DNA from: Hyphomicrobiales bacterium
GTDB taxonomy: Bacteria > Pseudomonadota > Alphaproteobacteria > Rhizobiales > Rhizobiaceae
DNA length: 64,000 nucleotides
Direction: 5' to 3'
NCBI GenBank assembly: GCA_900472605.1
Contig: UCJD01000020.1
Coordinates: 1 to 64,000 of the forward strand
Shown here: positions 1-64,000 of the stretch, piece after piece
Layout: every line of letters begins with the position of its first letter
Position numbering within the stretch: position 1 is the first letter of the stretch
The notes under the pieces: generated by a model
Told to the model about the DNA's origin: nothing
The model's input: only the letters and a program-made list of their open reading frames with translations
Database searches by the model: none
Position numbers and translations under genes: made by a program

Positions 1-3000
1 CCGAGCGTGCCCGCCGTCGACCCGAAGCTCACCGCGCTGACCGTCTTGGTGTCGCCGCTATCAGGATCGGTGTCGTTGGTCAGCACGTTGCCGGTGGCAG
101 CAACGCCACCGGAGCCATTGGCCACGCCGCCCTTCTCCGTCGCGTCGCCGAGATCGGCAACCGCCGTCGGAGCCGTGTTCGCCGGCGCCGAGCCAGAATT
201 GAACATCACATCGACCCAGTAGTTCTCGGCCTGGAACGTGGCGGTTGGGAACAGGGTACCTGTGCCGTAGCGGTAGACGCCGTTGTTGCTCGCAGGCGCT
301 GTAAGCGGTCCGCTGGTCACATCGGATGTGAAGTAATTGGTTGTCGACGAATAGCGGCCGGTATCGGTGTGGTACGAGGCCGTATAAATCTGACCCGGTG
401 TGATGGTGATCGGGTTTGTGAAATAAGCCGTCTGCCAACCCGTCGCGGTCTCGTTCGTAAACGTCAGCGTGCCAAGTTGCACGCCGGTGCTCGACCATAG
501 TGTACCAGTGTGCGTGCTGGTATCCTGGCTACCCTTATAAAAACGAATGCCGCTGATCGTGCCCGTGACTGAGGTCTGGAAACGAACGCCGAGCTCAACG
601 GATGCCTGATCATCTGTATTGACAATGGTCGGCGTCGCCCCGAGGAACAGCGAGGTAAAATTCGGCGCCGTTACCGTAATCGTTTTCCCCGCTGAAGGGC
701 TTTCGAGGTTGATGCTGTCATCGACAGCACGGGAAAGGATATTATATGTGCCGACCGCTTGAGGCGCCCATGTATACGTCCAGTTCTCGTCACCGGTTGC
801 CGGATGCCAGCTGGCTCCATTATCCGTCGAGACCTCGACGCCGGCGATGACGCCACCACCTGCATCGACGGCCGTCCCGGTAATCGTAACGGTGGAACCA
901 ACGGTAGTGGTCGATGGCACCGATATCAAGGAAGTCGGCGCTGTGTGGTCGGTCGAACCGGTTGCCGCGATCAGCCCGGCCTGTAGCGTCCCCGGCAGGA
1001 CACCCATGTCGGCCAGCAGGTTGACCATTGCCTGCTGCACGCGGGAATCGGTCGGTGTCGCCTGATTGTCGTGGTTGTCGCTCAGCCCCCATGTCCAGTA
1101 GACGGTGCCGGCCCCGAAGACCAGAGCACCGCTGGGCGCCCGATAGAGCGTCAGGTTATGGGTCGAAACGGCGTTGCCGGTGGTGTTCCCGTAGTCGAAC
1201 AAATAGGTGCTGACCGGAACAGTCGTCGACGACAGCTTCACGAGGCCGGCCGGATCGAAGCCGTTATCGACCGCTTCGTCCCATTCGTAACCGAGATAGT
1301 TCTTGGTCAGCGATGCCGTCTGGCCGGGCTGGAGATTGGCGATGCTCGTATTGCGCCAGAAGCGCAGATTCGCATCGTCGTAGGTGACCGTGATCGCCTG
1401 AAGATTATCGCCGACGTCATCGACCTTGAATAACTGTCCGGTCAGCGAATTCTCCGGGTTACCGCCACCGACGGCCGGTGGGCTCAGGCGCGGATCTCGG
1501 AAGGTGCCCGTCCACTCATTGGAGGGATCGATACTGGCGCCGGGCGACCATGTCTCCTTGTAGGAGATCAGCGTGCGGTAAGCGGTGCCGTCGGCGCTAT
1601 ACGCATTGCCCCAGCGGGTGCGCCAATAGACCTCGTTGCCGCTCCAGAACATGAGGTTGACGCCCGCATCGCGCGCGGCTTCGACGTTGGTTCGCTGTTG
1701 GCCGGACCAATATTCGTCGTGACCCGCGTCGATATAGGTCTTGTGATTGAGCAGCAGGCTGCCATAGCGATCGGCATCGACGCCCGAAATATAGGACACA
1801 TCGTAGCCGTTCTGCTCCAGCCAGTAGATGCCGGCATATTCGGCGCCGAACAGATAGTCCTGAGGGCCGGCGTAGGTGCCGACGTTCCCGCGTGTCGCGA
1901 TCGGACGGTTGTAGCTGACGGCGTAGGCACGACCCGCGCCCTGCCCCGTCGCCGGGCCGTTGCCGCCGTAGAAATTTGCACCTCCCCAGCCGTTGTAGGC
2001 TTGCCAGGTCTGGTCCGCGGTCTGGAACACGACATCGCTGTGGCTGTCGTCGTCGCGGACGATAAAGGGGATGTGGTTCTCGCCGAACGTTCCATCCTGG
2101 CGCACGAGCTTGGCGATGTAGACGCCCGAGACCGCATCGTCAGGCACGGTCCAAGAGGCGGAAACGGACCAGTTTCCAGCATCCACTGTGCCTGTAGCCG
2201 CATTTCGCAATGGATCGGGCTGCGATTGCACGCCCGTGTGCTGGATCGTGTCGACCTTGCGCGCGCCCAGTCCGCCATAATAGCCGAGGCGGTAGATATC
2301 GATGCGATAGTTGCTGGAATCCGTGTTGATCTTGAAGTTGATCGTCTTGCCGTTATCGACGCTGATGTCGGTCGCGAAGCCCTCGATGTTCGAGCTCCCG
2401 GCACCATCGATGCCCCATTCGCTTTCCGGGTTACCCTGCTTCTGGTTCTCAAGCACGATCGCGTTGGTGGCGGTCGCCGCGGCTGTGGCTGCGAACGTCG
2501 CGGTCGCTGCAAAACTTTGAGTGGCGGCTCGCTGTGTAACCTGCGCCGTGGTAACCGATCCGGTCAGGACACCGGTGCCCTTGGTCCCACCATTCCCGCC
2601 CGCTCCGCCGCCGGGCAGAACTCCGTTCTGGGCCGTCGCGCTGTTCCAGGTCCACGTCGTGGCAAATGACAGGTTGCGGCCGAGAAGCGGGTCGCTGACC
2701 GAGGCTCCCATGACCGCCTTGCCTGTCGAGACATGGTCCGGGCCCTCGACCAGACGTGTGCCGGGCAACTGGCCATCGGGCTGGAGGATGCCGCTATCCT
2801 TGCCCAGATCAAGAATCCGCGTCGGCGAGGTGTAATAGCCGCATCCGCAGACGCTGAAGGGCATGCCGAACGCCAGGAACTGCGGGCCGGTGACATGTGC
2901 GGTCGTCTGGCCCGATGGGGCGGCGTCCAGGATGACGACGTGACCGGAGTCGCCGCTGCCACCTGAGGCAGTGCCGGAACCGCGCCCACCGGACGCTCCG

Positions 3001-3476
3001 CCTTGCCGCAGAAACGGCGCCAGCGGATCAGTGCTCATCGAACCGCCCGCAAAGTGCGCGCCGCGTAGAGATGATGCAAGGCCGGACGCTGGTGTGCCCG
3101 CAAAGCTAGGCGCGCCTACTGCCCGGGAAGAGGTCGCGCGGCTTGTATGGCTGACAGCCCTTGCAACACCGAGCGGATCCCGGTCGCGCAGTTGCAAGCG
3201 CTCGTCGAACTGACCTTCAACGTCGCCGGCAACATTATCACTCTCCTCCGGAGCGCGATCACTCAGCGCTGCTCCGCCGTCGGTCTTGTCGGCGTGAAGA
3301 TCATGCTTGTCTTTCTCCATAACCTGCACAGGTGCGGAGGCCAGTTCGGTCCTGTCCTCGGGCTTGGGAGCAGCCACGCGCGACTTTACCGTTCCCCCGG
3401 CCGTCAGCCACCAACGAGGATCGAACAGATCCGTCAACATCGAACGGGAAACCCACCGGTGCGCGCTGCGATACAT
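1..3476 (-). CDS. Giant secreted repeat protein, N-terminal part: dimethylformamidase-like domain, Ig-like, DUF4082, cadherin-like repeat (truncated by window edge)
   Basis: The frame is open from an ATG at 3476 to the first base, so at least 1158 residues lie in the window and the C-terminus is missing. The start has a good SD (GAGAGAGG) and an in-frame TAA just upstream. There is no Sec signal; the N-terminus (about 1-180) is polar and low-complexity. Residues about 335-810 match the N,N-dimethylformamidase beta-subunit-like family: GHDEYWS followed by a FWSGNEVYWRTRW stretch. Residues about 840-930 look Ig-like. About 935-1090 is DUF4082 (GIRFYKG, LWSSTG, GWQTAYF). From about 1100 a cadherin-like/VCBS repeat begins (NVLTNDTDPDSGDTKTVSAV). 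This architecture is usual for type I-secreted, calcium-binding surface proteins of rhizobia. Type I export and an enzymatic or adhesive role are inference, since the C-terminal secretion signal is outside the window. Confidence 0.85.
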   Translation of the reverse strand, partial: MYRSAHRWVSRSMLTDLFDPRWWLTAGGTVKSRVAAPKPEDRTELASAPVQVMEKDKHDLHADKTDGGAALSDRAPEESDNVAGDVEGQFDERLQLRDRDPLGVARAVSHTSRATSSRAVGAPSFAGTPASGLASSLRGAHFAGGSMSTDPLAPFLRQGGASGGRGSGTASGGSGDSGHVVILDAAPSGQTTAHVTGPQFLAFGMPFSVCGCGYYTSPTRILDLGKDSGILQPDGQLPGTRLVEGPDHVSTGKAVMGASVSDPLLGRNLSFATTWTWNSATAQNGVLPGGGAGGNGGTKGTGVLTGSVTTAQVTQRAATQSFAATATFAATAAATATNAIVLENQKQGNPESEWGIDGAGSSNIEGFATDISVDNGKTINFKINTDSSNYRIDIYRLGYYGGLGARKVDTIQHTGVQSQPDPLRNAATGTVDAGNWSVSASWTVPDDAVSGVYIAKLVRQDGTFGENHIPFIVRDDDSHSDVVFQTADQTWQAYNGWGGANFYGGNGPATGQGAGRAYAVSYNRPIATRGNVGTYAGPQDYLFGAEYAGIYWLEQNGYDVSYISGVDADRYGSLLLNHKTYIDAGHDEYWSGQQRTNVEAARDAGVNLMFWSGNEVYWRTRWGNAYSADGTAYRTLISYKETWSPGASIDPSNEWTGTFRDPRLSPPAVGGGNPENSLTGQLFKVDDVGDNLQAITVTYDDANLRFWRNTSIANLQPGQTASLTKNYLGYEWDEAVDNGFDPAGLVKLSSTTVPVSTYLFDYGNTTGNAVSTHNLTLYRAPSGALVFGAGTVYWTWGLSDNHDNQATPTDSRVQQAMVNLLADMGVLPGTLQAGLIAATGSTDHTAPTSLISVPSTTTVGSTVTITGTAVDAGGGVIAGVEVSTDNGASWHPATGDENWTYTWAPQAVGTYNILSRAVDDSINLESPSAGKTITVTAPNFTSLFLGATPTIVNTDDQASVELGVRFQTSVTGTISGIRFYKGSQDTSTHTGTLWSSTGVQLGTLTFTNETATGWQTAYFTNPITITPGQIYTASYHTDTGRYSSTTNYFTSDVTSGPLTAPASNNGVYRYGTGTLFPTATFQAENYWVDVMFNSGSAPANTAPTAVADLGDATEKGGVANGSGGVAATGNVLTNDTDPDSGDTKTVSAVSFGSTAGTL

Positions 3477-3882
3477 GGATGCCTCTCTCGATTATTTAGA
3501 TGGATTATCTCCGTGAAGGTCATCGCCCTCAGTCCCGCGACAACTATATTCGAAAATTGCGATAATAGACGTTACCTACTTCGATCGAGCACGAAACTAT
3601 CCTTTTAGCTGGTAGGTCTTTGCGAAACTATATTTGACTTCCTTTAGAGAACTGAATCTCCGCCAATCGACAACACGGCCAAGAGCGCCCCACCGCCCTC
3701 CTGAATCATTTTGCAACACATTGAAAGATTGCGTCTTTCAGATGCAGGTATCGCTCGCGCCGTTCGTGGTCGGATCGACACCAATCCATGAGCCGAGAAT
3801 ATAAACCCATTCGGATTTGATCCTCTAATCAAGTGCACGCCGATCCCCATGTATAGGGCATCAGCAGTCGAGAGGATCCCAG
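3477..3882. other. Intergenic region between divergent genes
   Basis: This 406-bp stretch separates the left-edge giant gene (-) from the CMD-cupin gene (+). Its middle (about 3530-3660) is clearly more AT-rich than the flanking genes, as expected for promoters on both strands. I see no convincing gene, terminator or operator. A 94-codon minus-strand frame here has no family resemblance. Confidence 0.5.
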
Positions 3883-5070
3883 ATGAAGAACATCGCCGCC
3901 AGCATTGCAATGACAGCTTTGGCAACAACAGGAGCCGAGGCGCAAGAGCGCAAACGGGTCGCGCCGCCGGCAGTTTACGATGTCGCGCCGGGCCTGGGAC
4001 ACTTCACGGATGACGTCCTTTTCGGCGAAGTCTGGGAGCGGACCGAGCTCGCGCCGCGCGATCGCAGTATCGTCACGCTCTCCGCAATCGTCTCGACCGG
4101 AAAGACGGCACAGATTGCCGGACATATGGGTCGGGCGCTGGACAACGGCCTCACCCCAGCGGAAATCGGCGAACTGATCTCGCATCTTGCCTTCTATTCC
4201 GGATGGCCGAACGCGATCTCGGCCGTTGTGGAGACCAAGAAGGTGTTCGACCAACGAGGCGTTGCACCTCTGACGGATAGCGACGCCGCAAGGATTGAAC
4301 TCGAGGCTTCCGCGGAAGCCGCGCGCACTGCGAGCGTTAATGCCGGCGTCGCGCCGACCGCGCCGGCGCTCGCGGATATCACCAACCGCGTCTTGTTCGG
4401 AGATCTCTGGCAACGACCGGACCTCAGCGCGCGCGACCGCAGCCTTGTGACGATGGCAGCGCTCATTGCCATCGGGCAGCCTGAACAGCTCCCGTTTCAC
4501 ACCAACCGCGCGATGGATAACGGCTTGACCAAAGGCGAAGCGTCGGAAGTGGTCACGCACGTGGCCTTCTACGCCGGCTGGCCGCGAGCGATGTCGGCCG
4601 TGCCGGTTCTCAAGCGTGTTTTCGACGTACGCGAGGCCAGTTCGCAGCCTGCGTCCGCTGCCATCAGGATCACACCGTCTGGCCTCGGACGGGCGCGTGC
4701 GCCGGAGGAATATTTCACCGGCGCTGTTGAAACCTCCGGTTTTTACAAAGGGGACGCGCCTGCGGCCATCAGCGGTGCAACCGTGTCCTTTCCGGCAGGA
4801 GCGCGCACGGCATGGCACACGCATCCGCTGGGCCAGACGCTTTTCATCATCTCCGGTATCGGACGGGTGCAAAAGGAAGGCGCGCCGGTCCAGGTGGTCC
4901 GGCCAGGCGACGTCGTGTGGATCCCGCCTCTGGTCAAGCACTGGCATGGCGCGTCGGCAGATGAGGGGATGAGCCACTTCGCGGTCGCGGAAGCTCTCAA
5001 CGGCAGCGTTGTAACGTGGATGGAGAAGGTTTCCGATGACGATTATGACCTGGAAAGCGTCGGCGAGTGA
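3883..5070 (+). CDS. Exported carboxymuconolactone-decarboxylase-like protein: two CMD domains plus C-terminal cupin
   Basis: 395 residues. The start is supported by GAGAGGA six bases upstream. Residues 1-20 form a short signal peptide (ATTGAEAQ cleavage region). Two homologous CMD domains follow, about 35-125 and 155-240. Each carries the gamma-CMD-type pattern (GHMGRALDNGLTPAEIGEL, HLAFYSGWPNAISAV; TNRAMDNGLTKGEASEV, HVAFYAGWPRAMSAV). Neither has the CxxC of AhpD-type peroxidases. A cupin fold fills about 275-380, with HTHPLGQTLFIISG and PGDVVWIPPLVKHWHG giving metal-type histidines. Similar CMD-cupin fusions are known in proteobacteria, but their substrate is not settled. Periplasmic location follows from the signal peptide. 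It lies 140 bp upstream of an MFS exporter on the same strand. Confidence 0.82.
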   Translation: MKNIAASIAMTALATTGAEAQERKRVAPPAVYDVAPGLGHFTDDVLFGEVWERTELAPRDRSIVTLSAIVSTGKTAQIAGHMGRALDNGLTPAEIGELISHLAFYSGWPNAISAVVETKKVFDQRGVAPLTDSDAARIELEASAEAARTASVNAGVAPTAPALADITNRVLFGDLWQRPDLSARDRSLVTMAALIAIGQPEQLPFHTNRAMDNGLTKGEASEVVTHVAFYAGWPRAMSAVPVLKRVFDVREASSQPASAAIRITPSGLGRARAPEEYFTGAVETSGFYKGDAPAAISGATVSFPAGARTAWHTHPLGQTLFIISGIGRVQKEGAPVQVVRPGDVVWIPPLVKHWHGASADEGMSHFAVAEALNGSVVTWMEKVSDDDYDLESVGE

Positions 5071-5209
5071 TGCCATGAGAAGCGGACGTCGTTGTTGATC
5101 CGGTTAAAGCAATCGTCGCCAGAATCCCGCCGACCATGGCTGGGGCTAAGGGACCAATGAGTTGAGCCTTTTCGTAAGCCTCTCCCCAGCTTTCTCTTCA
5201 GGAAATGAC

Positions 5210-6421
5210 ATGTCGACAACCAAACTTCCATCAGCGTCGAATCGAATTTCGGGCGGGATGACCTGGCTGTTTGCGATCGTCGGCGGTGCGGCGGTTGGCA
5301 ACCTATATTGGGCGCAGCCTCTGCTTGCCACGATCGCGAAATCCCTCGGCGTTCCAATCGGCTCGGCCGGTGCGATGGTGACCATGACGCAGATCGGATA
5401 TGCGCTCGGCATTGTCCTGATCGTGCCGCTCGGCGACGTGGTGATCCGGCGCAGGCTGATCCCGCTCGTCATGTTTTTCTCGGCGCTGGCACTGCTGGCA
5501 ACTGGGTTGGCGCCCTCGTACACAATGCTTCTGGCCTCTCTCACCACCGTCGGCCTGACAACCGTGGCCGGTCAATTGCTCATTCCGCTCGCAAGCGACC
5601 TCGCCATCCCCGCGGAACGCGGGCGAACGGTCGGAACCATCGTCGGTGGCATCCTGATCGGCATACTGTTGTCACGCACTATCAGCGGCGTCATCGCGGA
5701 TGCTTTCGGCTGGCGCGCCGTCTATTTTCTCGCAGCAGCGACAACCGCGTCTTTCTCGGTTCTTCTCACGCGCGTCCTGCCTGCTGAAAATGAAAGGCCC
5801 CGCATCGCCTATGGGCAGCTGCTTGCGTCAGTGCCCGCTGTGGTTCGCAAACACAGATCCGTCCAGGTGACGTTGGCCATCGGCTCCCTTGGCTTTTGCA
5901 CCTTCACCATGTTCTGGACGGGACTGACATTTCTCCTGAGCGCGCCGCCATTTTCATACTCGCTCAGTCAGATCGGCCTCATGGGCCTGGTCGGACTGGC
6001 TGGTTCGCTTGCCGCGCGACGCGTCGGCTGGCTGCACGACAATGGCTATTCCGCAGCCGGGACGGGTGCAGCACTTGTCCTGGCTTTCGTGTCGCTCGGG
6101 ATCGGCGCCGCCGGGTCTGCGAGCATTGTACCCGTCGCCGTCGCCGTGCTCCTTTTCGACGTGGCGATCCAGGGCAACAACGTTCTCAATCAGACCCGTC
6201 TCTTCTCGGTGGAGCCGGAAGCCCGCAGCCGTCTCAACACCGCTTTCGTTTCGTGCAATTTCCTTGGCGGCGCGGCTGGATCGTTGCTCTCGGGCTTTCT
6301 GTGGGAGTCTGGCGGTTGGACGGCCGTCATGTCCGGCGCGATGGCCTTGATCGGCTTGGCCTTGCTCCTATGGGCCTCGCAGCGCCGACACATCCAGGTC
6401 TCGCATGGACGTGACGCATAG
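5210..6421 (+). CDS. MFS transporter (drug/sugar-exporter type)
   Basis: 403 residues from the ATG at 5210, which has AGGAAA upstream; a TTG at 5162 is in frame but has no SD. There are about 12 hydrophobic segments. The loop between TM2 and TM3 has the MFS motif A form (PLGDVVIRRRLI). GNLYWAQPLLATIAKSLGVP near TM1 and NNVLNQTRLF in the second half are typical of a YgaY-like subgroup of proton-driven exporters. Substrate unknown. The 3' end is convergent with the RND operon, with a GC-rich hairpin between. Confidence 0.85.
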   Translation: MSTTKLPSASNRISGGMTWLFAIVGGAAVGNLYWAQPLLATIAKSLGVPIGSAGAMVTMTQIGYALGIVLIVPLGDVVIRRRLIPLVMFFSALALLATGLAPSYTMLLASLTTVGLTTVAGQLLIPLASDLAIPAERGRTVGTIVGGILIGILLSRTISGVIADAFGWRAVYFLAAATTASFSVLLTRVLPAENERPRIAYGQLLASVPAVVRKHRSVQVTLAIGSLGFCTFTMFWTGLTFLLSAPPFSYSLSQIGLMGLVGLAGSLAARRVGWLHDNGYSAAGTGAALVLAFVSLGIGAAGSASIVPVAVAVLLFDVAIQGNNVLNQTRLFSVEPEARSRLNTAFVSCNFLGGAAGSLLSGFLWESGGWTAVMSGAMALIGLALLLWASQRRHIQVSHGRDA

Positions 6422-6449
6422 TTGTAAGCCCGTGGCAGCTGAAAGGTCT

Positions 6450-6476
6450 GTGCGCGCGGCACGAAGTCGCGCGCAC
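6450..6476. terminator. GC-rich hairpin between convergent genes
   Basis: GTGCGCGCG at 6450-6458 pairs perfectly with CGCGCGCAC at 6468-6476 around a 9-base loop. It sits 29 bases past the MFS stop and 16 bases past the RND permease stop. There is no T-run on either strand, so it may be a weak terminator or 3'-end stabiliser serving both directions. Confidence 0.5.
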
Positions 6477-6491
6477 TCTACGCGTTGAGGA

Positions 6492-9400
6492 TCAGCCGCG
6501 CGTCTCTTCGACATCCTCCTCTTCGACAGGCCTTTTCGTCCGCATAACCTTCAGGACGAAGACAAAGAATGCGGGCACGAAGAAGATCGCGAGGATGGTC
6601 GCCGAGATCATGCCGCCGAGGACGCCCGTTCCGATGGCGTTCTGGCTGGCGGCACTTGGTCCGGTTGCGATTGCCAACGGGACGACGCCGAGCGTGAATG
6701 CAAGCGACGTCATCACGATCGGCCGAAAGCGCAGCTTTGCGGCGCCAACCGCCGAATCCAGCAGCGACCGGCCTTCGGCGTAGTAGTCCTTGGCGAATTC
6801 CACGATCAGAATGGCGTTCTTCGCTGACAGGCCGATGATCGCAATCAATCCGACCTTGAAATAGAGGTCGTTCGGCATGTCGCGCATCATCACGGCCAGC
6901 ACCGAGCCGATAACGCCGAGGGGCACGACCAATATGACCGAGATCGGAATGGACCAGCTCTCATAGAGCCCTGCGAGAAGCAGGAACACGAACAGGATAC
7001 TCAAGCCGAAAAGAAACGGAGCCTGGCTGCCTGACGTGATTTCCTCCAGCGACTGGCCCGACCATTCAAAGCCGAAGCCTTCAGGCAATTCCGACGCCAG
7101 ATGCTCCATTTCCGCGATGGCCGCACCGGTCGACTGACCGGGCGCCGGCGCACCGGAAATACGCACGGTCGGGTAACCGTTATATCCGACGATCTGCGGC
7201 GGCCCTTTTTGCCACTGTGCGATCGCGAAGGACGAAAGTGGCACCATCCCGCCGCTCGCATTGCGGACGTTGATCTTCAGCACATCCTCGATCTGCAGCC
7301 GGCTGCGATCCTGAGCCTGCACGATGACACGCTGCATGCGCCCCCTGTTCGGGTAGTCGTTGATGTAGGATGATCCCAGATTGGCGGTGATCGCATTGTT
7401 GATGTCTGCGAACGTCACGCCAAACGTGTTGGCCTTCTCACGGTCGATGACGAAGAGAACCTGTGCGGCATCGGGCAGGCCTTCCATGCGGACGCCGGTC
7501 ACGACCTGGCTTTGCGCGGCCTTCGCCATCAGTTCGGCCGTCGCCTGCGCAAGCGCTGCCTGTCCGAGGCCCGCACGATCCTGAAGGCGGAAGGAGAAGC
7601 CGCCGGTTGTGCCGAAGCCCTCGATTGGCGGCGGCGACAGCGCAAATGATGTCGCGTCCTTCAGTGCGAAGAGCTGCATGTTGGCGCGGTTGGCGATGTC
7701 CTGCACCGAGTTGCCCTCTCCACGCTCGGACCAGTCCTTGAGCGTGACGAACGCGAGACCCGCATTGGCGCCATTGCCCGAGAAGCTGAAGCCTTGAATG
7801 GCCACGATGTTGGCAACGGCCGGCTCTGCCTTGAAGATCGTTTCGATCTTCCTGATAGACTCGATCGTGCGGTTTGCACTGGCCTCTGGAGGACCCTGAA
7901 TATCGACGATAAGGAACCCCTGGTCCTCGTCCGGCACGAAGGATGTCGGCAGGTTGATGAACAGGTAACCCAGTCCGACGGCCAGCGCGAGATAGACAAT
8001 CATCATACGGCCGGCGCGGCGCGCCATTCCCGTTACCGATGCTGCGTATCCGTTGGTCAGCTGCTCGAACTTGCGGTTGAACCAACCTCCCGGTCCGCCC
8101 TTCTGATGGTGGCCACCCTTGATCGGCTTCAGGAAGGTCGCGCAAAGAGCCGGTGTCAGCGACAATGCCAGGAAGGCCGAGAACAGGATCGAGACGACCA
8201 TCGTCAACGAGAACTGCCGGTAAATGATACCTGTCGACCCTGGGAAGAAGGCCATCGGAATGAAGACCGACGAGAGAACAAGCGTGATCCCGAGAATGGC
8301 GCCGGTGATCTGCTTCATCGCCTTGCGCGTTGCCGCCTTGGGCGACAGCCCTTCCTCGGCCATGATGCGTTCAACGTTTTCAACGACGACGATTGCGTCG
8401 TCGACGAGAATGCCGATCGCAAGAACCATCGCAAACATTGTCAGGACATTGATCGAAAATCCCGTCGCATACATGACGGCACACGTGCCGAGCAGCGCCA
8501 CCGGCACCACCAACGTTGGAATAATGGTGTAGCGGAAGTTCTGCAGGAACACGAACATCACGATAAAGACCAGGACGATCGCTTCGAGCAGGGTGTGGAT
8601 CACCTTCTCGATCGAAGCGGAGACGAACGGACTGGTATCGTAGGGAACACTGTACTCGACGCCCTTCGGGAAGAAGCGGCTCAGCGTGTCCATCTTGGCC
8701 TTGATTGCCGCGGAAACCGCAACAGCATTGCCGGTCGAAGACAACTGGATGCCGAGCGCCGCCGACGGCTGACCATTGAGCCGGCTGGTGAAATTGTAGG
8801 ATTCCGCGCCCTGCTCGATACGGGCCACATCCTTCAGCCGCACCGTGGAGCCATCCGGATTCGCACGCAGGATGATTTCGCCGAACTGTTCCGGCGTACC
8901 CAGCTGGCCCTGAACGAGAACGGTAGCGGTCAGATCCTGGGTAATGGGGTTCGGGCTTGCTCCGATCTGGCCCGCCGCCACCTGTGCATTCTGCGCTGTG
9001 ATCGCCGCGTTGATATCGTCCGTGTTGATGTTGAGGCCGACCATCTTGTCGGGATCGATCCACACGCGGAGCGCACGTTGCGCCGCGAAGAGCTGCGCGC
9101 GCCCGACACCGTCGATCCGTCGGATCTCGCCGATGACGCTACGATTGATATAATCGCCGAGTTCGACCTCGTCCCGGCTGCCGTCGGTGGACGTCATCGA
9201 GACGATCATCAAGAAGCCGGAACTTGCCTCTTCCACGGTAACGCCCTGCGTACGCACGGTGGCGGGCAGTCTCGCCTCGACACGACGGATCGCGTTCTGC
9301 ACATCGACCGATGCCTGATCGATATCGGTTCCGGCCCTGAAAGTGGCGTTGATGCTGACCGACCCTGAATTGTCCGAGGTCGATTCAAAATACATCAGGC

Positions 9401-9620
9401 CGGCAACGCCGTTCAGCTCATCCTCGATCTGCCGCGTCACGCCCTGATAGATTTCTTGCGGCGATGCCCCTGGATAGGCCGTGGAGATCGTCAGCTGCGG
9501 CGGCGCGACCTTGGGATACTGCGCGATCGGCAGAAACGGGATCGCGATGATCCCAGCGATGGAAATGAACAACGCGAAGACCCAGGCCAAAATCGGCCTG
9601 CGAATGAAAAGCTGTGCCAT
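6492..9620 (-). CDS. RND efflux pump inner-membrane permease (HAE1/AcrB family)
   Basis: 1042 residues, full length for AcrB/MexB-type pumps. It exports hydrophobic or amphiphilic compounds using the proton gradient, as a trimer in a tripartite complex. The proton-relay acidic pair falls at D407-D408 (AIGILVDDAIVVVENVERI), exactly the AcrB numbering, and the TM10 lysine is in SAKNAILIVEFAKDYY. The N-terminus (FIRRPILAWVFALFIS) and the PIAQYPKVAPPQ segment are canonical. It starts 7 bp after the adaptor gene, so the two are co-translated. No outer-membrane channel gene is nearby; a TolC-like partner encoded elsewhere is presumed. Substrates cannot be read from the sequence. Confidence 0.95.
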   Translation of the reverse strand: MAQLFIRRPILAWVFALFISIAGIIAIPFLPIAQYPKVAPPQLTISTAYPGASPQEIYQGVTRQIEDELNGVAGLMYFESTSDNSGSVSINATFRAGTDIDQASVDVQNAIRRVEARLPATVRTQGVTVEEASSGFLMIVSMTSTDGSRDEVELGDYINRSVIGEIRRIDGVGRAQLFAAQRALRVWIDPDKMVGLNINTDDINAAITAQNAQVAAGQIGASPNPITQDLTATVLVQGQLGTPEQFGEIILRANPDGSTVRLKDVARIEQGAESYNFTSRLNGQPSAALGIQLSSTGNAVAVSAAIKAKMDTLSRFFPKGVEYSVPYDTSPFVSASIEKVIHTLLEAIVLVFIVMFVFLQNFRYTIIPTLVVPVALLGTCAVMYATGFSINVLTMFAMVLAIGILVDDAIVVVENVERIMAEEGLSPKAATRKAMKQITGAILGITLVLSSVFIPMAFFPGSTGIIYRQFSLTMVVSILFSAFLALSLTPALCATFLKPIKGGHHQKGGPGGWFNRKFEQLTNGYAASVTGMARRAGRMMIVYLALAVGLGYLFINLPTSFVPDEDQGFLIVDIQGPPEASANRTIESIRKIETIFKAEPAVANIVAIQGFSFSGNGANAGLAFVTLKDWSERGEGNSVQDIANRANMQLFALKDATSFALSPPPIEGFGTTGGFSFRLQDRAGLGQAALAQATAELMAKAAQSQVVTGVRMEGLPDAAQVLFVIDREKANTFGVTFADINNAITANLGSSYINDYPNRGRMQRVIVQAQDRSRLQIEDVLKINVRNASGGMVPLSSFAIAQWQKGPPQIVGYNGYPTVRISGAPAPGQSTGAAIAEMEHLASELPEGFGFEWSGQSLEEITSGSQAPFLFGLSILFVFLLLAGLYESWSIPISVILVVPLGVIGSVLAVMMRDMPNDLYFKVGLIAIIGLSAKNAILIVEFAKDYYAEGRSLLDSAVGAAKLRFRPIVMTSLAFTLGVVPLAIATGPSAASQNAIGTGVLGGMISATILAIFFVPAFFVFVLKVMRTKRPVEEEDVEETRG

Positions 9621-9626
9621 GATTGA

Positions 9627-10817
9627 TTACTCCGGTGTCTTCGCGGGCTGCTGAGACGAACTCGCAGATGGTTCAGCAGGCTGCCAGACCTCAGGCGCAA
9701 CCTTCCCGCCGGGCTGGACTTTCTGGACGCCGTCGACGATCACGGTTTCTCCCTGCTTCAAGCCATCCTCGACGAGCCATTCGGAGCCCTGCGCCTGTCC
9801 AAGCTTGATCTTGCGAAGCTCCGCGACATTCTCGGCTCCCAGCACGTAGACCTGCGCCTGACCTGTATCATCCCGGATCACCGCACGCTGCGGAACGGTG
9901 ACGGCGTTGTGCCGGACAGCCTGCTCGATTCGCACGCGGACATACATGCCGGGCAGCAGGTCACTGGACTTGTTGGGGAATTCCGCCCGCAGCGTCACCT
10001 GGCCAGTGTTGGAATCGACGCTGGCGTTTGCGAACAGAAGCTTGCCGGGCTCGGCGTAGAGCGAGCCATCGTCAAAGACCAGTTCAACCCGCGCTTCGCC
10101 CGGGGCAGTGCTCGCCAGCGTTCCGGCAGCCACGGCTCTCTTCAGGTTCAGCAATTCCTGCGCTGATTGCGTGAAATCGGCATAGACCGGATCGACCTGC
10201 TGAATCAGCGCGAGGTTTGACGTTCCGTCGGCGGTCACCAGCGCGCCTTCGGTAACGAGAGCGGCACCGATCACGCCGGAGATCGGCGCACGAACCTCGG
10301 TGTATTCGAGATTGATCTTTGCCTCGTCCAGGCCCGCTTCGGCAGATGCGACATCGGCGCTTGCCTGAGCGAGATTGACGGCCGCGGTATCATAATCGAT
10401 ACCCGACGCGATATTGCGGTCACGAAGGCTCTTCTGGCGCTCGAGCTGCAGCCTCGCATTGTCCTCGATCGACTTGGCGCGCTGAAGGGCTGCTTCCGCG
10501 CTCGCCACGCGAACCTTGAACAGGCGTGGATCGATGCGATAAAGAACGTCGTCCTTCTTTACCGTTGCTCCCTGTTCGAAGACACGCTCCTGCAGAATGC
10601 CGGACACCCGCGCCCGCACCTCGGAAATACGGGTTGCGGCAATGCGGCCGGGAAGCTCGTTGACGACGGGCACATCCTTGCCCTTGAGTTCGATGACGGC
10701 AACCGCCGGCGGTGGCATCGCTGCTCCGTCTTGAGCCAACGCGGCTCCCGACGCGGTAATCAGAAAAGTGGTGGCAATCAGGCACAGCTTCAGGCGCGCC
10801 GCAATACTACGCTGCAT
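9627..10817 (-). CDS. RND efflux periplasmic adaptor (membrane fusion protein, AcrA family)
   Basis: 396 residues from the ATG at 10817, chosen because AAGGA lies 7 bases upstream and the signal peptide then begins properly (MQRSIAARLKLCLIATTF, cleavage after GAALA). An in-frame ATG at 10859 overlaps the tetR stop as ATGA and would add 14 residues, so translational coupling is possible. The protein has the paired lipoyl-like halves (SEVRARVSGILQERVFEQG; APISGVIGAALVTEG) flanking an alpha-hairpin (about 95-160), then beta-barrel and membrane-proximal domains. It bridges the permease encoded just downstream to an outer-membrane channel. Confidence 0.92.
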   Translation of the reverse strand: MQRSIAARLKLCLIATTFLITASGAALAQDGAAMPPPAVAVIELKGKDVPVVNELPGRIAATRISEVRARVSGILQERVFEQGATVKKDDVLYRIDPRLFKVRVASAEAALQRAKSIEDNARLQLERQKSLRDRNIASGIDYDTAAVNLAQASADVASAEAGLDEAKINLEYTEVRAPISGVIGAALVTEGALVTADGTSNLALIQQVDPVYADFTQSAQELLNLKRAVAAGTLASTAPGEARVELVFDDGSLYAEPGKLLFANASVDSNTGQVTLRAEFPNKSSDLLPGMYVRVRIEQAVRHNAVTVPQRAVIRDDTGQAQVYVLGAENVAELRKIKLGQAQGSEWLVEDGLKQGETVIVDGVQKVQPGGKVAPEVWQPAEPSASSSQQPAKTPE

Positions 10818-10855
10818 TCCATATTCCTTCTTGAATTGCATCGCCCTGGGGCGCG

Positions 10856-11413
10856 TCATGTCTTGTCGACGTAAGAGAGATAGATTGACCGTATGCCGTC
10901 GAGAATCTCACGCCGCTCCACCTCCGGCCACGTATGAAATGTAAAGAGTTCGGTGCAGAAGAACCCCGTGAGCGCGAGGTAGGCCATGAGCGCTGCCTTC
11001 GGCCTTGCGCCTTCCGCCATCTTTCTCAGATCGAGATCGCACCACTCCCGCATCGTCTCCTGAATCTTGTCGCCACTTGCCATCGACGCACTAACCGCCA
11101 TCGCGACGGCGCGGTCGGTATCATCAAGGGTGATCTCAGCGGACGCGATGCGACCGAAGAGCTCCGGATGCGGCGTATCCTTGGCTGCCTGCACGCATTC
11201 CTCGACATGCGCGATATCAACCTTGAATTTGCGGTCGACAAGCGCCTCAAGCAATCCGCTCTTCGATTTGTGGTCGTAAACCACGCGTGCCTTGCTGACC
11301 CCAGCCTCCCGTGCAACCGCATCGATCGACAGCCCAGCTGCACCGAGGCGGACAACCACGCGCTCAGCGGCATCGAGGATGTCGTCTTCGGCAATTTTTC
11401 TCGTACGACCCAT
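10856..11413 (-). CDS. TetR family transcriptional regulator of the RND pump
   Basis: 185 residues. The N-terminal HTH (about 10-55; LSIDAVAREAGVSKARVVY) is TetR-like. The C-terminal part resembles the TetR_C ligand domain. It is the first gene of the operon, followed directly by adaptor and permease, so it is probably an autoregulating repressor of the pump. The operator is expected in the 112-bp gap 11414-11525; an AT-rich stretch around 11430-11460 is a candidate, but I see no clean palindrome. Confidence 0.88.
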   Translation of the reverse strand: MGRTRKIAEDDILDAAERVVVRLGAAGLSIDAVAREAGVSKARVVYDHKSKSGLLEALVDRKFKVDIAHVEECVQAAKDTPHPELFGRIASAEITLDDTDRAVAMAVSASMASGDKIQETMREWCDLDLRKMAEGARPKAALMAYLALTGFFCTELFTFHTWPEVERREILDGIRSIYLSYVDKT

Positions 11414-11525
11414 CGAACGCTCCTGTTCGGCGATTTATTTACGAACGGTCGGCTTTAAATGCAAGCGCAAAATTGCTGCAACGCAAACTCCGCGTCTCGA
11501 TATGCCGCGTTACCCGCAAGCGGCG

Positions 11526-12566
11526 CTAAAAGCTGGTGATAACCGCGATACCGGGCGTCTCAGCCCTATCCATTGTCATCAGTTCAGGAATCGCCTCAGC
11601 AAGCCCTATCCTCTTCGAGATAAGCTGCTGGGGTTTCATCTTGCCCGACGTGATCATTGTCAGCATGGCGTCGTATCGCCAGGCCTGCATGCCATGGCTG
11701 CCATAGATCTCGAGCTCATGGCCTATCACTTGCGCCATAGGTATTTGTGGCGTCGCGTGTGCGCCGAGCATTAGACCGACCTGTACATGGCGACCGCGGC
11801 GGCGGAGGTTGCTGATCGAGTTGAAGCAGGTGGTCGGGTGACCGAGCGCGTCGATCGAGACATGCGCGCCGCCCTTGGTGATGTCGCGAACGGCCTCGAC
11901 CACATCCGGGACACTGCCAGCGTTAATGGTCGCAACCGCGCCGCATTGACGGGCGAGCGCCAGCTTGTCCTCAGTCAGGTCGATACCGATGACATTGGCG
12001 CCGAGCGCCGTGGCGATCATGATGGCCGACAGACCAACGCCGCCGCAGCCATGTACCGCCACCCAATCGCCGGGGCCGGTACGAGCCTGATCGGCCACGG
12101 CGCGGAAGGAGGTGGCGAACCGGCAGCCGAGGCTGGCGGCCGTTGCGTCGTCAATCTCCTCCGGCAGGGTAACGAGGTTGGTTTCGGCATAGTCGATCGC
12201 CACATATTCGGCGAACGAACCCCAATGGGTGAAACCGGGCTGGAACTGGCTGGGGCAGACCTGCTGGTTGCCGGAATGGCATTCCGCACAATGGCCGCAG
12301 CCCGAGACGAAGGGCACGGTGACACGATCACCGACCTTGAAGCGCATCACGCCCTTGCCTGTTGCCACCACCTTGCCGGCCAGTTCATGGCCGGGCACAT
12401 GTGGCAGCTGGATATCCGGATCGTGCCCCTTCCAGCCATGCCAATCGCTGCGGCATAGCCCGGTCGCACCGACCTTGATCACCACGCCGTCGAACGTCGG
12501 CTCCGGCTCGGGAAGCGTCCTGATCTCCGGCGTCTGTTCGAATGCTTCATAGTACATGGCTTTCAT
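11526..12566 (-). CDS. Zinc-dependent alcohol dehydrogenase (medium-chain dehydrogenase/reductase)
   Basis: 346 residues. Catalytic zinc ligands are C38 ([10 protein letters not shown]) and H60-E61 (PGHELAG). The structural zinc lobe has C90, C93, C96 and C104 ([17 protein letters not shown]). A Rossmann fold follows ([15 protein letters not shown]), then D in [10 protein letters not shown], which favours NAD(H). This subgroup oxidises primary alcohols or polyols; the exact substrate is unknown. It stands alone between the tetR operon and the antiporter, all on the minus strand. It belongs to the Pfam family (PF00107) that includes an Agrobacterium altritol dehydrogenase, but it is 25 kb from the tagatose cluster and I do not assign that role. 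Confidence 0.88.
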
Positions 12567-12712
12567 AATGCATTCCCTCGGACTTCATAATATTCACCCG
12601 ATTTTACAGAGACATCGGGGAGGAGGATCGCTTCGCACGCTATTACAAATGTTGTCTTTCACAAAGCCTGCCTGGGCCTGAGGGCGCATGGTTGACCCCG
12701 ACGGCACGCATC

Positions 12713-14296
12713 TCAAGCCTTTGCGGAGATCGAACTCAGTTCCTCCAGATCGAGATCGCGTTCGAGCTCGCGGAGGGTTTCATCATCGATCTCACCGGCG
12801 CGATGAAGGCGAATAAGCTCCCTGCGGCCTGCCGCGATGGCCTCAAGGACAACGTCGAAATGTGCCTGAAGCATCGGCGCGTAGTTTTCGGTACGCTCCG
12901 CGTAGTCGATGATGGCCGTAGCTCGGTGTTCGTATCGCTTCAGCAGTTGCGGATGGATCAACGTGCCAGCCGCGTCGTAGGCAAGGTCCTGAACTGTCGA
13001 GAATTGCACCTGCGCCATCGCGGCTTCCGCCTGGCTCATGGTCATGGGGGCACGCTCTATTTCGGCCTCCCCCAGTCCCGCCCATGCGATCACCCTGCCG
13101 AGCGTCGTCCCTTGGATCAGCACCGTGCCGGCGATCACGACGAAAGCTGTGATTAGAATGAAGTCTCGCTCTGGAAAGTCTTCGGGCAAGCTCAGGGCGA
13201 GTGCGAGCGTGACGACACCACGAACTCCCGCCCAACCGAGCACCGTCGCGCCTCCGATGCCCAAGGGAATGGTCCTTGCGAGGCCGGCGGAATTGCACAG
13301 CCGGACGACGAGGTCAGAACCGAAAACCCAGATGAACCGCGCCAACACGAGCGCGAGGAGAACAATGACGGCGGGAAACGCCATGGATGCGGTCACCGCA
13401 CCGAAGCCGCCACCACGCTCGATCACGTCCCTCAGCGAAAGGCCGATCAAGATGAAGACCGCGGCCTCCATAAGGAAGATGACGACCGTCCAGAACGACG
13501 TGCCACGCATGCGTGTCGCAGCAGAGAGCACGGTGTGCTGATGCCAGGACGCGATCAGGCCCGTGGTGACCGTCGCAATGACGCCTGATACGTGGAGCTG
13601 CTCACCAAGAAGGTAGGCGACCCAGGACAGCAATGCCGTGGAGGCGATAATCAGGTAATCGTCTTGGAGTCGGCGAATGAGCTTCACCCAGATGGTGCCC
13701 ACGACGATACCGACAGCAGCGCCTCCAACAGCCAGCAGAGTGAATGTGCCGACAGCATCGAGTGTGCTGAAAGTCCCGGTTACAACCGTTGCCACAGCAA
13801 ACCGGAAGACAACCAGACCACTTGCGTCGTTGAGGAGGCTCTCCCCTTCGAGAAGTATCTGCAGACGCCGCGGCAACTTCACGCGCTCCAGCACCGCTCG
13901 CGCGGATACCGCGTCAGGTGGCGAAACAATCGCTCCCAGAGCGGCGCACGCAGCCCATGGAAGTGACGGCATCAGGAAATGGACGACGACGGCGATTATG
14001 GCGGTGGTGAAGAATACGGCGCCGATTGCAAGGGAGGCGATGCCGAGCATGTGACGACGCAGCCGCTCCACCGCAATGGACCAAGCACCGTCGAGCAGCA
14101 GAGGCGGGAGAAATATGACGAGCACAAGCTCCGGATCGACCGTGATCGCGGGCAGGCCGGGAAGGAAGGCCAGAAGCGCACCACCAGAAAGAAGCGCAAC
14201 GGACGGTGGCAGTCCTAACCGATGCGCAAGGTAATGAAGCGCGATGATCGCCACGAACATCGCGATCACAAGTTCAAAGAGGTGCTTGCTGTCCAT
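12713..14296 (-). CDS. Na+/H+ antiporter, CPA1 (NhaP-like) family
   Basis: 527 residues from the ATG at 14296, which has GGGGAGA 3-4 bases upstream; an upstream start at 14347 would add a polar 17-residue extension. About 12 membrane segments precede a charged C-terminal cytoplasmic tail (about 410-527). Ion-site motifs are visible: GAIVSPPDAVSARAVLERV and LLEGESLLNDASGLVVF. Its role would be electroneutral sodium (or potassium)/proton exchange for pH and salt homeostasis. It has no co-oriented partner gene nearby. Confidence 0.9.
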   Translation of the reverse strand: MDSKHLFELVIAMFVAIIALHYLAHRLGLPPSVALLSGGALLAFLPGLPAITVDPELVLVIFLPPLLLDGAWSIAVERLRRHMLGIASLAIGAVFFTTAIIAVVVHFLMPSLPWAACAALGAIVSPPDAVSARAVLERVKLPRRLQILLEGESLLNDASGLVVFRFAVATVVTGTFSTLDAVGTFTLLAVGGAAVGIVVGTIWVKLIRRLQDDYLIIASTALLSWVAYLLGEQLHVSGVIATVTTGLIASWHQHTVLSAATRMRGTSFWTVVIFLMEAAVFILIGLSLRDVIERGGGFGAVTASMAFPAVIVLLALVLARFIWVFGSDLVVRLCNSAGLARTIPLGIGGATVLGWAGVRGVVTLALALSLPEDFPERDFILITAFVVIAGTVLIQGTTLGRVIAWAGLGEAEIERAPMTMSQAEAAMAQVQFSTVQDLAYDAAGTLIHPQLLKRYEHRATAIIDYAERTENYAPMLQAHFDVVLEAIAAGRRELIRLHRAGEIDDETLRELERDLDLEELSSISAKA

Positions 14297-14469
14297 TGGT
14301 CTCCCCGCCCGAAACGATTGTCCGAGTTGTCTAGAATCGGCCGGCACCCGTTGAGCCGCTCGCTCAAATGCAGGCGCGACCTGTCCTACAGCTCCACACA
14401 GTTAACCGCATTGGAAATGGCCTGCCAATACTCGATGAAAGCACAAGATTTCCGCCTTCAATCGCGTCT

Positions 14470-15141
14470 TCAGGTGCTCCGCCTGACATGCTGAAAAGCC
14501 GCGAGAACGGATCGCTCCGAGCGCACGAGATAGGCGTCCAGTTGCTTCGACGCAGCGTCAGTGTCGCCGGCCTCCAACGACGCGAGAATCTCTCCGTTCA
14601 ATGCAATGTAGGGGGCATGGAGATGGGCGGTGTCCTCGAACTGAGCGAACACCAATCGAAGTTCCGCCAGGACAAGTTCAAAGCACGCGCTTAATCGTGG
14701 GCTATCGCATAGCTCCACCATCGAACGATGAAACTCCATGTTGATCGTGCCCACGCTTCGCCAGTCGCCGGCGTCTCGCGAGGCCTCGGCTCGGGCCAGG
14801 AGCTCCCTCATGCGCCCCAATGCGGGGTGCGTGGCAAGAGCGGCACGAACAGCACCTTTCTGGATGACATGCCTCACCCTGTAGATATCCACGACCGATG
14901 CCTCGCCCGGCGTTGCGACAAAAACCCCGCGGTTGGGTATGTGCACCAGCAGATTCTGGCTCGTCAGCAGCCGGAATATTTCGCGTAGCGTGTTGCGCGA
15001 GATACCGAAGTGGCTAGCGATCTGCTGTTCGGAAAGCTTTGCGCCCGGCGCGAGTTCACCGGAGATCAGCATGCCGCGGATTCTTCCGGCAATCTGCGCC
15101 GTCAGCGGCTCGTCTTCCATCTCACCAATCGCAGCACACAT
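14470..15141 (-). CDS. GntR family regulator (FCD subfamily), divergent from pxpA
   Basis: 223 residues from the ATG at 15141 with AAGGG 8 bases upstream; in-frame GTG and TTG codons lie just before it. An N-terminal winged HTH contains HFGISRNTLREIFRLL, and the C-terminal all-helical FCD domain has the metal-type histidines (MEFHRSMVELCDSPRL, HAPYIALN). It is transcribed away from pxpA across a 180-bp gap that holds two copies of the motif ATTGTTCAAYAAW. It shares the recognition-helix sequence SRNTLRE with the GntR at 22297, so the two probably bind the same operator. Effector unknown; 5-oxoproline or the true substrate of the adjacent enzymes is a reasonable guess. Confidence 0.9.
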   Translation of the reverse strand: MCAAIGEMEDEPLTAQIAGRIRGMLISGELAPGAKLSEQQIASHFGISRNTLREIFRLLTSQNLLVHIPNRGVFVATPGEASVVDIYRVRHVIQKGAVRAALATHPALGRMRELLARAEASRDAGDWRSVGTINMEFHRSMVELCDSPRLSACFELVLAELRLVFAQFEDTAHLHAPYIALNGEILASLEAGDTDAASKQLDAYLVRSERSVLAAFQHVRRST

Positions 15142-15250
15142 CACCAACGCCCTTTTTCCATTTGTTCAAGACACCATATCGAAACGCAGCGCATAAGAGG
15201 CGGATATGGCGCCTGCTCCAGACGCACGTTCAAAAATTTGCCTGCGAGAT

Positions 15251-15285
15251 ATTGTTCAACAATAAATATTCCTTTATTGAACAAT
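15251..15285. promoter_or_regulatory. Two operator copies (ATTGTTCAAYAAW) between gntR and pxpA
   Basis: ATTGTTCAACAAT at 15251-15263 is a perfect 6-1-6 palindrome. A second copy, ATTGTTCAATAAA, is on the minus strand at 15273-15285. Their centres are 22 bp apart, two helical turns, so two dimers could bind on one face. They lie 37-70 bp upstream of pxpA and about 110-130 bp upstream of the divergent gntR start. Confidence 0.7.
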
Positions 15286-15321
15286 AATCCGTGAGATCGG
15301 TATTTTCAATGGAGATGGAAC

Positions 15322-16092
15322 ATGGCGGCAATCGATCTGAACAGCGATCTCGGTGAGGGCTTCGGCCCATGGCCGATGGGTGACGACGCCGCGATGCTGG
15401 CGACGGTGACCAGCGCCAATATCGCCTGCGGCTTTCACGCCGGCGATCCCTCGGGAATCCTGACGGTGCTCAGGGAAGCAACGCGGCGGGGCGTGGCCGT
15501 CGGCGCCCATATCGGTTACCGCGATCTGGTCGGCTTCGGCCGCCGCAACATGGATCCATCGAGCGCCGAACTCGTTGGCGATACGATCTACCAAATCGGC
15601 GCCCTGCAGGGGCTGGCGAAAGCGGCGGGAACGAAGGTGCGCTACGTGAAGCCGCATGGCGCGCTCTACAACACCATCGCCCATGACGCCCGTCAGGCCG
15701 CCGACGTCATCGAAGGCATCAAGTCCGTTGATCCGAGCCTCGTGCTTATGGCACTGGCCGGCGCGCCGATCGTAGCACAGGCCCGCGAAGCCGGGCTGAC
15801 CGTCGTTTGCGAAGCCTTCGCCGACCGCGCCTATAACGTCGACGGCAGCCTCGTCAGCCGCCGGCTTCCCGGCTCGGTGATCCACGATCCTGAGGCCGTT
15901 GCCGAGCGCATGCTGCGCATGGTGAACGAGCAGCGCGTGGTGGCGATCAACGGAAGCGAGATTGCGCTCGATGCGCAGTCGATCTGCATTCATGGCGACA
16001 CGCCGGCCGCGGTCGCGATCGCACGCACGCTCCGGCAGACGCTGGAAGCCCGTGGCGTCGAACTCAAGTCCTTCGTCGATATGTCGTCATGA
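15322..16092 (+). CDS. pxpA: LamB/YcsF family protein, 5-oxoprolinase subunit A
   Basis: 256 residues, full length. Family motifs are all present: [11 protein letters not shown] near the N-terminus, [28 protein letters not shown] and KPHGALYN. In the PxpABC enzyme this subunit acts with PxpB and PxpC in ATP-dependent opening of 5-oxoproline to glutamate. It overlaps the next gene by ATGA, and a biotin carboxylase follows in the same operon, so the substrate may be 5-oxoproline or another lactam/amide. SD GGAG lies ahead of the ATG. Confidence 0.9.
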
Positions 16093-17720
16093 GCGAGCGC
16101 CTGCGTTTCCTGCCCTCCGGCAGCGACAGTTTCCTCGTCGAACTCGATGATCTCGCAGCCACCCTGACCGTGCTCGACACCCTCCTGGCAGCAAAGCTCG
16201 AAGGTGTGCGCGAAGTCATCCCGGGCGCGCGCACTGTCATGGTGCGCTTCGATCCGTGCCTGACGAGCGCGGCAGGGCTGTACGACAAGATCGCCGCACT
16301 CGACCTCTCGACGCGCTCCTCCCGGGGCGGCGAACTCTACGAGATCCCAGTCGCCTATGATGGCGAAGACCTTGGCGATGTCGCCGAAATGCTTGGCTGC
16401 ACCATTCAAGAGGTCATCCAGCGCCACACCGAGGCGACCTACACCGTCGCGTTCACCGGCTTTGCCCCCGGCTTCGCATACATGACCTCAGACGATCCCC
16501 GTTTCGACGTGCCGCGCCGAAAGAGCCCAAGGGTGAAAATTCCCGCCGGCTCGGTCGCCATCGCCGGCAAATTCGGCGGTATCTATCCGTCAGACAGCCC
16601 CGGCGGCTGGCAGCTGCTCGGCAAGACGCCGCTCGCGATGTGGGACACGACACGGGAACGCGCCGCGCTACTGGCGCCCGGCGACCGCGTTCGTTTTCGC
16701 GACATCGCCAAGAGCGCTGTCGTCCCGGTGTCAGCGCCCAAGCTGTTCGTCGATGAGGTTTCACCACAGAAGGCCGGATTGCTCGTCACCCGCGCGGATC
16801 GTCCGGCGCTGTTCCAGGACCTCGGCCGACCAGGCCTTGCAAGCCAGGGCGTCTCGGAATCCGGCGTGCTTGATCGCACGGCCATGATCGCGGCCAATCG
16901 CTGTCTCGGAAATCCGCGCGATGCCGCCGTGGTCGAAGTGCTCTTCGGGGGCTTTGCCTTCAAGGCCGATCGACCGATCACCGTCGCCGTAACCGGCGCC
17001 CCCTGCCCGCTGACGATCCGCACGGCGGCTGGCGGCGAGAGCAGCGCAAGTTTCGCAAGCCCGATTGCCCTTGATGCCGACGACGAACTGGTGCTCGGCA
17101 TTCCCCCCGAGGGCATGATGAGCTACCTCGCACTGCGTGGCGGCTTCGAGGTCCAAAAGGTTCTCGGCTCGGTGGCCACAGACACGCTTGCCAAGGTCGG
17201 CCCGGCGCCGATCGCAGCCGGCGATGTCCTTGTGCCCGCCGAGCGGCGAGCGCTCGCGGTCGCGCAAGCCGAAGCCGAACAGCGGCGCCTGCCGCGCGCC
17301 GGTGACGTCGTCACGCTCGATATCGTGCTTGGCCCGCGCACGGACTGGTTCACGCAACAGGGCGTCGCGACGCTGACCTCGCAGGAATGGAACGTGACGC
17401 CAGAATCCAGCCGCGTCGGCATGCGGCTTTCCGGCAAGGATGCCATCGCGCGTTCCGACAATGCGGAGCTCCCGTCTGAAGGCACCGCGCTTGGCGCGAT
17501 CCAGGTGCCGCATAGCGGGCAGCCGGTGCTCTTCCTTGCCGATCACCCCTTGACGGGCGGCTACCCCGTCATTGGCGTGGTCGCCAGCCACCATCTCGAC
17601 CTCGCCGGCCAGATCCCGATCGGCGCCCGTATCCGTTTCAATCCGATCTCCGCCTTCGAGCCACGCGAGGTCATCGCCGGCGCGGATGCTGCCTCGGCAC
17701 AGAGCCAGACAGGACACTGA
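16089..17720 (+). CDS. pxpBC: Fused 5-oxoprolinase subunits B and C (KipI-KipA; urea-carboxylase CT-like)
   Basis: 543 residues. Residues 1 to about 222 are PxpB/KipI (CT_C_D, formerly AHS1): [11 protein letters not shown] at 122-132 and [16 protein letters not shown] with [12 protein letters not shown] at 152-181. Residues about 230-535 are PxpC/KipA (CT_A_B, formerly AHS2): [35 protein letters not shown], and near the end [14 protein letters not shown]. These two domains are usually separate genes; fusion guarantees equal amounts. The same pair forms the carboxyltransferase of urea carboxylase, which matters because a biotin carboxylase-BCCP gene follows 4 bp downstream. The start overlaps the pxpA stop. 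Confidence 0.92.
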
Positions 17721-17724
17721 TTTC

Positions 17725-19437
17725 ATGAAAAAGCTGCTCATTGCCAATCGCGGCGAAATCGCCATCCGCATCACCCGCGCCGCCCGCGACTATGGTGTCG
17801 CCTCCGTTGCGATCTATTCGGATGCCGACGCCAACTCGCTGCATGCCGAACTTGCCGACGAAGCCTATGGCCTCGGCGCCGGGCGCCCTGCAGACACCTA
17901 TCTGAACATCGAGAAGATCCTCGAAATCGCAAAACGCGCCGGCGCCGACGCCGTGCACCCGGGCTATGGCTTCCTCTCGGAACGCGCCGAATTCGCGCAG
18001 GCGGTCATCGACGCCGGCCTGATCTGGGTCGGTCCCGCGCCTGATGTTATCAGGGCGCTCGGCGACAAGGTCGAAGCGCGACGCATTGCCGAAAGCGTCG
18101 GCGCCCCGCTGGTGAAGGGCTCCGACGGCTCGCTGGCCTCGGCAGCCGAAGCCGTTGCATTCGCCCGCGAGGCCGGATTGCCGCTGGCGATCAAGGCCGC
18201 ATTCGGCGGCGGGGGGCGCGGCATGAAGGTGGCGCACAATATCGACGAAGTCGGCGAGCTCTTCGATTCCGCCGTTCGCGAGGCCGTCGAGGCCTTCGGC
18301 CGTGGCGAATGCTACGCCGAGCAATTCCTCGAAAAGCCGCGCCACATCGAAGCGCAGGTGATCGCCGACAGCCACGGCAATACTGTCGTCCTCGGCACCC
18401 GTGACTGCTCGCTGCAGCGCCGCAACCAGAAACTCGTCGAAGAGGCGCCTGCTCAGTTCATCACCGAGGATCAGCGCCAGCGCATCCATGATGCCGCCCG
18501 CGCGATCTGCGCCAAGGCTGGCTACACCGGTGCCGGCACGGTTGAGTTCCTGCTCTCGGAGAACGGCACGATCTCCTTCCTCGAGGTCAACACGCGCTTG
18601 CAGGTCGAGCATCCGGTGACCGAGGAGACCACCGGCATCGATATCGTCATTGAGCAGTTGCGGATCGCCGATGGCGAACCGCTGTCGGTGACGGATACGC
18701 CGAAGCCGCGCGGCCACGCCTTCGAGTTCCGTATTAATGCGGAAGATCCCGGCCGCGGCTTCCTGCCGACGCCAGGCCTGATCACCCGCTTCCGCGCACC
18801 TTCCGGTCCCGGCATCCGTCTCGACACGGGCGTCGAAACCGGCTCGGAAATCCCCGGCCTCTACGATTCCATGATGGCGAAGCTAATCGTCACGGGCGCC
18901 ACGCGTGAGGAAGCGCTTGCTCGCGCCTGCCGCGCTCTGACCGAGTTCCGGATCGAGGGCGTGGCGTCCGTTCTGCCCTTCCACCGCGCCGTTCTCGAGG
19001 AAAAGGACTTTACCGGCGAAGATGGTTTCAAGGTCTTCACCAACTGGATCGAGACCGAATTCCGTGGCGTCGCCTCGTCGCCGAGGATCGAGCCCGCCGA
19101 GGGCGGCCTGCTGCGCAGCTTCATCGAGATCGACGGCAAGCGCCACGAGATCGGCTTGCCGGCGGCACTGTTTTCCGGCCTCGCCGTCGCCCCGCAGACC
19201 GCAGCGCCGCAGGCATCCCAGAGCCATGAGGGCGCGGTTGTCGCGCCCATTCCGGGCACCTTCCGGCAGTGGCTGGTGGAAGACAATGCGACGGTTGCAG
19301 AAGGCGAGATCGTCGCCGTGATCGAGGCCATGAAGATGGAGACACGCGTCGCCGCGCCCAAGGCGGGCACGATCAAGCTCAGCGCCAAGGTAGGCGACAG
19401 CGTCGCGCTCGGCGCGGAGCTGGCGATCATCGCGTAA
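17725..19437 (+). CDS. Biotin carboxylase-BCCP fusion protein
   Basis: 570 residues from the ATG at 17725, 4 bp after pxpBC. Residues 1 to about 450 are a biotin carboxylase: [21 protein letters not shown], the glycine-rich ATP-grasp loop [12 protein letters not shown], and [15 protein letters not shown] biotinyl domain occupies about 495-570, with EAMKMET placing the biotinylated lysine at K537. The pair would charge biotin with CO2 using ATP. No acyl-CoA carboxyltransferase gene is present; the only carboxyltransferase-like partner is the KipI-KipA fusion upstream. Compared with acetyl-CoA carboxylase it is an AccC and a biotinyl domain in one chain, as in acyl-CoA and urea carboxylases. 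A strong terminator follows. Confidence 0.9.
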
Positions 19438-19462
19438 TAGGAAGAGCAGAGCTCGAAGCGGG

Positions 19463-19499
19463 AAAGCCGGCGGGTCTTGCGATCCGCCGGCTTTCTTTT
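19463..19499 (+). terminator. Rho-independent terminator after the pxp/biotin carboxylase operon
   Basis: AAAGCCGGCGG at 19463-19473 pairs perfectly with CCGCCGGCTTT at 19484-19494 around a 10-base loop, followed by a T-rich run to 19499. It sits 26 bp after the stop and closes the plus-strand operon. The A-rich left arm could also serve the convergent transporter operon. Confidence 0.85.
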
Positions 19500-19520
19500 G
19501 TTCGGGTGATAGAAGAGCGA

Positions 19521-21017
19521 TCAGCTCTGCCGCATGAACTGCTGGATGCGGCTGTCGGCTGGCGAGCTCTCCAGCTCGCCCGCGGTCATGTTGACCACGA
19601 CGTGGCCGTTTTCCATCATCACGACGCGGTCGCTGACGCGGCTGACGAAGCGCATTTCGTGGGTGACGATGACCATCGTCATGCCCTCGCTGGCGAGACC
19701 CTCGATGACCTGCAGCACTTCGCCGACCAGTTCCGGATCGAGCGCCGAAGTCGGCTCGTCGAACAGCATGATCTCAGGATCCATGGCAAGCGCGCGGGCG
19801 ATGGCCACGCGTTGCTTCTGGCCGCCCGATAGCTGGTGCGGATACTTGTTGGCATGCGCCGCAAGGCCAACACGAGCGAGATGGTTCATCGCCGCCGCGC
19901 GCACAGCTTGCTTGTCGCGATTGCCGTGATAGCGCGGACCGAACGTCACGTTTTCCAGCGCCGTCATGTGCGGGAAGAGGTTGAACGACTGGAATACCAT
20001 GCCGAGACAGGTGACCCGATGATGGAAATCGGGAACCATACGGTACCCCTTGGCGTCGGCCGTGATCCATTCGTTTCCATCGAGGGTGATGCGACCGTTG
20101 TCGATGTCCTGCAGCGCGTTGATTGTGCGGATGAGCGTCGTCTTGCCGGAGCCCGACGGGCCGATGATGCTGAGCACTTCGCCCTTGCGCACCTGAAGCG
20201 ATACGTCTGCCAACGCCCGCTTGTCCCCGAAGCTCTTGGTTATACCGTCGATGCCGACCACGACCTCTTCACCGACACGGCGTTCAGTGCCATTGGTGCT
20301 TGCCTGGGCGACGGCCGCAGGGACGGCGATCTCGGCGCCGGTCATCCTGGAGATGTCGAGACGTCCTTCAAGGCGCGACAGGAAGAAGCTGAAGATCGAG
20401 ACCACGAGCACATAGTAGAACGACACGGCCACAAGCGTTTCGATGACCATGAAGTTGCGGGTGTAAAGCCGCTGGCCGACAAGCAGGATTTCCGCGAGCG
20501 AGATGACGGACACGAGCGAGGTCAGCTTGACGATGGTGATGAACTCGTTGCCAAGCGAGGGCAGCGCCACGCGGATCGCCTGCGGCAGGATGATATGCCG
20601 GTATTTGCCGACGGGGCGAACGCCGAGAGCGTGTGCCGCTTCCTGCTGCCCCTGATCGACGGCGATGAGACCGGCGCGATGGATTTCCGCGAGATAGGCC
20701 GTCTCGGATATCACCAGCGCGATCAGACCAGCCCAGAAGGGCACAGACAGCACCGGCCCGAGCGCCGGCATGAACTGCGGCATATTGTAAACGAAAATCA
20801 GCAGCACCAGCAGCGGCAGGCTGCGAAAGAGCCAGATATAGGTTTTCGCGAACCACCGCACCGCTCGCAGGCTCGATTGCCGCGCGAGCGCCAGAAGGAA
20901 GCCGAGCACGGTGCCGATGACCCAAGTCAGCACGCCGAGCCACGCAACAAGCGCCGTGGCGCGCCAGAAGTCCGGATAAAGGACGAGGCTGAAGAGGTAG
21001 TTCCAGTCGAAGTTCAT
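19521..21017 (-). CDS. Fused polar amino acid ABC transporter permease-ATPase
   Basis: 498 residues. Residues 1 to about 225 are a HisM/GlnP-type permease with the EAA loop (QQEAAHALGVRPVGKY). After a linker (about 225-255), residues 255-498 are a GlnQ-type ATPase: Walker A GPSGSGKTT, signature LSGGQKQRVAIARAL, Walker B IMLFDEPTSALDPE. Joining permease and ATPase in one chain means one gene can supply a symmetric transporter. The binding protein is encoded 95 bp upstream on the same strand, with a stable hairpin in the gap. Location beside pxp genes suggests import of a lactam or amino acid used by that pathway; this is inference. Confidence 0.9.
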   Translation of the reverse strand: MNFDWNYLFSLVLYPDFWRATALVAWLGVLTWVIGTVLGFLLALARQSSLRAVRWFAKTYIWLFRSLPLLVLLIFVYNMPQFMPALGPVLSVPFWAGLIALVISETAYLAEIHRAGLIAVDQGQQEAAHALGVRPVGKYRHIILPQAIRVALPSLGNEFITIVKLTSLVSVISLAEILLVGQRLYTRNFMVIETLVAVSFYYVLVVSIFSFFLSRLEGRLDISRMTGAEIAVPAAVAQASTNGTERRVGEEVVVGIDGITKSFGDKRALADVSLQVRKGEVLSIIGPSGSGKTTLIRTINALQDIDNGRITLDGNEWITADAKGYRMVPDFHHRVTCLGMVFQSFNLFPHMTALENVTFGPRYHGNRDKQAVRAAAMNHLARVGLAAHANKYPHQLSGGQKQRVAIARALAMDPEIMLFDEPTSALDPELVGEVLQVIEGLASEGMTMVIVTHEMRFVSRVSDRVVMMENGHVVVNMTAGELESSPADSRIQQFMRQS

Positions 21018-21039
21018 CGCCGGGATATCCCAAAGAGCA

Positions 21040-21057
21040 GCGGCGCCGAAGCGCCGC
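21040..21057 (-). other. Intercistronic stem-loop with C(UUCG)G tetraloop
   Basis: On the minus strand the RNA is GCGGCGC-UUCG-GCGCCGC: a perfect 7-bp GC stem closed by C-G around UUCG, one of the most stable tetraloops known. It lies between the binding-protein stop and the permease-ATPase start and has no U-run, so it is more likely an mRNA 3'-end stabiliser for the binding-protein message than a full terminator. Confidence 0.75.
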
Positions 21058-21112
21058 GATTTCCTGTGTTGACCAGTCAGGCGAGCGCCTCTCCGGCACC
21101 CGCCCGCAATGC

Positions 21113-21898
21113 TTATTGCCCGACAGCAGCCTTGAATTCGGTCTCCGTCGATTTCGCCACACCGTACTTGGCAAACACGGCCTCGTAATCGGCATCGCCA
21201 TCAAGCTTCGCCAGCGTATCGCGCAGGAAGGACGCAACCTCAGTGTTGCCCTTCTTCACGCCGAAGCCGACGATGACGGGGTACAGCTGTTGGGTGGAGG
21301 TAACCTTCAGACGACCGTTCAGCTTCTTGGCGGCGTTGGCGAGCACCGCCGAGTTTTCCAGTTGGGCATCCACGCCGCCGGACATCACAGCCTGCGTCGC
21401 TTCAGGAGATGTTGGAAATTCGCGCGAATCGATTGGGCTGGCGGCGCAAACCGACGCGTTCAACTTCTCGAGTTCGGGGATCCAGGCCGCTCCCTTGATC
21501 GAGCCGACGCGCTTGCCGCAAAGCTCTTCCGGCTTGGTGAAGCTCTGGCCGCCGGCGGCCGAAACCGCGATCGAGACGCCCGTCTTCATGTAGGGGATGT
21601 AGTCGATCTGCTTGGCGCGCGCGGCCGTCACGTAGAGCGTGGAGGCGATGACGTTGAACTGATCGCTGGAGACGCCGAGGATGAGGTTTTCGAAACGGGT
21701 GTCATGAAAGGAAACGTCACTGCCGGTCTTCTTGCCGATCAGCTTCATCAGCTCGACGTCGAAGCCCGCAGGCTGGTTGGCGTCGTCGAAGTAGTTGTAG
21801 GGCGGGTAGGTGAGATCGACACCGATCTTCAGCGTTTCCGCATGGGCCGCCGTCAGGGGCGCCGCCAACATGATGAGACTGGCAAGGAGTTTTTTCAT
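21113..21898 (-). CDS. Amino acid ABC transporter substrate-binding protein (SBP_bac_3)
   Basis: 261 residues with a clear signal peptide (MKKLLASLIMLAAPLTAAHA). The mature part is a type 3 solute-binding protein: KIGVDLTYPPYNYFDDANQP, GFDVELMKLIGKKTG and SMI-like lobe residues through the C-terminal KYGVAKSTETEF. It captures the ligand in the periplasm for the fused transporter downstream. A copy of the ATTGTTCAACAAA motif (minus strand, 21928-21940) lies 30 bp upstream of its start, so it is probably under the same GntR control as pxpA. Ligand unknown; 5-oxoproline or a related lactam or ureido acid is a testable guess. Confidence 0.9.
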   Translation of the reverse strand: MKKLLASLIMLAAPLTAAHAETLKIGVDLTYPPYNYFDDANQPAGFDVELMKLIGKKTGSDVSFHDTRFENLILGVSSDQFNVIASTLYVTAARAKQIDYIPYMKTGVSIAVSAAGGQSFTKPEELCGKRVGSIKGAAWIPELEKLNASVCAASPIDSREFPTSPEATQAVMSGGVDAQLENSAVLANAAKKLNGRLKVTSTQQLYPVIVGFGVKKGNTEVASFLRDTLAKLDGDADYEAVFAKYGVAKSTETEFKAAVGQ

Positions 21899-22296
21899 GG
21901 ACTGTTCCTCTCGATTGATGGCTCATTTTTGTTGAACAATTATAAGATTGCAATCCCCTTCGATGCATAAAGTTTCATCAAGGGGCGGATTACGTGCAGA
22001 TCAACTATCCGCGCGCCACGGACAGCGCTTGACGCGCGGCGGACAAGCGACTGAAATAACGAGGCAAGATGAGCTATCCCGGCATCAGCATGCCGATACC
22101 CCGAAAAACGCACCTCAACAGCCCGCCTAGTTCTAAAGCGGCAGGCACTGAAATCCGACGATCAAGGAATGCGCAGCCTACCGCCCATACACCTTGGAAA
22201 ACTCCCCCGCCTAAACGCAGACACCGAGGCATGCGCAGCACCCTCTCTTGACATGCGGAATTTGTTCAACAAAAATAACTCACCAAGGAGACCATA
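21899..22296. promoter_or_regulatory. Divergent promoter region with two operator copies
   Basis: This 398-bp gap separates the binding-protein gene (-) from the second gntR (+). Near each end is one copy of the shared motif: 21928-21940 (ATTGTTCAACAAA on the minus strand), 30 bp from the binding-protein ATG, and 22261-22273 (TTTGTTCAACAAA), 23 bp from the gntR start. The middle (about 21950-22250) has no convincing gene; a 60-codon frame there is not supported by an SD or family match. Confidence 0.65.
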
Positions 22297-23001
22297 TTGA
22301 CCAACCAGAATCCCCCCGACCGACCTCTCGTCCTGACGCAGACCGCCGCCGGCCTGCTGCGCGACAAGATTCTGCGTGGCGAGCTTGCGCCCGGCGCACC
22401 GCTGCGCGAAGTCGTGTGGGCGGAGGCGCTGAACGTTTCGCGCAATACGTTGCGCGAGGCGCTGCGGGATCTGGTTGCCGAAGGCTTGATCGAACATCGC
22501 GCCCATTACGGCGCGACGGTACGGGCGCTGAACTCTACCGAGATCAGCGAGATCTACGCGATCCGCATGACGCTCGAACTGCGCGGCGTCACCTGCAGCG
22601 CCTACGCCTCGCAGGAAGCGATGTCGGAACTCGTCGCCCGCGTCGAAGCCGTGCAGCGCGCCGCCCTTGCCAAGGATTGGCAGCAGTGCGGCACCGCATC
22701 GCTGGAGTTTCACCAGCAGATCGTCGATTTCATCGGCAGCCCGCGGCTGAACGACGTGTTCGCGACCGTCGCCGCACAGGCCCGCCTCGCCTTCTCGATG
22801 GCGCCCGATGCCCGCCGATTCCAGGAGCCGTGGGTGGCGCGCGACGTCGAGATCTGCGGCCTTCTTTGCGACGGTGATCGCGCCGCTGCGAGCCGTGCGC
22901 TTGAACTCTACCTGCAGGAATCCGAACGCGTGGTGCTGGAAGCCGCCCGCGCGCAGAACCTGCCCCGCCCCAGCAAAACGTTGGCGGGGCCCGCCGACTA
23001 G
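22297..23001 (+). CDS. GntR family regulator (FCD subfamily), second copy in the pxp region
   Basis: 234 residues starting at a TTG with a perfect AAGGAG six bases upstream; no better in-frame ATG exists near the HTH. The winged HTH (about 10-75) contains ALNVSRNTLREALRDL. The FCD domain follows (IYAIRMTLELRGVTC, LEFHQQIVDFIGSPRL). The recognition helix SRNTLRE equals that of the GntR at 14470-15141, and its own promoter carries the same operator, suggesting autoregulation and cross-talk. It is followed by the DUF1989 gene 38 bp downstream on the same strand. Confidence 0.9.
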   Translation: MTNQNPPDRPLVLTQTAAGLLRDKILRGELAPGAPLREVVWAEALNVSRNTLREALRDLVAEGLIEHRAHYGATVRALNSTEISEIYAIRMTLELRGVTCSAYASQEAMSELVARVEAVQRAALAKDWQQCGTASLEFHQQIVDFIGSPRLNDVFATVAAQARLAFSMAPDARRFQEPWVARDVEICGLLCDGDRAAASRALELYLQESERVVLEAARAQNLPRPSKTLAGPAD

Positions 23002-23039
23002 CGCGGCAGCCCGCCCGGCATATCAGGAGAAAACAAGGG

Positions 23040-23900
23040 ATGAAGCCCCAGCCCATTACCACCGCACCGGAAGACGCAGCGAGCCGCAAGGCGATCAAGC
23101 CGGTCATCTGTTACCCCGTCGAAACGCTGCCGCGCCCCGACCTTGCGGCATACCGTGCGTTGCGCGACGATTTGGAGTTCGTCGAGCGTGTGGTCGTGCC
23201 GCCGCGCGATGCCGCCTGCTGGACTGTGCCAGCAGGGCATTTCTGCCGCATCCTCTCCAGCGAAGGCTCGCAGGTGGGCGATCTGAACCTCTTCAATGCC
23301 AACAATCTTGAGGAAAGGCTCTTCACCGGCAAGACCCGGGCTCTCAACGGTACGCATGTCGGCCTTGGCGACCAGCTCTTCTCCAATATGCCGTATCTGC
23401 GCCCGATCGCGACGATCACCCACGACACGCTGGACTGGTACGGCTTCGACGAATTCGGCGGTTCGGTACACGACGTGATCGGCACGCGCTGCGATCCCTA
23501 CACGCACAACCTCCTGAGCAACGGCGGACAGTATCACCACTGCTGCCACTCCAACCTGACCCGCGCCTTCTCGGCGCAGAGCGGCAAATCGCTACAGGAG
23601 GCCGGCACCTACATTCACGACGTGCTCAACGTCTTCATGTGCACCGGTTTCACACGCGACACCGGCCAATACTTCATGAAGGCAAGCCCGGTTCGCCCCG
23701 GTGATTATCTCGAATTCTTCGCCGAGATCGACCTCCTCGGCTGCATGTCGGCCTGCCCCGGCGGCGATTGCTCCTCCGAGCATTCCTCGGATGCCGTCGC
23801 CTGCTATCCGCTGGTGGTCGAGATCTACAAGCCGGCTCGTAACCCGGAAGGCTGGAGCGCGCCGGAGGTCAATGGCTACGACGGTACGCACGGGCTCTGA
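23040..23900 (+). CDS. DUF1989 (urea carboxylase-associated) family protein
   Basis: 286 residues. The conserved DUF1989 core covers about 50-270: VPPRDAACWTVPAGHFCRIL, GSQVGDLNLFNANN, LFSNMPYLRPIATI and GTRCDPYTHNLL. It is rich in possible metal ligands: YHHCCHSNL (about 162-170) and MSACPGGDCSSEHSSD (about 236-251). Relatives occur as pairs beside urea carboxylase and in amino-acid/amide utilisation clusters; their reaction is not firmly established. Here it follows gntR as the likely target gene. Its association with a biotin carboxylase and KipI-KipA domains a few kb away fits a urea-carboxylase-like context. A terminator follows. Confidence 0.85.
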   Translation: MKPQPITTAPEDAASRKAIKPVICYPVETLPRPDLAAYRALRDDLEFVERVVVPPRDAACWTVPAGHFCRILSSEGSQVGDLNLFNANNLEERLFTGKTRALNGTHVGLGDQLFSNMPYLRPIATITHDTLDWYGFDEFGGSVHDVIGTRCDPYTHNLLSNGGQYHHCCHSNLTRAFSAQSGKSLQEAGTYIHDVLNVFMCTGFTRDTGQYFMKASPVRPGDYLEFFAEIDLLGCMSACPGGDCSSEHSSDAVACYPLVVEIYKPARNPEGWSAPEVNGYDGTHGL

Positions 23901-23929
23901 GCCAAGGAAGCAGTTTTAGACGATGAGGT

Positions 23930-23960
23930 TCCCGCGACATGTTCGCGGGAGCTTTGTTTT
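23930..23960 (+). terminator. Terminator after the DUF1989 gene
   Basis: TCCCGCGA at 23930-23937 pairs with TCGCGGGA at 23943-23950 around a 5-base loop, followed by GCTTTGTTTT. It ends the gntR-DUF1989 transcript. Confidence 0.8.
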
Positions 23961-24064
23961 AAAGCAGGATCACCCGCTCGCGGTCCCCCTTGCTCTTCAC
24001 AGAGATCGAACCAAACCGCGTCTGCGACGTTGAGCTAGCATGATTTTCAGAAAGGAGCAGTCCG

Positions 24065-24352
24065 ATGAAAAGAACGTTAGCCGCAGTTTTTGCTGCAACA
24101 ATCGTGCTCGTCGGCGGTTTTAGCCCCGTGATGGCACGTGACCACCGTCATCACGACGACACAGGGCGCGCGATCGCCGGGGGCGTTGCAGCAGGTGTCG
24201 TTGGCGGACTGATTGGCGGCGCCATCACGAATTCCGGTCCCCGTTACGTTGATCCGCCACCTCCGCGCCCGCGTTGCTGGTATGAGGATCGCGAGGTGGA
24301 TAACGCATATGACGGTGGCTCTCATGTAGAGTCGGTGCGTGTCTGTAACTAA
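24065..24352 (+). CDS. Small exported glycine-zipper protein of unknown function
   Basis: 95 residues with a good SD (AAAGGAG) and a signal peptide (MKRTLAAVFAATIVLVGG, cleavage near VMA). The mature chain has a His/Asp start (RDHRHHDDTGRAIAGG), a glycine-zipper stretch (GGVAAGVVGGLIGGAI), a proline run, and a C-terminal segment with two cysteines (RCWYEDREV, VRVCN) that could form a disulfide. Small proteins like this are common in rhizobia, often attached to the envelope. I cannot assign a function. It is monocistronic, with hairpins on both sides. Confidence 0.8.
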   Translation: MKRTLAAVFAATIVLVGGFSPVMARDHRHHDDTGRAIAGGVAAGVVGGLIGGAITNSGPRYVDPPPPRPRCWYEDREVDNAYDGGSHVESVRVCN

Positions 24353-24368
24353 GTGTCGAAAGCTAACC

Positions 24369-24393
24369 ACCTGCCATGCCGCTCATGGCAGGT
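24369..24393 (+). terminator. Hairpin terminator after the glycine-zipper gene
   Basis: ACCTGCCATG at 24369-24378 pairs perfectly with CATGGCAGGT at 24384-24393 around a 5-base loop. The downstream run is only weakly T-rich, so termination may be partial. It separates this gene from the lysR gene. Confidence 0.65.
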
Positions 24394-24467
24394 CTTGACG
24401 GGAAGAATTTCAGGCCCTTCACCATTTGATCGTGCGGCGGTAAGCTGTTTCCCGGCAGGGAGGCCGC

Positions 24468-25364
24468 ATGATCGACAAACTGGAATTCTTTATTGCGGTT
24501 GCCACTGAAAAGCATTTCGGTCGCGCCGCCCAGGAATGTGGCATATCCCAACCCTCACTCTCCGCCGCCATTCGTCAGCTGGAAGACCAGCTTGGGGTCA
24601 TCCTGGTGCAGCGGGGCTCGCGTTTTCAGGGGCTGACCCCGGAGGGGCAACGCGTGCTGGAATGGGCGCGTCGGATCGTTGGCGACGCACGCACCATGCG
24701 CCAGGAAATGCGCGCCGCCCGGGCCGGGCTTGCCGGCCATATCCGGATCGCGGCTATCCCAACGGCACTCTCCATGCTGCCGCAGCTGACAGCGCCTTTC
24801 CAGGAGCGCCATCCCGATGTCACCTTCTCCGTCGTCTCGCGCAACTCGTTGCAAGTGCTCAGCATGCTCGAAAATCTCGAGATCGACGCGGGTATCACGT
24901 ACCTCGAAAACGAGCCGCTCGGGCGCGTGACCAGCGTGCCGCTTTATGCAGAACAGTACAATCTCATTACTGCAGCAGGCAGCCCGCTATCCGATCGCGA
25001 AAGCGTTACCTGGAAAGAGGTCGGCGACATCAGGCTCTGTCTATTGACCGCCGACATGCAAAACCGGCGCATTATCAACCAGCTGCTTTCCGAAGCTGGC
25101 GTAACGGCGCAGCCGACGCTCGAATCCAACTCGATGATCGTGCTGTTCTCGCATGTGCGCACCGGCCGATGGGCGAGCATCATGCCGCGCAATGTTGCGA
25201 AATCATTCGGTTTTCCGGCCGAAATCCGGATGATCCCGATTGTCGAGCCGCAGGCGCATCATGTGGTCGGCCTGGTGGCGACGCACCGCGAGCCGTTCAC
25301 GCCACTGGTATCCGCGCTGCTGCACGAGGCGCGCATGCTCGTGGACAAGCCGGATTTTCAATAG
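24468..25364 (+). CDS. fdsR: LysR family regulator upstream of formate dehydrogenase
   Basis: 298 residues; SD GGGAGG five bases before the ATG. The N-terminal HTH (HFGRAAQECGISQPSLSAAI) is LysR-typical, followed by a linker helix (LEDQLGVILVQRG) and a LysR substrate-binding domain (about 90-295). It lies in the same direction as and 158 bp upstream of fdsG, the arrangement of fdsR in Cupriavidus and other fds operons, where the protein responds to formate. The symbol rests on context. The binding site is expected in 25365-25522. Confidence 0.8.
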   Translation: MIDKLEFFIAVATEKHFGRAAQECGISQPSLSAAIRQLEDQLGVILVQRGSRFQGLTPEGQRVLEWARRIVGDARTMRQEMRAARAGLAGHIRIAAIPTALSMLPQLTAPFQERHPDVTFSVVSRNSLQVLSMLENLEIDAGITYLENEPLGRVTSVPLYAEQYNLITAAGSPLSDRESVTWKEVGDIRLCLLTADMQNRRIINQLLSEAGVTAQPTLESNSMIVLFSHVRTGRWASIMPRNVAKSFGFPAEIRMIPIVEPQAHHVVGLVATHREPFTPLVSALLHEARMLVDKPDFQ

Positions 25365-25522
25365 GAAGATCCTATCGACTGACGAGACAGCTTTATTGAT
25401 CGCTTCGTCCTTCCCTGAGAAAGTTCTATAATGATTTGACGGTTCGCATCGTCGGCCAACGGCTTCTGGAGGAGGCCTGCCGGACTTGCGGGGACGTCAC
25501 TTCTGGTCTGGGAGGGCCGCTG

Positions 25523-26002
25523 ATGAACATTCGTGTCGCCAACGGCGATATTTCCGACCAGGTGCGTGACATCGTCGATCGTCTGAAGACGCTCGAAGGG
25601 CCAATGCTGCCGATCCTTCACGAAATCCAGGCGGTATTCGGCTATGTACCGCAGGAGGCACTGCCCATCATCGCGCAGGGGCTCAACCTGTCGCGGGCCG
25701 AAGTCCACGGTGTCGTTACCTTCTATCACGACTATCGCAATCACCCGGCCGGCCGGCACGTGCTGAAACTCTGTCGCGCCGAATCCTGTCAGTCGATGGG
25801 CGGAGACCGTCTGGCAGAGCGGGTGAAAGCCGTTCTCGGCATCGACTGGCATGGCACCACCGCTGACGCGGCAATCACGCTAGAACCGGTGTTCTGTCTC
25901 GGGCTCTGTTCCTGCTCGCCGTCCGCGATGATGGACGGCGAGGTGCATGGCCGGGTCGATTTCGCCGACATCGAGGAGATGATTGCGGAGGCACGGCGAT
26001 GA
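25523..26002 (+). CDS. fdsG: NAD-dependent formate dehydrogenase gamma subunit
   Basis: 159 residues from the ATG at 25523, with GGAGGG upstream; the longer frame to 25436 lacks an SD. It is a NuoE-like thioredoxin-fold protein with one [2Fe-2S] cluster, ligands C84, C89 (CRAESCQSMG) and C125, C129 (CLGLCSCSPSAMM). It works with FdsB to pass electrons from formate to NAD+. It overlaps fdsB by ATGA. Confidence 0.93.
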   Translation: MNIRVANGDISDQVRDIVDRLKTLEGPMLPILHEIQAVFGYVPQEALPIIAQGLNLSRAEVHGVVTFYHDYRNHPAGRHVLKLCRAESCQSMGGDRLAERVKAVLGIDWHGTTADAAITLEPVFCLGLCSCSPSAMMDGEVHGRVDFADIEEMIAEARR

Positions 26003-27555
26003 GCGTCCGGATCTATGTCCCGCGCGATGCAGCCGCGCTGGCGCTCGGCGCCGACAAGGTTGCGGCTGCGGTTGCCAAGGAGATTGCCGATCGCAATCTT
26101 GATGCTGTCATCGTGCGCAACGGTTCGCGCGGCATGCACTGGTTGGAGCCGCTGATTGAGGTCGAGGTTGGCGGCGAGCGAATCGGCTATGGCCCAGTGA
26201 AGGCGCGGGATGTCGCAGCATTGTTCGATGCAGGGCTGATATTGGGCGGAGATCACGGGCTCTGTCTTGGCGCGGTCGAGGAGATCGCGTTTCTCAAACG
26301 ACAGACACGGCTGACCTTCGCGCGTTGCGGTGTGATCGATCCGTTGTCGCTCGGCGACTACGAGGCGAATGGCGGACTTTCCGGCTTGCGCCGCGCCTTG
26401 GCCATGCAGCCTGTCGATATCGTCAAGGACGTGACCGATTCCGGTCTGCGCGGACGCGGCGGCGCGGGGTTCCCGACCGGCATAAAATGGAAGACCGTGC
26501 TGGAGACACCGGGTGCGCGCAAATATATCGTCTGCAATGCCGACGAGGGCGACAGCGGTACCTTTGCCGACCGGATGATCATGGAGGGCGATCCCTTCGT
26601 GCTAATCGAGGGCATGGCGATCGCGGGGCTCGCGACCGGTGCCACCAAGGGTTTCGTCTACATCCGCTCGGAATATCCGCATGCGATAGCCGCTATGACC
26701 GAGGCGGTGGAGATCGCGGGACGCGCCGGCGTGCTCGGGCCATCGGTGCTCGGCTCGGGCAAGGCATTCGAGATCGAGATCCGCACCGGCGCCGGCGCCT
26801 ATGTCTGCGGCGAGGAAACGGCGCTATTGAACAGCCTCGAGGGCAAGCGCGGCATCGTGCGCGCCAAGCCGCCATTGCCGGCGCACAAGGGCCTTTTCGA
26901 CTGTCCCACCGTCATCAACAACGTGATCTCGCTCGCATCCGTCCCTGTCATTATGGACAAGGGCGCCGCCTATTATCGCGATTTCGGCATAGGCCGCTCG
27001 CGCGGCACGATCCCACTACAGATCGCTGGCAATGTGAAGCATCCCGGTCTGTATGAGGTGGCCTTCGGGCTGACGCTCGGCGAAATCATCGACGAGATCG
27101 CAGGCGGGACGGCCTCGGGGCGACCGGTCAAGGCGGTCCAGGTGGGGGGGCCGTTGGGGGCCTATTTCCCGCGGGAGCTTTTCGACACACCGTTCGATTA
27201 CGAGGCCTTTGCCGCCAGGGACGGGCTGATCGGCCATGCCGGGATCGTCGTCTTCGACGACAGCGCGGACATGCTGAAGCAGGCGCGGTTTGCGATGGAG
27301 TTCTGCGCGGTGGAAAGCTGCGGCAAATGCACACCTTGCCGTATCGGCTCGACGCGCGGGGTGGAGACGGCCGACAAGATCGCGTTGGGGATCGAACCGG
27401 AGAAGAACCGGGCGCTGCTCACTGATCTCTGCAACACGATGAAGTTCGGTTCGCTCTGCGCCTTGGGTGGGTTCACGCCCTATCCCGTATTGAGCGCGAT
27501 GACGCATTTTCCGGATGATTTTGCGCCGAGGCCGATGGTGGAGGCTGCGGAATGA
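25999..27555 (+). CDS. fdsB: NAD-dependent formate dehydrogenase beta subunit (NADH/FMN site)
   Basis: 518 residues. A short NuoE-like N-terminal domain (1-120) precedes a NuoF domain: GRGGAGFPTGIKW for FMN/NADH, AGAYVCGEETALLNSLEGKR, an SLBB segment, and ESCGKCTPCRIGS for the [4Fe-4S] cluster near residue 440. It oxidises the electron chain and reduces NAD+. Its stop overlaps an ATG at 27552, as the fdsG/fdsB junction does, but the frame that follows reads into an inverted-repeat element rather than fdsA; fdsA restarts at 27784. Confidence 0.95.
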   Translation: MSVRIYVPRDAAALALGADKVAAAVAKEIADRNLDAVIVRNGSRGMHWLEPLIEVEVGGERIGYGPVKARDVAALFDAGLILGGDHGLCLGAVEEIAFLKRQTRLTFARCGVIDPLSLGDYEANGGLSGLRRALAMQPVDIVKDVTDSGLRGRGGAGFPTGIKWKTVLETPGARKYIVCNADEGDSGTFADRMIMEGDPFVLIEGMAIAGLATGATKGFVYIRSEYPHAIAAMTEAVEIAGRAGVLGPSVLGSGKAFEIEIRTGAGAYVCGEETALLNSLEGKRGIVRAKPPLPAHKGLFDCPTVINNVISLASVPVIMDKGAAYYRDFGIGRSRGTIPLQIAGNVKHPGLYEVAFGLTLGEIIDEIAGGTASGRPVKAVQVGGPLGAYFPRELFDTPFDYEAFAARDGLIGHAGIVVFDDSADMLKQARFAMEFCAVESCGKCTPCRIGSTRGVETADKIALGIEPEKNRALLTDLCNTMKFGSLCALGGFTPYPVLSAMTHFPDDFAPRPMVEAAE

Positions 27556-27579
27556 CGAGGGGTGCATTGAACGCCTATT

Positions 27580-27735
27580 CCTCTCCGCAACCCCTCCCCA
27601 CAAGGGAGAGGGGCTTAGAATGCCGCGCCCTTCCCATTCCAGTCCCAACGCGTCCACATGCGGGAGAGCCGCTGCAGTGCGATAACCGCGCCGCAGTGAA
27701 GCCCCTCCCCCTTGTGGGGAGGGGTTGGGGAGGGG
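27580..27735. repeat. Rhizobial intergenic inverted-repeat element (RIME-like) inside the fds operon
   Basis: A left arm at 27580-27616 and a right arm at 27699-27735 are 37-bp inverted copies with about three mismatches. Both contain the core CCCCTCCCCACAAGGG. An 82-bp spacer lies between. Composition (poly-pyrimidine/purine) and placement between genes fit the rhizobial intergenic mosaic elements. The RNA would fold into a very strong hairpin between fdsB and fdsA. An 82-codon frame runs through it but is not a credible gene. Confidence 0.8.
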
Positions 27736-27783
27736 CCTTAACGCCATCCGCTACAGCAACTCATTCTTCTACGGAGGCAAACC

Positions 27784-30663
27784 ATGTCCCTCGTTCATGA
27801 AATCGACTACGGCACGCCGGCCTCCGCCTCCGAGACCATGGTGACGCTTACCATCGACGGCAACGAAATCACGGTGCCCGAGGGCACTTCCATCATGCGC
27901 GCATCGATGGATGCGGGCATCGAGATCCCGAAACTCTGCGCCACCGACATGATCGACGCCTTCGGCTCCTGCCGGCTCTGTCTTGTCGAGATCCAGGGAC
28001 GCAACGGCCTACCCGCATCTTGCACCACACCTGTCGCGGCGGGCATGGTGGTGTCGACGCAGACGAACCGGCTCAAGGATGTGCGTCGCGGCGTGATGGA
28101 GCTCTATATCTCCGACCATCCGCTCGACTGTCTCACCTGCGCCGCCAACGGCGATTGCGAGTTGCAGGACATGGCGGGCGCCGTTGGCTTGCGTGATGTG
28201 CGCTACGGCTATGACGGCGACAACCACGTCAAGGCGCGCGACAACGGCGGGCTCAATGCCAAATGGGCGCCGAAGGATGAGAGCAACCCCTATTTCACCT
28301 TCGATCCGGCCAAATGCATCGTCTGTTCGCGTTGCGTGCGCGCGTGCGAAGAGGTCCAGGGCACGTTTGCGCTGACCATCGGGGGTCGTGGCTTCGATTC
28401 CCGCGTCTCGGCCGGCATGCACGAGGATTTCGTGTCATCGGAATGCGTCTCCTGCGGCGCCTGCGTGCAGGCCTGCCCGACTGCGACGCTGACCGAGAAG
28501 TCGGTGATCGAAATCGGCCAGCCGGAGCATTCGGTGGTCACCACCTGCGCCTATTGCGGCGTCGGCTGTTCGTTCAAGGCAGAGATGCGCGGCGAGGAGC
28601 TGGTGCGCATGGTGCCGTGGAAAGATGGACAGGCGAACCGCGGGCACTCCTGCGTCAAGGGCCGCTTCGCCTACGGCTATTCCAGCCACAAAGACCGCAT
28701 TCTCAATCCGATGGTACGCGAGAAGATCACCGATCCCTGGCGCGAGGTGACATGGGACGAGGCCTTCGCGCACGTCGCCTCCGAGTTCCGGCGCATCCAG
28801 TACCAGTATGGGCGCGATTCGATCGGCGGCATCACATCCTCGCGCTGCACCAATGAGGAGACCTATCTTGTGCAGAAGCTGGTGCGCGCCGGCTTCGGCA
28901 ACAATAACGTCGACACCTGCGCCCGCGTATGCCATTCGCCGACAGGCTACGGCCTCGGCCAGGCCTTCGGCACGTCGGCAGGCACGCAGAACTTCGACAG
29001 CGTCGAGAAAAGCGATGTCGTCGTCATCATTGGCGCCAACCCGACGGATGGGCATCCTGTCTTCGGCTCGCGGCTGAAGAAGCGCTTGCGGCAGGGCGCC
29101 AAGCTGATCGTCATCGATCCGCGCAGGACCGATATCGTGCGCTCGCCGCATGTCGAGGCAGCCTATCACCTGCCGCTGAAGCCCGGCACCAACGTCGCGG
29201 TCATGACCTCGCTTGCGCATGTGATCGTCACCGAGGGGCTGTTCGATGAGCGCTTCATTCGCGAGCGCTGCGACTGGTCGGAGTTCGAGGACTGGGCGGC
29301 CTTCGTCGCCGAACAACACCATAGCCCCGAGGCGACCGAGGCGCTGACCGGCGTGCCGGCGGAAATGCTGCGCGGTGCTGCCCGTCTCTACGCCACCGGC
29401 GGCAATGGCGCGATCTATTACGGCCTTGGCGTCACCGAGCACAGCCAGGGTTCGACGACGGTCATGGCGATCGCGAACCTTGCGATGGTCACGGGCAATA
29501 TCGGTCGTCCCGGCGTCGGCGTGAATCCGCTGCGCGGCCAGAACAATGTGCAGGGCTCCTGCGACATGGGCTCGTTCCCGCACGAACTGCCGGGCTATCG
29601 CCATGTCTCCGACGACGCGACGCGCGATATCTTCGAGAAGCTCTGGGGCGTGAAGATCAGCGACGAGCCGGGCCTGCGTATTCCCAACATGCTGGATGCC
29701 GCCGTCGACGGCTCCTTCAAGGGGCTCTATGTCCAGGGCGAGGATATCCTCCAGTCCGATCCCGACACCAAGCATGTGGCGGCGGGTCTCGCGGCGATGG
29801 AATGCGTCGTGGTCCACGATCTATTCCTGAACGAGACGGCGAACTACGCGCATGTCTTCCTGCCGGGCTCGAGCTTCCTGGAAAAGGATGGCACCTTCAC
29901 CAATGCCGAGCGACGCATCAACCGCGTGCGCAAGGTGATGAGCCCGAAGAACGGCTATGCCGACTGGGAGGTGACGCAGAAGCTGGCGCAGGCGATGGGG
30001 CTTGCGTGGAATTACCGGCATCCGTCCGAAATCATGGACGAGATCGCCGCGACGACGCCGAGCTTCGCGATGGTATCCTACGATTATCTGGAGAAGATGG
30101 GTTCGGTGCAGTGGCCGTGCAACGAGGCGCACCCACAGGGATCGCCAATCATGCATGTCGATGGCTTCGTGCGTGGAAAAGGCAAGTTCATCCGCACCGA
30201 GTATGTCGCCACCGACGAACGCACCGGCCCGCGCTTCCCGCTGCTTTTGACGACGGGGCGCATTCTCAGCCAGTATAATGTCGGAGCGCAGACGCGGCGC
30301 ACCGAGAATGTCGTCTGGCACTCGGAAGACAGGCTGGAGGTCCATCCGCACGACGCCGAACAGCGCGGCATTCGCGACGGGGACTGGGTGAAGCTCATGA
30401 GCAGGTCCGGGGATACCACGCTGCGCGCCCTGATCACCGATCGCGTCTCGCCCGGCGTGGTCTACACGACGTTCCACCATCCGGACACGCAGGCCAACGT
30501 GATCACCACCGACTTCTCCGACTGGGCAACCAACTGTCCCGAGTACAAGGTGACCGCCGTCCAGGTCTCACCGTCCAATGGCCCGACGGACTGGCAGGTC
30601 GAATACGACGAGCAGGCGCGGCAAAGCCGCCGCATCTCTGGCAAGCTCGAAGCGGCGGAGTAA
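27784..30663 (+). CDS. fdsA: NAD-dependent formate dehydrogenase alpha subunit (molybdenum catalytic subunit)
   Basis: 959 residues; SD GGAGG seven bases before the ATG. Order of domains: NuoG-like [2Fe-2S] (CRLCLVEI), His/Cys cluster (HPLDCLTCAANGDCELQ), two [4Fe-4S] (CIVCSRCVRACEE; CVSCGACVQACP), then the MopB catalytic domain with its own [4Fe-4S] (CAYCGVGCSFKAE ... HSCVKGR) and the Mo-ligand Cys-His pair at C383-H384 (ARVCHSPTGYG). It oxidises formate to CO2 at a bis-MGD molybdenum centre and feeds electrons to FdsG/FdsB. The enzyme is cytoplasmic and oxygen-tolerant in relatives. Confidence 0.96.
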   Translation: MSLVHEIDYGTPASASETMVTLTIDGNEITVPEGTSIMRASMDAGIEIPKLCATDMIDAFGSCRLCLVEIQGRNGLPASCTTPVAAGMVVSTQTNRLKDVRRGVMELYISDHPLDCLTCAANGDCELQDMAGAVGLRDVRYGYDGDNHVKARDNGGLNAKWAPKDESNPYFTFDPAKCIVCSRCVRACEEVQGTFALTIGGRGFDSRVSAGMHEDFVSSECVSCGACVQACPTATLTEKSVIEIGQPEHSVVTTCAYCGVGCSFKAEMRGEELVRMVPWKDGQANRGHSCVKGRFAYGYSSHKDRILNPMVREKITDPWREVTWDEAFAHVASEFRRIQYQYGRDSIGGITSSRCTNEETYLVQKLVRAGFGNNNVDTCARVCHSPTGYGLGQAFGTSAGTQNFDSVEKSDVVVIIGANPTDGHPVFGSRLKKRLRQGAKLIVIDPRRTDIVRSPHVEAAYHLPLKPGTNVAVMTSLAHVIVTEGLFDERFIRERCDWSEFEDWAAFVAEQHHSPEATEALTGVPAEMLRGAARLYATGGNGAIYYGLGVTEHSQGSTTVMAIANLAMVTGNIGRPGVGVNPLRGQNNVQGSCDMGSFPHELPGYRHVSDDATRDIFEKLWGVKISDEPGLRIPNMLDAAVDGSFKGLYVQGEDILQSDPDTKHVAAGLAAMECVVVHDLFLNETANYAHVFLPGSSFLEKDGTFTNAERRINRVRKVMSPKNGYADWEVTQKLAQAMGLAWNYRHPSEIMDEIAATTPSFAMVSYDYLEKMGSVQWPCNEAHPQGSPIMHVDGFVRGKGKFIRTEYVATDERTGPRFPLLLTTGRILSQYNVGAQTRRTENVVWHSEDRLEVHPHDAEQRGIRDGDWVKLMSRSGDTTLRALITDRVSPGVVYTTFHHPDTQANVITTDFSDWATNCPEYKVTAVQVSPSNGPTDWQVEYDEQARQSRRISGKLEAAE

Positions 30664-30666
30664 ACG

Positions 30667-30924
30667 ATGTCACACGGCACTCAGGACAAGCTTGTCTACA
30701 TGGCCAACCAGATCGCGGGCTTCTTCGCGACCCAGCCAGAAGCGGACGCCGCGCAAGGCGTGGCCTCGCATATCAACAAGTTCTGGGAGCCGCGCATGCG
30801 CCGCCAGTTGTTCGAGATATTGGAGCATGACACTCATACACTGAGCCCTTTGGTGTTACAGGCCGTGCCGCTGATCAAACGGCCGGCGTTGGAGACCCCA
30901 CCCAACACTGAGACGACTGCCTGA
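30667..30924 (+). CDS. fdsD: Formate dehydrogenase delta subunit
   Basis: 85 residues, three bases after the fdsA stop. It matches the small FdsD family: LVYMANQIAGFFATQP near the N-terminus and HINKFWEPRMRRQL in the middle. FdsD is needed for a stable, active complex in related bacteria. In Cupriavidus a sulfurase-like chaperone gene (fdsC/fdhD) sits between fdsA and fdsD; here it is absent. Confidence 0.9.
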   Translation: MSHGTQDKLVYMANQIAGFFATQPEADAAQGVASHINKFWEPRMRRQLFEILEHDTHTLSPLVLQAVPLIKRPALETPPNTETTA

Positions 30925-31113
30925 CCGACACCACTTGGCCGGTGCAGGAAAGGCGTTGACGGTAAAGCGAGACGGTCTCAGCCTCGAGGCCAAATAATCT
31001 TCGCTCCGCCCGCCCCTTCGATATAGTCTTCCGATCAGGATTTTCACCGACCGGTGTCGGCAAGGCGGATCTTCGTTCGTCCTAGACGGGAAAAGCATCC
31101 ATAGGAGACCGGC

Positions 31114-31752
31114 ATGAAGCTCTATTTCAGCAGAAATCCAAACCCACGTCTTGCCGTTGCCGTTGCCAGGCATCTGGATGCAAACATCGAATTTGAATTC
31201 GCGGCTCCTCTGGAGCCAGGGCAATCGGAACGCTACCTGCCCCTTAACCCCAATCTCCTGCTTCCGATACTTGAGCGCCCGGGCCGGTCGCTATGGGAAA
31301 CAGACGCGATCGCTTGTTATCTGTCCCGGCATACCGGTTCGAATTTCTGGTGCACCGATGACGATGAACCGGAGATGATCCGCTGGATCAGCTGGTCGAA
31401 GGACAATTTCGTGAAGGCCTGTGATGCGGTCCATTGGGAGCGCGGAACGAAGCCGCGTTACGACATAGGGTCCTGTGATCAAGAGCAGGTCGAACGCGGA
31501 CTTGAACAGTTCCACAAAGCGGCCGCCCTGCTTGAGGCGGAGCTTGCCGATCGCATATGGCTCGTTGGCGACGCGATCTCCTTCGCGGATTTTCGCATGG
31601 CAACCTTCCTGCCGTTCAATGATGCCGCAAGATTGCCGGTGTCCGACTATCCCGCCATCCAGCGCTGGTCGGACCGCCTGAATGAAATCGACGCCTGGCG
31701 CGACCCGTTTGATGGGCTCGACGCACCGCCGATGCCGCCACTCCCATATTGA
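31114..31752 (+). CDS. Glutathione S-transferase family protein
   Basis: 212 residues; SD AGGAG ahead of the ATG. The N-terminal thioredoxin fold (1-75) has the glutathione-contact motif LWETDAIACYLSR, and the helical C-terminal domain contains the N-capping motif SFADFRMATFL. Active-site residue is uncertain (MKLYFSRNPN suggests Ser6 or Asn8). It would conjugate glutathione to an unknown electrophile or act as a peroxidase. No operon partner is evident; the next small gene is 98 bp downstream. Confidence 0.85.
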   Translation: MKLYFSRNPNPRLAVAVARHLDANIEFEFAAPLEPGQSERYLPLNPNLLLPILERPGRSLWETDAIACYLSRHTGSNFWCTDDDEPEMIRWISWSKDNFVKACDAVHWERGTKPRYDIGSCDQEQVERGLEQFHKAAALLEAELADRIWLVGDAISFADFRMATFLPFNDAARLPVSDYPAIQRWSDRLNEIDAWRDPFDGLDAPPMPPLPY

Positions 31753-31850
31753 AATTAGCGAAATTGCCGTCGGGATTTCGCGAAGTTTGAGTTGACGTTT
31801 TCAACGGCGACGCCACACTTGTGAATTGCAGCAATGTGGGAGGAAGGATG

Positions 31851-32156
31851 ATGGACGACACCAGCCAGTGGCGCCATATGGCAAGCGCTCCGAAAGACGG
31901 CAGCCGGATTCTCGTGACCATCCATCCATCCGAACAAGGGCCCGCACAGGTCGATCTTGCCTACTGGTCGAACGGCGATCGGTTCGGCTCGGAAGGCTGG
32001 CGGTCATCCGATTCCGCCCCCGGCCGCATCATCGGATACCCCGATCCGGAATTGAAATGCTGGATGCCGATGCCTTCAGCCAATGTCAGCCAAAGCTCGC
32101 TGCCCTCGCCCTGGGAAGGCGACGATATCCTGCAGCTCGACGGATCCGGGATCTAA
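31851..32156 (+). CDS. Small conserved hypothetical protein
   Basis: 101 residues from the ATG at 31851, chosen because GGAGG lies 7 bases upstream (another ATG at 31848 is too close). The opening, WRHMASAPKDGSRILVTI, resembles the short DUF551-like proteins found in rhizobia and their phages, in which a W-x(3)-SAPKDG-type start is typical. There is no signal peptide or membrane segment. Function unknown. It converges on the DMT transporter gene. Confidence 0.65.
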   Translation: MDDTSQWRHMASAPKDGSRILVTIHPSEQGPAQVDLAYWSNGDRFGSEGWRSSDSAPGRIIGYPDPELKCWMPMPSANVSQSSLPSPWEGDDILQLDGSGI

Positions 32157-32209
32157 GCGCGCAAAACGTATACCGAAAGAGTGCAGGACAAGGCTAAGCG
32201 ATACCATGC

Positions 32210-33127
32210 TTATCCGTGGCTCGCGTCGTTCGGCACCAGCGGCTCGACATCCCTTACCTTGGCGCGATGGAAGATGAACAGCCCCGCCAGCACGATCACG
32301 GCGGCGCCAATCAGCGTCTGTCGGTCGGGGAACTCTCCGAAGAACATCCAGCCGAAGAGGATCGCCCACAGCAATAGTGTGTATTGAAGCGGTGCCAGGA
32401 GGGAGGCGGGCGCAAGCTTCAGCGAGCGGGTAATCATCAGATGCGCGGAGCTGGATACGACGCCGAGCAGCAACAGCGCCAGCAATTGGCTCCCGCTAAC
32501 TGCGCTCCAACTTCCGACGCTAAGCACCGCTCCAACTGCCAGGCATCCGAGCGTCTGCAATGTAACGAGCGTAGCGTCAGGCGTGGATCGCAGCACGCGA
32601 CCGAGCACCAATGTTAACGAGAAGGAAACGCTGCCGATGAGGCCGAACATCGAAGGCCAAGACAGCATGGCCGAAGACGGACGGAGCGCGATGACGACAC
32701 CGACGAACCCGACCAGAACCGCCAACCACCGCCGCCAGCCGATCCTTTCGCCGAGAAGGAAATGCGAGAGCGCTGCGACGTAGATCGGACCGGCCATGTA
32801 GAAGGTCATGACGTCGGCCAGCGGAAGATAGGCTACGGCGGCATAGAACAGTCCGGTATCGGCGGTGGCGAGAATGACACGCGCGAGCTGCCACTGCGGC
32901 TTTTCCACCCGATAGAGCGATACGACAGGCTGGCGCGACAGCATCGGCCCCAGCACAAAGAAGGCACCGAGCGAGCGAGCGAGCAGAACCTGACCGACAG
33001 AGAAGCTCGCCACCAGCCATTTGCCCATGGCATCATTGAGGGCGAACATGAAGTCGCCAACGAGCATCAGCACGATGCCTACCAACACGGCGTTTCCGCC
33101 CGCGACAAGAGCCGCCTGCCTGTTCAT
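32210..33127 (-). CDS. EamA/DMT family transporter
   Basis: 305 residues from the ATG at 33127; another ATG at 33154 is possible, and neither has a clear SD. There are ten predicted membrane segments in two EamA repeats. GDFMFALNDAMGKWLVASF at the start and SAHLMITRSLKLAPASLLAP in the second half are typical of the group. It probably exports metabolites such as amino acids; substrate unknown. It is transcribed divergently from the autotransporter gene across a 274-bp gap. Confidence 0.85.
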   Translation of the reverse strand: MNRQAALVAGGNAVLVGIVLMLVGDFMFALNDAMGKWLVASFSVGQVLLARSLGAFFVLGPMLSRQPVVSLYRVEKPQWQLARVILATADTGLFYAAVAYLPLADVMTFYMAGPIYVAALSHFLLGERIGWRRWLAVLVGFVGVVIALRPSSAMLSWPSMFGLIGSVSFSLTLVLGRVLRSTPDATLVTLQTLGCLAVGAVLSVGSWSAVSGSQLLALLLLGVVSSSAHLMITRSLKLAPASLLAPLQYTLLLWAILFGWMFFGEFPDRQTLIGAAVIVLAGLFIFHRAKVRDVEPLVPNDASHG

Positions 33128-33401
33128 GATTTTCAAGGCGCTCCGTGACGCCATTCTGTGCCGAGCTTTCGGCGGCAAATCCTTTTGCAGGCTTGCCGCA
33201 CCACGCCCATGCCTATTTGATCGGCAGATGCTTACTCCGATGGCACAGCATGTTGCAAGCGGAGAGCCAGCCATTTTGATCGTTGCGTGCGATAAATTGC
33301 CGAACGGACCCAAAGGTAACACTTCGTTAACCGCATTGCCGATAGGAATTGTTAACCATCCCGCCAACGTAAGGTGGGTGCCCGCTAAGCGTCGGCTGCA
33401 G

Positions 33402-36400
33402 ATGAAACAACGACTCCCGGCATATTATCGCCGTCTAGGCTTGTTTACGGCACTGGCGTCCGTCGCATTGCCCACGCATGGCTTTGCGCAATCGGCCTGG
33501 TCCGGGGCTGCGGACAACGAATTCAGCAACTCGGCGAATTGGAGCCCGGCCGCGCCAGATGCCGACGATACGGCGCGCGTCGACACCGGTTCTCCGCAGG
33601 TGTCGAACGATGTCACAATCGGCCATCTGGATGTGGATGGCGGCAACGTGACCGTCAGCAACACGGGTGTGCTGACCACCACGAACGGCACGACGATCAC
33701 GTCGGGCACCGTCAGCATCAACAGCGGCGGCGTGATGAACTCGGACGTCGACCTCAATGGCGGCAGCCTTTCTCTTGACGGCCGACTGAACGGCCAGCTC
33801 AATCTCAACAATGGCAATGTTTCGGTCAATGGCACGCTCGGCAGCGCCATCGTTGGCACCGGGACGGCGCTTACCAACAACGGCACCACAGGCGCGGTCA
33901 ATGTTTTGAGCGGCGCAACGCTCGTCAATAATAGCGGAGCGACAATCTACGCGGTTACGAACGCCGGCACCACGTCAAACGCGGGAACCATCGGCAACCT
34001 AACGAACACAGCAGGCAGTTTGACAAACGATGGCACCGTCACTGGAAAGACGGTCGTCTCGGGTGGAACCGTTACGAACAACTTCGTCATCACCGATGCC
34101 GACGTCGCTGCAGCCGCGACCTTCGTCAACAATAGCGGGGCGACCACCGGCACTGTGACGAACGCCGGCACCGCATCCAACGCCGGCACAGTGGCGAGCC
34201 TCACCAATACGGCAGGTAACTTCACCAACAATGCCGGAGGCACCATCACTGGAAAGACCATCGTCGAGGGCGGAACTGTCACAAACAATTTCGTCATCAC
34301 CGACGCCGATGTCGCCGCCGCAGCAGCCTTCGTAAACAACACGGGCGCCATCGCCGGAACCGTCAGAAATGCAGGCACCGCCTCTAATGCCGGGACGATC
34401 ACGTCCGTGCAGAACGACGGCGGGACGTTCACCAACAATGCGGGCGGAACGGTTACCGGTGGTACGAACATCGCTGGCGGCAGCGTCACGAACAACGCAA
34501 GCCTCAACAACGTCAATGTCGGCACCGCGGGCACGTTCACCAACACCAGCGGGGCCACAGCCGGCGCTGTCACCAATGCCGGCACGGCATCCAATGCCGG
34601 CACCATCGCGAGCCTGACCAACACGGCTGGCAGTTTCACCAACAACGCCGGCGGCACGATAACCGGAACGACGACCATCGAAGGCGGAACGGTCACGAAC
34701 AACTTCGTCATCACCGATGCCGACGTCGCCGCAGCTGCGGCCTTCGTCAACAACACAGGCGCCACCGCCGGCACCGTCAGAAACGCCGGAACCGTGACCA
34801 ACGCGGGAACGATCGCATCCGTCCGGAACGACGGCGGGACATTCACCAACAACGCGGGTGGCTCGGTTAGCGGCGTGACGACCGTGGCTGGAGGCAGCGT
34901 TGTCAACAATGCGGCACTGGCGAATGTCGATGTCGGCGCCGCGGGAACCTTCGTCAACAACAGTGGCGCGACAAGCGGAACGGTCACGAACTCCGGAATC
35001 GCGGCAAACGATGGAACGATTGCGGCGCTGCAGAATAATGCCGGTACATTTTCCAACACCGGAACGATCTCTGGCACGGCCACGGTTTCCGGCGGCTCGC
35101 TGATCAACGATGGCACCGTATCCGGAGCCGTCTACATCGACGAGGGCGGCCTTCTCTCCGGCAGCGGCGTCGTCGGCGGCATCCTTGTGAACGCGGGCGG
35201 TGTGCTGGCGCCGGGGCCTGGGATTGCAACGCTTGGCGTCAACGGGGACCTGACCTTCGCCACAGGTTCGACTTACCAGGTGGATATTGCTGCCAGCGGC
35301 GTCTCCGACAGGGTGGACGCGACGGGAGCCGTTTCCATCCACGGCGGAACGCTTGCCGTCAAGGCAGCAACAGGCAATTACGCAGCAGCGACCAGCTACA
35401 CAATCCTGACCGGCGGCGGCATCACCGGTACGTTCGACACCGTAACAAGCGACTTCGCCTTTTTATCGCCAACGCTGACATACGACGCCACTGCCATCGA
35501 CATGCGGCTGGACCGCAACGGCGTGCAGTTCGCGGATGTGGCCCATACACCAAATGACCGCGCCACTGCGGCCGCCGTCGAAGCGCTGGGATCAGGTCGT
35601 GCCGTCTACGACGCGATCCTGTCGTTTGACTCCGCCACTGCAGCGGATGCCTTTTCGCAATTGAGCGGCGAAGCTCATGCCTCTCTCAAGAGCGCGCTTC
35701 TATGGCAAAGTCGTTTTCCGCGTGAAGCGATCCTCGATGAGATCGCCTGGGGACCACATCGGCGAGAGACCGATGCGACCTTCTGGGCCGCCGGTTTTCT
35801 GTCGTCCAGCGTCCTTTCGGGAGGCAACAACGCGGCGGGGATCGATACCCGCATAAACGGCGCCCTGTTCGGCGCCGATGCACCGGTGTCCGATCAATGG
35901 CGCGTCGGCGCGGTGGTCGGCTACGGTCAACAATGGTTCGAGGAAGTGGACACAAACTCCTATTACGCCGGCCTTTATGCCACGGGCGATACCGGGCCCA
36001 TACAGGTCGCCGGTGGCGCCATCTACGCCCGCAACGAAGCATCCACCCGGCGCGATATCGCATTTGGCACGTTCACAGACCAGCTATCCGCAGACTACGC
36101 GAGCGCCACCAGCCAGGTCTTCGCCGACCTTTCGTGGACCTACGAGTGGGAGGCACTAAGGGTTCAGCCCTTCGCCAATCTGGCCTACATCAATCTCGAC
36201 ACCGATGGCTTTCAGGAGAAGGGTGGCGATGCCGCACTTTCGGCAGCCAGCGGAAGCGCCGCGATAACCTCCTCGACCGTCGGATTGCGCTGGGCGACGG
36301 ATTGGCCAGAAAACGAACTACCTTTCTCCGTTTCCGGCTTGCTGGGCTGGCGGCATATCGCAGGTGACGTGACACCTTATTCCCGCATGGCGTTTTCGGA

Positions 36401-36575
36401 TAGCTCACCCTTCATAATCGAAGGTGCCGGGATGCCTCGTGATTCCGTCGTGGCGGAGATCGGCGTTTCCGCTAAGCTTTCGAAGTCGGCGCGGCTGACG
36501 CTGAGCTACTCCGGCGAGTTTGGCAAAGGCCTCCACTCCAACGCCATTCAGATGAACCTCGTAACGAGTTTTTAG
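33402..36575 (+). CDS. Autotransporter (type Va secretion) with 69-residue passenger repeats
   Basis: 1057 residues from the ATG at 33402. A signal peptide (about 1-29, cleavage at GFAQ-SAW) is followed by a beta-helix passenger rich in Asn, Thr, Gly and Ala. Six repeat units (about 173-585), mostly 69 residues, read NNSGAT..TVTNAGTASNAGT and NNAGGTITG. Residues about 785-1057 are the autotransporter beta-domain, ending in aromatic residue F (LVTSF) as outer-membrane barrels require. No protease or catalytic motif is visible in the passenger; adhesion or biofilm is the likely role but is inferred. It is monocistronic. Confidence 0.9.
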   Translation: MKQRLPAYYRRLGLFTALASVALPTHGFAQSAWSGAADNEFSNSANWSPAAPDADDTARVDTGSPQVSNDVTIGHLDVDGGNVTVSNTGVLTTTNGTTITSGTVSINSGGVMNSDVDLNGGSLSLDGRLNGQLNLNNGNVSVNGTLGSAIVGTGTALTNNGTTGAVNVLSGATLVNNSGATIYAVTNAGTTSNAGTIGNLTNTAGSLTNDGTVTGKTVVSGGTVTNNFVITDADVAAAATFVNNSGATTGTVTNAGTASNAGTVASLTNTAGNFTNNAGGTITGKTIVEGGTVTNNFVITDADVAAAAAFVNNTGAIAGTVRNAGTASNAGTITSVQNDGGTFTNNAGGTVTGGTNIAGGSVTNNASLNNVNVGTAGTFTNTSGATAGAVTNAGTASNAGTIASLTNTAGSFTNNAGGTITGTTTIEGGTVTNNFVITDADVAAAAAFVNNTGATAGTVRNAGTVTNAGTIASVRNDGGTFTNNAGGSVSGVTTVAGGSVVNNAALANVDVGAAGTFVNNSGATSGTVTNSGIAANDGTIAALQNNAGTFSNTGTISGTATVSGGSLINDGTVSGAVYIDEGGLLSGSGVVGGILVNAGGVLAPGPGIATLGVNGDLTFATGSTYQVDIAASGVSDRVDATGAVSIHGGTLAVKAATGNYAAATSYTILTGGGITGTFDTVTSDFAFLSPTLTYDATAIDMRLDRNGVQFADVAHTPNDRATAAAVEALGSGRAVYDAILSFDSATAADAFSQLSGEAHASLKSALLWQSRFPREAILDEIAWGPHRRETDATFWAAGFLSSSVLSGGNNAAGIDTRINGALFGADAPVSDQWRVGAVVGYGQQWFEEVDTNSYYAGLYATGDTGPIQVAGGAIYARNEASTRRDIAFGTFTDQLSADYASATSQVFADLSWTYEWEALRVQPFANLAYINLDTDGFQEKGGDAALSAASGSAAITSSTVGLRWATDWPENELPFSVSGLLGWRHIAGDVTPYSRMAFSDSSPFIIEGAGMPRDSVVAEIGVSAKLSKSARLTLSYSGEFGKGLHSNAIQMNLVTSF
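33918..35150 (+). repeat. Tandem 207-bp repeats in the autotransporter passenger
   Basis: Units begin at 33918 (201 bp) and then at 34119, 34326, 34533, 34740 and 34947, spaced exactly 207 bp. Two subtypes alternate: A units end in NFVITDADVAAAA, B units end in NVxVGxAG. From unit 2 the order is A, B, A, B, then a diverged final copy, so the larger repeat is 414 bp. Such repeats can change copy number by recombination without breaking the frame. Confidence 0.9.
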
Positions 36576-36872
36576 GCTGAAGTTCCGTCACCGGCCTGAC
36601 TGCTGGCGGTAGCCTTAAACACCTGCTCCACTCATCGCCATGGCGCAAGATCGCCCCCCCGCTCGCGCAGTCGATGAACATCGTCTCCGCTGTGCATTGG
36701 CACCAACATCGCACGAATACGCATTCACCATCATGATTAAATTGACGCGTACATTTTTTAAAGTTGACGCGCGCAAAGTTTAATGATGTATAGGCGGCGT
36801 CGGGTTGGCTTAGGAGGCCGCCAAATCCGACGGTCCCAAGCACAGGCCTCGATACGTTTCCGGGAGGAAAAA
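36576..36872 (+). promoter_or_regulatory. Promoter region of the tagatose-type operon: TTGACGCG direct repeats and a sigma-70-like promoter
   Basis: TTGACGCG occurs at 36742-36749 and again at 36764-36771, exactly 22 bp apart. The second can serve as a -35 element (TTGACG, 36764-36769) with TGTATA at 36787-36792 as -10 after a 17-bp spacer. Bases 36735-36742 include GATTAAAT, which also occurs in the palindrome before the lacI gene. The rest (36576-36730) shows no gene or terminator. Confidence 0.5.
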
Positions 36873-37766
36873 TTGACTATTTCTCGCATCGCGAAGTCGC
36901 TGTTCGTTTCCGCCGCTTTCACGTTTTCCGCCGTTGCCGCGCAGGCCGAAGGCATTGGCGCGTCCCTGCTCACGCAGCAGCATCCCTTCTATAACGAGCT
37001 CGCAAAGGCGATCACCGCTGAAGCCAAGGCCAAGAACGTCTCCGTGGAGATCGCGATTGCCAATCAGGACCTGAACAAGCAGCTCGCCGACATCGAAGAC
37101 TTCATCGTCAAGGGCGTTGACGTCATCATCATGTCGCCTGTCGACAGCAAGGGCGCGCTCGCAGCCGTCGCCCGCGCCGAGGCAGCTGGCATCAAGGTCA
37201 TCACCGTCGACGTTCCGGTCGAAGGTGCCAAGGTCTCGTCCTACATCGGCACCGACAACTATGCCGGCGGCGTAAAGGCTGGCGAACTGATGGCCGAGCA
37301 GCTCGGCGGCAAGGGCAACGTCGCGATCATCGACTATCCGCTGGTCCAGTCCGTCGTGAACCGCGTCAACGGCTTCAAGGAAGCCATTGCCAAGCACCCC
37401 GACATCAAGATCGTTTCGATCCAGACCGGCATCACCCGTGCCGAGGCGCTCGCCGTCGCGCAGAACATGCTGCAGGCAAACCCCGACATCAACGGCATCT
37501 TCGGCTTCGGTGACGACGCGGCTCTTGCCGCCGCTGTCGCGGTGAAGTCGTCCGGCCTGACCGGCAAGGTCAAGGTCATCGGTTTCGACGGCATGCCTGA
37601 GGCGATCAAGGCCGTCGACAGCGATCCCGATATGGTTGGCGTGATCCAGCAGTTCCCTGATCAGATGGGCAAGCTGGCCGTCGACACGGCCCTGGACCTC
37701 AAGGCTGGCAAGGACGTGCCCGCCGAGCAGCCGATCGTTCCTGGCGTTTACGTCAAGAAGCAGTAA
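36873..37766 (+). CDS. Sugar ABC transporter substrate-binding protein (ribose/LacI-like)
   Basis: 297 residues from a TTG at 36873 with GGGAGG five bases upstream; this start gives a proper signal peptide (TISRIAKSLFVSAAFTFS, cleavage AQAE). The mature protein is a PF13407 periplasmic binding protein: IGASLLTQQHPFYNEL, VDVIIMSPVDSKGAL, VIGFDGMPEAIKAV. It is the first gene of an operon with ATPase, permease, PfkB kinase and PF08013 epimerase, so its ligand is probably D-tagatose or a related polyol/ketose. Two tandem hairpins follow it. Confidence 0.92.
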   Translation: MTISRIAKSLFVSAAFTFSAVAAQAEGIGASLLTQQHPFYNELAKAITAEAKAKNVSVEIAIANQDLNKQLADIEDFIVKGVDVIIMSPVDSKGALAAVARAEAAGIKVITVDVPVEGAKVSSYIGTDNYAGGVKAGELMAEQLGGKGNVAIIDYPLVQSVVNRVNGFKEAIAKHPDIKIVSIQTGITRAEALAVAQNMLQANPDINGIFGFGDDAALAAAVAVKSSGLTGKVKVIGFDGMPEAIKAVDSDPDMVGVIQQFPDQMGKLAVDTALDLKAGKDVPAEQPIVPGVYVKKQ

Positions 37767-37780
37767 GTCCTCCCAAGGCG

Positions 37781-37812
37781 CACTGTGCGAAGGTCCCAAG
37801 TCTCGCACAGTG
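37781..37812 (+). other. Intercistronic stem-loop 1 after the binding-protein gene
   Basis: CACTGTGCGA at 37781-37790 pairs perfectly with TCGCACAGTG at 37803-37812 around a 12-base loop, 14 bp after the stop codon. There is no T-run, which suggests mRNA stabilisation rather than termination. Confidence 0.75.
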
Positions 37813-37820
37813 ACCGCTCC

Positions 37821-37859
37821 TTCCGGCGGCCTGGCTTTTCCAACAGCGGGCCGCCGGAA
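37821..37859 (+). other. Intercistronic stem-loop 2 after the binding-protein gene
   Basis: TTCCGGCGGCC at 37821-37831 pairs perfectly with GGCCGCCGGAA at 37849-37859 around a 17-base loop. With stem-loop 1 it forms a tandem pair between the binding-protein and ATPase genes. Confidence 0.75.
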
Positions 37860-37938
37860 AGCAGCGATATCTCCGTGACAAATCAGAGCGCCTCACGCAT
37901 CCGTCCGGTGAGTGCGGCTCTTGGTGAAAGGTGACGCC

Positions 37939-39456
37939 ATGGAAACCTCCGGCGACAACGCGATCCTTGAGATCAAGGACATTACGAAAGTCTTCGGCGC
38001 GGTGACCGCGTTGAAGAACATGCAGCTGAAGGTCCGCCCCGGCCGGGTTCATACGATCCTCGGCGAAAACGGCGCCGGCAAATCGACGCTGATGAAAATC
38101 CTCGCTGGTGTCTACCAGCCGACGTCCGGCTCTATCCTTCTGGACGGCAAACCCTACGCGCCAGCCAATCCGCAGGATGCGGCGGCAGCAGGACTGACGA
38201 TCGTCTTCCAGGAGCTCAGCCTCTGCAATAATTTGAGCGTCGCCGAGAACATTCTCGCGACCCGCGAGCCGACAAGGGCTGGCTTCATCAATGACAAGGC
38301 GCTGGTGCGCCGGGCGGCGGCGATCGTCGCCGATCTGAAGCTGCCGGTGTCTGTTACCGAAAAGGTTGGCGACCTGTCGATCGCCCAGCGTCAGCTGGTC
38401 GAGATCGCCAAGGGGCTCAGCATCGACGCAAAGGTCGTCATCCTCGACGAACCGACATCCTCGCTCAGCGACAGCGAAGCCGAAATCCTGTTCGAGATCA
38501 TCGGGCAACTGAAAGCGCGCGGCGTCGCCGTGATCTATATCTCGCACCGCATGGAAGAGATCATGCGGCTCAGCGACGACATCACCGTCGTGCGAGATGG
38601 CAGCTACATCACCACCCGCGACAAGTCCGAGGCCACGATCGACGAGCTGATCGCGCTTATGGTCGGCCGCGACATGAACGAGATCTATCCGCCGCGCGAC
38701 GTGCCGGCGCCTGAGCTTAGCGAAAAACCGGTGCTGGCGGTGAGCGGGCTTTCCAGCCATGACGAGTTTGAGAACATCTCCTTCGATGTGCGCCCGGGCG
38801 AGATCCTCGGCTTCTTCGGGCTGATTGGCTCCGGCCGTTCGGAGGTGATGAAGACGCTGTTCGGCATGACCCAGCCGACCTCGGGCACCATCTCGATCGA
38901 CGGCAGCGCGGCGAGCATCACCTCTCCCGTCGACGCCATCAACCGGCGTATCGGTTTTGTCACCGAGAACCGCAAGGAAGAAGGGCTGGTGCTTAGCCAC
39001 AGCGTCGAGAGCAACATCTCGGTGGTCGCCCTCGACAACTATTCCAGCCCCTTCGGTTTCCTCAAGCGACGCCGCGAACGCGACGACGCGAAGGTGGAAG
39101 TCGGCCGGCTCGCCATCAAGACGGCGTCGCTCGAGACATCGGCGGGATCGCTGTCCGGCGGCAACCAGCAGAAGATCGTGCTGGCCAAGTGGCTGCTGAC
39201 CAAGCCGAGGATCCTGATCCTCGACGAGCCGACACGCGGCGTCGACGTCGGCGCCAAATTCGAAATCTACAAGATCATCCGCCAGCTGGCGGCGGAAGGC
39301 ACGGCAATCCTGCTGGTGTCCTCCGAACTCCCCGAAGTCATCGGCATGAGCGACCGCGCCGTCGTCATGAGCGAAGGGCGGGCAACCGCCATCGTATCAG
39401 GCGATGAGATGACACCGGAGAAGATCATGAGCTTTGCTACGGGATTTGTATCATGA
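37939..39456 (+). CDS. Sugar ABC transporter ATP-binding protein (two-domain, RbsA/XylG type)
   Basis: 505 residues from the ATG at 37939 with AAAGG upstream. Two ABC domains: the first has Walker A GENGAGKST and Walker B VVILDEPTSSLSDSE; the second has a degenerate Walker A (GLIGSGRSE) with signature LSGGNQQKIVLAKWL and ILILDEPTRGVDVGAKFE. This asymmetry is normal for the CUT2 class. It energises the permease encoded next, which it overlaps by ATGA. Confidence 0.93.
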   Translation: METSGDNAILEIKDITKVFGAVTALKNMQLKVRPGRVHTILGENGAGKSTLMKILAGVYQPTSGSILLDGKPYAPANPQDAAAAGLTIVFQELSLCNNLSVAENILATREPTRAGFINDKALVRRAAAIVADLKLPVSVTEKVGDLSIAQRQLVEIAKGLSIDAKVVILDEPTSSLSDSEAEILFEIIGQLKARGVAVIYISHRMEEIMRLSDDITVVRDGSYITTRDKSEATIDELIALMVGRDMNEIYPPRDVPAPELSEKPVLAVSGLSSHDEFENISFDVRPGEILGFFGLIGSGRSEVMKTLFGMTQPTSGTISIDGSAASITSPVDAINRRIGFVTENRKEEGLVLSHSVESNISVVALDNYSSPFGFLKRRRERDDAKVEVGRLAIKTASLETSAGSLSGGNQQKIVLAKWLLTKPRILILDEPTRGVDVGAKFEIYKIIRQLAAEGTAILLVSSELPEVIGMSDRAVVMSEGRATAIVSGDEMTPEKIMSFATGFVS

Positions 39457-40415
39457 GCGACAAGAGCGCAGCCAATGCCGCATTCCGGCAGGTAATGAAG
39501 CAGTATGGCGGTATTTTCCTATCGCTGATCGTCCTTTGCGTGATCTTCTCGATCACGAACCAGCGGTTCATGTCCGTTGCCAACTTCCTGAACGTGCTGC
39601 AGCAGGTTTCGGTGATCGCGATCGCCGCCTTCGGCATGACCTGGGTGATCCTGCTCGGTGAAATCGACCTGTCGATCGGCTCGATCATCGCCGTCGCCGG
39701 CATGGTCGGAGCGCAATGTTTCGCATTCGGCATGGGCTTCGTGCCCGCGCTCGTCCTCACCCTCGCTGCCGGCGCCCTGCTGGGTCTCGCCAACGGCGTC
39801 CTCACTGCGAAGTTCCTGCTGCCATCCTTCATCGTCACAGTGGCCACGATGGGCATCTATCGCGGCATGGTCAGCCTGCCGACGAACGGTGCACCGGCCA
39901 TGATCATGGAGCCGACCTGGACGGCCATCGGCACCCAGAGCTTCATCGGCATCCCGATCGTCATCTGGGTCGTGGCGGTGCTCTTTCTGTTCAATCACAT
40001 CCTGCTCAGCAAGACCAAGTTCGGCCGCCGCGCCTATCTGACCGGCGGCAACCGCGAGGCAGCGCTCTATTCCGGCATCAAGGTCGACCGCCTGAAGATC
40101 ATCATCTTCATGATTTCGGGCATCATGGCTGCGATCAGCGGCATTCTGCTTTCCTCGCGCCTGTTTTCTGCGCAGACCAACGCCGGCATGAGCTACGAGC
40201 TCGACGCCATCGCAGCAGCCGTCCTCGGCGGCACGAGCCTTGCCGGCGGCGTCGGCACCATGATCGGCACGCTGATCGGCGCGCTCATCATCGGTGTGCT
40301 CAACAACGGCATGAACATGCTGTCGGTGCCTTACTTCTACCAGCTCATCGTCAAGGGCCTCGTCATCCTCATCGCCGTCTATCTCGACGTGCGGTCGAAG
40401 CGCGCCAAGCAGTAA
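39453..40415 (+). CDS. Sugar ABC transporter permease (CUT2/RbsC type)
   Basis: 320 residues, eight to ten membrane segments. Family motifs: TWVILLGEIDLSIGSIIAVAG in TM2-3 region, GRRAYLTGGNREAALYSGI in the cytoplasmic loop and AVLGGTSLAGGVGTMIGTLIG near the C-terminus. Forms the membrane channel of the importer. The start codon overlaps the ATPase stop; 20 bp downstream begins the kinase gene. Confidence 0.92.
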   Translation: MSDKSAANAAFRQVMKQYGGIFLSLIVLCVIFSITNQRFMSVANFLNVLQQVSVIAIAAFGMTWVILLGEIDLSIGSIIAVAGMVGAQCFAFGMGFVPALVLTLAAGALLGLANGVLTAKFLLPSFIVTVATMGIYRGMVSLPTNGAPAMIMEPTWTAIGTQSFIGIPIVIWVVAVLFLFNHILLSKTKFGRRAYLTGGNREAALYSGIKVDRLKIIIFMISGIMAAISGILLSSRLFSAQTNAGMSYELDAIAAAVLGGTSLAGGVGTMIGTLIGALIIGVLNNGMNMLSVPYFYQLIVKGLVILIAVYLDVRSKRAKQ

Positions 40416-40435
40416 TTCTGAGAAAAGCAGAAGCC

Positions 40436-41380
40436 ATGTCGAAAATTCTCACCATCGGCGAAATCCTGGTCGAAATCGTCGCTACCAATCGCGGCAACGG
40501 CTTTCGCGAAGCCGTGCCGCTGATCGGCCCCTTCCCTTCGGGCGCACCGGCCATCTTCATCGATCAGGTCGGCAAGCTCGGCCAGGATTGCGCGATCATC
40601 TCCCGCGTCGGCGATGACGATTTCGGCTGGGTCAACATCAACCGCCTGACCGAGGACGGCGTCGATGTCTCCGGCATCGAGATCGTGCCGCAGGGCACGA
40701 CCGGCAGCGCCTTCGTGCGCTACCGCGAGGACGGCAGCCGCGCCTTCGTTTTCAACATCCGCCACAGCGCCTGCGGCCAGATCGAGCTGTCGGATGAGAC
40801 GCTGGTGCTGATCGACAGCTGCACGCACATGCATGTCATGGGCACCGCCCTTTACGCACCGAGCGTGGTGAAGAGCATCCTCACCGCCGTCGAACGCATC
40901 AAGGCCGCCGGCGGCACCGTGTCCTTCGACCCCAATCTGCGCCCCGAAATCCTCGACAGCCCAGGCATGCGCGAGGCGCTGCAGACCGTGCTCTCAGTGA
41001 CCGATCTCTTCATGCCGAGCGGCGAGGAACTGTTCCTGTTCGCCGAGGCAAAGACGGAGAAGGAAGCTGTCGCCGAACTGCTCGCGAAAGGCATCAAGGC
41101 CATCGTCATCAAGCGTGGCGAAAAGGGATCCAGCTACTTCGACAAGACCACCCAGATCGATCTCGAAGGCTATGCGGTTGAGGAAATCGACCCCACCGGC
41201 GCCGGCGACTGCTTTGGCGCCACCTTCGTAACCTTCTGGCTGAAGGGAATGCACCCCGCTGAGGCACTGCGTTACGCCAACGCATCCGGCGCCCGCGCCG
41301 TTACCAAGGCCGGCCCCATGGAAGGCGCTTCCACCCAAGCCGAACTCGACGCCCTCATCAAAGCGCAAGGAAATGCCTGA
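40436..41380 (+). CDS. PfkB-family carbohydrate kinase, probable D-tagatose kinase
   Basis: 314 residues. The PfkB signatures are present: GGxx-like N-terminal sugar site, VSFDPNLRPEIL at 162-173, and DPTGAGDCFGATF with catalytic base D258. In Agrobacterium a PF00294 kinase encoded beside a PF08013 protein and an ABC importer phosphorylates D-tagatose to D-tagatose 6-phosphate (EFI work on altritol/galactitol). The same three-part neighbourhood occurs here, so I predict that activity; close relatives also act on fructose or ketodeoxygluconate. It overlaps or abuts the next gene. Confidence 0.8.
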   Translation: MSKILTIGEILVEIVATNRGNGFREAVPLIGPFPSGAPAIFIDQVGKLGQDCAIISRVGDDDFGWVNINRLTEDGVDVSGIEIVPQGTTGSAFVRYREDGSRAFVFNIRHSACGQIELSDETLVLIDSCTHMHVMGTALYAPSVVKSILTAVERIKAAGGTVSFDPNLRPEILDSPGMREALQTVLSVTDLFMPSGEELFLFAEAKTEKEAVAELLAKGIKAIVIKRGEKGSSYFDKTTQIDLEGYAVEEIDPTGAGDCFGATFVTFWLKGMHPAEALRYANASGARAVTKAGPMEGASTQAELDALIKAQGNA

Positions 41381-41381
41381 C

Positions 41382-42662
41382 ATGCAGAAGAGCTACCTCA
41401 CGGATATCGCACAATGGCGCCACCGCGATGGCGCAAAGGGTATTCCATCGATCTGCTCGGCTCATCCCCTCGTCATCGAGGCGTCGATGTTGCATGCGCT
41501 GAAGCAGGATGCACACTTGCTCGTCGAGGCGACCTGCAACCAGGTGAACCAGGATGGCGGCTATACCGGCATGACGCCTGCCGATTTCCGGGTCTTCGTG
41601 GAAAAGATCGCGTTGGACACCGGCTTCCCACTTGAAAAGCTTATCCTCGGGGGCGACCATCTCGGTCCCAATCCATGGAAGAGCCTGCCCGCCGACGAGG
41701 CGATGGCCAAGGCCTGCACGATGATCGAAGCCTTCGCCAAGGCCGGCTTCACCAAGCTGCATCTCGACACCAGCATGGGCTGCGCCGGCGAGCCGGTCGC
41801 CCTGCCTGATGGCATCACGGCTGAACGCGCGGCAAGGCTCGCCGCCGTGGCCGAAGCCGCGCTGAGGGGTTCCGATGCCATCAAGCCAGTTTATATCGTC
41901 GGCACCGAAGTACCGATCCCTGGCGGCGCCATGGAAGAGCTCGATGAGCTCGAAGTGACAAAGCCGGATGCCGCGCGCGATACCATCGCCATCCATCGCA
42001 AGGCTTTCGAGGCTGCAGGTGTGTCGGACGCGTTTGCGCGCGTCGTCGGCGCCGTGGTGCAGCCCGGCGTGGAGTTCGGCAACGAGAACGTCATCCCCTA
42101 CGCCCCGGAGAAGGCGGCTGCACTGAGCGCCACGCTTTCGGATATGCCGGGCATGGTCTTCGAGGCCCACTCCACCGACTACCAGACCCGCGACATGCTG
42201 CGGCAGCTGGTCATGGACGGCTTCGCCATCCTGAAGGTTGGCCCCGGCCTGACATTTGCGCTGCGCGAGGCCTATTATGGGCTCGACCAGATCGCCGCTT
42301 TCCTGTTTCCCGACATGCGAAAGGAAACGCTGGTCGCCACCATCGAGCGCGTGCTGACTGCCGATCCGAAGAACTGGGACAAGTATTATCATGGTTCGGA
42401 GGCCGAAAAACACATCCAGCGCCACTTCAGCTACAGCGACCGCATCCGCTACTACTGGCCGCAGCCGGAGATCGACGCGGCGGTGAAGGCGCTGTTTTCG
42501 CTGCTGGACGGCGTCCAGATTCCCGAGACGATGATCAACCAGTATCTGACCGGCGCCTATGTCGGCGTGCGCGATGGCAAGGTCAAGCCGGATGCGCGCT
42601 CGTTGGCGCTTGCCGCGGTGGACCGCGTGCTGGAGGATTATTTCGAAGCCTGCCGCGCCTGA
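41382..42662 (+). CDS. PF08013 (GatZ/KbaZ-like) protein, probable D-tagatose 6-phosphate 4-epimerase
   Basis: 426 residues from the ATG at 41382 with AAGGAA 9 bases upstream; an ATG at 41373 is in frame but too close to the SD. Family motifs: SICSAHPLVIEASMLHALK, VEATCNQVNQDGGYTGMTP, LGGDHLGPNPWK and HLDTSMGCAGEP, with His/Asp/Glu residues typical of a metal-dependent TIM barrel. GatZ was once called a non-catalytic aldolase subunit; in Agrobacterium a member converts D-tagatose 6-phosphate to D-fructose 6-phosphate. No GatY/KbaY aldolase is encoded here, which supports the epimerase role. Confidence 0.82.
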   Translation: MQKSYLTDIAQWRHRDGAKGIPSICSAHPLVIEASMLHALKQDAHLLVEATCNQVNQDGGYTGMTPADFRVFVEKIALDTGFPLEKLILGGDHLGPNPWKSLPADEAMAKACTMIEAFAKAGFTKLHLDTSMGCAGEPVALPDGITAERAARLAAVAEAALRGSDAIKPVYIVGTEVPIPGGAMEELDELEVTKPDAARDTIAIHRKAFEAAGVSDAFARVVGAVVQPGVEFGNENVIPYAPEKAAALSATLSDMPGMVFEAHSTDYQTRDMLRQLVMDGFAILKVGPGLTFALREAYYGLDQIAAFLFPDMRKETLVATIERVLTADPKNWDKYYHGSEAEKHIQRHFSYSDRIRYYWPQPEIDAAVKALFSLLDGVQIPETMINQYLTGAYVGVRDGKVKPDARSLALAAVDRVLEDYFEACRA

Positions 42663-42712
42663 CGGCGCGGCTTGCACCGGCGCAAAAGTTTTGATTGAAC
42701 TGCGTCAGGTAT

Positions 42713-42726
42713 TTCAATCGATTAAA
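42713..42726. promoter_or_regulatory. Palindrome upstream of lacI, candidate LacI operator
   Basis: TTCAATCGATTAAA at 42713-42726 is a palindrome with one mismatched pair and a CG centre, the usual design of LacI-family operators. It is 21 bp upstream of the lacI-type start codon. Part of it (GATTAAAT) recurs before the binding-protein gene at 36735-36742. Confidence 0.45.
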
Positions 42727-42747
42727 TAAAAAGAGTGGGACGCGCGT

Positions 42748-43785
42748 TTGTCAGACAGGCCGATCAGAACGATGGAGGATTTTTCCGAGTATGTCGGCCT
42801 GTCGCGGCCGACCGTCTCGAAATACTTCAACGACCCGAGCTCCGTGCGGCGCAAGACCCGTGATATCATCGAAGCCGCCCTCAAAGAGAGCGGCTTTCGC
42901 CCAAACCTCTTTGCCGTCAATCTCAATCGCCGGCGTAGCAATATCATCGGGATCATCATTCCCAACTCGACGGATCCGTTTTACATGGCGCTGACGCGCC
43001 GCGTCGAGCTCATCGCCAACGATGCCGGCTTTCTCGCCTTCGTACTGTCGTCGGACGGCAATGCCCTGATGGAAGCGCGGGCAATCGAAACGCTCAAGTC
43101 GATGAACGTCGCGGGCGCCATCATCGCGCCGCTCGGCGTGCAATCACACCACGAGACCCTTCTGGCATTGTCGGCGTCGATCCCGCTGATTTTCGTGGAT
43201 TCGCCGCTCGACGACATTTCTCCCTTTGTCGGAACCAACAATCGCCAGAGCTTCCAGCTGATCGTGGATTATCTGTGCCGCTCAGGCGAGCCGCCTTGCT
43301 ACCTCGGAATGCCATCGGTCAACACCAATGCATCGACGCGCGAGACGGCCTATATTGAAGCGATGACAGAGCTTCGGATGGAGCCGATCGTGCTACCCAT
43401 CGAAGAGGCGGCCGGCTGGGACTTCGAGAAGTTTGGTTATGATGAAACAAAGCGCATTCTTGAGAGCGGCGGCTTTCCGACTGCGACCGTTCTTTGCGCC
43501 AACGACCGCGTAGCGTTCGGCGCGATCGCTGCAGCCTTCCAGGCGGGCGTGAAAATCGGTCGCACACCCGACTGCAGCCTGCGCATCGCCGGCCACGATG
43601 ACCACCCCCTGTCACGCTATGCATGTCCGCCGATCACCACGGTCGCGCAGAGCTACAACGAGATCGGGCGCATCGCGATGCAGCTATTGCTGCAGAAGCT
43701 GGATCAGGAAGCCGAGGGATCGACATCCAACGTACCCGAACAGGTCCTGCTGAATGCCGAGATCATTCTGAGACAATCGGCCTAA
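42748..43785 (+). CDS. LacI family regulator of the tagatose-type operon
   Basis: 345 residues from a TTG at 42748; an ATG at 42772 is an alternative but would trim the region before the HTH. The HTH (MEDFSEYVGLSRPTVSKYFN) is followed by the hinge helix and a periplasmic-binding-protein-like ligand domain (IGIIIPNSTDPFYMALTRRV). It lies at the end of the transport-kinase-epimerase gene run, 85 bp after the epimerase, so it probably controls that operon in response to the sugar or its phosphate. It is convergent with kdgF. Confidence 0.9.
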   Translation: MSDRPIRTMEDFSEYVGLSRPTVSKYFNDPSSVRRKTRDIIEAALKESGFRPNLFAVNLNRRRSNIIGIIIPNSTDPFYMALTRRVELIANDAGFLAFVLSSDGNALMEARAIETLKSMNVAGAIIAPLGVQSHHETLLALSASIPLIFVDSPLDDISPFVGTNNRQSFQLIVDYLCRSGEPPCYLGMPSVNTNASTRETAYIEAMTELRMEPIVLPIEEAAGWDFEKFGYDETKRILESGGFPTATVLCANDRVAFGAIAAAFQAGVKIGRTPDCSLRIAGHDDHPLSRYACPPITTVAQSYNEIGRIAMQLLLQKLDQEAEGSTSNVPEQVLLNAEIILRQSA

Positions 43786-43810
43786 TCACCTTTCGACTTT
43801 GCGCCACACC

Positions 43811-44140
43811 CTACAGAAAATCATCACGCCGGGGCGTGAAGGTGTCGATCAGCAGTCCTTTTTCAAGTGCGACGACCCCGTGAACAAGGTTCGGGGCAAC
43901 GATGAAGCTTGAGCCAGCATCGAGCCTTGTGGTGACGCCGTCGATGGTGACGTCGAATGCGCCCTCTGCGACATAGCTCACCTGCGTATGCGGATGCGAA
44001 TGAAGCGCGCCAATGGCGCCGGGCTCGAAGCGGAAGGCGACGAGCATCGCCTCGGGGCGATGGGATAGCACGGCGCGTCTGTTGCCGGGCGCCACCTCCG
44101 TCCAGGTGATGTCATCGGGAAGCGTGTAGTGATCGGCCAT
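43811..44140 (-). CDS. kdgF: Cupin protein KdgF, unsaturated uronate linearising enzyme
   Basis: 109 residues from the second of two ATGs (44140), 6 bases after AGGAG. A single cupin domain with metal ligands in the KdgF pattern: H47, H49 and Q53 (ALHSHPHTQVSYVAEG) and H87 (APNLVHGVV); the C-terminus TFTPRRDDFL is also KdgF-like. KdgF converts 4,5-unsaturated uronate monomers from pectin or alginate into the linear keto form used by KduI. It is the last gene of the kduI-kduD-kdgF run, 9 bp after kduD. Confidence 0.85.
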   Translation of the reverse strand: MADHYTLPDDITWTEVAPGNRRAVLSHRPEAMLVAFRFEPGAIGALHSHPHTQVSYVAEGAFDVTIDGVTTRLDAGSSFIVAPNLVHGVVALEKGLLIDTFTPRRDDFL

Positions 44141-44149
44141 CATAATCTC

Positions 44150-44905
44150 CTATCGGGCCAGCCAGCCGCCATCGACCGGCAGCACGGTGCCATGAACATA
44201 ATCCGAAGCATGCGAAGCGAGATAGACCGCCGTGCCCACCATATCCTCGGCCTTGGCCCAGCGAGCGGCCGGGATGCGCTTCAGGATATCGGCGCTGCGC
44301 TCAGCATCGGCACGAAGCGCCTCGGTATTGTTGGTCTCGACGTAGCCTGGCGCTATCGCATTGACATTGATGCCCTTCGACGCCCATTCGTTGGCCATCA
44401 GCCTGGTGATGCCGGCGAGCCCGCTTTTTGAGGCCGTGTAGGACGGAATGCGGATGCCGCCCTGGAACGACAGGAGCGAGGCGATGTTGATGATCTTCGC
44501 CGGAGCTTGCCGCGCAATTGCGGCCTTCGCGAAGGCCTGGCAGAGGAAGAAGACGGATTTCAGGTTGGTATCGAGCACAGCATCCCAATCCTCTTCAGTA
44601 AACTCCAGCGCATCGGCGCGGCGAATGATGCCGGCGTTGTTGACCAGAATATCGGGCGAGGCGCCGGCGGCAAGGGCGCGTTCGACAACCGCCTTCGCCT
44701 CCCCGGTATCGCACAGGTCCGCCTTGAGCGATACGAACCGGCGCCCCGTCGATGTCACCACATCGGCTGTCTCGCCCATGGCCGAGCGGCCGACGCCGAC
44801 AATGTCGGAACCTGCTTGCGCAAGACCAACCGCAATGGCCTGGCCGATGCCGGTATTGGCGCCGGTAACGATAGCCCAACGGCCGGTAAGATCGAAAAGG
44901 CTCAT
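44150..44905 (-). CDS. kduD: 2-dehydro-3-deoxy-D-gluconate 5-dehydrogenase (SDR)
   Basis: 251 residues. SDR motifs: TGANTGIG at 14-21, NNAG at 89-92, catalytic S143, Y156 and K160 (PSYTASKSG). It matches KduD in length and in PLDLxGR-like start (LFDLTGRWAIVTG). It interconverts 2,5-diketo-3-deoxygluconate and 2-keto-3-deoxygluconate with NAD(P)H. Its ATG overlaps the kduI stop, showing coupled translation. Confidence 0.9.
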   Translation of the reverse strand: MSLFDLTGRWAIVTGANTGIGQAIAVGLAQAGSDIVGVGRSAMGETADVVTSTGRRFVSLKADLCDTGEAKAVVERALAAGASPDILVNNAGIIRRADALEFTEEDWDAVLDTNLKSVFFLCQAFAKAAIARQAPAKIINIASLLSFQGGIRIPSYTASKSGLAGITRLMANEWASKGINVNAIAPGYVETNNTEALRADAERSADILKRIPAARWAKAEDMVGTAVYLASHASDYVHGTVLPVDGGWLAR

Positions 44906-45744
44906 CGCAAGTCTTCCATCGGCACCTTGTCCATGTCGGTGAAGCTCATGTTATCGCCAGCCATCGCCCAGATGAAGGCGTAGCGACCGGTCCCGGCGCC
45001 GGAATGAATGGACCAGCCGGGCGACAGCACCGCGTCGTGGTTCTTCAGGACGACATGCCGGGTCTCGCTGGGTTCCCCCATGAAATGGAAGATGCGCGTC
45101 TGCTCCTGCATGCCGAAATAGAGATAGACCTCCATGCGTCGATCATGCACATGCGCCGGCATGGTGTTCCAGACCGAACCCGGTTCGAACATGGTCAGCC
45201 CTACAAGCAACTGGCAGCTGTCGCAGACGTCAGGGTGCACATACTGATTGATGGTGCGGGCGTTGGATTCTTCGGCGGAACCGACGACCACCTTCCTGGC
45301 CATCTCGCGCGTGATATGAACCGTCGGGCAGGCGCGGTGCGCCGGTGCGCTCAAGAAGTAGAAGAGCGCCGGCTCTGCCGGGTTGCGGCTGGCGAAGCTT
45401 AGAGCACCCTCGCCCATTCCGACATACAGCGCCTCCTGGAAACCGAGTTCGTAAGGCTTGCCCGCGACGCTGACCGCGCCGGCGCCGCCGATATTGACGA
45501 TGGCGGCCTCGCGCCGATCGAGAAAGCGCTCCGTGCCGGTCTGGGCGATCGCGGCGATCTCAAGGGGATTGGCAGCCGGCGTGACGCCGCCGACAATCAT
45601 GCGATCGAGGTGGCTGTAGGTGAGATTGGCCTCGCCTGGGCGAAACAGATCCTCGATCACGAAGCCGTCGCGCAGGCCCTTGGTGTCGCGCCTTGCGGCA
45701 TCCTCGGGTCCGACGACCTGGCGTACTGATACTGAAATGGTCAC
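44902..45744 (-). CDS. kduI: 5-dehydro-4-deoxy-D-glucuronate isomerase
   Basis: 280 residues starting at a GTG. KduI cupin metal ligands are visible at H198, H200 and E205 (NTMPAHVHDRRMEVYLYF) and H247 (GWSIHSGAG). It isomerises the keto uronate (DKI) produced by KdgF into 2,5-diketo-3-deoxygluconate for KduD. It follows the ABC ATPase gene by 31 bp in the same direction, so importer and catabolic genes form one operon. Confidence 0.93.
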   Translation of the reverse strand: MTISVSVRQVVGPEDAARRDTKGLRDGFVIEDLFRPGEANLTYSHLDRMIVGGVTPAANPLEIAAIAQTGTERFLDRREAAIVNIGGAGAVSVAGKPYELGFQEALYVGMGEGALSFASRNPAEPALFYFLSAPAHRACPTVHITREMARKVVVGSAEESNARTINQYVHPDVCDSCQLLVGLTMFEPGSVWNTMPAHVHDRRMEVYLYFGMQEQTRIFHFMGEPSETRHVVLKNHDAVLSPGWSIHSGAGTGRYAFIWAMAGDNMSFTDMDKVPMEDLR

Positions 45745-45775
45745 GGGCTATGCCCCTTCTGGCTGTTGGGTGGGA

Positions 45776-46516
45776 TCAGGTGAGCACGACATATTCGGTC
45801 AGCTGGTTGATCGTCGTGTCCGCCTTGTCGACATCGAACACCTTCGTGCCGTGGCTCATGATCACGAAGCGGTCGCAGACCTGGTAGGCGTGGTAGATGT
45901 TATGGGTCACGAGCACGCTGGAGACGTTCTCCGCCTTGAGCTTCAGCACCTGGTTCAAAAGTGCTTCGGTCTCGCGCACCGAGAGTGCCGAGGTCGGCTC
46001 GTCGAGAAGCAGCACGCGCTTCTTGAAATAGACCGCGCGGGCGATGGCCACCGCCTGTTTCTGGCCGCCGGAGAGATTGCCGACAAGCGTATCGGGGCTG
46101 TCGATGCCGGAGATGTGGACAGCGTTCTCCAGCACATCCATGGCGATCGCGCGCATTTCGCGCTGGCGCAGGAAGCCGAAGCGATCGGTGAGTTCGCGAC
46201 CCATGAAGATGTTGCGGGTGATCGAGAGCGAATCCACCAGCGCCGTATGCTGATAGATGGTTTCGATACCGGCATCGGCCGAGTCCGACCGGCAGGTGAA
46301 GGCCGTCTTCTTGCCATCGACGCTGAGATAGCCGTCCGTCGGTTTGTGGATGCCGGAGATCAGGTTGACCGTCGTCGATTTGCCGGCGCCGTTGTCGCCG
46401 AGCAGTCCCACCACTTCGCCTTCGCCGATATGAAAGCTCAGATTGCGCAGCGCCGTCAACGCGCCGAAGCTTTTCGAGATGTTGTGCAGTTCAAGAAGAT
46501 TGGGGGCCGACATCAC
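45776..46516 (-). CDS. Sugar ABC transporter ATP-binding protein (single-domain, FrcA type)
   Basis: 246 residues, one ABC domain: Walker A GDNGAGKST, signature LSGGQKQAVAIARAV, Walker B VLLLDEPTSALSVRE. Single-domain CUT2 ATPases are unusual compared with the two-domain proteins of the other two clusters, and match the FrcA subunit of the rhizobial FrcBCA importer. It overlaps the permease stop by ATGA. Confidence 0.92.
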   Translation of the reverse strand: MMSAPNLLELHNISKSFGALTALRNLSFHIGEGEVVGLLGDNGAGKSTTVNLISGIHKPTDGYLSVDGKKTAFTCRSDSADAGIETIYQHTALVDSLSITRNIFMGRELTDRFGFLRQREMRAIAMDVLENAVHISGIDSPDTLVGNLSGGQKQAVAIARAVYFKKRVLLLDEPTSALSVRETEALLNQVLKLKAENVSSVLVTHNIYHAYQVCDRFVIMSHGTKVFDVDKADTTINQLTEYVVLT

Positions 46517-47532
46517 GCAAGACCTCGCCGCTCGATAAGATGGTTGAAGATGGCGGCCAGCACGATCAGCGTCGCGATGAACATGTCGAGGTAGAAGCCC
46601 GGTGCGCGCAACAGCAGCAGCACGTCGGTTATGGTGTGGATCAGCAGCACGCCGAGGAAGATGCCGACGATCGATCCGCGGCCGCCACGAAGCGACAATC
46701 CGCCGATGACGCAGGCGGCGATCGCCTGAAGTTCCAGTCCGGCGCCCTGCCCCGGCTGCACGCTGCCGACGCGGGCCGTTGCAATGATGCCGGCCACAGC
46801 CGCCATGCCGCCGGCGATCGCGAAAGCTACCAGCTTGACGCGGTTGGTGTTAATGCCGATCGCTTCCGCCGCACCGCGATTGCCGCCGGTGGCAAACACA
46901 TGGTTGCCGAAACGGTGACGATGGACGAGGTAGTGGAAGCCGACGACGAAGAGCACGATCCAGATGAAGGCGGCATTGATGCCGAGCAGCGTGCCGGAAA
47001 ACAGGCTGGTGAAGATCGGCTCCGGATCGAAGCGGACCTGGACGGCGCCGTTATAAAGGAGCACCGCGCCGCGCCAGAACAGCAGGCCGCCCAGGGTCAC
47101 GATGAAGGAGGGCAGCCCGAAGCGTAGCGTGATGTGGCCGTTGAGCAAGCCGATCATGATGCCGGCGAGAACGCCGAGCGGGGCCGCCACGAAGGCGCTC
47201 ATTCCGGCGCCGACGAGACTTGCCATCAGGATGGCAGTGAAGGTGTAGACGGAACCGATGGAGAGGTCGAATTCGCCCGCGATCATCAGCACGCCGGCGC
47301 CGAGCGCCAAGCAGCCGAGCACGGGAATCGCCTTCATGAGGATCGTCAGGTTCTGCGGCGAGAGGTAGCGAAACTGATCTGGGTAGAGCAAGGCGCCTGC
47401 GATGCAGACGATCTGCAGCGTCATGAAGACAAGGAAGATCGCGCCCGCCGGCATCGCCATGATCTGCCGGATAATCGGTTGTTTCTGCGTCCGCGACCGG
47501 GGCGCGGCACTGTCTGCGAGGATTGGTGTCAC
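46513..47532 (-). CDS. Sugar ABC transporter permease (FrcC type)
   Basis: 339 residues from a GTG at 47532; an upstream GTG at 47592 would place the start before the hairpin. About ten membrane segments; motifs MIAGEFDLSIGSVYTFTA, GNRGAAEAIGINTNRVKL and CVIGGLSLRGGRGSIVGIFL mark the CUT2 class. It forms the pore of the uronate-cluster importer. Confidence 0.88.
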   Translation of the reverse strand: MTPILADSAAPRSRTQKQPIIRQIMAMPAGAIFLVFMTLQIVCIAGALLYPDQFRYLSPQNLTILMKAIPVLGCLALGAGVLMIAGEFDLSIGSVYTFTAILMASLVGAGMSAFVAAPLGVLAGIMIGLLNGHITLRFGLPSFIVTLGGLLFWRGAVLLYNGAVQVRFDPEPIFTSLFSGTLLGINAAFIWIVLFVVGFHYLVHRHRFGNHVFATGGNRGAAEAIGINTNRVKLVAFAIAGGMAAVAGIIATARVGSVQPGQGAGLELQAIAACVIGGLSLRGGRGSIVGIFLGVLLIHTITDVLLLLRAPGFYLDMFIATLIVLAAIFNHLIERRGLA

Positions 47533-47564
47533 GGTCTGGTACTCGATCGATTGGAGACGGAGAA

Positions 47565-47585
47565 CCTGCCGGTATCGCCGGCAGG
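47565..47585 (-). other. Intercistronic stem-loop between binding-protein and permease genes
   Basis: CCTGCCGG at 47565-47572 pairs perfectly with CCGGCAGG at 47578-47585 around a 5-base loop, 17 bp after the binding-protein stop. There is no U-run, so it is probably a stabiliser that keeps binding-protein mRNA abundant. Confidence 0.7.
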
Positions 47586-47601
47586 CTCCCACGAAACGCG
47601 G

Positions 47602-48552
47602 TTAGCGGAAGCTGCCGATCAGCGGCTTGACCGAACTGATACGTGACTTGTCGAGGAAGGCGCCCTGTCCCGTGTCGACGTCGGTCGGTGTCAGCCCGTA
47701 TTTCTTCGAGAGTGCGATCTGGGCGATCGGGTAGTAGCCCTGAAGATAGGGCTGCTGGTCCATGGTCGCGTACATCGCGCCTGATTCAACCGCGTTGACG
47801 ATCTCGACCGCAAGGTCGAAGCCGCCAAACGGGATCTTCACGTTCGCATCCTTGATCGCGCCCGCGCCGACGGTCGAGGTCACGGAGCCCGTGCCGAACA
47901 GCGCCTTGACGCTGGGATTGGCGATCAGGAACTGCGCCATGATGTTCTGCGCCTCGGCCGGATCAAGCCCGGCGCGAACCGTCTCGACCTTGATGCCTGC
48001 CTCCTTCATCGCCTTTTCGATGCCGCCGCCGCGCGCGACCGCGAAGCTCGCCTCGGGGATTTCGCGTGGGTTGAAGACGACGTCGCCGGATTTCAGGCCG
48101 AATTCCTTGATCATCCGGTTGCCGAGATCGTAGCCCGACGCGAACTCGTCCATACCGACATAGGCCTGGCGGCAATTGCCCTTGGCGCCTTCCAGATCGT
48201 CGTTGTTGAAGCCGATGACGACGATGCCGGCCTTGACCGCGGCGCAGATGCTGTCGTCGAAGGCATCCGACGAGGAGATGGCGACGGCGATGCCATCGAC
48301 GCCTGCCGCCGTTGCGCTTTCGATCAGGTCGTTCTGGCGAACCGGATCGTTGTTGGCATATTGCACGTCAAGATCGACGCCGAACTGTGCGGCCGCGTCC
48401 TTGGCGCCCTTCACCACGGGATTGAAGAACTGGACACTCGGATCGAGATAGATGATCATCGTTGCCTTGACGTCGGCGGCCAATGCCGTAGATGTCATCA
48501 TCGTGGCGATACCCGCGGCGAGTGCTGCGGTTTTCAACCTGGTCAATTTCAT
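47602..48552 (-). CDS. Sugar ABC transporter substrate-binding protein (FrcB type)
   Basis: 316 residues from the ATG at 48552, with GGGAGGA about 7 bases upstream. Signal peptide: MKLTRLKTAALAAGIATMMT, cleavage near ALAA. Periplasmic binding protein of the ribose class (QFFNPVVKGAKDAAAQFGV, VVIGFNNDDLEGAKGN). Two cysteines (SICAAV, GNCRQA) may pair. It heads the transport genes of the kdu operon, so the ligand is probably an unsaturated or plain uronate or its oligomer; this is inference. FrcB-type proteins of Sinorhizobium bind fructose. Confidence 0.9.
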   Translation of the reverse strand: MKLTRLKTAALAAGIATMMTSTALAADVKATMIIYLDPSVQFFNPVVKGAKDAAAQFGVDLDVQYANNDPVRQNDLIESATAAGVDGIAVAISSSDAFDDSICAAVKAGIVVIGFNNDDLEGAKGNCRQAYVGMDEFASGYDLGNRMIKEFGLKSGDVVFNPREIPEASFAVARGGGIEKAMKEAGIKVETVRAGLDPAEAQNIMAQFLIANPSVKALFGTGSVTSTVGAGAIKDANVKIPFGGFDLAVEIVNAVESGAMYATMDQQPYLQGYYPIAQIALSKKYGLTPTDVDTGQGAFLDKSRISSVKPLIGSFR

Positions 48553-48599
48553 TTGCGTATCCTCCCTTTGGATGTGCAATGCGGGTCGAAAGACCCAAG

Positions 48600-48641
48600 T
48601 CTCGGCTGGCGGGCTCCGACCAAAGATCACGCCGGCCGAGA
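48600..48641 (-). terminator. Imperfect 12-bp hairpin between the aldehyde dehydrogenase and binding-protein genes
   Basis: TCTCGGCTGGCG at 48600-48611 pairs with CGCCGGCCGAGA at 48630-48641, with one non-Watson-Crick pair and an 18-base loop. It lies after the dehydrogenase stop and before the binding-protein start, both on the minus strand. The run after it is weakly U-rich, so it may be a partial terminator or attenuator. Confidence 0.45.
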
Positions 48642-48704
48642 TTTTCCTCCCGGACGTCTCGCCTTCTCCCAAAAGCGGAAACGCCCTATCGCTTTATTTC
48701 CCTG

Positions 48705-50219
48705 TTAGCCGAACCACGGTGCCGGTCGCCCGAACGTGACGTGCACGCCCTTGAACTGGGAATATTCGTCAAAGCCGTAGCGGCCCAGTTCGCGGCCGAG
48801 GCCGCTTTTCTTGTAGCCGCCGATCGGCAGTTCCGGCGTTCCGTCGATGACGCTGTTGATCCAGCAACGGCCGGCACGAATGCGGCGGATGCTTTGCATG
48901 GCGTTTTCGAGATTGGTCGACCAGACCGAGGCGGACAGGCCGAACTCGCTGGCGTTTGCCAGCGCGACGGCTTCGTCGGCGGTCTTGAAAGTCATGGACG
49001 ACAGCACCGGCCCGAAGATCTCTTCGCGGGCGATCGACATCTCAGGCTTTACGCCGGCAAACACCGTGGGTGCGTAATAGATGCCTGCTTCCTTGCCGAC
49101 GCGCTCGCCGCCGAGCAGCAGTTCGGCGCCGGATGCGATACCGGCTTCCACGTAGGAATGAACCTTGCCGACATGCGCTTCGGAGATCATCGCCCCGATC
49201 TTGGTGCGATCGTTCAACGGGTCCCCGAAGGTCACCTTGCGCGAGATATCGAGCAGGCGCTCCATCAATGCGTCGCGGATACCCTCCTGCACCAGGAGAC
49301 GGCTGCCCGATATGCAGCACTGCCCGCCATTGTGATAGACGCCGTAAGCGATACCATCGGCGGCGGCCTCAAGGTCCGCATCGGCAAAGACGATCTGCGG
49401 CCCCTTGCCGCCGAGCTCAAGCCCGACGCGCTTGACGCTGCGCGCGGCGATCTCGCCAAGCTTGGTGCCGACGCGCACCGAGCCGGTGAAGGCAACCATA
49501 TCGACGCCAGGATCTTCCGCGAGCACTTGACCGGCCGGATCGCCGTAGCCTGTCACGACGTTGAAGACGCCATCGGGAATGCCGGCTTCACGCGCCAGTT
49601 CCGCCATACGGACCGAGGTTCCCGAGGTGAATTCGGACGGCTTGAGGACGACCGTACAGCCAGCGCCGATCGCCCATGGCACACGTTCCGAGGCGATGAT
49701 GAAGGGGAAATTCCAGGGCGTGATGATGCCGACGACACCGACGGCTTCGCGCAGTACCAACCCCAGGCGATCGTCGCCGATATTGTTGTGCGTCTGGCCC
49801 TCTAGCGCGCGCGCCTGACCGGCCGCGTAGGACCAGAGGTCGGCGCAGAAGCCGATTTCGCCGCGCGCCTGGGCGATCGGCTTGCCGACCTCGAGGCTTT
49901 CGGCCAAGGCCAGTTCTTCCTGATTCTTGAGGATCAGGTCGGCCACCTTGAACATCAGGCGCGAGCGTTCCGCGCCCGACATGCGCGGCCACGGGCCAGT
50001 ATCGAAGGCACGGCGGGCGGCGGCAACTGCGAGGCGGACGTCATCGGCCGAGGCCTCCGGCCAGGTGCCGACGACGACGCCTGCGTGACCGGGGCTGACA
50101 CGGTCGATCGTGCGGCCGGATGCGGCATCCACCGACTTGCCATCGACAAGCATCTGGTAGCGGGATTTAATGTTCAGCCGCGGATCACTGGAATCAGGCG
50201 CAATGAAATTGGACAGCAC
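48705..50219 (-). CDS. NAD(P)-dependent aldehyde dehydrogenase
   Basis: 504 residues if started at the GTG at 50219, which has AAGGG 4 bases upstream; a TTG at 50231 is equally possible. ALDH landmarks: TPWNFPFIIASERVPWAIG, cofactor loop FTGSVRVGTKLGE, general-base E in LELGGKGPQ, catalytic Cys in GGQCCISGSRLLVQ, EEIFGPVLS. Group resembles betaine/gamma-aminobutyraldehyde dehydrogenases; in sugar-acid clusters such enzymes often oxidise alpha-ketoglutarate semialdehyde, but I cannot tell. It is divergent from a GntR gene and upstream of the kdu importer. Confidence 0.88.
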   Translation of the reverse strand: MLSNFIAPDSSDPRLNIKSRYQMLVDGKSVDAASGRTIDRVSPGHAGVVVGTWPEASADDVRLAVAAARRAFDTGPWPRMSGAERSRLMFKVADLILKNQEELALAESLEVGKPIAQARGEIGFCADLWSYAAGQARALEGQTHNNIGDDRLGLVLREAVGVVGIITPWNFPFIIASERVPWAIGAGCTVVLKPSEFTSGTSVRMAELAREAGIPDGVFNVVTGYGDPAGQVLAEDPGVDMVAFTGSVRVGTKLGEIAARSVKRVGLELGGKGPQIVFADADLEAAADGIAYGVYHNGGQCCISGSRLLVQEGIRDALMERLLDISRKVTFGDPLNDRTKIGAMISEAHVGKVHSYVEAGIASGAELLLGGERVGKEAGIYYAPTVFAGVKPEMSIAREEIFGPVLSSMTFKTADEAVALANASEFGLSASVWSTNLENAMQSIRRIRAGRCWINSVIDGTPELPIGGYKKSGLGRELGRYGFDEYSQFKGVHVTFGRPAPWFG

Positions 50220-50300
50220 GTTTCCCTTCAAGCCGACACATCGTGCCGGCCCTCCCTCTTTATCCGGTTTTTGGCCACCGGATTTATGTTGCGTTTGAAT

Positions 50301-50320
50301 TGTATGGTACTGTATGGTGG
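50301..50320. promoter_or_regulatory. Tandem TGTATGGT direct repeats between aldehyde dehydrogenase and gntR
   Basis: TGTATGGTAC at 50301-50310 is followed directly by TGTATGGTGG at 50311-50320. An identical 8-mer exactly one helical turn apart lies in the 121-bp divergent gap, 20 bp from the gntR ATG. Likely the GntR site. Confidence 0.55.
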
Positions 50321-50340
50321 TTTAAATTGGATGTCAACGC

Positions 50341-51042
50341 ATGACGGCGACGAAAGACATGAACCTCGAATCCTTGAAGATTGAGACCGGCGAGACAGCT
50401 GCGGCCCAGGTGGAACGCGACCTGCGCGAGCAGATCATCAAGCTGGAGCTGGCGCCGGGCACGCGGCTTTCCGAGCAGGAGATCGCGACCCGCATGGGCG
50501 TCTCTCGCCAGCCGGTGCGCGAAGCGCTGATTGCGCTCGGGAGGTCAAAGCTAGTCGATGTGCGCCCCAACAGGGGCACCGTCGTCGTCCGGATTTCGGC
50601 GCGACAGATGATGGAGGCGCGCTTCGTGCGCGAGGCGCTGGAGACCGCCGTTGCGCGGCGCGCTAGCGAGAGCTTCGACAGCTGGACGCGCCGTCGCATC
50701 GACACGATCATCAGCAAGCAGCGGATGGCCATGGACGCGCACGACCACAACGCATTCCGGCGCGAGGACGAGCAGTTTCATATCGCGATTGCGGAAGGTG
50801 CCGGCTGCAGTCTCGCCTGGAGCGCCATCGCCGACATCAAGGCTCATATGGACCGCGTCTGCAATCTGCAGCTTCGCCACCCTGATTCCATGATGCGACT
50901 GATTACCGAGCATGAGGCGATCATCACGGCGATCGACGGACGCGATGCGGATCAGGCGGTGGCCGCCATGCGCGCGCACTTGAATGGGATCTTGTCGGAC
51001 TTGCCGCAGATCGAGGCGGATCATCCCGACCTGTTCGAATAG
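50341..51042 (+). CDS. GntR family regulator (FCD subfamily) of the aldehyde dehydrogenase/kdu region
   Basis: 233 residues from the ATG at 50341; a second ATG at 50359 is possible and neither has a clear SD. Winged HTH: RMGVSRQPVREALIAL; FCD domain with FRREDEQFHIAIAE and LRHPDSMMRLITEHEAI, whose histidines usually bind a metal near the ligand. It is divergent from the aldehyde dehydrogenase and presumably controls it and the downstream importer/kdu genes. Its recognition helix differs from the pxp-region regulators. A strong bidirectional terminator follows. Confidence 0.9.
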   Translation: MTATKDMNLESLKIETGETAAAQVERDLREQIIKLELAPGTRLSEQEIATRMGVSRQPVREALIALGRSKLVDVRPNRGTVVVRISARQMMEARFVREALETAVARRASESFDSWTRRRIDTIISKQRMAMDAHDHNAFRREDEQFHIAIAEGAGCSLAWSAIADIKAHMDRVCNLQLRHPDSMMRLITEHEAIITAIDGRDADQAVAAMRAHLNGILSDLPQIEADHPDLFE

Positions 51043-51051
51043 AGAATGCGG

Positions 51052-51084
51052 AAAGGGCGTCGAAACCGACGCCCTTTCGATTTT
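51052..51084. terminator. Bidirectional terminator between convergent genes
   Basis: AAAGGGCGTCG at 51052-51062 pairs perfectly with CGACGCCCTTT at 51067-51077 around AAAC, then CGATTTT. The A-rich left end makes it work for the minus-strand gene as well. It lies between the gntR stop and the Gly/Asn-repeat gene stop. Confidence 0.85.
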
Positions 51085-51092
51085 AAGCGGGA

Positions 51093-52271
51093 TCAGCGGC
51101 TTGCCATTACCATTTTGCAAAGGCTGACCAAGCCAGCTTCGAAGCCACCGGAGCGCATGACGTCCTTGCAGCTTGCCTTGGCCTTGGCGCGATCCCTGGC
51201 GGACATGTCGTTGATCACCGCCAGACTGCGGCTGCGGTCACCGCCCGTGTCGCCGCTGGCATCATCGCCGGGATTGGTTGTGCCAGGACCTCCGGGGTTG
51301 CCAGGTGTTCCGGGAACACCAGGTGTACCGGGAACGCCCGGCGTGCCGGGATCCGTGCCGCCCGATCCGATGCCGGACGGGATGGCGAGGCTGATTTCGG
51401 CCAACGTGTTGTCGCCCAATCCGACATTGGCCATGGCAGCGACGCTCGGAAGACCGGACCCACCAACATTAGCGCCGACATCCGCATTCACACCATCTAC
51501 GCCGCCGATGCTGGCGGTCACGTCAGCGTCGACAAGGCCGCCGGTTGGCGAACCGCTACCGGTGGAGCCGCCGATGCCGAGATTGGCGTTGACATCGGCA
51601 AGCGTGTTATCGCCGCCGCCGACATTCACCACGGCGTCCACGTTTGCAAGGTTGGAGCCACCGACGGTCGCACCCACATCGGCATTCACGCCACTCGTCC
51701 CGCCGAGGTTCACTGCCGCGCCGAGATCGACGAGGCTGGGCTGGCCGCTGGACCCTGTCGAGGCGCCGCCAACGGCCAGATTGGCATTGATGTCAGCAAG
51801 CGTATTGTCACCTGCCCCGACATTGGCGATAGCGCCGACCGTCGCAAGGTTCGAGGATCCCCCGACAGTTGCACCAACATCGGCGTTGACGCCGTTCGAT
51901 CCACCGATCGTCGCGGTCGTTCCGACACCGAGGCCACTGGCAGGACTACCGCCACCGATCGACGTGGTGCTATTGATGCCGCTGGCGCCGCCAACCGTCG
52001 CATTTACGCCAAGGCCGCCGGTCGAATTGCCGCCGACATCGGCATTCACGCCGCTGGCTCCGCCGACGGACACATTGGCGAGGTTTGAACCTCCGCCAAC
52101 GGTGGCATTAACGCCGTTCGCACCGCCGACGGACAGGTTGAGCCCGCCGCCGTTGCCGTTGATGCTGATGCCGTTCGATCCTCCGATATCAAACGCCGCT
52201 GCCTGCAGCGGCACGAGGACGCTGGCGCAGCCGGCAGCGAGTATGGCGATCGTTGATTTCGTGTACATCAT
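51093..52271 (-). CDS. Exported Gly/Asn-rich repeat protein with collagen-like tract
   Basis: 392 residues from the ATG at 52271 with GGAGG 5 bases upstream (52268 is also possible). Signal peptide: TKSTIAILAAGCASVLVP, cleavage near QAAAF. Residues about 30-290 repeat the module VGG-(A/S/T)-x-G-V-N-A-(D/T)-V-G with intervening NLANVxAxxNVGxGDNTLADxNANL. Then comes a Gly-Pro-rich tract (PGTPGVPGTPGVPGTPG) of collagen-like G-x-P triplets, and a charged C-terminus with two cysteines (ASCKDVM, SLCKMVM). No known enzyme domain. It looks like a secreted or surface beta-solenoid; function unknown. It is monocistronic. Confidence 0.82.
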   Translation of the reverse strand: MMYTKSTIAILAAGCASVLVPLQAAAFDIGGSNGISINGNGGGLNLSVGGANGVNATVGGGSNLANVSVGGASGVNADVGGNSTGGLGVNATVGGASGINSTTSIGGGSPASGLGVGTTATIGGSNGVNADVGATVGGSSNLATVGAIANVGAGDNTLADINANLAVGGASTGSSGQPSLVDLGAAVNLGGTSGVNADVGATVGGSNLANVDAVVNVGGGDNTLADVNANLGIGGSTGSGSPTGGLVDADVTASIGGVDGVNADVGANVGGSGLPSVAAMANVGLGDNTLAEISLAIPSGIGSGGTDPGTPGVPGTPGVPGTPGNPGGPGTTNPGDDASGDTGGDRSRSLAVINDMSARDRAKAKASCKDVMRSGGFEAGLVSLCKMVMASR

Positions 52272-52562
52272 TTTCTCCTCCGTTATGTCCTGAAAGGGCA
52301 TGAGCCCATGGCCAAAGAGCCAGGTCAAAAGCGGAAGCGCGCACTTCGGATCGTTTGAGGCGAGATCGAGAGTGATCGACACCTTGCAACCATCATACCG
52401 GAGTAAAGTTCCGAGCTAGCGGTAGGTTCCTGAAATCGATAGGGCGCCAATCAAGGTGCCTAACAAAATCCTAACACCCGCCTTCGTGCGCGCGCTCGTC
52501 GATCGCATCGGTATCAACGCGGTAGCACGTATGTGCGTTTCGATGCCCGCTCGGTTTCAGCG
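52272..52562. other. Intergenic region, no gene seen
   Basis: This 291-bp stretch between the repeat-protein start and the metallophosphoesterase stop carries promoter sequence for the repeat protein. Short frames exist on both strands, but none has an SD plus family match. Confidence 0.5.
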
Positions 52563-53339
52563 TCAGGAAGCAGCGCGAGCGATATTGCTCGCCGGCCACT
52601 CTTCAACTGCAATCTCCCCAAACGCGTTCAGCGCCGTGCAGACGAAATGCGACAGCTTGTCGTGCCGGATAACGGCGGCGCTCAGACGACCGCTCCTGTA
52701 GGCCGCAGTATCGAGCGCGATACGGTTGTCATAGACCTCGGGACGCAGTGAGTTTGTGATCGTGTGGCCATGCACGACCATATGATCGAACGGATCGATG
52801 TGGTCGAGAAAGCCCGCCCGGATCCAACGCAGGTCATATTCGTCTTGTTGAACCAACGAAAGACCAGGCCGAATTCCGGCATGCACGAAACAGAAGCTGC
52901 CCATCTCCTTGTAGGCCAGCGCGTTATCGAGCAAAGCGGAATGATGCGGGAAGGCATCCCGGATGTCCGCGGCAATCCCCTTGAAGTCCGGCACCGGCCG
53001 CCGGGAGTAAGCGCTGACAGTTGCCATTCCTCCCCAATCCATCCAGTTGACGGCGTCAGCGGGAGACAATTCCTCGCGAAGCAACGAGCGCAGATAGAAG
53101 TCGTGGTTGCCGAGGATGAGATGCGAACCGGGATACTGCTCAAGTGCCGAGGCTACAAGATCAAGCACAGCAGGGCTCCGCGGGCCTCTGTCGATCAGAT
53201 CGCCCAGAAAAATCACGATAGGCTTCGATCGGCGCTCCGCGGAGACGGTGGCGATATGTCGGAGCAGAACCTCAAGCAGATCAGCACGTCCATGAATGTC
53301 GGCAACTGCATAGATATCGGACGGCGCATGATCTGTCAT
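52563..53339 (-). CDS. Metallophosphoesterase (PPP-type serine/threonine phosphatase-like)
   Basis: 258 residues from the ATG at 53339. The three dinuclear-metal motifs are intact: ADIHGR at 13-18, GDLIDRG at 46-52 and GNHD at 77-80, with later histidines in CFVHAG and VVHGHTI. It is the size of bacterial PrpA-like diadenosine-tetraphosphatase/protein phosphatases. No neighbour suggests a partner. Cytoplasmic; substrate unknown. Confidence 0.88.
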   Translation of the reverse strand: MTDHAPSDIYAVADIHGRADLLEVLLRHIATVSAERRSKPIVIFLGDLIDRGPRSPAVLDLVASALEQYPGSHLILGNHDFYLRSLLREELSPADAVNWMDWGGMATVSAYSRRPVPDFKGIAADIRDAFPHHSALLDNALAYKEMGSFCFVHAGIRPGLSLVQQDEYDLRWIRAGFLDHIDPFDHMVVHGHTITNSLRPEVYDNRIALDTAAYRSGRLSAAVIRHDKLSHFVCTALNAFGEIAVEEWPASNIARAAS

Positions 53340-53445
53340 ATCAGGTGTTTTCTCCTGGGGCGGAAATCGCCCCGCTGAGGTTCGATACGAACACAGGTCT
53401 AAGCCACCGTCCAATGCTTAGGCAAGGTGCTTACGAGCGTCGGCT

Positions 53446-54225
53446 TCAGGCGGGATGCTGCTGCACGCTCAAACCGCCATCGACAGTCAGGCAGGTCGCG
53501 TTCATGAAAGGGCATTCGTCCGAGATCATGAACACGGCCGCCATGGCGATTTCTTCCGGCGTCGCAATTCGCCCACCAGGATGCAGTTTCATCGTCTCCG
53601 CCTTCGCCGCTTCCGGATCGGGAAAGCCGTTCCAGTAGTCGATGACCTTTTGGGTCGCGACGTATCCCGGCGCAAGCGCATTCACCCGGACGTTCTTCGG
53701 TGCGTATTCGAGCCCCAGCGACTTCGTCATGCCAAGCAGCGCGTGCTTCGCCAGCGGATATGGGAAGGTATGCGGAATGATCGTGAAGGCGTGTGTCGAG
53801 GCGATATTGAGGATCACGCCTCCGCCTTGGTCGATCATTCCAGGCAGAACCGCTTTCGAGCAATTCCACGCGCCCTTGAGATTGATGTCGAAACAGCGGT
53901 TCCATTCCTCATCGCTGGTCTCCAGCGGCTCGGAAAACACGTTGACGCCGGCATTGTTGACCAGCGCGTTGATCCGGCCGATCTCGGCTTGCGCCGCGGC
54001 GACAGCCGCGACGATCGCCTTGGCATCGGTGATATCGGCCAAGCGAGCGCCGACCCGATAGCCCTCATCCTTCAGCTTCGCCGCTTCCTGATGAAGCAGC
54101 GCCTCGTCGCGATCGATCAGGAACAGGCTCGCGCCTTCGCGCGCGAATGTCCTGGCAATCGCCAGGCCGATGCCCTGAGCCGCGCCTGTGATCAGGATAC
54201 GCTTGTCGAGCAGACGATTGGACAT
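53446..54225 (-). CDS. Short-chain dehydrogenase/reductase of the galactonate cluster
   Basis: 259 residues from the ATG at 54225 with GGGAG upstream. SDR features: TGAAQGIG at 13-20, D38 after the second strand (favours NAD), NNAG at 90-93, catalytic S143, Y156, K160 (PYPLAK). It resembles 3-oxoacyl-reductase and sugar dehydrogenase SDRs. In this operon it could oxidise D-galactose or a sugar acid, or reduce 2-keto-3-deoxy intermediates. It lies 10 bp after dgoD and ends the operon. Confidence 0.85.
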   Translation of the reverse strand: MSNRLLDKRILITGAAQGIGLAIARTFAREGASLFLIDRDEALLHQEAAKLKDEGYRVGARLADITDAKAIVAAVAAAQAEIGRINALVNNAGVNVFSEPLETSDEEWNRCFDINLKGAWNCSKAVLPGMIDQGGGVILNIASTHAFTIIPHTFPYPLAKHALLGMTKSLGLEYAPKNVRVNALAPGYVATQKVIDYWNGFPDPEAAKAETMKLHPGGRIATPEEIAMAAVFMISDECPFMNATCLTVDGGLSVQQHPA

Positions 54226-54235
54226 GACGGCTCCC

Positions 54236-55384
54236 TCACCACTCGGCAAAACTGCCGTCCTCATGACGCCAGATCGGGTTGCGCCAGCGGTGGCCCTCTT
54301 TCGCACGCTCGATCACATAGGCCTCGTCGACCTCGATGCCAAGGCCGGGGCCCTGCGGGATCGACACGAAACCATCGGCGTAGTGGAACACCTCCTTGTT
54401 GGAGATGTAGTCGAGAATATCGTTGCTCTTGTTGTAGTGGATCCCGAGGCTCTGCTCCTGGATGAAGGCATTGTAGCTCACTGCATCGAGCTGCAGGCAA
54501 GCGGCGAGCGCAATCGGGCCGAGCGGGCAATGCGGCGCAACGGCAACGTCGTAGGCTTCGGCCATCGCCGCGATCTTGCGGCATTCGGTGATACCACCGG
54601 CGTGGCTCAGATCCGGCTGGATGATGTCGACATAGCCGTCGGAGAGCACGGATTTGAAGTCCCAGCGCGAATAGAGACGCTCGCCGAGCGCGATCGGCGT
54701 CGAGCAGTGATTGGCGATTTCCTTCAGGGTCTCGCGGTGCTCGGACAAGACCGGCTCTTCGATGAACATCAGCTTGTAGGGCTCCAGCTCCTTGGCAAGC
54801 ACCTTGGCCATGGGTTTGTGTACGCGTCCGTGGAAATCGACGCCGATGCCGACATGCGGGCCGATCGCCTCCCGGATCGTCGCGATCGTCGCGACGGCCT
54901 TGTCGATCTTCTCGTTGCTATCAACGATCTGCATCTCCTCGCAGCCGTTGAGCTTGATCGCCTTGAAGCCGCGCGCGACGACATCCTTCGCATTGCGGGC
55001 AACGTCGGCCGGCCGGTCGCCGCCGATCCAGCTGTACACCTTGATCTTGTCGCGCACCTGGCCGCCGAGCAGCGAGTGGATCGGTTGGCCGAGCGCCTTG
55101 CCCTTGATGTCCCACAGCGCCTGGTCGATGCCCGAGATCGCGCTCATGTGGATGGCGCCGCCGCGATAGAAGCCGCCGCGATACATGACCGTCCAGTGGT
55201 CCTCGATGAGGAACGGATCTTTGCCGATCAGATAGTCCTCGAGTTCATGGACTGCCGCCTGGACGGTAAGCGCCCGTCCTTCGACCACGGGTTCGCCCCA
55301 GCCGACAATGCCCTCATCGGTCTCGATCTTCAAAAACAGCCAGCGCGGCGGGACGATATAGGTCGTAAGCTTGGTGATCTTCAT
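54236..55384 (-). CDS. dgoD: D-galactonate dehydratase
   Basis: 382 residues from the ATG at 55384. Enolase-superfamily residues fall exactly at the numbers of the Escherichia coli enzyme: D183, H185 (GVDFHGR), E209 (FIEEPV), E235 ([12 protein letters not shown]) and H285 (APHCPLGPI). It converts D-galactonate to 2-keto-3-deoxygalactonate in the cytoplasm with Mg2+. No kinase or aldolase for the next De Ley-Doudoroff steps is encoded nearby, so they must be elsewhere. It follows the GMC oxidoreductase by 13 bp. Confidence 0.92.
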
Positions 55385-55397
55385 GGTCTTACTCGCG

Positions 55398-57023
55398 TTA
55401 GCTGAGAATGAGGTCGGCGGCTTTTCCAGCCGCGGCCAGGACGGCTGCGTTGGTGTTGCCGCTGACAATGGTTGGCATCAGGGAGGCATCGACGACGCGC
55501 AGGCCGCGCGTGCCCCGAACCCGCAAATGCGTGTCGAGCACGGCCTCCGGGTCGCTGTCCGCGCCCATCTTGCAGGTTCCGACCGGATGGTAGCCGGTCT
55601 TCACGGTGCGCTTGCAATGAGCCGCAATGGCCTCGTCGCTGGCGACGTCGGGGCCGGGAAAGATTTCCTTGTCGATCAACTCCTTCATCGGAGACGCGTC
55701 GAGCACGGTGCGGGCAAAGCGGAAGCTCGCCATCGTCAACCTGAGATCATCTGGGTCTGCGAAAATCTGGGTATCGACAACAGGGTTGGCGAAGGGGTCG
55801 CTCGACGACAGCGTGACGGAGCCCCGCGCCTTGGGACGGAGCAGCAGCGAGTTGATCGTCACCCCGTCGCCCGGATCGGTTCCCATCACATCGCGATCGA
55901 GATACACGGTCGGCACACAGAACATCTGGATGGTCGGGCGGTCGTTGTTGCCGTCAGGATCATAGAAGGCGCAGGTCTCGACACCCGTTGTCGAGGCCGG
56001 GCCCGACTTGAACATCAAATACTGCAATCCGGCCTTGATCATCGGCCAGCCGCGATCCTGCCCGTAATAGCCGAACGATCCCTTCGTGGTCGCGACGACA
56101 GGGCACTCGTAGTGGTCTTGCAGGTTCTTGCCCACGCCTGATAGCGCGACGGTCGTTTTCAAACCATGGCGCTTCAATTCGTCTTCCGGACCAATGCCTG
56201 AGAGCATCATCAGCTTGGGTGTCTGATAGGCGCCTGCAGCCAGAATGACCTCATTTCCGGCTTCTGCGTGTTTCGGCGTGCCGTTCTGCATGTAGCGCAC
56301 GCCGGTGACGCGGTCGCCGTCCATGTCGAGCGAGGTGACCGTAGCACCCGTCTCGATCGTCAACAGCCGATCGTTCACTACAGGCGCCAAAAAGGCATCG
56401 ACGGCACTCGAGCGTTTGCGCGTCGTCCAGTCGATCGTGTGCTGCATGAAGCCGACGCCGAACTGGTGGGCGCCATTGAAATCCGGGTTGTAGGGAATGC
56501 CCATTCCCTGCAGTGTTTTCACGTAGGTCCGCGTCATCGGGCTCGTGTGGCCGAGGTGGGAAATCTTCAGCGGGCCGCCGACGCCGTGAAACTCGCCAGC
56601 GAGATGGTCGTTGTCTTCCTGCGCCTTGAAGTAGGGCAGCAGATCCCGGTAGGACCATGCATCGTCGTTCGATCCCTCGGGCGTCGCAAGTTCGTTCCAG
56701 CGATCGAAATCGGCCGCCTGTCCTCGCATGTAGACCATGGCGTTGACCGTGCTGCCACCCCCCAGGACCTTGCCCTGCGGCACGATCGGACCGCGCCCGT
56801 CAAGCTGCGGCTGCGGCTTCGTCTGGTGCATGGCAAGATACGTGTCCTTGGCGAGGAACTTCATGTAGCCCGCGGGAAAATGCATGATCGGGTTTGCCTT
56901 CGCCGGTCCCCGTTCAAGGAGAAGAACCTTCGCCTTCCCCTCTCGAACTAATTTTGCCGCGACCACGCAGGCAGAGCTTCCGCCGCCAATAATGATGTAG
57001 TCGTAACGGTCTTTCGCGGACAT
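55398..57023 (-). CDS. GMC-family FAD oxidoreductase (choline dehydrogenase-like)
   Basis: 541 residues, full length, no signal peptide. FAD-binding start [22 protein letters not shown] signatures [16 protein letters not shown] and [17 protein letters not shown]-terminal catalytic His about 479 ([11 protein letters not shown]) and Asn about 523-525 (SGNTNAAV). The dinucleotide motif is GxGxxA (G13, G15, A18) instead of the usual GxGxxG. It would oxidise an alcohol or sugar C1/C-OH and pass electrons to the quinone pool or oxygen. Its place between aldose epimerase and galactonate dehydratase suggests a sugar substrate; this is inference. Confidence 0.88.
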
Positions 57024-57047
57024 TCACCAACTCCGGTCTTAAAAGTC

Positions 57048-57938
57048 TCAAATGGTTTCGGGGCGCAGCCGAACACTGCCCGAGAGGCTTTCATGCGGTG
57101 CCAGCACCCTCAGGTCGCCGAGGTCGGCGAGGTGATGGCCATCGGCCAGATGCGTCATCGGCTCGAAGCAGAAATAATCGCGCTCAAAGCTCGGATCGAA
57201 GCCGGTGTCGGACACGAAAACGAAGGCGTGGCGGAAGACGGGATCGGCCTCCAGTGTCAACGCGGTTTGCCGCTCGGGCCAGGCAATCGTCGCCTTGCCG
57301 TTCCAGCCTTCGAAACCGTTGTTGACCCAGCGATACGGCAGCGCGGCCGGTTCGCTGAAGTCGAGATCATCGGGGATATCCGTCCGCTCGCCCGGCAACC
57401 AGCCCTCGACCTCGGTCCAGAATCTCTGCGACCGCGCCTGAAGCGTGGTTTGTGGCGTCATCGGGAAATAGGGATGCCAGCCGAGACCGAAGGGCATCGC
57501 CCTGTCGCCGCGATTTTCGACCGTCAGCGTCATTGTCATACCGGCTTCGTCGAGTGCAAAACGCTGGCTTGCACGATAGACGTAGGGCGTGTTCCCGCCG
57601 CGATGGGCGAAGCTCATCTCGACTATGTCGTCGGCCTGCCGGTCGATCGTCCAATCGGCCTGCCAGCCCTCACCATGGAGATAGTGCCTGTCCCAATCCG
57701 TGTTCGGTTCAAACCGATACTCGGTCCCGTCGAAGACGAACTGGTTGTCGCGAACGCGGTTGCCGAAGGGAACGAGCGGGTAGCAGGAAGACGCAAGGGC
57801 GTCCGCCTCTGATGACGGCGCCGGACGCAGTAGGGGCACGCTCCCGCCTTGCGTCTCCTTCCAGAAGCCAAGGATCAGGCCTCCTTTGGAAGAGACACGA
57901 AGCGAAAGCGATCCGGATTTCAGATCGAGCATGGTCAT
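57048..57938 (-). CDS. Aldose 1-epimerase (mutarotase) family protein
   Basis: 296 residues from the ATG at 57938; a frame extending to 58265 overlaps the permease and is not real. Mutarotase features: NRVRDNQFVFDG, YLHGEGWQADW with the catalytic histidine, GLGWHPYFPM, and C-terminal FCFEPMTHLADG. It interconverts alpha and beta anomers of an aldose such as galactose or arabinose so that an imported sugar can meet its dehydrogenase. It lies 4 bp after the permease gene. Confidence 0.88.
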   Translation of the reverse strand: MTMLDLKSGSLSLRVSSKGGLILGFWKETQGGSVPLLRPAPSSEADALASSCYPLVPFGNRVRDNQFVFDGTEYRFEPNTDWDRHYLHGEGWQADWTIDRQADDIVEMSFAHRGGNTPYVYRASQRFALDEAGMTMTLTVENRGDRAMPFGLGWHPYFPMTPQTTLQARSQRFWTEVEGWLPGERTDIPDDLDFSEPAALPYRWVNNGFEGWNGKATIAWPERQTALTLEADPVFRHAFVFVSDTGFDPSFERDYFCFEPMTHLADGHHLADLGDLRVLAPHESLSGSVRLRPETI

Positions 57939-57942
57939 CCCA

Positions 57943-58944
57943 TCATCCCTTGTTGCGCGACATGCTGCGCTTGATCGCCTGGATATTGGCAAGCACCGCG
58001 ATGACGATGATGAGGCCGCGCACGACCTGCTGGAAGAACGGGTTGATACCGAGCAGGACCAAGCCGTTTCCGATGAGCGTGATAACAAGAACACCAAGCA
58101 GCGTGCCGAGCATGGACCCGCGTCCGCCGGAAAGCGAGGTGCCGCCGACGACAACCGCCGCGATGACATCAAACTCGAGCCCGGTCGCCGCGGTTGCATT
58201 GCCCGAGCCGAGGCGGGAGACAAGCAGGATACCGGAGATGGCAGCCATCGCGCCGGCGATCGCAAAGAGCGCGACGCGGATTTTCGAGACGCTGATGCCG
58301 CTCAAGAACGCGGCGTGTGCATTGCCGCCGATGGCGAAGACGGAGCGCCCGAAGGCGGTCTTGCGGCTGACGAAGGCGAAGATCGCGAAGAAGACCAGCA
58401 TGATGATGGCGGCCGGCGGGATGCCGAGCACGGAGCGATCGAGTGCGTCGAGCGTGTCGTTGCGACCGATCGAGACGGGCAGCGCGTCGGTGACGAACAG
58501 CGCCGTTCCTCGCAGAGCGCTCCAGAGCCCAAGGGTCGCGACGAAGGAGGGAACGTCGAAATAGGCGCGCAAGGCGCCGGCGATCGACCCGAGCAGCGCG
58601 CCGATGACGATCGAAAGCGCGAATGCGACCGGCGTCGGCACGCCCCATTGCAGCAGGAAGGCGAGAACAACCGAGATGAACGCCACCATCGGTCCGACGC
58701 TGACGTCGATCTCGCCGGCGATGATGATCAAGGTCGCCGCCCACGCCGCGATACCGATCGTGGCCGCGTCCCGCAGGATGTTGATCTGGTTGTTGAAGGA
58801 CAGGAAGCCGTTGGCCGTCGATGTGAAGACCACATAGAGAACGACAATGGCAACGAAGAGGCTCAGCTCGTTCATATGCTGGGAAAAGCTGAAGCCCGAC
58901 TTCTTGCGTGGTGATGCTGACGTTGCAGCCTGGTCGAGTGACAT
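57943..58944 (-). CDS. Sugar ABC transporter permease (CUT2)
   Basis: 333 residues, eight to ten membrane segments. Motifs: LIIIAGEIDVSVGPMVAFIS, GRSVFAIGGNAHAAFLSGI and AVVVGGTSLSGGRGSMLGTLLG. Pore of the galactose/galactonate-cluster importer; follows the ATPase gene by 12 bp. Confidence 0.92.
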   Translation of the reverse strand: MSLDQAATSASPRKKSGFSFSQHMNELSLFVAIVVLYVVFTSTANGFLSFNNQINILRDAATIGIAAWAATLIIIAGEIDVSVGPMVAFISVVLAFLLQWGVPTPVAFALSIVIGALLGSIAGALRAYFDVPSFVATLGLWSALRGTALFVTDALPVSIGRNDTLDALDRSVLGIPPAAIIMLVFFAIFAFVSRKTAFGRSVFAIGGNAHAAFLSGISVSKIRVALFAIAGAMAAISGILLVSRLGSGNATAATGLEFDVIAAVVVGGTSLSGGRGSMLGTLLGVLVITLIGNGLVLLGINPFFQQVVRGLIIVIAVLANIQAIKRSMSRNKG

Positions 58945-58956
58945 GGCGTCTCTCCC

Positions 58957-60483
58957 TCAATGTCCGGCGATGCAGGCGGCCATCAAGGCGTCCTGATCGA
59001 TGTTTGGTGATTTGAATTCCTCGCAGAGCGTTCCGTCCCGCAGCACCAGCGCACGGTCGCAAACGAGCGGCAGTTCCTCGATTTCGCTGGAGACGAAGAT
59101 GACGCTGCGCCCTTCGGCTGCGAGTTGGCGGATGATGGCATAGATCTGCGCCTTGGCTTCCACGTCGACGCCCCTGGTCGGCTCATCGAGCAAGAGAACA
59201 CGGCTGTCGGCGTAGACCCAGCGGCCGATGACGACCTTCTGCTGATTACCGCCCGACAGCGTGCCGATCGGCGTATCCGTGCGCGCCGTCTTGACGTGCA
59301 GGCGTTCGATGACCCTGCGCGTCGCGTCCGCCATCATTTTTGCCGAGAGAACGCCGCTCTTGCTGACGCCGGAAAAATTCGTCGAAAGCGTGTTTTCATC
59401 GACACCGAGAAGCGGAACGATGCCTTCTTCCTTGCGACTTTCCGGCGTGTAGCCGAAACCCCGTGACAGCATGCGCTTGTAATGGCCGGGCCGGACCGAC
59501 GTGCCGTCGACGAGCACTTCGCCCTGATCCTGGCGCCGCACACCCATGATCGCCTGCAACAGCTCGGTCCGGCCTGCACCGAGTAGCCCTGCAATGCCGA
59601 GAACCTCGCCCGCCTTCAGATGAAAGGAGACCGAGCTCAGCTTCGGCGCCAGCGCGAGGTTGCGGACCTCGAGTACCGTCTTTTCCTGGCTTCTGTTTTC
59701 CAGCGCCGCTGCCTGCGATCCTTCCGAGCCCAGCATCAGCCGGACGATCTCGCGCGTATCGGCTCCCTTGACGTCGACCGTGTCGATGATGCGTCCGTCG
59801 CGCATGACGGTCGCCGAATGCGCGATCTGGCGGATTTCATTCATGCGGTGGCTGACATAGATGACGGCGATGCCCTCGGACGCGATGCGCGTGACGGCCG
59901 CCATGACCTTTTCCGCCTCGGCGGCGGCAAGCGAACTCGTCGGCTCGTCGAGGATGACGAGCTTGGGCTTTCCAAGCAGGACGCGTGCGATCTCGAGCAG
60001 CTGGCGTTCGGCCGGGCTCAGGCTTGCCACCAGCGTGTTGGGCGCGCGGTCGAGGCCAAGCCGCCCCATCGCCTCGGAGGCCTCTGCCTCCATTTCAGCA
60101 TACTGGATGACACCGCCCTTTCGCGGCCAGCGTCCGAGAAACAGGTTTTCGGCAAGCGTCATACCGGGAACCAAGCTCAGTTCCTGGTAGACGACGCGCA
60201 CGCCCTTGTCGAAAGCGTCCTGCGCGCGGCCGGAGCCGCTGTGGCGCAACTCCTCCCCGTCAACCTCGACGGTGCCGCTGTCGGGAATTTCTGCGCCGGT
60301 CAGCATGCGGATCAGCGTCGACTTGCCGGCGCCGTTCTTGCCGAGCAGCGCCCTGACCTCACCGGTGGCCAACGTAAATGTCGCATTGTCGAGCGCGAGC
60401 ACGCCGGGATAGCGCCGCGTGCATGCCTTGATTGATGCGATCGGACGATGAGCGAACGCGGGCGAACGTGATGTCTGTGTCAT
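58957..60483 (-). CDS. Sugar ABC transporter ATP-binding protein (two-domain, RbsA/MglA type)
   Basis: 508 residues from the ATG at 60483 (an upstream in-frame GTG at 60495 is less likely, as GGAAAG fits the ATG). First domain: Walker A GKNGAGKST, signature LSPAERQLLEIARVL, Walker B LVILDEPTSSLAAAE. Second: degenerate GLLGAGRTE, signature LSGGNQQKVVIGRWV, VLLLDEPTRGVDVEAK. Energises import with the permease encoded next. Confidence 0.93.
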   Translation of the reverse strand: MTQTSRSPAFAHRPIASIKACTRRYPGVLALDNATFTLATGEVRALLGKNGAGKSTLIRMLTGAEIPDSGTVEVDGEELRHSGSGRAQDAFDKGVRVVYQELSLVPGMTLAENLFLGRWPRKGGVIQYAEMEAEASEAMGRLGLDRAPNTLVASLSPAERQLLEIARVLLGKPKLVILDEPTSSLAAAEAEKVMAAVTRIASEGIAVIYVSHRMNEIRQIAHSATVMRDGRIIDTVDVKGADTREIVRLMLGSEGSQAAALENRSQEKTVLEVRNLALAPKLSSVSFHLKAGEVLGIAGLLGAGRTELLQAIMGVRRQDQGEVLVDGTSVRPGHYKRMLSRGFGYTPESRKEEGIVPLLGVDENTLSTNFSGVSKSGVLSAKMMADATRRVIERLHVKTARTDTPIGTLSGGNQQKVVIGRWVYADSRVLLLDEPTRGVDVEAKAQIYAIIRQLAAEGRSVIFVSSEIEELPLVCDRALVLRDGTLCEEFKSPNIDQDALMAACIAGH

Positions 60484-60506
60484 GAAACTTTCCACCGATG
60501 AAAGAT

Positions 60507-60526
60507 GCCGCCAGTCGCCTGGCGGC
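60507..60526 (-). other. Intercistronic stem-loop with GCGA tetraloop after the binding-protein gene
   Basis: On the minus strand the RNA is GCCGCCAG-GCGA-CUGGCGGC: a perfect 8-bp stem capped by a GNRA-type loop, about 31 bp after the binding-protein stop. It lacks a U-run and lies before the ATPase gene, like the hairpins in the other three importer operons. Confidence 0.75.
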
Positions 60527-60557
60527 CTCGATTGTCGTGAAACTCAGGCCCGAAGCC

Positions 60558-61538
60558 TCACGGGATACCGTCCGCGTGCGCCTTGAGCCAAGCCTTGCCG
60601 TCTTCGGACGACTTGTAAATGTCGATGTCGTAGGCAACCTTGATGTCAGCCGGCGCCTGCCCGTCGACGGACTTGATCGCCTGGGCGAGCGCAAGCTTGC
60701 CGAGGCCCTGGCCCGAGATGTCGACGACGGCTTTGATGACCGTGAAGTCGGAGAGTTCCTGGGCGATTTCGGTCGTCATGTCGCCGCCGAAGACCACGAC
60801 CTGGCCGGTTTTGCCCTGGCTCTTGACGGCGCGCGCCGCACCGAGGGTCGCGCCGCCCGCTTCGCCGAAGAAGGCGTCGATGTCAGGGTTGGACGACAGC
60901 ATGGTGCTGGCGACAGAAACCGCCTTGTCGAGGACCGCGCCCTCCTGGTTGGCAACGATCTGAGCCCCAGGAACCTTGGCCTTCAACGCCTCCTCGAAGC
61001 CCTTGCGACGCGTCACGCAGACTTCGACGAACTCGCAGTTCAGAACCGCGATCTTCGGCGCATCCTTCTTTTCGGCGATGAAGTAGTCGGCGGCGGCATC
61101 GCCGAGCTTGTGGCCGAAGTCATAGGGATCGCCGACGGCATACGCGGAGACGTATTCCTTCATGTCGGCGTCGTTCAAGCATGTGTTGTAGCAGACAACG
61201 GGGATGCCCGCGTCATGAGCGCGGCGGATGGCGCGCGATGAACCGTCGGCCGAAACCGGGGAGACGATGATTGCCTGAACGCCCGACGAAATAAGGGAAT
61301 CGATGAAGGACGATTCCTTGCTGGCGTCACCCTGCGCATTGGTTTCGATCACATCGAGCTTGCGGCCGGCTTCGTCAGCACCCGTCTGGATGCCCTTGCG
61401 GACACCGGCATAGAAGCCCTGCGCGTCCATGTAGATGGCGCCGACCTTCAGGTCTTTGTCCTGCGCGTAAGCGGGCGACAGTCCTGCCGCGGCGAATGTT
61501 CCAAGTGCCAACATGGTGGCGCGCGTAATGAGCTTCAT
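60558..61538 (-). CDS. Sugar ABC transporter substrate-binding protein (ribose/galactose class)
   Basis: 326 residues with a signal peptide (MKLITRATMLALGTFAAAG, cleavage at AYAQ). Mature protein is PF13407: VGAIYMDAQGFYAGVRKGI, AIIVSPVSADGSSRAI, VVVFGGDMTTEIAQEL. Two cysteine pairs (YNTCLND, LNCEFVEVC). First gene of the galactonate operon after the divergent regulator; ligand probably galactose, arabinose or galactonate. Confidence 0.92.
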   Translation of the reverse strand: MKLITRATMLALGTFAAAGLSPAYAQDKDLKVGAIYMDAQGFYAGVRKGIQTGADEAGRKLDVIETNAQGDASKESSFIDSLISSGVQAIIVSPVSADGSSRAIRRAHDAGIPVVCYNTCLNDADMKEYVSAYAVGDPYDFGHKLGDAAADYFIAEKKDAPKIAVLNCEFVEVCVTRRKGFEEALKAKVPGAQIVANQEGAVLDKAVSVASTMLSSNPDIDAFFGEAGGATLGAARAVKSQGKTGQVVVFGGDMTTEIAQELSDFTVIKAVVDISGQGLGKLALAQAIKSVDGQAPADIKVAYDIDIYKSSEDGKAWLKAHADGIP

Positions 61539-61799
61539 CGCTCCCTCCCTTGAGATCTGATGGCGTCAGGAACGCGGACCCGCCCGGCTCCTCCAGCCGC
61601 ACCAACCATATTCCTGGTCTTACTAATGTCAATATAAATAGGATTTATTTTTTATAAGATGTGTTTTTATGCGGGTATCCTGTGCTAAATATTTGTCGCC
61701 GGGGGACAGTTGCGCTTATAAATCGTATTTTTTAGCACCCACGCTTGACTGGTCTCTGGCTGACAGCAAGCTGGGTCCGATGGAATCGGAGACAAATCT
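61539..61799. promoter_or_regulatory. Divergent promoter region with paired ATAAAT-N3-ATTTAT palindromes
   Basis: ATAAATAGGATTTAT at 61634-61648 is a perfect 6-3-6 palindrome. ATAAATCGTATTTTT at 61718-61732 is the same motif with one mismatch, 84 bp away, eight helical turns. The region also holds GTGCTAAA (61682-61689) and its inverse TTTAGCAC (61731-61738). AT content is much higher than in the flanking genes. They fit a GntR operator pair able to loop. Confidence 0.65.
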
Positions 61800-62561
61800 G
61801 TGGCGATACCGCAAACGGACAGAAAGTTGACAGAAGGTGGCGTGGAGATCGCCTCTCGGGGGAAGAGGACCGTCCGCGAGTCCCTGCTGCCGCGACTTGT
61901 CCATATGATCGTGGCAGGCGAGTTCGCGGAGGGCTCGACGCTGCCCAACGAGGCGGAGTTGACCGAGCAGTTCGCCGTCAGCCGCACGAGCCTGCGCGAA
62001 TCCATGCAGTATCTCGGCGCTCTAGGCATGGTGCGCTCGCGTACCCGGGCCGGCACCATCGTGCTCCATCGCGAAAACTGGAATTACCTCGACCCGCTGG
62101 TGCTCGACGTGATGCTTGATATCGGCGGGGACGAGGCGTTCTACACCTCGCTTATCGATGCGCGCCAGCTGCTCGAACCGGCAGCGGCCGCACAGGCAGC
62201 AACGAAGGCGACCGCCAAGCAGCTCGCCCGGATCGCCCAAGCATTCGAAGACATGGTTGATGCCAACGCCCGCGACAACGAGGAATGGAGCCGCGCCGAC
62301 CTCGAATTCCATACCGCGATCATCAACGCCAGCGGCAATTGGGTCTACCGCCAATTCGCCAGCGCGATTCGCGCCGCGCTGCTTGCCAGTTTCCGGCTGA
62401 CCAACCGCGCCAGCCAATCGCACGAACAAGCAATCCAGAAGCACCAGGACGTGCTCGAGGCGATCCGCATGCGCAATCCTGATAATGCACGCCGGGCGAT
62501 GGAGACACTGATCGGCGTCGCGCGCGCCGAGATCACCGAGGCCCTGAAGCGCCCTTCTTGA
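61800..62561 (+). CDS. GntR family regulator (FCD subfamily), DgoR-like
   Basis: 253 residues from a GTG at 61800 with GGAGAC upstream. Winged HTH with QFAVSRTSLRESMQYL, and FCD domain with LDIGGDEAFYTSLIDARQLL and RADLEFHTAIINASGNW. In length and wing (RTRAGTIVLHRENWNYLDP) it resembles DgoR, the galactonate repressor. It is divergent from the importer-dgoD operon and probably represses it until galactonate binds. Converges on the cyclase gene. Confidence 0.88.
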   Translation: MAIPQTDRKLTEGGVEIASRGKRTVRESLLPRLVHMIVAGEFAEGSTLPNEAELTEQFAVSRTSLRESMQYLGALGMVRSRTRAGTIVLHRENWNYLDPLVLDVMLDIGGDEAFYTSLIDARQLLEPAAAAQAATKATAKQLARIAQAFEDMVDANARDNEEWSRADLEFHTAIINASGNWVYRQFASAIRAALLASFRLTNRASQSHEQAIQKHQDVLEAIRMRNPDNARRAMETLIGVARAEITEALKRPS

Positions 62562-62581
62562 GTTGGATAAGCAAGTTCCGA

Positions 62582-63988
62582 TCAGGACAGCGCAAAAATC
62601 TTGACCTCCTGGCCGATACCCTGGAGCGAGGCCATGCGCGACACGGAACGAACGCTACGCTCTTGCAGTATTTCCGATACACGGCTGTCATGTACGACGG
62701 CCTCTGTGGTCATGATGACATTCGGATCGGCGAGGCCTTGAACGCGTGAGGCGATATTGACCGTCTGCCCGAAATAATCCTGACGATCGTTCAGGTTGAC
62801 AGCGAGGCACGAGCCCTCGTGGATGCCGATCTTCAAGAGAAGGTCGTCGGCGCCGTGCTCGGCATTCAACTGCAGCATGGCCTGACGCATCCGCAACGCC
62901 GCTGATACAGCGCGATCCGGCGTCGGAAAGCTCGCCATGACGGCGTCCCCTATGGTCTTGACTACCGCGCCTGTCTCGGACGCTACGATCTCGGTAAGAA
63001 CGCGGAAATGCGATCGGACGAGATCGAAAGCGGCGATGTCGCCCACGCGCTCATAAAGCGCCGTCGATCCCCTTAGATCGGTGAACAGGAAGGTCAGGCT
63101 TGTGATCTTCAGGCGCTGATCGACGTCGAGCGTGTCGGTCCGATAGATGTCGCGAAAGCTCTGGTTGGTCAGCAGGCGCTTGGCAGTCAGAAACGGCCGC
63201 CGACGCCCCAGAAGGTCATGCAATTCGTCTCCGGCGACACAGACATTCGGCACCACCCTGCGATCGGTGTGGTTTTCAAGCGCAAGCCGGAGAAGGCCAG
63301 GACGAAGCGTGATGGTCTCGTTGAGAGCATGGCTCTGGGTGATGACCATCGACAGGGACTGACGCTCGCTGGTGGGCTCGCCCTGGACATCAATAAACTG
63401 CGCCGAGTGGGTTACAGCGTCGAAGATGATCACGAACTGGGCGGGCAACTGGAGCGAGACGAAAGCCTTTTCGCCTGGAGACAGGTCGATCATCTCCAGT
63501 TGAATGGGCGCGAACTTCGCCTCCAGATCATCAGGCAGATCGACGCCGGAACTGAAGAACATTTGCCTGTAATATTCGAGCGGCGGCAGGAGATCGGGAT
63601 CGTGCGCAGCGATGCGGCGTACCTTAGGGTTCACCGTGAATGTCACCTCCACCATCTCGTCGAGCGTCGGCTCATATCCGGCGGCACACAATCCGCAATG
63701 ATAGACATCGTGGACGACACCCTTGAGACTTGCCCCGGTGTCGAGCACCCCGCCGCAGCCAGGACAAAGCACGTTCCAGGTCATATCGAAAATGCCCAGT
63801 CGAGCCGCATGCAGAAACGCGGCGATCGTGCGTTCCTCGCTTATTCGGTGTCTACCCGCAAAGGCGAGCACGTTGATACGGTTGAGTTCGCCATCGGCGC
63901 CACCGGCGACAGCCGCTTCGATGCACGCGACAGCCTCTGCATCAGCCGCCTGTCGCAGGGCGGCAAATAGGACCTCGACATCGCTCAT
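62582..63988 (-). CDS. DUF5939 zinc-ribbon protein fused to a class III adenylate/guanylate cyclase domain
   Basis: 468 residues. Residues 1 to about 285 are DUF5939-like, with a four-cysteine zinc ribbon at C75, C78, C98, C101 (VLCPGCGG, YHCGLCAAGY). Residues about 295-468 are the cyclase: metal Asp D304 (FLFTDLRGST) and D348 (TIGDAVMASF), base-binding K344, transition-state N411 and R415 (FGQTVNIASR). All catalytic residues are present, so it should make cAMP (or cGMP). No membrane segment; soluble. The ligand sensed by the N-terminal half is unknown. It starts 12 bp before the window edge. Confidence 0.88.
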   Translation of the reverse strand: MSDVEVLFAALRQAADAEAVACIEAAVAGGADGELNRINVLAFAGRHRISEERTIAAFLHAARLGIFDMTWNVLCPGCGGVLDTGASLKGVVHDVYHCGLCAAGYEPTLDEMVEVTFTVNPKVRRIAAHDPDLLPPLEYYRQMFFSSGVDLPDDLEAKFAPIQLEMIDLSPGEKAFVSLQLPAQFVIIFDAVTHSAQFIDVQGEPTSERQSLSMVITQSHALNETITLRPGLLRLALENHTDRRVVPNVCVAGDELHDLLGRRRPFLTAKRLLTNQSFRDIYRTDTLDVDQRLKITSLTFLFTDLRGSTALYERVGDIAAFDLVRSHFRVLTEIVASETGAVVKTIGDAVMASFPTPDRAVSAALRMRQAMLQLNAEHGADDLLLKIGIHEGSCLAVNLNDRQDYFGQTVNIASRVQGLADPNVIMTTEAVVHDSRVSEILQERSVRSVSRMASLQGIGQEVKIFALS

Positions 63989-64000
63989 GTGACCATTCCG

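Follow-up and report, generated by a model that had tools for sequence, protein, structure and literature searches.

A probable biotin-dependent 5-oxoprolinase encoded by a pxpA operon with a dedicated biotin carboxylase in a Rhizobiaceae genome

5-Oxoproline arises spontaneously from glutamate and glutamine, most of the prokaryote genomes surveyed encode an enzyme of the PxpABC type, and its PxpBC part is assumed to phosphorylate 5-oxoproline, according to the available part of PMC13274462. PxpABC is described from E. coli and B. subtilis and, as pxpTABC, from C. glutamicum; D-glutamate cyclase family and Nramp/YcsG-type genes are its neighbors. The C. glutamicum regulator PxpR is a GntR repressor that binds 5-oxoproline with a KD of 726 nM (PMC13274462, same part). 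Urea carboxylase (TIGR02712; structures 3va7 and, for K. lactis urea amidolyase, 5i8i) is a single chain of about 1200 residues built from biotin carboxylase (BC), BCCP, CT_A_B and CT_C_D units. In M. smegmatis, MSMEG_0435 and MSMEG_0436 (9yx5, 3mml) form a PxpB-PxpC pair. A two-component 5-oxoprolinase of P. putida was studied in Meister's laboratory, with a component A of 64 and 51 kDa and a component B of 82 kDa (PMC8453981, in the part available). Our literature searches, which covered longer result lists in part, found no publication stating a biotin-dependent 5-oxoprolinase. A possible Aspergillus lamA/lamB precedent was not found in the literature search, nor was anything on it found in the accessible portion of PMC8683493, and the accessible portion of PMC4347857 held no mention of PxpBC.

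The window, that is the whole stretch of DNA analyzed, is 64,000 nucleotides long. Its reading frames and Pfam profiles place three genes in one tight operon, as the initial annotation had described. The first, pxpA (15322..16092, + strand), encodes a 256-residue LamB/YcsF protein (PF03746 LamB_YcsF, 336.6 bits), the proposed ring-opening hydrolase. Its frame overlaps by 4 bp that of a KipI-KipA (PxpB-PxpC) fusion of 543 residues, KipIA (16089..17720, +), the proposed carboxyltransferase, in which CT_C_D (210.9 bits) occupies residues 6-195 and CT_A_B (270 bits) residues 254-519. A gap of 4 bp separates the KipIA stop codon from the BC start codon, and the third product is a BC-BCCP fusion of 570 residues (17725..19437, +). 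This chain has the sequence features of biotin-dependent carboxylases: four Pfam domains over cut-off (Biotin_carb_N, CPSase_L_D2, Biotin_carb_C, and Biotin_lipoyl at 505-569), a 10-residue motif at 287, and a predicted biotinylated lysine in AMKM at residue 537 (codon 19333..19335, +), where it had been placed before. Its nearest solved relative is mycobacterial AccA3, matched over the full length with 693 bits, and the next PDB match scores 442. A profile search of the genome detected LamB_YcsF only in the operon PxpA and CT_A_B only in KipIA.

Like the described PxpABC systems, the operon combines PxpA with PxpB- and PxpC-type subunits, but it differs from them in joining PxpB to PxpC in one chain and in including a gene for a dedicated BC-BCCP. 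The operon PxpA passes the NCBIfam subfamily model NF003814 (377.9, cut-off 226), whereas none of the three PxpA equivalogs, NF003812, NF003813 and NF003815, reaches its cut-off. KipIA fails the PxpB and PxpC equivalogs (TIGR00370, 136.1 vs 145.55; NF045499, 162.8 vs 500) and passes only the broader 5-oxoprolinase/urea amidolyase family model TIGR00724 (235.8, cut-off 230.2). The same four units as in urea carboxylase are present, but on two chains, CT_C_D-CT_A_B and BC-BCCP, together with PxpA, and no allophanate hydrolase is seen in the operon. The earlier claim that every urea carboxylase domain except allophanate hydrolase is encoded stands for the four domains and needs rewording for the exception, since allophanate hydrolase is the partner of urea carboxylase in urea amidolyase and not one of its domains (PMC5770610, in the part available). 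An identity as urea carboxylase was rejected, as TIGR02712 scores 148.2 for KipIA and 519.8 for BC-BCCP against a cut-off of 1303.85.

The operon probably encodes a biotin-dependent 5-oxoprolinase, for which we infer every catalytic step. The initial annotation had proposed a biotin-dependent lactam or amide carboxylase-hydrolase, and the analysis supports that reading in part. BC-BCCP would use ATP and bicarbonate to form carboxybiotin on Lys537, the BCCP carrier domain would swing over to KipI-KipA, and KipI-KipA would act as carboxyltransferase and transfer the carboxyl group to 5-oxoproline, with the ring nitrogen as the simplest acceptor. This N-carboxylation would activate the lactam, PxpA would then hydrolyze the ring, and the resulting carbamate would shed CO2 to give glutamate. 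The net cost would be one ATP with bicarbonate recycled, and therefore the stoichiometry would be the same as that of a phosphorylating oxoprolinase.

Could the enzyme be an ordinary phosphorylating 5-oxoprolinase? KipIA with ATP would then phosphorylate the substrate and PxpA hydrolyze it, and BC-BCCP would be regulatory, an accidental neighbor or the partner of a distant acyl-CoA carboxyltransferase. We consider this unlikely. It agrees with the assumption in print about PxpBC, and also with one residue. Arg143 of KipIA aligns with K1605 of KlUA, the presumed general-base lysine of the carboxyltransferase in urea carboxylase; this position is Lys in all 24 urea carboxylases compared and Arg in 12 of 12 fused KipIA and in 74 of the 75 BC-less sequences. 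Other residues point away from phosphorylation. At KipI 162 (aromatic), KipA 367 (Leu) and KipA 487 (Pro) the fused clade resembles urea carboxylase, unlike most PxpBC without a BC. As a point against the biotin-dependent reading, the remaining BC-linked loci have these distinguishing residues only in part (KipI 162 Phe in 6 of 12, KipA 487 Pro in 2 of 12). The predicted KipI-KipA model (pLDDT 88.8) matches 3mml (Z 37.7), 5dud (Z 33.0), 5i8i (Z 32.7) and 3va7 (Z 24.7), the latter two through their carboxyltransferase parts, which suggests that KipIA retains the carboxyltransferase fold.

Genome comparison shows that the partnership of BC-BCCP, KipIA and PxpA is not due to chance. The initial annotation had called for a survey of co-occurrence, and BC-BCCP turned out to be the near-constant partner of this type of KipI-KipA. 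A genome scan with ten fused, BC-linked sequences (query A1) gave at least 566 confirmed loci, the best 80 of which were analyzed. Among these 80, BC-BCCP follows KipIA in 79, PxpA is present in 78 and the whole set in 77; the loci span Rhizobium, Pseudomonas, Cupriavidus, Photorhabdus and others, and an accidental neighbor would hardly be kept so widely. The operon is also present in L201, a Pseudomonas oleovorans relative. The distance from the KipIA stop to the BC domain has a median of 14 bp (range -1 to 295, n=79). In 299 genomes of the phylum, searched for BC-BCCP at E<=1e-160 with four candidates scored per genome, 13 of 13 close relatives of BC-BCCP (window included) adjoin a CT_A_B gene that falls in the window's clade, and a BC is present in all 13 members of the KipIA clade. 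This reciprocal pairing also speaks against a phosphorylating enzyme with a chance neighbor. A split PxpB-PxpC adjoined by BC/BCCP is found on Lactiplantibacillus and Acidiphilium plasmids as well. At the fused locus L150, PxpA and KipIA are present and BC is absent within the fetched stretch.

The phosphorylating reading draws on the 75 of 98 surveyed PxpBC loci that lack a BC within about 6 kb (three CT_A_B fragments, one of G004 and two of G277, were omitted from this survey), which means that a linked BC is not required by every PxpBC. Two loci with no BC in the fetched stretch, N_L059 and N_L070, each cluster with BC-linked loci in the tree, and the BC-linked L056, L086, L091, L098 and L113 are placed in its mostly BC-less part; linkage to BC has thus changed more than once.

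The initial annotation also named a BC-BCCP serving an acyl-CoA carboxyltransferase encoded elsewhere as a refuting alternative, and this is unlikely. It had reported no such carboxyltransferase nearby, and the profile search agrees, with no PF01039 match on the operon contig C64 and the genome's four matches on C33, C84, C39 and C44. The C44 match is probably AccD. The C33 and C84 carboxyltransferases match only TIGR01117, under its cut-off, and their alpha subunits match general BC models only; by neighborhood and size these systems are propionyl- and methylcrotonyl-CoA-carboxylase-like. On C33 the carboxyltransferase and alpha subunit are about 7 kb apart. The genome's acyl-CoA carboxyltransferases appear to be served already by other BCs, with names given partly by neighborhood, and the five other biotin carboxylases of the genome likely have different partners. 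All 26 operon BCs sampled for a BC tree, namely L082, 12 F rows and 13 loci from the best 80 of the scan, form one clade (SH-aLRT 100); AccC, two alpha subunits and the pyruvate carboxylases of the genome fall outside it, as do urea carboxylases. A distant acyl-CoA carboxyltransferase as partner was rejected on this separate clade and on the likely partners of the other BCs.

The regulatory sites bear on the substrate, for which the initial annotation had listed 5-oxoproline among several candidates. A GntR/FCD regulator gene (14470..15147, - strand; Pfam GntR 59.0 and FCD 60.4 bits) is divergent from the operon, has homologues in 68 of the best 80 scan loci, and probably encodes a PxpR-like 5-oxoproline sensor. 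The gap between it and pxpA holds a candidate PxpR-type operator, TTGTTCAACAA (15252..15262, an exact site with the core ATTGTTCAACAAT), and a second candidate with one mismatch, TTATTGAACAA (15274..15284). Further candidates found by pattern match lie upstream of a solute-binding protein gene (21929..21939) and of a second GntR gene (22262..22272); no strand is assigned to these sites. Exact copies of the operator TTGTTNAACAA occur at three places in the genome (5.8 Mb), each of them in this region (reversed control, 0), and its core is identical to that of the tested C. glutamicum PxpR site (PMC13274462, available part). 5-Oxoproline is the likely substrate because of these three sites and their match to the PxpR site, which by sequence would favor it over urea, hydantoin and caprolactam. 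A fifth operator-like match in the window, with one mismatch, is located at 52845, beyond the operon region.

The fused permease-ATPase (19521..21017, -; BPD_transp_1 and ABC_tran) and family 3 solute-binding protein (21113..21898, -; SBP_bac_3, 97.4 bits) of an amino-acid-type ABC transporter would, judging by the operator, belong to the same regulon. This transporter would take up 5-oxoproline, its presumed substrate, and the regulon would be controlled by the PxpR-like GntR repressor through the same presumed ligand. The second GntR/FCD regulator gene (22297..23001, +; profile match, TTG start) is followed by a gene for a DUF1989 protein of the urea-amidolyase-associated family (23040..23900, +; PF09347, 159.6 bits) that scores under the cut-offs of TIGR03424 and TIGR03425.

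It is quite unlikely that the same biotin-dependent machine acts on a different lactam, a cyclic ureide or an amidine and turns over 5-oxoproline only as a side substrate, if at all. In favor of this reading, the DUF1989 gene, tied by name to urea amidolyase, lies behind a regulon operator and directly follows BC-BCCP in some rhizobia; in addition, a single Hydantoinase_B (PF02538) gene on C84 could be part of a different lactamase or oxoprolinase. Against such a substrate, the operator matches that of a 5-oxoproline-binding repressor and recurs: the fetched stretch holds an exact copy in 57 of the 80 scan loci (23 lack one), in 7 of the 11 fused survey loci (4 lack one) and in L082, as opposed to just 3 of the 75 loci with no BC; a control pattern gave 0. 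D-glutamate cyclase family genes occur in 40, and Nramp-type (PxpT/YcsG-like) transporter genes in 38, of the best 80 scan loci, as beside the described PxpABC genes; the former also argue for 5-oxoproline.

That BC-BCCP and KipIA act as an ATPase whose carboxyphosphate or carboxybiotin phosphorylates or otherwise activates 5-oxoproline with no stable N-carboxy intermediate is highly improbable: the transfer chemistry may differ with the urea carboxylase base replaced, but the modeled carboxyltransferase fold, the usual BC motifs and the BCCP lysine are kept and no sign of a phosphoryl-transfer site was seen.

If a large clade does cleave 5-oxoproline in a biotin-dependent way, the published assumption about the mechanism would not hold for its members, and the urea carboxylase type of carboxyltransferase would gain a new substrate. 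The presence of the M. smegmatis PxpB-PxpC pair on the AccA3 complex would also be explained. MSMEG_0435-0436 falls within the KipIA clade (14 rows, support 100), and by entry title and chain names PDB 9yx5 holds it bound to the AccA3-containing long-chain acyl-CoA carboxylase complex, which supports a link of this clade to biotin carboxylase; a literature search found no publication for this entry. PxpB and PxpC are two individual chains in M. smegmatis, where the BC-BCCP belongs to the acyl-CoA carboxylase complex, and binding need not imply common catalysis.

More tentatively, and with considerable doubt, carboxybiotin rather than phosphate may be the ancestral means of 5-oxoproline activation in the PxpABC family, supplied by a dedicated BC-BCCP as here, by a separate BCCP and BC (Lactiplantibacillus) or by shared AccA3 (mycobacteria), and BC-less PxpABC may use a housekeeping BC. 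The rooting that sets BC-linked lineages beside urea carboxylase depends on the outgroup and on long branches. Were carboxybiotin ancestral, the P. putida 5-oxoprolinase, on which work goes back to the 1970s, would be an unrecognized biotin enzyme. From the resemblance of its component masses, it may consist of the products of this operon type: with script-chosen starts, the 13 Pseudomonas scan loci have predicted masses of 60.5-62.1 kDa for BC-BCCP, 55.2-57.2 kDa for KipIA and 26.8-27.4 kDa for PxpA, three times the last being about 81 kDa.

Three adjacent forward-strand genes form a tight operon in the window: PxpA (15322-16092), a KipI-KipA (PxpB-PxpC) fusion, KipIA (16089-17720), and a biotin carboxylase (BC)-BCCP fusion, P0003 (17725-19437). 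The first two overlap by 4 bp and the last two are separated by a 4-bp gap. This arrangement had been described in the initial annotation, and its coordinates and domains were all confirmed, with LamB_YcsF in PxpA, CT_C_D and CT_A_B in KipIA, and Biotin_carb_N, CPSase_L_D2, Biotin_carb_C and Biotin_lipoyl in the BC-BCCP over the Pfam cut-offs. The predicted biotin attachment site is Lys537 within AMKM, the same residue named there. Among solved structures, mycobacterial AccA3 is the nearest relative of the BC-BCCP, matching over the full length (693 bits; runner-up 442). An AlphaFold model of KipIA (31 sequences, pLDDT 88.8, pTM 0.85) was closest in structure comparison to M. smegmatis 3mml (Z 37.7, rmsd 1.6, 286 aligned), followed by Thermus TTHA0988 (Z 35.7), E. 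coli YbgJK (Z 33.0), urea amidolyase (Z 32.7) and urea carboxylase (Z 24.7). Further downstream (25999-30663), a NuoF-like subunit and a formate dehydrogenase alpha subunit are encoded, a combination that resembles a soluble NAD-linked formate dehydrogenase.

The initial annotation had allowed that the BC-BCCP might serve an acyl-CoA carboxyltransferase encoded elsewhere. A search of the genome (5.80 Mb, 92 contigs) found one CT_A_B, one LamB_YcsF, four PF01039 matches and five other BCs. The BCs are AccC on C66 with an adjoining BCCP, two pyruvate carboxylases on C36 and C74, whose genes are closely similar, a 700-aa alpha subunit on C33 about 7 kb from a PF01039 gene, and a 642-aa alpha subunit on C84 directly behind another; the enzyme names on C33 and C84 are based on neighbourhood and size. 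The remaining PF01039 matches are AccA on C39 and a putative, unconfirmed AccD on C44. The other BCs thus already account for the acyl-CoA carboxyltransferases found, none of which is left for the BC-BCCP of the window, and this alternative is unlikely.

The partnership of BC, KipIA and PxpA recurs in other genomes. CT_A_B is present in 102 of 299 phylum genomes. From these, 98 places with a reading frame shorter than urea carboxylase were fetched, a set that excludes the window's locus and three fragments. Every one of the 11 fused loci has both PxpA and a BC-BCCP fusion. A BC accompanies 12 of the 87 split loci, and the other 75 lack one within about 6 kb. The co-occurrence survey proposed initially was also done in reverse, with four candidates scored per genome: P0003 at E<=1e-160 found 13 places in 12 of the 299 genomes, the window counted, and all 13 adjoin a surveyed CT_A_B place. 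Species genomes were scanned with an alignment of ten fused sequences. Among the best 80 of 566 confirmed relatives, KipI and KipA are fused in 80, a BC-BCCP lies downstream in 79, PxpA is present in 78 and both are present in 77, with a median of 14 bp from the KipIA stop to the BC domain. PxpA is absent from the fetched stretches of L212 and L214. L150, from a Rhodospirillaceae MAG, is the only locus of these 80 whose fetched stretch lacks a BC. Its KipIA shares 65% identity with that of the window, PxpA and a D-glutamate cyclase family gene lie alongside, and the BC may be elsewhere in that MAG. Annotated plasmids of Klebsiella and R. gallicum carry the same gene set as the window. In R. 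gallicum two GntR genes flank a RidA family gene next to the operon (L231, 4034-4435). The order is PxpB-PxpC-BCCP-BC-putative hydro-lyase-PxpA-NRAMP on a Lactiplantibacillus plantarum plasmid, where the genes are split, and PxpA-BCCP-BC-PxpB-PxpC on an Acidiphilium plasmid, with bioB (biotin synthase) shortly behind (L232, 7036-8016). In Salinivibrio, PxpABC occurs with no BC.

The KipIA tree unites the fused group with L082 in one clade, in which 13 of 13 have a BC (SH-aLRT 100), and BC-linked lineages are the nearest branches to urea carboxylases, as judged by outgroup rooting with long branches. All 26 operon BCs in the sample group as a single clade; they come from the window, L082, 11 fused survey loci and 13 scan loci out of the 80. 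M. smegmatis MSMEG_0435-0436 belongs to the KipIA clade (14 rows, support 100), whereas Thermus TTHA0988 is placed beside L139, which lacks a BC. The M. smegmatis pair was given as allophanate hydrolase in a passage of a 2015 study (PMC4617892). PDB entry 9yx5, for which literature searches found no publication, contains both chains with AccA3 and is titled 'Structure of the long chain acyl-CoA carboxylase complex from Mycobacterium smegmatis with MSMEG_0435-MSMEG_0436 bound'.

Urea carboxylase and fused KipIA differ at the general-base position. K1605 of K. lactis urea amidolyase, described as the likely general base of the carboxyltransferase (PMC5770610), aligns with KipI Arg143. Arginine is found here in 12/12 fused, 6/12 other BC-linked and 74/75 BC-less proteins, and lysine in 24/24 urea carboxylases and the other six BC-linked proteins, which argues against a mechanism taken over unchanged from urea carboxylase. 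Two other positions set most BC-less proteins apart: KipI 162 is aromatic, and KipA 487 is Pro, in the fused clade, in MSMEG_0435-0436 and in urea carboxylase, against Gln at these sites in 64/75 and 62/75 BC-less proteins, respectively. At KipA 367 the fused group and urea carboxylases have Leu, MSMEG_0435 has Met and 49/75 BC-less proteins have Arg. Sharing is partial in the other BC-linked loci (Phe162 6/12, Pro487 2/12, Leu367 3/12). Six loci (L057, L058, L061, L066, L069 and L093) have split BCCP, BC, KipI and KipA and keep the base lysine in a PKY motif. The six BCs fall together in one clade, and five of the KipIA proteins likewise form a group, from which that of L093 is separate; PxpA adjoins in four, L061 stops at a contig end and no PxpA is visible at L093. 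These loci possibly encode a biotin enzyme for another substrate.

The pattern TTGTTNAACAA was taken from the window's promoters independently of any publication on it. With at most one mismatch it has five sites in the window (shuffles: mean 0.5, 0/100 reaching five), four in the operon region and one at 52845. Exact sites number three in the whole genome (reversed control 0), all in this region, preceding pxpA, a solute-binding protein gene and a second GntR gene. The tested site of C. glutamicum PxpR, as reported in PMC13274462, is agattgttcaacaatct; this GntR repressor binds 5-oxoproline (KD 726 nM), and growth on 5-oxoproline requires pxpTABC. TTGTTNAACAA occurs in 57 of the best 80 of 566 scan loci (65 sites, 62 of them no more than 500 bp in front of a GntR homologue), 7/11 fused survey loci, 1/12 other BC-linked loci (L082, a clade member) and 3/75 BC-less loci; a control pattern gave 0 across all loci sets. 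The product of D-glutamate cyclase is 5-oxo-D-proline. A gene of this family is present in 40, and an Nramp-type transporter in 38, of the same best 80 of 566, and the cyclase gene in 4/11 fused, 1/12 other BC-linked and 6/75 BC-less survey loci. From the operator and these neighbours, 5-oxoproline is the best-supported substrate of the operon enzyme.

Unlike the partnership and the regulon, which are shown by sequence comparison, the chemistry is inferred. It is quite probable that carboxybiotin, produced by the BC-BCCP, would carboxylate 5-oxoproline on KipIA, that PxpA would open the activated ring and that the resulting carbamate would then decarboxylate. The net stoichiometry would be the same as in the phosphorylating scheme, and the two would therefore be indistinguishable in ordinary assays in air. 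The phosphorylating scheme is what PMC13274462 assumes for PxpBC. Literature searches, in which longer result lists were examined in part, found no statement that 5-oxoprolinase is biotin-dependent. Split homologues of the urea-carboxylase carboxyltransferase were noted in a 2011 study as often adjacent genes, in a passage without functional data (PMC3199775). Extra BCCP/BC genes and pxpB/pxpC of Lactiplantibacillus pentosus appear in separate passages of a 2025 paper, with no link drawn in them (PMC12427679). PxpC-type proteins are named 'biotin-dependent carboxyltransferase family protein' in plasmid annotations. P. putida 5-oxoprolinase was described as component A of 64 + 51 kDa chains and component B of 82 kDa (PMC8453981). 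Predicted masses at 13 Pseudomonas scan loci are 60.5-62.1 kDa (BC-BCCP), 55.2-57.2 kDa (KipIA) and 3 x 27 kDa (PxpA), a rough match that is suggestive only.

In the window, the third operator and the second GntR gene are followed by a DUF1989 gene at 23040-23900. Such a gene is directly behind the BC-BCCP in some rhizobia (L148, L152, L166 and L231), and the family is matched in 5 of the best 80 of 566 scan loci. The family takes its name from urea amidolyase and counts carboxyguanidine deiminase among its members; given these affinities, an N-carboxylated product or by-product may be what the DUF1989 protein acts on.
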